Assembly (NCBI RefSeq): GCF_000622385.1 | Contig: NZ_JASD01000007.1 | Location: forward strand, 1 to 30,021 | Origin: Sulfitobacter noctilucicola | Lineage (GTDB): Bacteria > Pseudomonadota > Alphaproteobacteria > Rhodobacterales > Rhodobacteraceae | DNA length: 30,021 nt | Direction of reading: 5' to 3' | Shown here: positions 1-30,021 of the stretch, in pieces | How positions within the stretch are numbered: the first letter of the stretch is position 1 | Layout of the letters: every line of letters begins with the position of its first letter | The notes under the pieces: model-generated | Database searches by the model: none | What the model saw: only the letters and a program-made list of their open reading frames with translations | Told to the model about the DNA's origin: nothing | Program-made: the position numbers and the translations under genes

Positions 1-378
1 ACAAAGAACCTGGCCACGCTCAACACCTTCACGGTCCACACCACGCAGCAATGCGCCGATGTTGTCGCCCGCTTCACCACGGTCCAGCAGCTTGCGGAAC
101 ATTTCAACGCCTGTGCAGGTCGTCTTCTTGGTGTCGCGGATACCAACGATCTCGATTTCGTCGCCAACGTTGATCACGCCACGCTCGACACGGCCTGTCA
201 CAACTGTACCACGACCGGAGATCGAGAATACGTCTTCCACAGGCATCAGGAACGGCTGGTCAACCGCACGTGCAGGTGTCGGGATGTATTCGTCAACAGC
301 TGCCATCAGCTTTTTGATGGAGTCTTCGCCGATCTCGTTGTCACGGCCTTCCATGGCTGCCAGAGCGGAACCAGGAAT
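1..378. repeat. 378-bp exact direct repeat (tuf), left copy
   Basis: Read by eye, every base from 1 to 378 matches 29644-30021 in the same orientation. It corresponds to codons 166-291 of tuf. It is a pair of duplicate genes lying 29.6 kb apart, not a mobile element. The visible identity is limited by the window edges, so the true repeat is probably the length of the gene. Confidence 0.97.
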
Positions 379-873
379 GACAGGGATGTCGTCGCCAGGG
401 TACTCGTAAGAGGACAGAAGCTCGCGGATTTCCATTTCCACCAGTTCCAGCAGCTCTTCGTCGTCAACCTGATCCACTTTGTTCATGTAAACAACCATGT
501 ACGGGATGCCAACCTGACGGCCGAGCAGGATGTGCTCGCGTGTCTGTGGCATCGGGCCGTCGGCCGCGTTCACAACCAGGATCGCGCCGTCCATCTGCGC
601 GGCACCGGTGATCATGTTCTTAACATAGTCCGCGTGACCCGGGCAGTCGACGTGCGCGTAGTGGCGTGTCTCTGTCTCGTACTCAACGTGCGCTGTGGAG
701 ATCGTGATACCGCGTGCTTTTTCTTCGGGCGCGCCGTCGATCTGGTCGTACGCTTTGAAGTCACCGAAATACTTGGTGATCGCGGCTGTCAGTGTCGTCT
801 TGCCGTGGTCAACGTGGCCGATTGTGCCGATGTTCACGTGCGGCTTATTACGTTCAAACTTTTCCTTTGCCAT
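1..873 (-). CDS. tuf: Elongation factor Tu, copy A (3' end cut by window edge)
   Basis: EF-Tu is the GTPase that delivers aminoacyl-tRNA to the ribosomal A site. This copy encodes residues 1-291 and runs off the left edge; the other copy at the right edge supplies residues 166-391, so the complete protein would be 391 residues, normal for alphaproteobacteria. Visible motifs are the P-loop GHVDHGKT (residues 19-26), DCPGH of switch II and NKVD of the G4 guanine-binding motif. The start is the ATG complementary to 871-873, opening [10 protein letters not shown]. It lies 88 bp downstream of fusA in the same direction, the classical rpsL-rpsG-fusA-tuf order. Bases 1-378 are identical to the second tuf copy, including all synonymous positions, which suggests gene conversion. 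Confidence 0.98.
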
Positions 874-900
874 GGTGATGGCTCCTTTGATCTTTGATGT

Positions 901-956
901 GGGGTGGAGCGAAGCTCCACCTTACGGGATGGTAAGGTGGGCATCTTGCCCACCCC
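901..956. repeat. Paired palindromic intergenic element, fusA/tuf junction
   Basis: Two short hairpins sit in tandem between fusA and tuf: GGTGGAGC-GAA-GCTCCACC at 903-921 and GGTGGGCA-TCT-TGCCCACC at 936-954. A third, alternative stem links them (CCACCTTAC at 917-925 with GTAAGGTGG at 931-939), and the outer edges also pair (GGGGTGG with CCACCCC). No U-run follows on the minus strand, so this is not a typical intrinsic terminator. The same layout recurs at 3657-3716 and 18176-18230, indicating a dispersed REP-like family; a role in mRNA processing or stability is inference. Confidence 0.8.
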
Positions 957-961
957 GATTT

Positions 962-3088
962 TTAAGCAAACTTGGCTTGGATCTCGTCCGAGATGTTCTG
1001 TGGCACACCTTCGTAGTGGTCGAACTGCATGGTGAAGTTCGCACGACCAGAAGACATGGAACGCAGCGTGTTGATGTAACCGAACATGTTGGCCAGCGGC
1101 ACAAATGCGTCGATTGCAATCGCGTTACCGCGTGTGTCCTGACCCTGTACCTGACCGCGACGTGATGTCAGATCGCCGATGATGCCGCCTGTGTACTCTT
1201 CAGGGGTGACAACTTCGACCTTCATGATCGGCTCAAGCATCTTGGCACCCGCTTTGCGCATACCTTCACGCATACCCATGCGGGCTGCGATCTCAAACGC
1301 GAGAACGGAGGAGTCAACGTCGTGGAACTTACCATCGATCAGCGCGACCTTGAAGTCGATGACCGGGAAGCCCGCCAGAGGACCGGAGTCCATGACAGAG
1401 TTGATACCCTTTTCAACACCCGGGATGTATTCCTTTGGAACAGCACCACCAACGATGCGGCTCTCGAAGGAGTAGCCTTCGCCCGGCTCTGTTGGCATCA
1501 GGATCATCTTCACCTCAGCGAACTGACCGGAACCACCGGACTGTTTCTTGTGGGTGTAGGTGATTTCAGCTTCACGAGAGATCGTCTCACGATAAGCAAC
1601 CTGAGGCGCACCGATGTTCGCTTCAACTTTGAATTCACGCTTCAGACGGTCAACGAGGATATCGAGGTGAAGTTCGCCCATACCTTTCATGATCGTCTGA
1701 CCGGATTCCAGATCGGTCTCAACACGGAAGGACGGATCTTCTGCCGCCAAACGCTGGAGGCCGATACCCATTTTCTCTTGGTCGGCCTTCGTTTTGGGCT
1801 CGACCGCGATTTCGATCACTGGATCGGGGAAAGTCATCGTTTCCAGAACCACAGGATCGTTGACCGCACAAAGCGTGTCACCGGTTGTGGTGTTCTTGAG
1901 GCCGGCCAACGCGATAATGTCGCCCGCGAACGCTTCGGTGATTTCCTCGCGATCGTTGGAGTGCATCATCATCATACGACCAACGCGTTCTTTGTTTCCC
2001 TTGGTGGAGTTCAAAAGCGTGTCGCCCTTGTTCAGAACACCGGAGTAGATGCGCGTGAAGGTCAGCGTGCCCACAAAGGGGTCGTTCATGATCTTGAAGG
2101 CAAGGCCGGAGAACGCCATGTCATCATCCGCACGACGCGGGATGTCACGTGTTTCTGTGTCATCGCCTGGCTTAAAGCCCATGTAATCAACGACGTCCAG
2201 CGGGCTGGGCAGATAGTCGATTACGGCGTTAAGCAGTGGCTGAACACCTTTGTTCTTGAACGCGGAGCCGCACAGAACCGGAATAAACTTGATGGCCAGC
2301 GTACCCTTACGGATCAGCTTGCGCAGCGTATCGACGTCAGGCTCGGTGCCTTCCATCAAATAAGCTTCCATCGCGTCGTCGTCCATTTCGACAGCAACTT
2401 CGACCAGCTTGCCACGCCATTCGTCAGCCAGCTCTTTCAGCTCGGCACGGATTTCGCGCTGTTCCCAGCTCGCACCCAGATCTTCACCGGCCCAGACCCA
2501 TTCTTTCATGGTGACCAGATCAATCATGCCTTCCAGCTCGGTTTCGGCACCGATCGGAATTTGAATTGGCGCCGGTGTGGCACCGGTGCGGTCCTGGATC
2601 ATGTGCACACAATTGAAGAAGTCCGCGCCGATCTTGTCCATCTTGTTCACGAACACGATGCGTGGAACCTTGTAACGGTCGGCCTGACGCCAAACTGTTT
2701 CTGTCTGAGGTTCGACACCGGCGTTGGCGTCCAGAACAGCAACCGCACCGTCAAGAACAGCCAATGAACGCTCGACTTCAATGGTGAAGTCAACGTGGCC
2801 CGGCGTGTCGATGATGTTCATCCGGTACTTTGTGTCGGAAGTCGCATCTGCTGTCGGCTCTTCCTGGCGCTGCCAGAACGTTGTTGTCGCAGCGGAAGTA
2901 ATGGTGATGCCGCGTTCCTGCTCCTGCTCCATCCAGTCCATGGTGGCCGCACCGTCGTGCACCTCACCGATGTTGTGGGATTTGCCTGTATAATACAGGA
3001 TGCGCTCGGAACAGGTGGTCTTGCCGGCATCAATGTGCGCCATGATGCCGAAGTTGCGGTAGCGTTGAAGCGGATAGTCGCGTGCCAT
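962..3088 (-). CDS. fusA: Elongation factor G
   Basis: EF-G is the GTPase that drives ribosomal translocation and, with RRF, ribosome recycling in the cytoplasm. The 708-residue product is full length. The P-loop AHIDAGKTT is at residues 17-25, followed by the switch regions ([20 protein letters not shown]), the G4 motif [10 protein letters not shown], and the C-terminal domains IV-V ending in [10 protein letters not shown]. The start ATG (3086-3088, [12 protein letters not shown]) is preceded by a GAGGACC-type Shine-Dalgarno region. It lies 75 bp downstream of rpsG and 88 bp upstream of tuf in the same direction, as part of the str operon. No truncation or frameshift is seen. Confidence 0.99.
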
Positions 3089-3163
3089 TGGGAAAGGTCC
3101 TCAGAGGTCTTGCGTTGAAAAGGGTCAGGGGCCACGCGGATCGCGGCCCCGATCTTGAAAGTC

Positions 3164-3721
<558 letters not shown>

Positions 3722-4093
3722 TTACTTGGGACGCTTCGCGCCGTACTTGGAGCGACGCTGCTTACGGTCTTTAACGCCCTGTGTATCCAGAACACCGCGC
3801 AGGATGTGGTAACGCACACCGGGAAGGTCTTTTACACGACCGCCGCGGATCAGAACCACAGAGTGCTCCTGAAGGTTGTGGCTTTCACCAGGGATGTAGG
3901 AAATCACTTCAAAACCGTTGGTCAGGCGAACCTTGGCAACCTTCCGCATCGCGGAGTTCGGTTTCTTTGGTGTGGTTGTATATACACGTGTGCAAACGCC
4001 GCGCTTTTGCGGGCACTGCTCAAGGTGCATGGATTTAGAAGTCTTGCGTTTCGGCTGCCGCGGCTTGCGGATCAGCTGTTGGATCGTTGGCAT
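3722..4093 (-). CDS. rpsL: 30S ribosomal protein S12
   Basis: S12 sits at the decoding centre of the small subunit and controls accuracy of codon reading. The product is 123 residues, full length, opening [13 protein letters not shown] and ending KYGAKRPK. The conserved loop [10 protein letters not shown] carries Lys43 and the loop [13 protein letters not shown] carries Lys88; both are the streptomycin-sensitive forms. Asp89, the residue methylthiolated by RimO in other bacteria, is present. It is the first gene of the rpsL-rpsG-fusA-tuf operon, with a strong promoter about 230 bp upstream (4320-4348) and a structured leader between. Confidence 0.99.
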
Positions 4094-4187
4094 TCCGGTT
4101 TATCCCCGTTCTGTCTCACATCAGGTGCACGAGGGCGACCCCATGCGGTTTCAAATTCAGTGCTTTATCTCATGACAAAGCAGAAAC

Positions 4188-4223
4188 ACCGCGATGTTCC
4201 CATTCCGAGGTGAACATGGCGGT
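4188..4223 (-). promoter_or_regulatory. Stem-loop in the rpsL leader
   Basis: ACCGC and ATGTTC (4188-4199) pair with GAACAT and GCGGT (4212-4223), giving an 11-bp stem interrupted by one G-G mismatch with a 12-nt loop. It lies inside the untranslated leader between the predicted str promoter and rpsL. Its function is unknown; autoregulation or mRNA stability is possible. No U-run follows it. Confidence 0.45.
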
Positions 4224-4319
4224 GGGGCTACAGAGGACCGGGTCAGCATTAGACCGGATCTTGACCACTTAAGTTATGATTTCGGCAGGCAGAGATGTCC
4301 CCGCGACCGAGATAGCGGG

Positions 4320-4348
4320 CGTATAGGCGATGGTTCGCGAGCTGTCAA
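4320..4348 (-). promoter_or_regulatory. Promoter of the rpsL-rpsG-fusA-tuf operon
   Basis: On the minus strand there is a perfect -35 box TTGACA (complement of 4343-4348), a 17-bp spacer and a -10 box TATACG (complement of 4320-4325). Transcription would start near 4313, leaving a ~220-nt leader before rpsL. The match to the housekeeping sigma-70 consensus is the best seen in the window. It sits in the 329-bp divergent gap (4094-4422) shared with the plus-strand gene at 4423, which otherwise holds only the leader; no gene was seen in it. Confidence 0.75.
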
Positions 4349-4422
4349 CAGTCCCCTCCTGCTTGCGCGGCCCGTACGTGCCTGCGATGGTATCCGCACC
4401 CTGCCCAAGCCTTGAGGCCCCC

Positions 4423-5241
4423 ATGCAAACCATCGGCATTTGTCGCTTTTCCTACCCCGGTGACGGCGGATTTCAGGTGGAGCACCGCAGCCTGAGAGAA
4501 CGCATCGATTACCTCTATGCGCCCGCCCGCATGCACGAGCGGTTTGCCACTTTCGAGACTATGATGCTGCCCCCCCTCAAGGCACAGTCCGACGACGATT
4601 TTACCCTGCTGATCGTGATCGGCGACAGCCTCCCTCCTGTCTACCGTGACAGGCTGGAAGCGGCGGTAGAGCATATGCCACAAGCCGTCATTCAAGCGCA
4701 TCAGCCCGGTCCACACCGCAAAGTCATGCAAGAGGCGATCAACAGTGTCCGTCGGTTTGACGGGGACGCCTGTCTGCAATTCCGGATGGATGACGACGAT
4801 GCAGTTGCCTGCACCTACATCGAACATCTGCGTCAAGCCGCTTATGACGTACTGCCCATGGCCTCCAGACACCGCCATATCGCTATCGACTTTAATCAGG
4901 GCTTCATCGCTCGGCCGTCAGCTGACGGTCTGTCAGTCGCGCCAACCAATGTGCCGTATACCACCGCCGCGCTGGCGCTGATGTTTCGTCCCGATCTACC
5001 GTTGAGCGTGATGAACTTTGCCCATATGAAAGTCGGCCAAAAGATGCCCACGGTCACCTTTTCGGGAGAGGACATGTTGATCCGCGGACACAATGACCAC
5101 AACGATTCGCGCCAGAAACCCGGCACACGAGCCCCGAAACTGGCACCTCTTGATGCGGCGGGCAAAGCGCATATTAAAGCGACCTTTAACATCGATGCGG
5201 ATGCTGTTGCCAAGGCCTTCGCCACACCTCTATCGAAGTGA
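4423..5241 (+). CDS. Putative rhamnosyl transferase (PF11316-like)
   Basis: The 272-residue soluble protein resembles the 'putative rhamnosyl transferase' family found widely in Rhodobacteraceae; substrate and product are not known. Features include the N-terminal strand GICRFSYPGDGGF, a segment DDDFTLLIVIGDSLP near residue 60, and the acidic motif FRMDDDDA near residue 120, a likely nucleotide-sugar/metal site of a GT-A-like fold. The frame is open for 31 more codons upstream, but those codons are Pro/Cys-rich and unlike the family; the ATG at 4423 follows a GAGG sequence with good spacing and aligns with the paralogue at 6098-6922. It converges with the EamA gene and overlaps it by 12 bp. 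The function is from family resemblance only. Confidence 0.75.
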   Translation: MQTIGICRFSYPGDGGFQVEHRSLRERIDYLYAPARMHERFATFETMMLPPLKAQSDDDFTLLIVIGDSLPPVYRDRLEAAVEHMPQAVIQAHQPGPHRKVMQEAINSVRRFDGDACLQFRMDDDDAVACTYIEHLRQAAYDVLPMASRHRHIAIDFNQGFIARPSADGLSVAPTNVPYTTAALALMFRPDLPLSVMNFAHMKVGQKMPTVTFSGEDMLIRGHNDHNDSRQKPGTRAPKLAPLDAAGKAHIKATFNIDADAVAKAFATPLSK

Positions 5242-6096
5242 CAAGCGCCGTTCGCGGTAGAAGGTAAAGATGCCTGTCGCCACAACGATCGTGGCACCGA
5301 TCATTGTCAGCATTCCGGGCCATTCGTCAAAAACAAACCAGCCAAGGATCAACGCCCAGATCAAACCGGTATAGCGGAACGGCGCCGTGTAGGAGACATC
5401 GCCGGACCGCATCACCTGAATAGAAAAGAAATATCCGCCAAGGATGCTCACGGCTGATCCCAATATCAGCAGCCACGATACCGGCGCGATAGCGACCCAA
5501 GGTGTCCCGAGTGAGGCAAGGCCAGCAGTGCCCATAACTGTGGCCGCTGTGACCAGAGTGACAGTCATCGAAGGCACGGTCGGCGACAAACGCCGCGTGA
5601 TCAAATCACGGAATGTCACCCCCAGCACCGCGACAAGAGCGTAAATCGACCAAAGATTGAACCCGTCCGCCCCCGGCTTAACGATCATCAAAACCCCTAT
5701 AAATCCAACTGCAATCGCCAGCATACGCCGCCACCCTACCGCCTCGCGCAGGATCAGCGCGGAAGCCAGGGTAACCGCCAGCGGAACGACCTGCATAATC
5801 GCCGTCAGGTTTGCCAAAGGCATATTGAACAGTGCTGTCAGGAAGAAATACGAGATCAGAACTTCGGTGATCGCTCTGGCTGCGATGATGTACCAATCCT
5901 TGGCAGCAATATCGAAATGTAGCCGGCCCAACCGGTCTTTCGTCGCGATAATCAGCCCACAGGTAATCAGACTACGAACGAACAACAACTGGAACAACGG
6001 GATCGCTCCGGCAGTCAGTTTCAGCATTGTGTCATTGAGTGTAAAGCAGGCCATCGACGCCATCATCAGTAGCGCGCCGATCATATTCACCGACAT
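5230..6096 (-). CDS. EamA/DMT-family transporter
   Basis: The 288-residue integral membrane protein contains about ten hydrophobic helices in two repeats, typical of EamA (drug/metabolite transporter) permeases. It opens MSVNMIGALLMMASMACFTLNDTM; the motif near residues 75-100 (ISYFFLTALFNMPLANLTAI, then VVPLAVTLASALIL) is characteristic of the family. Substrates range from amino acids to nucleotide precursors and cannot be deduced. The start codon lies 1 bp after the stop of the upstream rhamnosyl-transferase-like gene (6098-6922), so the two are almost certainly co-transcribed and translationally coupled. The 3' end overlaps the convergent paralogue by 12 bp. A role in exporting or importing a metabolite linked to the flanking glycosyltransferases is inference. 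Confidence 0.9.
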   Translation of the reverse strand: MSVNMIGALLMMASMACFTLNDTMLKLTAGAIPLFQLLFVRSLITCGLIIATKDRLGRLHFDIAAKDWYIIAARAITEVLISYFFLTALFNMPLANLTAIMQVVPLAVTLASALILREAVGWRRMLAIAVGFIGVLMIVKPGADGFNLWSIYALVAVLGVTFRDLITRRLSPTVPSMTVTLVTAATVMGTAGLASLGTPWVAIAPVSWLLILGSAVSILGGYFFSIQVMRSGDVSYTAPFRYTGLIWALILGWFVFDEWPGMLTMIGATIVVATGIFTFYRERRLSLR

Positions 6097-6097
6097 C

Positions 6098-6922
6098 CTA
6101 TAGCCCTTCCAGCATTTCCGGCGTCATCCCGAAACCATCCCACAAATTACGCTTGATGCCCCTCTGCCTAAGCGTGCCCGCCCTGCCCTGCGGTGTCGCC
6201 GTTGAATCGTTGTCCTCGTGCACGGACCTGATCCACATCGGCTTGGCGATTTCGGTATAGCAATCATAGTATTCGACCAGATTGCGGTGGTTCCGCCGGA
6301 AGACCGTGGCGTGGTCACCTTTGGGTGTCACCATGGCCAGACCAATCCCGAGCGGCGCGCGCTCATACCATTCGCTCAGCGGCTCTTGCGCGGAAGGGTC
6401 GAAATAAAGCCCACGGTTAAAGGCGATAATAAACGGCTTATCATCCTGCCGCACTTGCAACATTGCGTCACCCACGGCTCTGATCCGCGCTGTCGTCTCG
6501 CGGTGCATGGCGTCATCGTCGTCTTGCCGGAAGGTGGCGATATGGGTCGCTGACGGGTCATCAGGGAGCGCATGATAGGCCGCCTTGACCGCCTGAATAT
6601 GGACCATCGGTGGCAGTGCAACGATCTGCATAGGTTTGAAATCATGAACAATATTTTCAAGCCGCACGCGCCATTTGTCCGGGAAGCATTCGCCGATCAG
6701 CACTGCGCAGGAAAAATCGGTATCGTCTTGCAAAGCCATGGTGTGGAATGCCAACCGTTCGAACAATCTGAACCGGCGCTCCAGTCGCGCTTCATCGTAC
6801 AGCATCTGACGCATTTCATGGAGGTCGTCCTTCGACTTCGCAAAGCCGTTTTCCGACAGGTACGAAAACCGCATCAATCCTTTGATCTGTGCCTTGGGTG
6901 TCACTGCCTGCCGCGCCTTCAT
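6098..6922 (-). CDS. Putative rhamnosyl transferase, paralogue 2
   Basis: This soluble protein of 274 residues is paralogous to the product of 4423-5241. Both share the FSY...GF strand near the N-terminus, RRFRLFERL/ERFATFETM, the segment (D/T)DDFxxxVLIGE/D..P and the acidic motif (Q/M)DDDDA. The acidic cluster suggests a metal-dependent nucleotide-sugar transferase, but the substrate is unknown. The start is uncertain: the frame is open to an ATG at 6991, with further ATGs at 6952 and 6922, and none has a clear Shine-Dalgarno sequence. I chose 6922 because it gives the same N-terminal length as the paralogue. It is followed after 1 bp by the EamA transporter. Confidence 0.75.
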   Translation of the reverse strand: MKARQAVTPKAQIKGLMRFSYLSENGFAKSKDDLHEMRQMLYDEARLERRFRLFERLAFHTMALQDDTDFSCAVLIGECFPDKWRVRLENIVHDFKPMQIVALPPMVHIQAVKAAYHALPDDPSATHIATFRQDDDDAMHRETTARIRAVGDAMLQVRQDDKPFIIAFNRGLYFDPSAQEPLSEWYERAPLGIGLAMVTPKGDHATVFRRNHRNLVEYYDCYTEIAKPMWIRSVHEDNDSTATPQGRAGTLRQRGIKRNLWDGFGMTPEMLEGL

Positions 6923-7070
6923 AATTTGTCCGCACGCTAGGGTATTGTTCATGAGGGTGGAAGGGGGTGCTGCCCTGATTTGCACAATCATGACACGGGT
7001 CTGGATGGGTTAAGAAATTGGAAAGCCGGACAAGGTATTTAGTGCTGCGAAAAGAAGGGCGGGTTCCGGA

Positions 7071-8873
7071 ATGAGCATCACCTCGGTGATACGCAGTACA
7101 TTGGGTGGAAGGATAAACCTGTTCCATGTCTGGGTCGTGTGCCTATCTATGGCACTGACGATCAGTGCTTGGCTGTTTTCGGTTCACCAGATCGAAACAC
7201 GCATTGAGAACAGGTTTTTCGATACGCGCGATAGGGTCATCGGCCTCATCAATGACAGGATGGTGAAATACGAGGATACGCTCAGGTCCGGTGTCGCAGC
7301 GATTCACTCCCATGGCGGTGATATCACCTTCCAGCAATGGTCCGTCTTCGCCAACACTCTCCATATCGAAGAGAAGTATCCCGGCATTAACGGCATCGGC
7401 GTCATCCATTATCAGGAGGCTGATAGCTTGGATGATTATCTACGCATCCAGCGGCAAACTCGACCTGATTTCGAAATCTACCCCAGACATGTTGTGGGGA
7501 TATACATGCCGATCACCTACATAGAACCGCTCAATATCAACGCGGCGGCCGTCGGCCTTGATGTCGCGCACGAGGTCAACAGACGCACTGCAGCCCTCGC
7601 AGCACGGGACACGGGCAAGGCGCAGATTACCGGACCCATTGTTTTAGTTCAGGATGAGACCAGCACGCCCGGTTTTCTGTTCTACGTTCCGTTCTACTCA
7701 GTCGAAGCACCGACAAGTGTTGAGGATAGACAAAGATACTTCCGCGGGGCGGTCTATGCTCCCTTCGTTGTTCACAAGCTGATGCAAGGGCTTCTGGCAC
7801 ACGAATTGCGCGATGTGCGCGTCAGCATAAGGGACGCGGACAGTATAATTTTCGATGAGCATTTGGCTGAAATGAACGGAACGGACCCCGATCCGATGTT
7901 CACTGATGAGGTCAGCATCAACATGTACGGTCGCGCTTGGGTACTGGATATACGCACGGACCTGAGGTTTCGTGAAGCGAACACTTTCGCCCAACCTACA
8001 ATCATTCTGATTGCGGGCCTTGTCGTGGAAGCCCTCATTGTCGCATTGCTCTTCTTTCTGTCACGCGCAAACAGAAGGGCAATCAACTATGCCCGAAAAG
8101 TCACTGGATCGCTGAGAGACGAGAAGGCCAAACTGGCAAAAGCCAACAAGTTGCTGCAAATCAAAAACGAAGAGATGGAGCAGTTCGCCTATATTGCATC
8201 TCATGACCTCAAAACCCCGATACGGGGTATTGGTGGCCTGGCAGAGATGATCGAGGAAGACCTTGGTGACTATTTTACCTCGCAATCGGCAAACCCGGAT
8301 GTTGCCAGAAACCTGTCACACATTCAGGATCGGGTCCGGCACATGAATGAACTTACTAAAAGCATTCTTAACTTCTCCCAGATCACGGCAGCAGAGTCAG
8401 ATGCTCTGCCGTTAAAGTTGGAGGACGCGGTGGCCGATTTGCGTGCTGATTTCGGATTGGAGCTGCATCAATTGACACTGAGTGGTGACGTGGAAACAGT
8501 CGTCGTAGATGCCTCCAACTTCCGGCGCGTTCTGGAAAACCTCGTGAGCAACGCCATCAAATATCACGATGGGAAACGCCTCCTCCAGATTAATCTGTCC
8601 GCCAGATCTCTCGGCCCGAATTGCGAGGTAAAGGTAAGCGATAATGGCCCGGGCATTTCTGAAAAATTCCACAGAAAGATTTTTGATATTTTCCAGACCC
8701 TTCAAGCATCAGGCGGGCCGGAGAGTACCGGTATCGGTCTCGCCATCGTTAGAAAGGCCGTAAATTTGCATGGTGGCCAAGTGACCGTCACATCCACCAA
8801 GGGAGAGGGGGCCACCTTTACCTTCGACTGGCCGTTGACCCATACGCGCAAGGATGTGCCGAATGCTGCTTAA
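7071..8873 (+). CDS. CHASE-domain sensor histidine kinase
   Basis: This 600-residue membrane sensor kinase phosphorylates a response regulator after sensing an unknown extracytoplasmic ligand. Layout: TM helix 1 at about residues 17-40; periplasmic CHASE domain at about 75-235 (GINGIG, MPITYIEP, GPIVLVQDE motifs); TM helix 2 at about 310-332; a short coiled coil; HisKA dimerisation domain with SHDLKTP (phospho-acceptor His378); HATPase_c domain with N box NLVSNAIKYH, G1 DNGPGI, F box IFDIFQTL and G2 STGIGLAIV. All catalytic motifs are present. Its last 11 bp overlap the response-regulator gene, implying translational coupling. CHASE domains bind small molecules (cytokinins in plants); the bacterial ligand here is unknown. 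Confidence 0.93.
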   Translation: MSITSVIRSTLGGRINLFHVWVVCLSMALTISAWLFSVHQIETRIENRFFDTRDRVIGLINDRMVKYEDTLRSGVAAIHSHGGDITFQQWSVFANTLHIEEKYPGINGIGVIHYQEADSLDDYLRIQRQTRPDFEIYPRHVVGIYMPITYIEPLNINAAAVGLDVAHEVNRRTAALAARDTGKAQITGPIVLVQDETSTPGFLFYVPFYSVEAPTSVEDRQRYFRGAVYAPFVVHKLMQGLLAHELRDVRVSIRDADSIIFDEHLAEMNGTDPDPMFTDEVSINMYGRAWVLDIRTDLRFREANTFAQPTIILIAGLVVEALIVALLFFLSRANRRAINYARKVTGSLRDEKAKLAKANKLLQIKNEEMEQFAYIASHDLKTPIRGIGGLAEMIEEDLGDYFTSQSANPDVARNLSHIQDRVRHMNELTKSILNFSQITAAESDALPLKLEDAVADLRADFGLELHQLTLSGDVETVVVDASNFRRVLENLVSNAIKYHDGKRLLQINLSARSLGPNCEVKVSDNGPGISEKFHRKIFDIFQTLQASGGPESTGIGLAIVRKAVNLHGGQVTVTSTKGEGATFTFDWPLTHTRKDVPNAA

Positions 8874-9312
8874 TCAGTCCAAAGATTTCAACATTCTGCT
8901 GGTCGAGGATAACGACCTTGATGTTGCAATGCTAAAACGCGGATTGAAAAAGCTGGGCATCGCGGGCTCGATCGTGCGTGCCGGCGATGGTCTGCAAGCG
9001 CTTGATATCCTGACGGAAGATCTGGACAAGAGCGTTCTTCCCCACCCTTTCGCGATCCTTCTGGATATCAACATGCCGCGCATGAACGGGCACGAATTCC
9101 TTTCGGCCTTGCGGGCCGATGAAAGGTTGAAAGATGCCTGGGTTACAGTTTTCACAACTTCTGACAACGACAAGGATGTGAGCCTTGCCTATCAAAACCA
9201 CGCCAATGGCTACATCGTAAAACCGAACTCTGCGGCAGAACTTCACAGGGTCCTCAAGTCGCTTAAGAATTATTGGGATACCTGCGAGCATCAGGTCAGC
9301 GCAGCAGTTTGA
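8863..9312 (+). CDS. Single-domain response regulator (Rcp1-like)
   Basis: The product is a 149-residue stand-alone receiver domain with no output domain. The acidic pocket is in ILLVEDNDLD, the phosphorylated aspartate is Asp68 in LLDINMPRMNG, the switch Thr is in FTTSDND and the conserved Lys is in YIVKP. Two ATGs are possible (8854 and 8863); 8863 is preferred because AAGGA at 8850-8854 is then spaced 8 nt from the start. It overlaps the kinase gene by 11 bp and is presumably its phosphorylation partner. Receivers of this subtype are often found beside bacteriophytochrome or CHASE kinases and probably act by protein-protein contact or phosphotransfer; the downstream target is not in the window. 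Confidence 0.92.
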   Translation: MLLNQSKDFNILLVEDNDLDVAMLKRGLKKLGIAGSIVRAGDGLQALDILTEDLDKSVLPHPFAILLDINMPRMNGHEFLSALRADERLKDAWVTVFTTSDNDKDVSLAYQNHANGYIVKPNSAAELHRVLKSLKNYWDTCEHQVSAAV

Positions 9313-9414
9313 ACGGAAACGTTGCAGACAGCACAAGCTCTGCGTTTCGATAGCTGTTTTGATTACAGGTCTAACCTGACCGGCCAGCAGCGCATGGCTG
9401 AATGTCGTATGAAT

Positions 9415-9447
9415 AAAAAAGCCCCCGCAGCGATTAACTGCGGAGGC
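9415..9447 (-). terminator. Intrinsic terminator after rpoC
   Basis: On the minus strand GCCTCCGCAG (stem), a 7-nt loop and CTGCGGGGGC form a 10-bp hairpin with one U-G pair, followed directly by TTTTTT. It lies 25 bp beyond the rpoC stop codon. In the plus direction the hairpin has one C-A mismatch and a weaker T-rich tail, so it may also end the response-regulator transcript. Confidence 0.85.
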
Positions 9448-9471
9448 TTCTATTTTCAGAGGTGTGGGTGA

Positions 9472-12400
9472 TTAATCCCGGCTTTCCTCATCGAAGGAGG
9501 GTGTCGTGAAAACATCACCGCCAACGACGTCATCCGTTGGCACAGGTGCCGCCAGAGCCGCCGCCGCTTCCGCTTCTTCGCGGCGCGCTTCGATGACCAC
9601 GTTGTCACGGTCCGATGCAACTTTGCGCATTTGCATTGTCGCACCACCGGTGCCCGCAGGGATCAAACGACCCACGATCACGTTCTCTTTCAGACCGACC
9701 AGTTTGTCGCGCTTACCTTGTACGGACGCCTCTGTCAGAACACGTGTCGTTTCCTGGAACGACGCAGCAGAGATGAACGAACGAGTCTGCAAGGACGCTT
9801 TGGTGATGCCCAACAGGATCGGCTCGCCCTTGGCCAAACGGCCACCTTTCGACGCTGCCTTCTCGTTGGCCAGATCGAACTCTTGCTTATCGACGTGTTC
9901 GCCTTTCAGAAGCGTGGTGTCACCGGATTCCTGGATTTCCCACTTCTGCAACATCTGACGCACGATTACTTCGATATGCTTGTCGTTGATCTTAACACCC
10001 TGCAAACGGTAAACGTCCTGCACTTCGTCGATCATGTAGTCAGCCAAGGCCTCGACACCCATAATCGCAAGAATGTCATGCGGCGCCGGGTTGCCGTCCA
10101 TGATGTAGTCACCCTTCTGGACAAAATCACCTTCCGCAACCGGAATGTGCTTGCCCTTGGGCACCATGTACTCGACCTTGTGATCCGGATCATCCGAGGA
10201 CTCAATCGCGATGCGGCGCTTGTTTTTGTAGTCCTTGCCAAAGCGGACATAGCCGTCGATCTCTGCAATGATCGCGTGGTCTTTGGGGCGACGTGCCTCA
10301 AAGAGTTCCGCAACCCGTGGCAGACCACCGGTAATGTCCTTGGTCTTGGCACCTTCACGCGGGATACGCGCGATGATGTCACCAGCTTTGATTTCCGTCT
10401 GATCTTCGACCGAAAGAATGGCATCCACCGACATCGGATAGGTTACAGGGTTGCCCGCGTCGTTGCGCAGCGGCTCGCCATCTTCGCCTACCAGAATAAT
10501 TTCCGGCTTCAACTCATTACCTTTAGGTGCCGCACGCCAGTCGATCACGATCTTCTGGGTCATACCTGTCGCATCATCGGTCTCGTCCTTAACCGCGATC
10601 CCGGACACAAGGTCCACGAACTTGGTCATACCGGACTTCTCGGCGATGATCGGCAGCGTATAGGGATCCCATTCGAACAGCTTGTCGCCGCGCGCAACGG
10701 TATCACCGTCCTTGACGAACAGCGTGGTACCATAACCGATCTTGTGGTTGGCCCGCTCTGCACCGTCTTCACCAACGATAAGCATCTTCATGTTCCGGCC
10801 CATCACCATGATCCCGCCATCGGCGTTTTCAAGGGTCATGGCGTTTTCAAACACGATTTTGCCTTCCTGCGACGCTTCGAGGAAGGATTGCTGGCCACCT
10901 TGGGCAACGCCGCCGATGTGGAATGTCCGCATCGTCAACTGTGTGCCCGGCTCACCAATGGACTGCGCCGCGATGATACCCACCGCTTCGCCTTGGTTTA
11001 CCAGCGTACCACGTGCAAGGTCACGACCGTAGCACATCGCGCAGACGCCTTCTTCGGCCTCACATGTCAAAGGAGAACGGATGCGTGTGGACTGCACCGC
11101 CGCCTCGTCGATGAGATCAGCCAGACGTTCGTCAATGATCGTACCTGCTGTCGCGATGACTTCATCCGTGCCCGGCACGGTGATGTCGTCCGCGATAACA
11201 CGACCCAGCAGACGCTCCGCCAGTGAGGAAACAACCTCACCATCGTTCACCGCTGCTTCTGCGGTGATCGCCATGTCAGTGCCACAGTCATGCATACGAA
11301 CGATGCAATCCTGCGCCACGTCTACTAGACGACGTGTCAGATAACCGGAGTTCGCAGTCTTCAAAGCCGTATCCGACAGACCCTTACGGGCACCGTGGGT
11401 GGAGTTAAAGTACTCAAGAACGGTCAAACCTTCCTTAAAGTTCGAGATAATCGGTGTCTCGATGATGTCGCCGTTCGGCTTGGCCATCAGACCGCGCATC
11501 CCGCCCAGCTGTTTCATCTGCGTGACCGAGCCACGCGCACCGGAGTGGGCCATCATGTAAACCGAGTTCGGTTCCATTTCGGCACCATTCTCATCGCGAC
11601 GCTCAGCAGAGATCGAGCCCATCATCGCATCGGTGACTTTGTCGTTACACTTCGACCAGGCATCAACAACTTTGTTGTACTTTTCGCCCTGAGTTATCAG
11701 GCCGTCCATGTACTGTTGTTCAAAGTCCTTAACCTGCTCGCGCGTCTCTTCGACAAGTGGCCACTTGCTATCAGGGATCAGCATGTCGTCTTTACCAAAC
11801 GAAATACCGGCCTTGAACGCTTCGCGGAAACCCATGGTCATGATCTGGTCACAGAAGATAACGGATTCTTTCTGACCACAGTAGCGGTAGACCGTATCGA
11901 TTACCTGCTGCACTTCTTTCTTACGCAGCAAGCGGTTGACCAGATCGAATGGTGCTTTTGCATTCAGCGGCAGCATCGCACCCAGACGGACACGGCCGGG
12001 CGTGGTGTCAAAGCGCACCAGCACTTCGTTGCCTTCGTTGTCGATCTGCTTGATCCGCGCCTTGATTTTGGTGTGCAGGTGTACCTCACCGGCGTCGAGT
12101 GCGTGCTGCACTTCGTCGACGGTGCCGAATACTTTGCCTTCGCCCTTCATACCTTCACGCTCAAGCGTGGTGTAATACAGGCCCAAAATCATATCCTGTG
12201 AAGGAACAATGATCGGTGCGCCGTTTGCAGGCGACAGAACGTTGTTCGTGGACATCATCAGAACGCGCGCTTCAAGCTGTGCTTCAAGCGACAGCGGCAC
12301 GTGAACCGCCATCTGGTCACCGTCAAAGTCCGCGTTAAAGGCGGAACAAACCAGCGGGTGCAGCTGGATCGCTTTACCTTCGATCAGAACCGGCTCAAAC

Positions 12401-13716
12401 GCCTGAATGCCGAGACGGTGCAGCGTCGGCGCACGGTTCAGCATGACAGGATGCTCGCGGATAACTTCATCGAGGATGTCCCAAACCTCGGGACGTTCTT
12501 TTTCGACAAGCTTCTTGGCTTGCTTCACTGTGGAAGACAGGCCTTTGGCTTCAAGCCGGCTGTAGATGAACGGCTTGAACAGCTCGAGCGCCATCTTTTT
12601 CGGCAAACCACATTGATGCAGCTTGAGTTCTGGACCCGTCACAATGACCGAACGGCCAGAGAAGTCGACGCGCTTACCCAAAAGGTTTTGACGGAAGCGA
12701 CCCTGCTTACCCTTCAGCATGTCGGACAGTGATTTCAGCGGACGCTTGTTGGCACCCGTAATCACACGGCCACGACGGCCATTGTCGAACAGCGCATCCA
12801 CAGATTCCTGCAACATCCGCTTTTCGTTACGCACGATGATATCGGGCGCACGCAGTTCGATCAGACGCTTCAGACGGTTGTTACGGTTGATCACCCGGCG
12901 ATACAGATCGTTCAGGTCAGACGTCGCAAAGCGACCGCCATCCAGTGGCACCAATGGGCGCAGTTCTGGCGGGATCACGGGGATCACTGTCAGAACCATC
13001 CACTCGGGGCGGTTGCCGGATTCAAGGAAGCTTTCAACCACCTTCAGGCGCTTGATGATCTTCTTGGGCTTCAATTCGCCTGTGGCTTCTTTCAGCTCTT
13101 CGCGCAGTTGGTCGGCCTCTGCTTCAAGGTCGATCGCGGCAAGCATTTCGCGGATCGCTTCAGCACCGATGTTGGCGGTGAACGCGTCCATGCCGTAAGC
13201 ATCCTGCGCGTCCATATACTCTTCCTCGGTCATCATCTGACCGTAGGTGAGGTCCGTCAGACCGGGTTCGATCACCACGTAGTTCTCGAAATACAGTACC
13301 CGCTCCAGATCGCGCAGTGTCATGTCGAGCATGAGACCGATCCGGGACGGCAGTGATTTCAGAAACCAGATGTGTGCCACAGGCGAGGCCAGCTCGATGT
13401 GGCCCATACGCTCGCGGCGAACCTTTTGCAGCGTGACTTCGACACCACATTTTTCGCAGACAACGCCGCGATATTTCATGCGCTTATATTTGCCGCACAG
13501 ACATTCATAGTCTTTGATCGGGCCAAAGATACGCGCGCAGAACAGGCCGTCACGCTCGGGCTTGAACGTCCGGTAGTTGATGGTTTCTGGCTTCTTGATC
13601 TCACCGAACGACCACGACAGGATACGCTCTGGCGAGGCAAGGGAAACCTTGATCTCGTCGAACGTCTTCATCGGAGCGACGGGGTTGAACGGGTTGTTTG
13701 TCAGTTCCTGGTTCAT
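9472..13716 (-). CDS. rpoC: DNA-directed RNA polymerase subunit beta'
   Basis: Beta' forms the catalytic clamp of RNA polymerase with beta. The 1414-residue product is complete. The N-terminal zinc finger CLCGKYKR...VVCEKCG is near residues 70-90. The active-site loop NADFDGDQ starts at residue 461, with Asp463, Asp465 and Asp467 as Mg2+ ligands. The second zinc site ([19 protein letters not shown]) and the trigger-loop region ([10 protein letters not shown]) follow. The frame is open from a TTG two codons upstream, but ATG 13714-13716 is preferred: AAGGA is spaced 7 nt from it and the canonical start [12 protein letters not shown] follows. It is co-transcribed with rpoB across a 96-bp gap containing two hairpins. 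Confidence 0.99.
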
Positions 13717-13756
13717 TTTCAATTCCTTGAATTGGGAGCGTTAGGCAAATGTCGAG

Positions 13757-13806
13757 GATCGTTTTCTTTCAAAGAAAACGGTCGGGAAGTTTGAAACTTC
13801 CCGATC
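13757..13806. repeat. Paired palindromic element, rpoB/rpoC junction
   Basis: Two near-perfect hairpins lie side by side: CGTTTTCTT-TCA-AAGAAAACG at 13760-13780 and CGGGAAGTT-TGA-AACTTCCCG at 13783-13803. The outer GATCG (13757-13761) and CGATC (13802-13806) also pair. The sequence differs from the GGTGGAGC-type elements, but the design of two tandem ~20-nt hairpins with 3-nt loops is the same. There is no U-run on the minus strand, so read-through from rpoB to rpoC is expected; it may be an RNA processing or pausing site. Confidence 0.75.
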
Positions 13807-13812
13807 TTTCCC

Positions 13813-16800
13813 TCACTCATCTTCCTCCGCATCCAGGAGTTCCATATTCAGGCCGAGGCCGCGGACTTCTTTCACGAGAACGTTAAAGCTCTCTGGAATG
13901 CCCGCTTCGAAGTTGTCCTCGCCCTTGACGATGCTTTCATAGACCTTCGTCCGGCCAGCCACGTCATCCGATTTCACAGTCAACATTTCCTGCAGGGTGT
14001 AGGCGGCACCGTAAGCTTCAAGTGCCCAGACCTCCATCTCACCGAAACGCTGCCCGCCGAACTGAGCCTTACCACCCAGCGGCTGCTGTGTGACGAGGGA
14101 GTACGGACCGGTTGAACGCGCGTGGATTTTGTCGTCCACCAAGTGGTGCAGTTTCAGCAGGTACTTGACGCCAACGGTCACAGGACGCGCAAATTGCTCG
14201 CCCGTACGACCATCAAACAGCACCGACTGACCGGAAGAGTTGAACCCGGCACGCACAAGCGCGTCGTTCACATCAGCTTCCTTGGCACCGTCGAAAACAG
14301 GTGTCGCAATTGGCACACCGCGGGTGACATTGCCTGCCGCTTCCAAAAGCGTGTCTTCGTCCATGCCTTCAAGGCCTTCGGAATACACGTCTTCGCCGTA
14401 GGCGATGCTCATCGCTTCGCGTACTGGTGTCAGATCGCCAGAGCGTTTGTACTCTTGCAGCGCCTCATCGACATTCAGACCCAGACCGCGTGCGGCCCAA
14501 CCCATGTGTGTCTCAAGAATCTGGCCGACGTTCATACGCGATGGAACACCAAGCGGGTTCAGACAGAAATCAACCGGCGTACCGTCTGCAAGGAAAGGCA
14601 TGTCTTCCATTGGTACAACCTTGGAAATAACACCTTTGTTGCCGTGACGGCCGGCCATCTTGTCGCCCGGTTGCAGCTTGCGCTTCACCGCCACGAACAC
14701 CTTGACCATCTTCATCACACCCGGAGGCAGATCATCACCACGGCGCACTTTTTCGACTTTGTCGTCGAAACGTGCATCCAAGGTCCGCTTCTGGATCTCG
14801 TACTGCTCGTTCAACGCCTCGACGATTTTCGCGTCGTCTTCGTCTTCAAGTGCCAACTGCCACCACTGACCACGGGTCAGGACGTTGTCCAGCATATCCT
14901 CGGTGATCTGGCTGTTGGGAGAGACGCCTTTCGGGCCTTTCACAGCAACCTTGCCAAGGATCATATCGCGCAGACGTGCAAAGATGTTCCGGTCCAGAAT
15001 GGCCATCTCATCATCACGGTCACGTGCCAGACGTTCGACTTCTTCACGCTCGATCTGCAGCGCACGTTCGTCTTTTTCCACACCATGGCGGTTAAAGACG
15101 CGCACTTCGACGACTGTGCCAAAATCACCCGGCTTCACCCGAAGGGATGTATCACGCACGTCAGACGCTTTCTCACCAAAGATGGCGCGGAGGAGCTTCT
15201 CTTCCGGCGTCATCGGGCTTTCGCCCTTCGGTGTGATCTTGCCCACAAGGATATCGCCCGGCTCAACGTCCGCACCGATATATACGATGCCCGCCTCGTC
15301 GAGGTTGCGCAGCGCTTCTTCACCGACGTTCGGAATATCGCGTGTGATTTCCTCAGGCCCAAGCTTTGTGTCACGTGCAGCGACTTCGAATTCCTCGATG
15401 TGGATCGAGGTGAAGACGTCATCACGGGAAACCCGCTCGGAGATCAGGATGGAGTCTTCGTAGTTGTAACCGTTCCAAGGCATGAACGCGACAACCACGT
15501 TTTTACCAAGCGCCAATTCACCCATATCTGTGGACGGACCATCGGCAATAACCTGACCCTTTGTTACCGTCTCACCCACTTTGACCAGCGGACGCTGGTT
15601 GATGCAGGTGTTCTGGTTGGAACGCTGGAACTTGCGCATGCGGTAGATGTCTACGCCTGCATCGCCCAGCTCAAGGTCTTCGGTCGCGCGGATAACGATA
15701 CGTGACGCATCCACCTGATCGATCACACCCGCACGGCGTGCCATATAGGCCGCACCGGAATCGCGTGCCACGACCTCTTCGATACCTGTGCCGACCAGCG
15801 GGGCTTCCGCTTGCAGCAATGGCACCGCCTGACGTTGCATGTTGGAACCCATCAAAGCGCGGTTCGCGTCATCGTTCTCAAGGAACGGGATGAGCGAGGC
15901 CGCAACAGAGACCAACTGCTTGGGTGATACGTCAATCAAATCAACGCTTTCGGTAGGTGCGAGCGTATAATCACCGGAGCGGCGTGTGTTTACCATCTCG
16001 TTTGTGAACTTGCCGTTCACATCGAGAGACGCGTTCGCCTGCGCCACAGTGTGACGCATTTCCTCGGTCGCGGACATATAGTGCACTTCGTCTGTGACGG
16101 TGCTGTCCTTAACCACACGGTAAGGCGTTTCGATAAAGCCGTATTTGTTCACACGAGCGAACGTCGCCAGCGAGTTGATCAGACCAATGTTCGGACCTTC
16201 CGGCGTTTCAATCGGACACATCCGGCCATAGTGGGTCGGGTGAACGTCACGTACTTCGAAACCGGCACGCTCACGTGTCAGACCGCCAGGCCCAAGCGCT
16301 GAAAGGCGACGCTTGTGCGTGACCTCGGACAGCGGGTTGGTTTGGTCCATGAACTGCGACAGCTGCGAAGAGCCAAAGAATTCACGTACCGCAGCAGCGG
16401 CTGGTTTCGCGTTAATCAGGTCTTGCGGCATGACTGTGTCGATTTCGACAGAAGACATACGCTCCTTGATCGCGCGCTCCATGCGCAGCAGGCCAACGCG
16501 GTACTGGTTTTCCATCAGCTCGCCAACGGAACGCACACGACGGTTACCAAGGTGGTCGATGTCGTCGATGTCACCACGGCCATCACGCAGATCAACCAGT
16601 GCTTTGATACACGCAACGATATCTTCGCGGCGCAGGGTGCGCACGGTATCTTCTGCATCCAGATCCAGACGCATGTTCATCTTCACACGACCAACAGCCG
16701 ACAGATCATAACGCTCTGAATCAAAGAACAACGTGTCAAACAGCGCGGACGCGGCTTCAACGGTGGGCGGCTCGCCCGGACGCATGACGCGGTAGATGTC

Positions 16801-17952
16801 CATGAGCGCGGTGTCGCGGTTCATGTTCTTGTCGTTCGCCATGGTGTTACGCATGTAAGGACCGACATTGACGTTATCGATGTCCAGAAGCGGGATCTCG
16901 GTGATGCCTGCATCGACCAGTTCTTTGGCCGTGCCGCCGATCAGATCGCCGTCCTTGTCGTACTCCAGCGTCAACTCGTCACCAGCTTCGACATAGATCG
17001 CGCCGGTTTCTTCGTTGATGATGTCCTTGGCGACAAATTTGCCCTGAATGTGGTCGAACGGCAAAAGAAGCTCTTTCACTTCACCTTCGTCAATCAGCTT
17101 TTTAACAGCGCGAGGCGTGACTTTCTTGCCTGCTTCGAACAGCACTTCACCGGATTTGGCATCGACCACATCGTAGGTCGGGCGCGTGCCCCGCACGCGG
17201 TCCGGGAAGAACGGTGCAACCCAGCCCTTTTTGGCTTTCAGCGTGTACGTCACGGTGTTGTAGTACGCATCCATGATGCCTTCCTGATCCAGACCCAGTG
17301 CATAAAGCAGGGTTGTCACAGGCAGTTTGCGGCGACGGTCGATGCGCGCAAAGACGATGTCTTTGGCGTCGAATTCGAAGTCGAGCCACGAGCCGCGGTA
17401 TGGGATGATGCGGCAGGCAAACAGCAGTTTACCGGAGGAGTGGGTCTTGCCCTTGTCGTGGTCAAAGAACACACCAGGTGAGCGGTGCATCTGGGACACG
17501 ATCACACGCTCGGTTCCGTTCACGATGAACGTACCGTTCGGCGTCATCAGGGGCATATCGCCCATGAATACGTCTTGCTCTTTGATGTCTTTGACAGACT
17601 TCGCACCTGTGTCTTCATCGATTTCGAATACGATCAGACGCAGTGTTACCTTAAGCGGCGCGGAGTATGTCATGTCGCGCTGCTGACATTCCTCAACGTC
17701 GTACTTGGGCTTTTCAAGCTCGTACTTCACGTACTCGAGGATGGATGTCTCGTTAAAATCTTTGATCGGAAAGACCGACTGGAAAACACCCTGGATGCCA
17801 TCACCATCGGTGGGCGTCTCGGCATCGCCGGAATTCAGGAACAGGTCGTAGGATGATTTTTGAACCTCAATCAGGTTCGGCATGTCCAGCACTTCGCGGA
17901 TTTTGCCATAATATTTACGCAGACGCTTCTGGCCAAGGAAGGATTGTGCCAT
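13813..17952 (-). CDS. rpoB: DNA-directed RNA polymerase subunit beta
   Basis: Beta forms the catalytic pincer and rifampicin pocket of RNA polymerase. The 1379-residue protein is full length for alphaproteobacteria. The rifampicin region reads [17 protein letters not shown] then [13 protein letters not shown], with Asp536 and the His and Ser of the pocket in their sensitive forms. Further downstream are [14 protein letters not shown], the [15 protein letters not shown] segment and the conserved C-terminal [24 protein letters not shown] stretch (shortened here to key residues [14 protein letters not shown]). The frame is open 34 codons upstream, but ATG 17950-17952 gives the canonical [15 protein letters not shown] start, with AAAGG upstream. 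It follows rplL after 285 bp. Confidence 0.98.
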
Positions 17953-18135
17953 GTGTCGTAATACCTTTCGTATCTCTTGCCTGAACGCCGCCACCGGGGC
18001 CGTGGCGCGTCCATCAGAGCGGATTAGTCCGGTCAATGCTGGATTGCGTCCCACCGCAACCCTTCCGACCTTTGGACCTCTCCAGAAGGGGGCTTTCTTA
18101 CGGTTTTAACCAAAAGCACCCTTCAAGACAGGTTT

Positions 18136-18165
18136 GGCTGGACAGAGATTTCTCTCCGTCCAGCC
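18136..18165 (-). promoter_or_regulatory. Stem-loop in the rplL-rpoB spacer
   Basis: GGCTGGAC (18136-18143) pairs with GTCCAGCC (18158-18165). An inner AGAGA/TCTCT stem extends it past a CC bulge, making a ~13-bp hairpin. No U-run follows on the minus strand. In E. coli the same spacer carries the rpoB attenuator and an RNase III cleavage site, so this is a positional candidate for a comparable attenuation or processing site; that role is inferred from position only. Confidence 0.55.
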
Positions 18166-18175
18166 ATTGTTCTGC

Positions 18176-18230
18176 GTGGGTTTCACCCACCCTACGGCAT
18201 ATTAACCTGTAGGGTGGGCGTGAACCCACC
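18176..18230. repeat. Paired palindromic intergenic element, rpoB/rplL junction
   Basis: Hairpin GTGGGT-TTC-ACCCAC at 18176-18190 is followed by CCACCCTAC (18187-18195) pairing with GTAGGGTGG (18209-18217), then a second hairpin GGTGGG...CCCACC at 18214-18230. This is the same three-stem layout as the element at 901-956. It starts 8 bp beyond the rplL stop codon. The 285-bp spacer 17953-18237 holds this, the stem-loop at 18136-18165, and no gene. Confidence 0.75.
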
Positions 18231-18237
18231 AACCAGC

Positions 18238-18612
18238 TTAAGCCAGCTCGACCTCTGCGCCAGCTGCTTCCAGCTTCGCTTTGACGTCTTCGGCTTCGGC
18301 TTTGTCGACGCCTTCTTTGATTTTGCCACCAGCTTCAACCAGATCTTTGGCTTCTTTCAGGCCCAGACCGGTGATGCCGCGAACTTCCTTGATCACGTTG
18401 ATCTTGGATGCGCCCGCGTTCTTCAGAACGACGTCAAATTCGGACTTCTCTTCAGCAGCGCCACCGGCACCGTCTGCTGGACCAGCCATCATCACTGCGC
18501 CGCCTGCTGCGGGCTCGATGCCGTACTCGTCCTTAAGGATTGTTTTCAGTTCTTGTGCTTCAAGCAGTGTCAGACCAACGATCTCTTCTGCCAGTTTCTT
18601 CAGATCAGCCAT
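18238..18612 (-). CDS. rplL: 50S ribosomal protein L7/L12
   Basis: L7/L12 forms the flexible stalk dimers of the large subunit that recruit and stimulate translational GTPases such as EF-Tu and EF-G. The 124-residue acidic protein shows an N-terminal dimerisation and L10-binding domain ([19 protein letters not shown]), an Ala/Gly-rich hinge at about residues 36-54, and the C-terminal factor-binding domain with KINVIKEVR and [12 protein letters not shown] motifs. It lies 68 bp downstream of rplJ, its usual partner, and upstream of rpoB. Confidence 0.98.
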
Positions 18613-18680
18613 GTTTAGCTCTTTCCGTTAACAATATGTGTGTTCCAACGTGTTGTTTCAACACGCCAGCTTGACTTGCT

Positions 18681-19193
18681 TTAAGCAGCCTTGTCCTCGA
18701 TCGTGGACAGGATGGATGCAATGTTGCTTGCAGGTGCGCCAATGGCCCCGGCGATGTTGGATGCAGGTGCGCCCAGCATGCCCGCGATGGTGGAGATAAG
18801 CTCCTCCCGCGAAGGCATCTTGGACACGGCTTCAACACCGGCGGCGTCCAGAGCGTTCTCACCCATTGCACCACCAAGGATCACGAGCTTGTCGTTTTCC
18901 TTGGCGAATTCCTGAGCAACCTTGGCCGCAGCCACAGGATCCTCAGAATAGGTCAGAACGGTCATACCCGTCAGAAGATCACCGATGCTTTCGCATGGCT
19001 TTCCCTCAAGGGCGATTTTGGCGAGCCTGTTCTTGGCAACACGCACGGCCCCACCGGCAGCGCGTGCGCGCGCCCGAAGGTCCTGCATTTCAGCAACTGT
19101 CAAACCGACGTAGTGAGATACCACAACGACGCCAGAGCTTTCAAAGATTTGGCCGAGTTCGTCGACCAACTGTTCTTTTTGTGCTCTATCCAC
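18681..19193 (-). CDS. rplJ: 50S ribosomal protein L10
   Basis: L10 anchors the L7/L12 stalk to 23S rRNA. The product is 170 residues, starting from GTG (complement of 19191-19193) with GGAG 8 nt upstream; [17 protein letters not shown] is the canonical N-terminus. [12 protein letters not shown] is the conserved rRNA-binding stretch. The C-terminal part contains an internal near-tandem repeat, [10 protein letters not shown] followed by [10 protein letters not shown], in the L7/L12-binding helix region, consistent with duplication of a stalk-binding segment. In E. coli L10 represses its own leader; a ~130-nt structured leader is also present here. Confidence 0.98.
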
Positions 19194-19336
19194 AGTTTCA
19201 CTCCAGTAAGGGAGGGTTACCCCTCCGGCTCAGTTTTGCCGAGAACAAGTAGTGTCCCGACATTTCGGGTCCTTACGGGGTTCGGCGCGTGTCACTGCGG
19301 AGAGCCACAAAGGGCGCATCCGAAGAAATTCTACCA
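19194..19336 (-). promoter_or_regulatory. Candidate rplJ leader and promoter
   Basis: On the minus strand an extended -10 sequence TGG-TAGAAT (complement of 19328-19336) would start transcription near 19321; there is no good -35 box. The ~130-nt leader contains small stems: CCCGA-AATG-TCGGG, and GGAGGG-GTAA-CCCTCC (complement of 19211-19226) close to the ribosome-binding site. The position and size fit an L10 autoregulatory leader as known in other bacteria, but I could not match the conserved L10-leader motif by eye. Confidence 0.35.
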
Positions 19337-19401
19337 CTCCCGTCTCGGGCAGGAATTATGAGGAAATAGGCCCCTCACCCACCGTCTCGGACGAAAAGCA
19401 C

Positions 19402-19421
19402 AAAAGCGCGACGAATCGCGC
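19402..19421 (-). terminator. Terminator-like hairpin upstream of rplJ
   Basis: On the minus strand GCGCGA-TTCG-TCGCGC is followed by TTTTGTGCTTTT. The 6-bp stem has a stable UUCG tetraloop and an interrupted U-tract. It lies 138 bp beyond the stop of the 19559-21451 gene, so it most likely ends that transcript and separates it from rplJ-rplL. Alternatively it is an attenuator if the rplJ promoter lies further upstream. The rest of 19422-19558 shows nothing recognisable. Confidence 0.6.
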
Positions 19422-19558
19422 TGTTATGCTTGATTGGTGGATTAACGTCTTGTGGGGGGATTTCCAACCCCTGAAACAGGAATTGGTCTGAAAAGAAGAA
19501 AGCATTTTTCTCACGACAGGTCAATCCTCAAGACCTCACGGCGGAAATGCGGCTGCCC

Positions 19559-21451
19559 CTATATATGACAAGGCGAATTTGACGCAGCTGCGCGATCATA
19601 AACCATATCAAACCAGGTCTTCGCCCTTTTTGCGAGGATCTCTCGCGGGACAAGGCTGCGCACCTTTTCACGTTCCAGACCGAGATGTGCCGATACATTG
19701 ATCCGCGCTTGATAATAAGTTTTGCTCTCTCGTCCGCGCACCGCACGTTCGGTGTCTCGCAACCCTTCTAGAACGGGCCGCGCCGCAGGACCGATATCGC
19801 AAATGCCAAGCAAACTCTGGATCGCTAATTTGACATTATCTTCCGCCAGACCGGCATTCACCAGATTGGCCAATGCCGGTGCAGCGGACGGTCCGCCAAG
19901 ATGGAGCTTGCGTAGAAGACGCGCCGCCGGACCCCGCTTTTCGCGCACGGTCGTCAAGTATTGCAAAAGGTCCAGATGATCGCGCAATACGTTATCAGGC
20001 AAGTAAGACATCGCTGCCGCCGCTCTTGCGAAATCCTTGCCGGTGCTGTTGTGAACCCGGAGGCGTCTGGCAAGTCCTTGGGCAATCACATCGCCCCGCA
20101 CAAGTTCGACGGCGCTATTGTATCTCACGAATAATTCGAAATTAGACGGCAATTTCATATGAGGAGACGCCGCTACACGTCGGGCGATCTCTGCATCGCG
20201 CAGATCAGGATGCTGCTTGGTACTGTTGCCACCATTGGGCGAAATATTCAGCCCTTTCCAATACTGGGAAAAGACCCGCCATTCTTCTTTGGTCGGACTG
20301 CGGTCCGCCTCCAAAAGTGCAATGATGTTATCTTGAGCTGCTTTGCGGTAAGCACCATCATCCAAAGCCAACGACAACCCCAAAACATCCTCAATCTTGT
20401 CGAAAACACCCCATTTGGATTGTTCGGAATAATCCTTATCGTTGAACCTAAATTCGGTCTTTACCCAGCCCGAAGGCTCATCCAGCACAAAACTTGGCAT
20501 TGGCATCAGAAATGGCGCGAATTTTTGGCCTGTACCGGACGTTGCGCGAAACACCTCTTCAAAGTCGCCGGAAGCGTCAGGCACATACATCTCAAGACGC
20601 GCGGCCTGTATACCGCTGAGGCCGAAATCAAACCCCAGTTGATGTTTGCGCTGCTTTTCCTGAAAAACCGGACCCAACACAATAATCAGATCAGCGTCAG
20701 AGACAGGTGCTTCATGCGCAATGAGGCAATGTCCGGATGCAACCATCTGGGTGGCGATTTCCGCAGCATTGCGCGATGAACTGGGTGTCTGTCCCGCAGG
20801 CCCGTGGGGCAGCCAGTAGTGTTTCGGATTGAGTTTAACATCGGGACAGGATGCGCGTTGTTCAAACGAGTAGGCCATGCCAATCGAATCCGGATCTGGC
20901 ACGGTCATCCCAACCGGCACCGGTTTTACAACTACCGTTGAGGCTACACCGCTCAGCAAAACGTGCAAACATAAACGATCACAGCTTTCTGTGGTACTTT
21001 TCATGCGGTTCACAACAGCGACCGTTTGGACATTCAGTGGCAAGTCCAGACTGTTGTGATCATCCGCAGTCAATGCGATCTGTTTTTGGTAGCCCGATGC
21101 GTTCATCCACTGCGCCGGAAGAAACAACAGCAAGGCAGTACCAGCGTAAGCCGCAAATTTCAGCGGTCCGCCCGTCAATGGCAAAATCATGCGGAACATC
21201 ACGATGCAGGCCCATGCCAGCACAAGGGTCGGTAGAAAGAACATAACGGGCAGCAGCGGAATACCGATCCCGCTGAACAACAGCAGGTAATGAAGCCCGG
21301 GCATCAGCAGAAAGATGAAACTCAGCACGGCCGAGAACATTAAAACCTTCAAGCCGCGCGGTGTATCCAGCCCCATCGTGAACAGCTTGCTGAAAGCCAT
21401 CCCAAGGCCAAACGCCCTCATCGCGCTCCGACGATTTCCAAAAGTAGCCAT
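19559..21451 (-). CDS. Unrecognised membrane protein between rplA and rplJ
   Basis: I do not recognise this protein of about 630 residues. The N-terminal ~120 residues hold about four hydrophobic helices (for example VLMFSAVLSFIFLLMPG, LLFSGIGIPLLPVMFFL, LVLAWACIVMFRMILPL). A long soluble part follows with several Cys residues (CDRLCLHVLL, ASCPDV, SGHCLIAH). The C-terminal ~150 residues look alpha-helical with an armadillo/HEAT-like feel (AAPALANLVNAGLAEDNVKL, then GPAARPVLEGL). The start is uncertain: ATGs at 21487, 21451 and 21421 are in frame and none has a clear Shine-Dalgarno sequence. It lies behind the rplA terminator and ahead of its own terminator-like hairpin, so it is an independent unit interrupting the ribosomal operon. 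No function is proposed. Confidence 0.8.
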   Translation of the reverse strand: MATFGNRRSAMRAFGLGMAFSKLFTMGLDTPRGLKVLMFSAVLSFIFLLMPGLHYLLLFSGIGIPLLPVMFFLPTLVLAWACIVMFRMILPLTGGPLKFAAYAGTALLLFLPAQWMNASGYQKQIALTADDHNSLDLPLNVQTVAVVNRMKSTTESCDRLCLHVLLSGVASTVVVKPVPVGMTVPDPDSIGMAYSFEQRASCPDVKLNPKHYWLPHGPAGQTPSSSRNAAEIATQMVASGHCLIAHEAPVSDADLIIVLGPVFQEKQRKHQLGFDFGLSGIQAARLEMYVPDASGDFEEVFRATSGTGQKFAPFLMPMPSFVLDEPSGWVKTEFRFNDKDYSEQSKWGVFDKIEDVLGLSLALDDGAYRKAAQDNIIALLEADRSPTKEEWRVFSQYWKGLNISPNGGNSTKQHPDLRDAEIARRVAASPHMKLPSNFELFVRYNSAVELVRGDVIAQGLARRLRVHNSTGKDFARAAAAMSYLPDNVLRDHLDLLQYLTTVREKRGPAARLLRKLHLGGPSAAPALANLVNAGLAEDNVKLAIQSLLGICDIGPAARPVLEGLRDTERAVRGRESKTYYQARINVSAHLGLEREKVRSLVPREILAKRAKTWFDMVYDRAAASNSPCHI

Positions 21452-21592
21452 GTGCGGTCTCACTCGAATTCCGTTCTTCCAGTGCATGGTTGCAATGAAA
21501 AGATGGCAAACCTCTGGCGGGATTCGTGCCTTTCAAGGCCAGATCACCCGCATCTGATCGTAGAATTGGATAGCAAGCCCAGACCGGAACGC

Positions 21593-21619
21593 AAAAAGGG
21601 CGGTGATTTCTCACCGCCC
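21593..21619 (-). terminator. Intrinsic terminator after rplA
   Basis: On the minus strand GGGCGGTGA-GAAA-TCACCGCCC (9-bp stem, 4-nt loop) is followed by TTTTTGCGTT. It starts 29 bp beyond the rplA stop codon and ends the rplK-rplA transcript, separating it from the membrane-protein gene downstream. Confidence 0.9.
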
Positions 21620-21648
21620 CTTCTCAATTTCTAATCTGAAAGATCAGA

Positions 21649-22347
21649 TCATTCGCCGGTTGCGTTATCCACGGCAACTGACACGCCCGGGCCCATTGTG
21701 GAGCTCAGGTTGATCTTCTTCATGTACGTCCCTTTGGAACCGGCTGGCTTGGCCTTGGCCACAGCACCGACAAAGGCACGGATGTTTTCGACCAGCTGCG
21801 CTTCACCGAAGGACGCTTTGCCAACGCCTGCGTGCACAACGCCGCCTTTTTCCGCCTTGAACTGAACCTGGCCGCCTTTGGCCGCTTCAACTGCTTCTTT
21901 GACGTCCATGGTGACCGTGCCTACTTTTGGGTTCGGCATCAGGTTGCGCGGTCCAAGGACCTTACCCAGACGACCAACGATTGGCATCATGTCAGGTGTC
22001 GCGATGCAACGATCGAATTCGATCTTGCCGGACTGCACGATTTCCATCAGGTCTTCTGCGCCAACGATATCGGCACCAGCGGCTGTTGCCTCTTCTGCCT
22101 TCGGACCGCGTGCGAACACAGCAACCCGCATCGTTTTGCCTGTACCGTTTGGCAGGCCGACCACACCGCGGACCATCTGGTCTGCGTGGCGTGGGTCAAC
22201 ACCAAGGTTCATGGCAATCTCGACTGTCTCGTCAAACTTGACCTTCGAATTGGCTTTGATCAGCGCAACCGCTTCTTCAACGGTCACATCTTCTTTGCCT
22301 GCGAATGCTTCGCGGGCCGCAGCAGTGCGTTTTCCAAGTTTTGCCAT
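21649..22347 (-). CDS. rplA: 50S ribosomal protein L1
   Basis: L1 forms the mobile L1 stalk of the large subunit that helps release E-site tRNA. The product is 232 residues, the usual length, opening [15 protein letters not shown]. The conserved segments [38 protein letters not shown] and [13 protein letters not shown] are all present. The start codon follows the rplK stop after a single base, so the two genes are translationally coupled. In E. coli L1 represses rplK-rplA by binding the rplK leader. Confidence 0.99.
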
Positions 22348-22348
22348 C

Positions 22349-22774
22349 TTACTTCACCTCGATGCCCATGGACCGGGCAGAACCCAGAATGATTTTCATC
22401 GCCTGCTCAACATCGTTGGCGGACAGATCGACCATCTTCGCTTCTGCGATTTCACGCAGCTGCTTGGCCGTCACTGTGCCGACGGTTTCGCGGGATGGCG
22501 TTTTTGCACCAGAGTTAATCTTGGCCGCTTTTTTCAGGTAGTAAGACGCAGGTGGCGTCTTGATGTCCATGTTAAAGGACTTGTCCTGATAGTAGCTGAT
22601 CACGGTCGGGCAAGGTGCACCGGGCTCCATGTCCGCTGTTTTGGCGTTGAATGCCTTACAGAATTCCATGATGTTGATGCCGCGCTGACCCAATGCTGGA
22701 CCTACGGGCGGGGACGGGTTGGCTTGCCCCGCTTTAATCTGCAACTTCATCGTACCGACGAGTTTCTTGGCCAT
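22349..22774 (-). CDS. rplK: 50S ribosomal protein L11
   Basis: L11 sits at the GTPase-associated centre of 23S rRNA and is needed for factor-dependent GTP hydrolysis and the stringent response via RelA. The product is 141 residues, opening [20 protein letters not shown] with the typical [18 protein letters not shown] segment and the C-terminal rRNA-binding domain ([26 protein letters not shown]). The frame is open 51 codons upstream but that stretch is basic and unlike L11; ATG 22772-22774 has AGGAGAAGG just upstream. nusG, normally adjacent, is about 2.9 kb away here. Confidence 0.99.
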
Positions 22775-22900
22775 TGGCCTTCTCCTTTTCAACGCTCTCG
22801 GGTCGCGACCTTCGAGCCATGTGTTGCGTGGTCTGGTCTGCATGCCGCGGCACGCGCGCCTCCCACGGTGGTGAATCGCCTTTGCGGGCGATTGGTGCGG

Positions 22901-22927
22901 GGTATAGGTGAGTTGAGGGTTTTGCAA
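22901..22927 (-). promoter_or_regulatory. Candidate rplK promoter
   Basis: On the minus strand TTGCAA and TATACC are separated by 15 bp, shorter than the optimal 17, so the match is only partial. A separate promoter is expected because the exporter operon and the antiporter lie between nusG and rplK. A 7-bp hairpin (AATCGCC/GGCGATT, 22874-22893) lies in the leader just downstream. Confidence 0.35.
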
Positions 22928-23041
22928 GGGTTTCGAGTGGATCAGGACTGAATGTCTGCTTCGAGCCCATACCTACCCACTTGCTGCATTGCCGCGAATG
23001 ACCGGTTCAACATCAACGGGCGGAAGATAGGCCCCGAGCAA

Positions 23042-23674
23042 TCAATCCGCATGCCCATGGGATAACATCGCTTCGATTACCGTGGCCCGATTCTGAACCG
23101 CACCAGTTTGCAGATACTCCATCGCTTTCAACGCCGCCTCATGAGCCTCTACAGACGATCCGCCCACGCAATCCTCAACGACACGGCAGAAATAGTCGGA
23201 CTGATGCCCATCCACGAACGTGTAGTGAACACAAACATCTGTCAGACCACCGCACAGGAGCAGCGTGTCGACCTTCTGGCCGCGCAATAGAATCTCAAGA
23301 TCAGTTCCGAAGAACGCAGAATAGCGCCGCTTTGGGATGATGTAGTCGCCTTTGCGAAATCCCATTTCCTCTTTGGCGACTTCCGTACGCGGATCGCCCT
23401 CAAGGCAATGGACGTCCTCATCGCCGTCCAATTCCCGACCGAAGTCGATCAGATCCGGACGATGGACTTCTTGGATGAAGATGACGGGGATATCTTTCTC
23501 ATGCGCAGCATCGACCAGATCGCGCGCAGCGATCATGCGATCCTTGTAACCCGGCATGTTGTCGATGGAACGCACCTCGCTGTTGTCGATAAAAGTGCTT
23601 TTCTGAATGTCGATTACGATGAGCGCGGGTCGCCCTTCGATCAGGTTTCTCGCTGTTTTGGTTCTTGTCGTCAT
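23042..23674 (-). CDS. Isochorismatase-family cysteine hydrolase, riboswitch-linked
   Basis: This 210-residue cytoplasmic hydrolase belongs to the isochorismatase/nicotinamidase-like superfamily, which cleaves C-N bonds of amides and ureas through a cysteine. The triad is visible as Asp22 (VIDIQ), Lys115 (IIPKRRYSAF) and Cys148 (GGLTDVCVHYT). Around residues 69-76 EVHRPDLID resembles the HRPDL segment I recall from biuret hydrolases of this family. The start ATG at 23674 follows AAGGA with 8-nt spacing. It lies 18 bp downstream of the guanidinium exporter and presumably shares its guanidine-II riboswitch. A role in breaking down a guanidine- or urea-derived amide (such as biuret or carboxyguanidine products) is a hypothesis; nicotinamidase-like or other amidase activity is possible. 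Confidence 0.85.
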   Translation of the reverse strand: MTTRTKTARNLIEGRPALIVIDIQKSTFIDNSEVRSIDNMPGYKDRMIAARDLVDAAHEKDIPVIFIQEVHRPDLIDFGRELDGDEDVHCLEGDPRTEVAKEEMGFRKGDYIIPKRRYSAFFGTDLEILLRGQKVDTLLLCGGLTDVCVHYTFVDGHQSDYFCRVVEDCVGGSSVEAHEAALKAMEYLQTGAVQNRATVIEAMLSHGHAD

Positions 23675-23692
23675 TGTTCGTGTCCTTTCGTC

Positions 23693-24010
23693 TTAATGCG
23701 CATCTGAGCCGAGCAGAAACATTCCGAAAACCAGAAGTGTCAAACCCGCCACGTTGGCTGTGCTGAGATTTTGATTAAAGGCAATCACGCCGACCAGCAC
23801 CGATCCGACAGAACCGATACCTGTCCAGATCGGATAGGCGATACCAAGCGGCAGTCGGGTCATCGCAGCGTAAAGAGCAACGAGGCTCGTGATCATCGCG
23901 ATGAGCGTCAGAGCGCCAAGTGTCCAAGAGAAAGCAATGCCAAGCTTTTTGAGCCCCGTCGCCCAAACGACTTCCAGTGCACCTGCGATGATAAGAAAAA
24001 TCCAAGCCAT
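23693..24010 (-). CDS. gdx: Guanidinium exporter, SMR family (Gdx/SugE)
   Basis: Gdx proteins are dual-topology small multidrug-resistance family dimers that export guanidinium in exchange for protons. The 105-residue product has four transmembrane helices. Residues typical of the guanidinium-selective subtype are present: Glu13 and Trp16 in LEVVWATGLK, Ser42, and Tyr59 and Trp62 in GIAYPIWTGIGSVGS. The open frame extends 32 codons upstream, but that extension crosses the riboswitch; ATG 24008-24010 has a GGAGG Shine-Dalgarno sequence about 6 nt away and gives the normal MAWIFLIIAGALEVVWA start. The guanidine-II riboswitch 19 nt upstream supports guanidinium as substrate. Older annotations call this sugE or quaternary-ammonium resistance. 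Confidence 0.93.
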   Translation of the reverse strand: MAWIFLIIAGALEVVWATGLKKLGIAFSWTLGALTLIAMITSLVALYAAMTRLPLGIAYPIWTGIGSVGSVLVGVIAFNQNLSTANVAGLTLLVFGMFLLGSDAH

Positions 24011-24028
24011 CTTGACCTCCACTTTTCG

Positions 24029-24073
24029 CAGGTCGTCCTGACTATTGCCCTGTCGTGGCCGGGTCGTCCCGGC
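24029..24073 (-). ncRNA. Guanidine-II riboswitch (mini-ykkC)
   Basis: On the minus strand two hairpins each carry the diagnostic ACGA tetraloop: GCCGGG-ACGA-CCCGGC (complement of 24058-24073) and CAGG-ACGA-CCTG (complement of 24029-24040), joined by a 17-nt linker. The second hairpin ends 8 nt before the GGAGG ribosome-binding site of gdx (24016-24020). Two ACGR-capped stems upstream of an SMR exporter are the defining signature of the mini-ykkC class, in which each loop binds guanidinium and ligand binding frees the ribosome-binding site. It is expected to switch on the gdx-hydrolase operon when guanidine accumulates. Confidence 0.93.
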
Positions 24074-24087
24074 AGGCTCCGAAGTAT

Positions 24088-24116
24088 CGGGTAAACGTGG
24101 GATCACGAATTGTCAA
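24088..24116 (-). promoter_or_regulatory. Candidate promoter of the guanidine operon
   Basis: On the minus strand a perfect TTGACA (-35, complement of 24111-24116) is followed after 17 bp by TACCCG, a poor -10 box. The implied start near 24081 lies just upstream of the first riboswitch hairpin, which fits the short mini-ykkC layout. The rest of 24117-24366 holds no gene that I can support. Confidence 0.45.
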
Positions 24117-24366
24117 TTTTTCAGTCGACAAATAGAAATGTGGAGGCGGACCTTCTGTCGTTGAGTGTGAAGGTCGGCTCCGTCCTGCATAGCGAACCTC
24201 TGTAACGCTTCCAGACGTGCTCAAGTAGATGCACACGCGGCGAATGACGGCAACGAGCCCAAACTGTCGGATGCTGCGCTGCGCATAAAGGTCCGCTTCG
24301 GTTCTTGTAGAAGAAATTTTGATGCACATTTTCCGTTCGTAACTCAGTAGAAAGAACCTTCCCAAA

Positions 24367-25320
24367 ATGAGCGCGACACTTCTTGTCTTTGTGGGTCTCT
24401 TCGGCCTGATCGTTGGCGGCGAATTGCTTGTGCGTGGCGCGGTGTCGTCCGCGAAGTCGTTTGGCATCTCACCTATGGTCATCGGTATCACTCTGGTAGG
24501 ATTTGGCACCTCGTCTCCGGAGTTGGTAACGAGCTTGCAAGCTGCACTATCGGGGTCTTCTGGAATTGCAGTCGGAAACGTCGTCGGCAGCAATATTGGA
24601 AACGTGCTGCTGATCCTTGGCATTGCCGCCTTGATTGCGCCAATTGCAGTTGACCCGAAAGCGTTTCGGCGGGACGGAACCGTCGTCGTCCTAGCAACCC
24701 TCCTTTGCCTCGGAGCTGTTCTTTGGGGAGAAGTTGGCCGGTTAATCGGTGCCGCTCTGGTACTCGCCCTGGCCGCATATCTGGGGTTCACGCTCTGGAC
24801 TGAAAAACACAGCGGCGGGACACCTGCGGCGGCTGTCTACGAGAGTGAAGCCGAGACCGTACTGGGTCCTGAGACGCCGCTGGCCGTGTCCTTGATCCTC
24901 GCGCTGGCAGGGTTGGTGATAACCATTATAGGGGCACGGTTCCTGGTCTCAGGCGCGGTGACCATCGCTCAGGCTGCAGGACTGTCGGAAGCAGTGATCG
25001 GTCTGACAATCGTAGCAATCGGGACATCTATGCCTGAACTTGTGACCTCGATCATTGCGGTTCGGAAAGGTGAAGGCTCTGTGGCGCTCGGCAATGTGCT
25101 GGGCAGCAACATCTTCAACATACTCGGCATCCTAGGCATCACTGTTCTTGTCCAACCCATGCAAATACCGAATGAGATTATCCGCCTCGATATCTGGGTG
25201 CTGTGCGCGACCACGGTCTTGCTCGTTGTTTTCGCCCGCAGTGATTGGACCATCTCTCGACGTGAAGGCGGTCTATTTGTCTTAGCTTATGCCACTTACC
25301 TAGCTGTGCTTCTGATCTGA
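24367..25320 (+). CDS. Calcium/sodium antiporter (CaCA family, YrbG-like)
   Basis: The 317-residue inner-membrane protein has about ten transmembrane helices and two inverted alpha repeats typical of cation/Ca2+ exchangers: GFGTSSPELVTSLQAA then GNVVGSNIGNVLLILG in the first half, and AIGTSMPELVTSIIAV then GNVLGSNIFNILGILG in the second. The Glu/Asn/Ser ion-coordinating residues of both repeats are intact. It would exchange Ca2+ against Na+ or H+. The start ATG at 24367 has only a weak upstream purine stretch. The gene is divergent from the guanidine operon and lies in the block separating nusG from rplK; no functional link to either is evident. Confidence 0.93.
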   Translation: MSATLLVFVGLFGLIVGGELLVRGAVSSAKSFGISPMVIGITLVGFGTSSPELVTSLQAALSGSSGIAVGNVVGSNIGNVLLILGIAALIAPIAVDPKAFRRDGTVVVLATLLCLGAVLWGEVGRLIGAALVLALAAYLGFTLWTEKHSGGTPAAAVYESEAETVLGPETPLAVSLILALAGLVITIIGARFLVSGAVTIAQAAGLSEAVIGLTIVAIGTSMPELVTSIIAVRKGEGSVALGNVLGSNIFNILGILGITVLVQPMQIPNEIIRLDIWVLCATTVLLVVFARSDWTISRREGGLFVLAYATYLAVLLI

Positions 25321-25645
25321 CACTAGGTTGTTGAGAGGCGTTGAACAAAAGCGGTCGTTGGACCAGCTCTGGCAGACGGCAGCTTCGTCCCGCACAGCGG
25401 ACAATGGACTGCCCCCACTTGCGATCGAGCAAGATAGCCGCCGGGCAGTGCCGGTCCTCTGCGGCTCACAAACCGCTGATGGGGTGACCGCTGGCGCTTT
25501 GGTGACGGTATACGTGAGGTTGATGGTTTGGGATGTGCTTGGATCCCAGAGGCTCCAAACTGGTAAGGCGGCAAGCGGCACCGCAAAGTGTGCCACTGCC
25601 CGCCTGATCAGAAGCGCGTAAGGTGGGCATAGCCCGCCCCAGACA
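25321..25645. other. Gene-free spacer between antiporter and nusG
   Basis: This 325-bp stretch lies between the convergent antiporter and nusG genes. It has no open frame with family resemblance or a good ribosome-binding site; a 98-codon minus-strand frame crossing it looks like chance. It resembles decayed Roseobacter intergenic repeat sequence. At 25618-25640 it contains CGTAAGGTGGGC followed by GCCCGCC, half of the paired palindromic element seen at 901-956, and this hairpin (25622-25638) sits 8 bp past the nusG stop. Confidence 0.5.
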
Positions 25646-26179
25646 TCAGCTCTGCTTGATCACCTGTGTATACTCCAGCTCCACCGGAGTTTCGCGACCA
25701 AAGATCGAGACGGAAACCTTCAAGCGCTGGTTCTCGTCGTCGACTTCCTCGATCATACCGTCGAAGTCTTCGAACGGGCCATCGCCAACCTTGACCTTCT
25801 CACCCACCTCAAAGTGGATAAGCGTGCGTGGCGCATCTTCGCCTTCCTGAACGCGGCCAAGGATGCCCTGAACCTCTGCGTCACGCATCGGCATCGGCCG
25901 GCCTTGTGGCCCCAAGAAACCCGTGACGCGGTTGATGGAGTTAATCAGGTGGTAGCCCTGATCGGACATTTCCATGTGCACCAGAACGTAGCCGGGCATA
26001 AAGCGACGCTCGGTTGTCACCTTCTTGCCGCGCCGCACCTCGATCACTTCTTCGGTGGGCACCAGTACTTCGTCGATCTGGTCCTCAAGTCCTTGCTCTT
26101 CCACATTCGTGCGGATTTGCTCGGCGATCTTTTTCTCGAAGTTGGAGAGGACACTGACCGAATACCAACGCTTTGCCAT
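25646..26179 (-). CDS. nusG: Transcription termination/antitermination protein NusG
   Basis: NusG binds the RNA polymerase clamp, suppresses pausing and couples transcription to Rho or ribosomal S10. The 177-residue product has an N-terminal NGN domain ([47 protein letters not shown]) and a C-terminal KOW domain ([25 protein letters not shown], with key residues VKVGDGPF). The start is clear from the family, but the upstream region has no strong Shine-Dalgarno sequence (GGGAC only). A terminator-like hairpin lies 67 bp upstream, between secE and nusG, so expression may depend on read-through or attenuation. Confidence 0.98.
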
Positions 26180-26245
26180 CTGAACTTATGTCCCTGTCTT
26201 GCGATGCGGCCGGCGGCCTGCCATCTGATCCGTGAATTCCTGAAT

Positions 26246-26280
26246 AAAAAAGGGCGCGCGGGCTCGATTCGCCGCACGCC
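26246..26280 (-). terminator. Intrinsic terminator or attenuator between secE and nusG
   Basis: On the minus strand GGCGTGCGG, a 10-nt loop and CCGCGCGCC form a 9-bp GC-rich stem with one G-U pair. One C and six Ts follow. It meets the criteria of an intrinsic terminator. It is placed inside what is normally one secE-nusG transcript, and the 66 bp left before nusG show no convincing promoter, so partial termination (attenuation) is the likelier reading. Confidence 0.75.
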
Positions 26281-26373
26281 TCATCAGGTCTGGATTGCGA
26301 ATAGCTGCTGAGCGATCAGGATTCAAGCCTGAGGACAGGATTTTTGGTCCGTGCCTGCCGCGCCGCCGCGTGT

Positions 26374-26571
26374 TCAGCCAAAGATGCCCAGCACACCGTT
26401 CAAACCGCTACGGATGATGATATCAACAATAGCAAAGAAAACAGCCGTCAGTGCAGCAAGGATAAAGACCATGATCGTGGTCAGTACCACTTCGCGGCGT
26501 GTGGGCCAGACGACCTTGCCAACTTCGGCACGCACTTGCTGAATAAACTGAAGTGGATTGGTCATCGCCAT
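26374..26571 (-). CDS. secE: Preprotein translocase subunit SecE
   Basis: SecE clamps the SecY channel of the general secretion translocon. The 65-residue single-span protein has the conserved amphipathic segment VRAEVGKVVWPTRREV followed by one transmembrane helix (about residues 34-57). The frame is open upstream to an ATG at 26619; ATG 26569-26571 (MAMTNPLQFIQQ) is chosen because AGGA lies 9 nt upstream and the length fits the alphaproteobacterial family (about 65). It lies downstream of tRNA-Trp, as usual, but with a 239-residue membrane-protein gene between. Confidence 0.96.
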   Translation of the reverse strand: MAMTNPLQFIQQVRAEVGKVVWPTRREVVLTTIMVFILAALTAVFFAIVDIIIRSGLNGVLGIFG

Positions 26572-26662
26572 GTCGCTTTTCCTAAACTGTCCGTTGTTGG
26601 CATCTAACGGGTGAAGCATGGGGTTTCAAGCCCGCAGAATGCCGGGACGATGCGAGAAAGAT

Positions 26663-27382
26663 TCAGGCACCGCCCTCGCGCAAATCCGAAAAACGACGTT
26701 CGAGGGCGGCATCGTGGCGGCTCTCTGCCGCTTCCAGCTCACCAAAGTCCGGCAGGTACAGGCCGTCAACCGACCCTTCAGGGAAACGATCCAACACAGC
26801 GTCCCACTTCATCGCGAAGGCATCAAGCTTTTGATGAAGCTCGGCCGCGCGGGAAGGGCGGCGCTGCGCATACCAGCGGGCCAGTCCCATGGCACGACGC
26901 CAGAAACCGTCATACCCGAGGATCAGGAAAACGCCGACCATGACAAACAGGCTCAGGAAAAAGAGACCGATCACGAGCCATGGGCGAAACAGAACAAGCA
27001 AGGCGATGCTGAACAGGATCATATGCTTGGGTGTTGGCCGGTACGACATAATCCTGGCTTTCAGCCCGGGTGCGGCGGCGCGGCGCACAGGCTCATTTGG
27101 AAGATCGGCAAAGGCCTCCTGCTGAGGCTGGCCCTTTGGGGAAACAGCGGGCGCTTCCAGCGGTGCGGCAGCAGAACGCGTACGGCGGGGCGCTACAGGA
27201 GCAACAGGCACTGCCTGCGCGGGTGCTTCGGTCTGGCGTTCAGGAGCAGGCTGGACAGGCTCGGTTGCTTCCGTGTGCAAGAGTTCCCGAATAGCGGCCA
27301 GCGCATTTGGATCCAAGTCGGACGGCGGACCGGCATCGGGGCTTGTGTCCGCCTGCTGTTTGGTCTGCATCTCTGTCGCCAT
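26663..27382 (-). CDS. Unrecognised Pro/Ala-rich two-helix membrane protein
   Basis: I do not recognise this 239-residue protein. The first ~100 residues are low-complexity, rich in Pro, Ala and Gln (AQAVPVAPVAPRRTRSAAAP), probably disordered. Two adjacent hydrophobic helices follow at about residues 118-155 (MILFSIALLVLFRPWLVIGL, FLSLFVMVGVFLILGY), then a charged C-terminal tail (AAELHQKLDAFAMKWDAVLD; a helix likely to be cytoplasmic). The ATG at 27380-27382 has AGGGA about 9 nt upstream. It lies between tRNA-Trp and secE in the same direction and could share their transcript. A small inner-membrane protein of unknown role. Confidence 0.85.
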   Translation of the reverse strand: MATEMQTKQQADTSPDAGPPSDLDPNALAAIRELLHTEATEPVQPAPERQTEAPAQAVPVAPVAPRRTRSAAAPLEAPAVSPKGQPQQEAFADLPNEPVRRAAAPGLKARIMSYRPTPKHMILFSIALLVLFRPWLVIGLFFLSLFVMVGVFLILGYDGFWRRAMGLARWYAQRRPSRAAELHQKLDAFAMKWDAVLDRFPEGSVDGLYLPDFGELEAAESRHDAALERRFSDLREGGA

Positions 27383-27556
27383 GGTCGTTTCCCTTGCCCG
27401 GTTTTCAATCTGGGGTACCCAAGGTTTCGGACGGTTGCAGGGCGTAATTATGGCAACAATATGGCAAATGGTGTAGGCGCTTTGGCGAATGTACCGCCTT
27501 ACGCGTTACAGGTCACACCGGCGGCGGTTGGTACTGTCACATCATATCTGGAAATC

Positions 27557-27632
27557 TGGCAGGGGCTGAGGGACTCGAACCCACGACCCTCGGTTTTGGA
27601 GACCGATGCTCTACCAACTGAGCTAAACCCCT
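27557..27632 (-). tRNA. tRNA-Trp (anticodon CCA)
   Basis: On the minus strand a full cloverleaf folds: acceptor AGGGGTT pairs with AGCCCCT (one G-U), the D-arm contains AGCTCAGTTGGTAGAGC, the anticodon stem TCGGT/ACCGA encloses CTCCAAA with anticodon CCA, and the T-arm has GGTTCGA. A discriminator G and an encoded CCA end follow. This tRNA-Trp next to secE-nusG is conserved across proteobacteria. Confidence 0.97.
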
Positions 27633-27644
27633 ATGCCGTGCGGT

Positions 27645-27673
27645 TGCCTAGTCCCAATTTGCGCGGCAATCAA
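27645..27673 (-). promoter_or_regulatory. Weak candidate promoter for tRNA-Trp
   Basis: On the minus strand TTGATT and TAGGCA are separated by 17 bp, with the -10 box ending 12 bp before the tRNA 5' end. Spacing is right, but the -10 match is poor. Confidence 0.3.
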
Positions 27674-27702
27674 GGCCAGATCGTACCCAATCACAGTTTT
27701 TA

Positions 27703-27728
27703 GGAACATTGAGCCATCGAGCGGCGTT
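27703..27728 (+). promoter_or_regulatory. Candidate EcfG-type general stress promoter
   Basis: GGAAC (27703-27707) and CGTT (27725-27728) are separated by 17 bp, which matches the consensus of alphaproteobacterial EcfG extracytoplasmic-function sigma factors. The implied start is about 35 bp upstream of the DUF892 gene. Stress control fits the YciE/YciF family. Two short boxes can match by chance, and some Rhodobacteraceae lack EcfG. Confidence 0.5.
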
Positions 27729-27769
27729 TCATCTCCAACGCAATTGATGATGCGAATAGGAGATACACA

Positions 27770-28267
27770 ATGGCACTTAACAATCTGCACGACGTTTACC
27801 ATGATCAACTTCAGGACCTCTACAGCGCTTGCAAGCAATCTTTGGAAGCCACAACAGCACTGGGCCGCGCTGCGTCCGACAAGGAACTGAGCGAGGCGCT
27901 TATCGCCGGTTCCAACGGCATCGCAACCGGCATGGACAAGCTGAAATCAATCTGTGCCACCCATGACATTGATCCCGAAGGGGAGCACTGCAAAGGCATG
28001 GAGGGTCTTGTTACAGAAGCCCACGCACATGTGCTGGACGAAGAGTTCGGTGACGATGCTACCCGCGATGCGATGATCGTCACGCAGTACCAGCGCATGG
28101 TGCATTACGCCCTCGCAGGCTACGGCTGCCTTGTGGCCTTTGCCAACCGTCTCGACCTTGATGAAGACGGTGCGATTCTGCAGGAGCAACTGGACGAGAC
28201 CTATGATGGCGACCGCAGGATGACAGAGATTGCGACCAACGGCGGCATCAACAGAAAAGCAGCCTGA
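27770..28267 (+). CDS. DUF892 / YciE-YciF-family ferritin-like protein
   Basis: The 165-residue all-helical cytoplasmic protein matches the DUF892 family by the segments LHDVYHDQLQDLY, CKGMEGLVTEA, MVHYALAGYG and LQEQLDETY. Family members are linked to osmotic, oxidative and general stress. The start ATG has AGGAG 8 nt upstream. Compared with the YciF pattern I recall, several acidic and His residues that would bind metal are replaced (LYSACKQS in place of LYDAENQ; VHYALAGYG in place of EHYEIAGYG), so it may not bind iron. Upstream is a candidate stress promoter and downstream a strong terminator, so the gene is its own unit. Confidence 0.88.
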   Translation: MALNNLHDVYHDQLQDLYSACKQSLEATTALGRAASDKELSEALIAGSNGIATGMDKLKSICATHDIDPEGEHCKGMEGLVTEAHAHVLDEEFGDDATRDAMIVTQYQRMVHYALAGYGCLVAFANRLDLDEDGAILQEQLDETYDGDRRMTEIATNGGINRKAA

Positions 28268-28286
28268 TCGCTTTCAATACACGTAA

Positions 28287-28314
28287 AAGCCCACGCAATA
28301 CGCGTGGGCTTTTT
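28287..28314 (+). terminator. Intrinsic terminator after the DUF892 gene
   Basis: AAGCCCACGC and GCGTGGGCTT form a perfect 10-bp stem with a 5-nt loop, followed by T-rich sequence, 20 bp beyond the stop codon. The upstream A-run makes it potentially active in the minus direction too. Confidence 0.9.
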
Positions 28315-28366
28315 GCGTTTAAGCACCCTACGGCTGTCACCCATCCCCAAACGCAGATCCCATTGA

Positions 28367-29050
28367 TCAGAAAGGACCAACAGCAGCACGCGCCAAGGCA
28401 CCCACATCCCCGCCGCATATCTCAGCCTCGTGGGCGAGAATTTTTTCAATAGGCCAGTCCCACCAAGCAGTTTGCAAAAGCTGCTGTACGTCTTCCGGCG
28501 TGAACCTTACGCGCCGAACCTGTCCGGGATTACCCGCCACAATCGAATACGAAGGCACCGTTCCAGACACCACCGCCCCCGCACCGACAATGACCCCATG
28601 GCCGAGTTGCGCACCGGGCATGATACGCGCGCCCTGCCCTATCCAGCAGTCGTTCCCGATCACCGTGTCCTTCGCTTGGCTCCCATCCGGCATCGAGGGC
28701 CGCCCCGCCATTTCACCTCCGCCAAATATCGCAAATGGAAACGAGGAGATACCGTCATACCGGTGGTTCGCCGATGACGTAATGAACGTGACCCCATCAG
28801 CAATCTGGCAGAACTTACCGATACGTAACTTTTCAGGGCTGGCGGGATAGAGATACGGCGCAAGGTGCGCGGCCCAATCGTCGGGCGGCGTATGGGCACT
28901 GGCGTAGCTGTACGCCCCCGCTTCGATCCGCGGATGATCTATTGCTGCGGCAAGAAAGACCGAACCGGCGTGGACCGTGCCATCGGCAAGCTTGATGGGA
29001 TGCTTTTCGGTAGGTTCGGCAAAAACAGGAGTATCGGGCATCTTGGGCAT
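28367..29050 (-). CDS. CatB-like O-acetyltransferase (hexapeptide repeat)
   Basis: The 227-residue protein has the left-handed beta-helix fold of hexapeptide-repeat acyltransferases (LRIGKFCQIADGVTFIT; GNDCWIGQGARIMPGAQLG; VIVGAGAVVSG). It shows the CatB/Vat xenobiotic acetyltransferase signature NHRYDGISSFPFAIFG, with the catalytic His in NHR. Such enzymes use acetyl-CoA to O-acetylate chloramphenicol, streptogramins or sugars; the natural substrate here is unknown and resistance should not be assumed. The frame is open 91 codons upstream; ATG 29048-29050 is chosen for its GAGGAG Shine-Dalgarno sequence. It lies downstream of the tuf terminator in the same direction. Confidence 0.88.
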   Translation of the reverse strand: MPKMPDTPVFAEPTEKHPIKLADGTVHAGSVFLAAAIDHPRIEAGAYSYASAHTPPDDWAAHLAPYLYPASPEKLRIGKFCQIADGVTFITSSANHRYDGISSFPFAIFGGGEMAGRPSMPDGSQAKDTVIGNDCWIGQGARIMPGAQLGHGVIVGAGAVVSGTVPSYSIVAGNPGQVRRVRFTPEDVQQLLQTAWWDWPIEKILAHEAEICGGDVGALARAAVGPF

Positions 29051-29200
29051 GGCTGGCTCCTCGCTAGGATAGTCATACCGCATCACAGGATGGACGAAAC
29101 GTCCACCTCCCTCCTGTGCCCCTCTCCGGCATTTATGAAGAGGTATCGCGCGTGGCGGCGACGCACCGGCGGTGACAAGCTGCGCGGGATGCGCAAACGT

Positions 29201-29231
29201 AAAAGGCCGCCCCGGTGTGGAGCGGCCTTTT
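29201..29231 (-). terminator. Intrinsic terminator after tuf copy B
   Basis: AAAAGGCCGC and GCGGCCTTTT form a perfect 10-bp stem with an 11-nt loop. Both strands end in TTTT, so it could work in either direction. It lies 110 bp beyond the tuf stop, leaving a long 3' untranslated region. Confidence 0.85.
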
Positions 29232-29316
29232 GTATTTCTTGAGCAACCGAGCCGACACCTTGCTCTCGTGATCTTTTCCTCAAGGGGAAAAGACACTGCC
29301 ACAAGGCGTCGCACCG

Positions 29317-29340
29317 GCAACAACGCCGATGTGTTGTTGC
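29317..29340 (-). other. Hairpin abutting the tuf copy B stop codon
   Basis: GCAACAAC (29317-29324) pairs with GTTGTTGC (29333-29340) around an 8-nt loop, directly adjoining the tuf stop codon. A second hairpin, TCTTTTCC/GGAAAAGA, lies at 29272-29293. Neither has a U-run. They may protect or process the 3' end of the mRNA; that is inference. Confidence 0.5.
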
Positions 29341-30021
29341 TTATTCAGTGATCTTGGAAACCACGCCCGCGCCAACGGTGCGGCCGCCTTCGCGGATCGC
29401 GAAACGCAGGCCCTGCTCCATCGCGATCGGCGCAATCAGCTCGACGTCGAACTTCAGGTTGTCGCCAGGCATAACCATTTCAGTGCCTTCTGGCAGCTGA
29501 ACAGTACCGGTGACGTCTGTTGTCCGGAAGTAGAACTGTGGACGGTAGTTCGCAAAGAACGGCGTGTGACGGCCACCCTCTTCCTTGGTCAGGATATAGG
29601 CTTCGGCTTCGAACTTTGTGTGCGGGTTCACGGAACCGGGCTTACAAAGAACCTGGCCACGCTCAACACCTTCACGGTCCACACCACGCAGCAATGCGCC
29701 GATGTTGTCGCCCGCTTCACCACGGTCCAGCAGCTTGCGGAACATTTCAACGCCTGTGCAGGTCGTCTTCTTGGTGTCGCGGATACCAACGATCTCGATT
29801 TCGTCGCCAACGTTGATCACGCCACGCTCGACACGGCCTGTCACAACTGTACCACGACCGGAGATCGAGAATACGTCTTCCACAGGCATCAGGAACGGCT
29901 GGTCAACCGCACGTGCAGGTGTCGGGATGTATTCGTCAACAGCTGCCATCAGCTTTTTGATGGAGTCTTCGCCGATCTCGTTGTCACGGCCTTCCATGGC
30001 TGCCAGAGCGGAACCAGGAAT
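29341..30021 (-). CDS. tuf: Elongation factor Tu, copy B (5' end cut by window edge)
   Basis: This second EF-Tu gene encodes residues 166-391 and its stop codon (29341-29343); the GTP-binding N-terminus lies beyond the right edge. Domain II motifs ([21 protein letters not shown], with key residues [13 protein letters not shown]) and the C-terminus [20 protein letters not shown] are present. It occupies the usual tufB position upstream of tRNA-Trp/secE/nusG, whereas copy A ends the str operon. Bases 29644-30021 equal 1-378 exactly. Two hairpins and a terminator follow the stop codon. Confidence 0.98.
29644..30021. repeat. 378-bp exact direct repeat (tuf), right copy
   Basis: This is identical, base for base by eye, to 1-378 in the same orientation. 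It is part of the duplicated tuf gene. Because the two copies lie exactly at the window ends, automatic tools could read the sequence as circular. Confidence 0.97.

Follow-up and report, generated by a model that had tools for sequence, protein, structure and literature searches.

A guanidine-II riboswitch, a Gdx-type SMR gene and an isochorismatase-like hydrolase gene lying side by side in Sulfitobacter noctilucicola

Organization of the locus

The window, i.e., the whole stretch of 30,021 nucleotides of Sulfitobacter noctilucicola DNA analyzed here, harbors on its minus strand a guanidine-II riboswitch, a gene for a Gdx-type transporter of the SMR family, and a gene for an isochorismatase-like cysteine hydrolase (hereafter IHL). 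The features considered are the following:

24058-24073, minus strand: guanidine-II hairpin P1, GCCGGG-ACGA-CCCGGC (RF01068 match and sequence)
24041-24057, minus strand: linker between P1 and P2, 17 nt (sequence)
24029-24040, minus strand: guanidine-II hairpin P2, CAGG-ACGA-CCTG (RF01068 match, sequence, and predicted folds)
24034-24030, minus strand: predicted anti-Shine-Dalgarno GACCU, inside P2 (predicted folds)
24014-24020, minus strand: Shine-Dalgarno region GGAGGUC, paired to GACCU in the OFF state of the predicted folds
23693-24010, minus strand: gdx-type SMR gene, 105 aa (PF00893, similarity to Gdx-Clo, residues)
23042-23674, minus strand: IHL gene, 210 aa, presumed co-transcribed (PF00857, catalytic triad)
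24367-25320, plus strand: calcium/sodium antiporter gene, in the nusG-rplK interval
26179-25646, minus strand: nusG, flanking the unit
22927-22349, minus strand: ORF of rplK (TIGR01632 match)
22867-25620, no strand: segment with the antiporter gene, riboswitch, gdx, and IHL, absent from congener G055, which has 24 bases instead (blastn and tblastn against L164)

The first-pass annotation had placed the riboswitch and the SMR gene in the nusG-rplK interval, and the two flanking genes confirm this position; the interval also holds the antiporter and IHL genes. In congener G055, about 150 bases separate nusG (92%) from rplK (94%). Since the antiporter gene and the guanidine unit are absent from between them, these were likely inserted in the lineage of the window; the length of the interval does vary, with nusG and rplK separated by about 110-135 bases in G004 and G186 and by 982 in G007. 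In G134 and G025, the 1.5-kb flank showed no rplK. There is no indication that the location is of functional importance. In G259 a riboswitch-SMR-IHL unit (L215:5346-6365) lies upstream of an L2-Alphaproteobacteria leader, among neighbors which, judging by their starts, we take to be ribosomal-protein genes.

Some other features of the window are worth recording. An ORF of 642 aa without a Pfam or NCBIfam match lies between rplA and rplJ (19559-21487, minus strand), and a Rhodo-rpoB RNA (RF03074, 50.8 bits; 17983-18071, minus strand) lies just 5' of rpoB. A hexapeptide acetyltransferase gene, Vat/CatB-like and below the NCBIfam cut-offs, sits between the tuf gene end and tRNA-Trp (28367-29323, minus strand). 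The tRNA-SeC called by ARAGORN at 13734-13811 (plus strand), between ORFs 9472-13722 and 13813-18054 (rpoC and rpoB, by position), is probably spurious; Rfam reports none there.

The guanidine-II riboswitch and its predicted fold

A cmscan of the window against Rfam 15 yielded three matches above the cut-off: tRNA, Rhodo-rpoB, and Guanidine-II. The last one (RF01068, 24075-24028, minus strand) scored 36.3 bits against a gathering threshold of 32, with an E-value of 6e-4 against all 4227 Rfam families; it ends 17 nt before the SMR gene and is the sole RF01068 match in its own 4.09-Mb genome (E 2e-5). At 24075-24008 (minus strand) the letters are those that had been read by eye, namely two ACGA-capped hairpins joined by a 17-nt linker, with 8 nt between P2 and GGAGG (24020-24016); the ATG of the SMR gene is at 24010. 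The earlier assignment to the mini-ykkC (guanidine-II) class thus withstands the covariance-model search, and the two ACGR-loop hairpins just 5' of a coding sequence, which characterize the class, are present. The guanidine-II riboswitch and gdx/sugE of E. coli likewise combine two ACGA-loop hairpins with a downstream Gdx-type SMR gene, as a predicted translational ON switch, but the window unit has a hydrolase gene after gdx. In itself, the pairing of riboswitch and Gdx is a further member of an already known kind.

In the predicted minimum-free-energy fold of the leader, P1 is kept and P2 is opened, its GACCU pairing with AGGUC of the Shine-Dalgarno region. This Shine-Dalgarno-paired state lies at -22.6 kcal/mol, versus -16.0 kcal/mol when both hairpins are formed and the Shine-Dalgarno is left unpaired, and the mean predicted unpaired probability of GGAGG is 0.22. 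The stability of the leader exceeds that of shuffled sequences only modestly (z -1.27; 19 of 200 shuffles as good). GGTC, the complement of GACC, was found in the spacer of 17 out of 20 IHL-linked leaders; GGTC/GGTT is rarer before SMR (16/35), PACE (9/26), and UAAP1 genes (3/13), sets that share some members with the IHL-linked group. A predicted unliganded leader that hides its Shine-Dalgarno fits, without proving it, a translational ON switch, the mechanism given for the guanidine-II class (PMC12186494).

An outer stem (GCCY 5' of P1 with GGGC in the linker) appears in one fold, and its sequence recurs in the IHL-linked group; it was dropped because swapped linkers scored equally in 724 of 1000 trials, so that covariation support is absent. 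Searching positions 22700-24400 for promoters and terminators gave 0 and 1, respectively, not above shuffles.

The SMR gene product

The SMR protein matches PF00893 with 76.4 bits (cut-off 23.7), which places it in the SMR fold family. Its nearest solved structure is Gdx-Clo, a guanidinium/H+ antiporter (E about 1e-16), EmrE following at 2.7e-4 or weaker. Glu13, Trp16, Ser42, Tyr59, and Trp62, to which the first-pass annotation had drawn attention, are all found and align with the same residues of Gdx-Clo. W62, S42, and W16 stabilize E13, Y59 is invariant across SMRs, and W16 is conserved in Gdx, with Gly or Ala in the Qac subtype (PMC7695847); SMRs are also the subject of PMC10149990. The window protein differs from Gdx-Clo as a member of a divergent subgroup, with 73.9 of the 126 bits required by NF008512, the NCBIfam SugE equivalog, which is NCBI's name model and not a definition of Gdx. 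It is best regarded as a putative guanidinium exporter.

The IHL-linked SMRs read AYP at Y59-P60, instead of the AYT, AYM, or AYV of the guanidine-II and gdx/sugE class; in six other aligned riboswitch-linked SMRs the reading is AYT, AYV, AYM, or SYM. The AYP proteins are those of the window, L069-L074, L076, L078, L080, L082, L085, L007, L033, and L215, and also L020. On their sequences they would form a Gdx subgroup apart from the others, whose substrate range may differ. An SMR of this subtype is also riboswitch-controlled in genome G025, which has no IHL at E <= 1e-60. The other SMR of the window's own genome (L066) carries a YAIWSGLG stretch, presumably Qac-like, and R1 (see below) finds no aptamer at its locus.

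The isochorismatase-like hydrolase

The reading of the locus as a riboswitch with its Gdx exporter is supported by the covariance match, by Gdx-Clo as the nearest structure, and by Trp16; it was incomplete, in that the second gene (23674-23042), coding for the putative amidohydrolase, had been missed. This gene starts 18 nt past the SMR stop, and its product matches PF00857 with 149 bits. All 28 aligned rows have D22, K115, and C148, residues that align with Asp36, Lys142, and Cys175, the triad of the biuret hydrolase BiuH (PMC5806882). Moreover, Q189 occupies the position of Gln215, with which BiuH binds the distal amide of its substrate, and Y118 that of Lys145, which is needed in BiuH (PMC5806882). 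IHL therefore has the Asp/Lys/Cys triad and the distal-amide Gln in common with BiuH and differs in the replacement of Lys145 by Tyr118. This replacement, together with the NCBIfam cut-off (70.3 of 370 bits on the BiuH model NF050097), led us to reject biuret hydrolase as its identity.

For the guanylurea hydrolase of Pseudomonas mendocina MET we took UZZ13643.1, a cysteine hydrolase encoded beside a deaminase gene in CP098607; it is also isochorismatase-like and, like IHL, has Tyr at the BiuH Lys145 position. This one characterized sequence differs from IHL, to which it is 30% identical, in having Glu at the Gln189 position. No guanidine-II match was retrieved from the 50-kb MET stretch (L148). 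Since both the Lys145 of BiuH and the Glu of the MET enzyme are absent, the IHL pocket would be neither of the biuret type nor exactly of the guanylurea type. From its sequence we assign IHL as a putative guanidino/ureido amidohydrolase resembling biuret and guanylurea hydrolases.

A nucleoside-deaminase-type gene follows a riboswitch-controlled Gdx gene in one Ruegeria (L150:1645-2148, minus strand), and another adjoins the MET guanylurea hydrolase gene (L148:20151-20636).

Distribution of riboswitch-linked hydrolase genes

One search for IHL homologs retrieved 6135 at E <= 1e-3. At E <= 1e-60, IHL is present in 20 of the 198 sampled genomes of the family; in these 20 loci, the window included, a riboswitch was found in four by Rfam and in five by R1, a covariance model that we built from 29 aptamers of the lineage. 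The scan of species genomes gave at least 534 IHL relatives, from which the best 80 were kept. R1 detected an aptamer near IHL in 21 of these 80 loci; they hold the IHLs most similar to that of the window, and 21/80 is not a rate for the whole family. The following arrangements were observed:

i. Riboswitch-SMR-IHL, in 11 of the 80 loci (L069-L074, L076, L078, L080, L082, and L085). With G134, G004, and G259, this arrangement is known from 14 genomes other than that of the window (G186 and L082 are one genome).

ii. Riboswitch directly 5' of IHL, without SMR, in seven loci, five from Ruegeria (L075, L077, L081, L083, and L086) and two from Roseibium (L091 and L094).

iii. Riboswitch and SMR remnant, in Labrenzia THAF82 (L089), the weakest match (E 0.006).

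iv. Riboswitch-PACE-IHL, in an uncultured bacterium of the Rhizobiaceae group (L113:5468-6609), PACE replacing SMR.

v. Riboswitch-SMR divergent from IHL, in one locus (L124).

In the 40 genomes of L068-L107, 13 out of 22 RF01068 matches pass the Rfam cut-off. The Ruegeria sites L075, L077, and L086 are below it, as is the G259 site; L081, L083, and L094 are above.

R1 found no aptamer near IHL in the remaining 59 of the best 80 loci, and for this reason the wider IHL family is not tied to guanidine. The genes beside riboswitch-free IHLs (aldolase, DUF1611, enolase-like, aminotransferase IV, FGGY kinase, FAD enzymes, and ABC transporter) give no common clue to a substrate. A Yoonia plasmid IHL, 82% identical, has no aptamer. 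The same is true for a 62% identical IHL on a Sulfitobacter pontiacus plasmid (NZ_CP049346, L248:616-5567), which neighbors ABC importer genes, a DMT transporter, and an ornithine cyclodeaminase gene; these neighbors might hint at the kind of substrate handled by the wider IHL family.

In a tree of 83 IHLs, whose bootstrap is not settled, one clade of 27 rows (98/87) includes 13 of the 14 riboswitch-SMR-IHL rows, all seven riboswitch-IHL rows, and the SMR-remnant row, along with six aptamer-free rows (L068, L079, L084, L087, L088, and L090). The sequence upstream of the L068 IHL looks like an insertion-sequence end. The riboswitch-IHL arrangement requires two changes on this tree; L113 and L124 fall in its other half, and L034 (G004) lies outside the 27-row clade. 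The row nearest to the window IHL is that of Marivita geojedonensis (95% over 197 columns).

Exporter and enzyme under the same sensor

An RF01068 match (E <= 0.001) was found in 16 of the 40 genomes of L068-L107. Among the genomes with a riboswitch-IHL locus, a second match lies elsewhere in all five of Ruegeria and in one of the two of Roseibium. Labrenzia THAF82, with its SMR remnant, also has another one; all these seven other sites lie 14-20 nt 5' of an SMR gene. In each of the nine riboswitch-SMR-IHL genomes where RF01068 matched at all, the match is single. Applied to this partition (7/0 vs. 0/9), Fisher's test gave p 9e-5, a value that ignores kinship and leaves out G200, G204, and G221, which have no match at this threshold. 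When these three are counted, a riboswitch-linked SMR is present in 18 of the 19 genomes with a riboswitch-linked IHL, 11 times within the unit and seven times elsewhere, the exception being G221; seven of the eight genomes whose unit lacks a whole SMR have a separate SMR behind another riboswitch. Whether joined in one unit or split over two, exporter and enzyme both remain under the sensor. This is our main reason for placing IHL in guanidine metabolism: judging from these gene arrangements, it most likely belongs to the guanidine regulon. Genome G025, with its riboswitch-controlled SMR of the AYP subtype and no IHL at E <= 1e-60, counts against this placement.

PACE and UAAP1 genes behind the riboswitch

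In the 198 genomes of the family, RF01068 gave 39 matches in 37 genomes. According to profiles built from members of the same set, the first gene after the match codes for a PACE ("chlorhexidine efflux") transporter in 23 cases (L003, L004, L006, L008, L009, L012-L016, L018, L019, L021, L022, L024, L026, L028, L029, L194-L197, and L199), SMR in 12, and UAAP1-like in two. The remaining two matches look spurious: that at L030 reads as coding sequence, and that at L198, whose second loop is broken, precedes an EF-Tu-like start. All five PACE proteins scanned (four of the 23 of the family and that of L113) are above the cut-offs of PF05232 and NF033664. PF05232 occurs in 46 of the 198 family genomes; R1 found an aptamer at 24 of the best 30 of these loci and none at six, one of which gives a weak match with filters off. 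Five plasmid records (L249-L253), taken from 182 matching ones, all have an R1 aptamer before the PACE gene; those of Marinovum algicola, Pseudosulfitobacter pseudonitzschiae, Labrenzia, and Roseibium pass the Rfam cut-off, and that of Microvirga does not.

None of the 198 family genomes has both PACE and SMR under a detected riboswitch, as expected if PACE replaces Gdx. On this genomic evidence, riboswitch-linked PACE transporters are candidate guanidinium exporters.

The 41 further sites found in 385 genomes of the class precede SMR (23), UAAP1 (11), PACE (4), other genes (2), and one gene scored as IHL, which on inspection is SMR then IHL (L212). UAAP1 (urea amidolyase-associated) genes stand directly behind the riboswitch also in L002:684-1484 and L005:1565-2362. 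The guanidine carboxylase/carboxyguanidine deiminase units (guanidine-I/-II) are likewise riboswitch-controlled nitrogen enzymes, of a family different from that of IHL, and none of their genes is present in the window unit.

Possible roles of the unit

We consider it rather probable that the riboswitch of the window acts as a translational ON switch and controls two genes of a guanidine unit. What we observe is the match of the RNA, its predicted folds, the order of the genes, and the repeated linkage of riboswitch and IHL, with or without an adjoining Gdx; from these we infer that the ligand is bound, that it is transported, that the two genes are co-transcribed and, to the greatest extent, what the substrate of IHL is. 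In the absence of guanidine, GACCU of P2 would pair with the Shine-Dalgarno GGAGGUC, and the exporter would be poorly translated. Guanidinium bound by both ACGA loops would make the loops dock, whereupon P2 would close and release the Shine-Dalgarno. Guanidinium would then be swapped out for protons by Gdx, and IHL, made from the same message, would act on a related compound; its likeliest reaction would split a terminal carbamoyl amide off a guanidino/ureido compound (guanylurea-like) to give ammonia, and whatever guanidinium is left over would be exported.

A more specific version makes IHL a guanylurea hydrolase (guanylurea to guanidine, ammonia, and CO2), whose product guanidine would induce the unit and leave through Gdx. 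The known guanylurea hydrolases are isochorismatase-like and the Gdx of Aminobacter moves guanylurea (PMC9800807), and the MET enzyme has Tyr where BiuH has Lys145; on the other hand, this single characterized enzyme is 30% identical to IHL and has Glu at the position of Gln189. We hold this version only tentatively, although guanylurea would still be the single likeliest substrate.

Alternatively, the unit might be an ordinary riboswitch-Gdx detoxification unit in which IHL is a passenger unrelated to guanidine. That 59 of the best 80 out of at least 534 relatives are without an aptamer, and that related IHLs adjoin varied metabolic genes, would agree with this idea. It is nonetheless unlikely, because in seven loci from two separate branches the riboswitch stands directly 5' of IHL with no SMR between them; also, L113 has a PACE gene where the SMR would stand.

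Less likely still is a cysteine guanidinase acting on guanidine or an alkylguanidine (guanidine to urea and ammonia) and feeding nitrogen assimilation. The IHL genes directly behind the riboswitch in Ruegeria and Roseibium speak for it, but the known relatives cut amides and not amidines (BiuH, PMC5806882), and Gln189 is an amide-binding position. Finally, either the aptamer or the Gdx assignment could be mistaken, the former being degenerate or due to chance and the SMR being of the Qac type. The low SugE score (73.9 of 126) and the nine of 22 related matches below the Rfam cut-off might point to this, but it is hardly credible given a window match above the cut-off, the presence of Trp16, and the riboswitch-SMR-IHL order in 14 other genomes.

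Our preferred reading of the window, an ON switch for exporter and hydrolase, leads to a broader proposition, which we hold with about even confidence: the guanidine regulon of Rhodobacterales and their relatives would include an uncredited IHL amidohydrolase, accompanied by Gdx or under its own guanidine-II riboswitch, and PACE guanidinium exporters substituting for Gdx.

Significance

The links of the hydrolase and of PACE to guanidine-II provisionally look new: in the open-access papers searched we found none joining guanidine-II or guanidine riboswitches with an isochorismatase-like or biuret hydrolase or with Ruegeria, nor one joining guanidine-II with PACE or chlorhexidine efflux. A review treats export by Gdx and degradation by a carboxylase or a guanidinase, and describes the natural sources of guanidine in bacteria as a major gap; neither isochorismatase nor biuret appears in its main text (PMC12186494).

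According to a 2018 review, the physiological substrates of PACE pumps were yet to be described (PMC6195760). Our reading of the riboswitch-linked PACE genes, if true, would give part of this family a natural substrate. Short-chain diamines are said, in a later report, to be substrates of AceI. Chlorhexidine is a bisbiguanide, which makes guanidinium a directly testable candidate for a natural PACE substrate.

As for the hydrolase, its gene follows a guanidine sensor in several arrangements, some of them lacking the exporter; this provides a concrete enzyme to assay, and an IHL controlled in this way may represent a new branch in the guanidine metabolism of marine bacteria.
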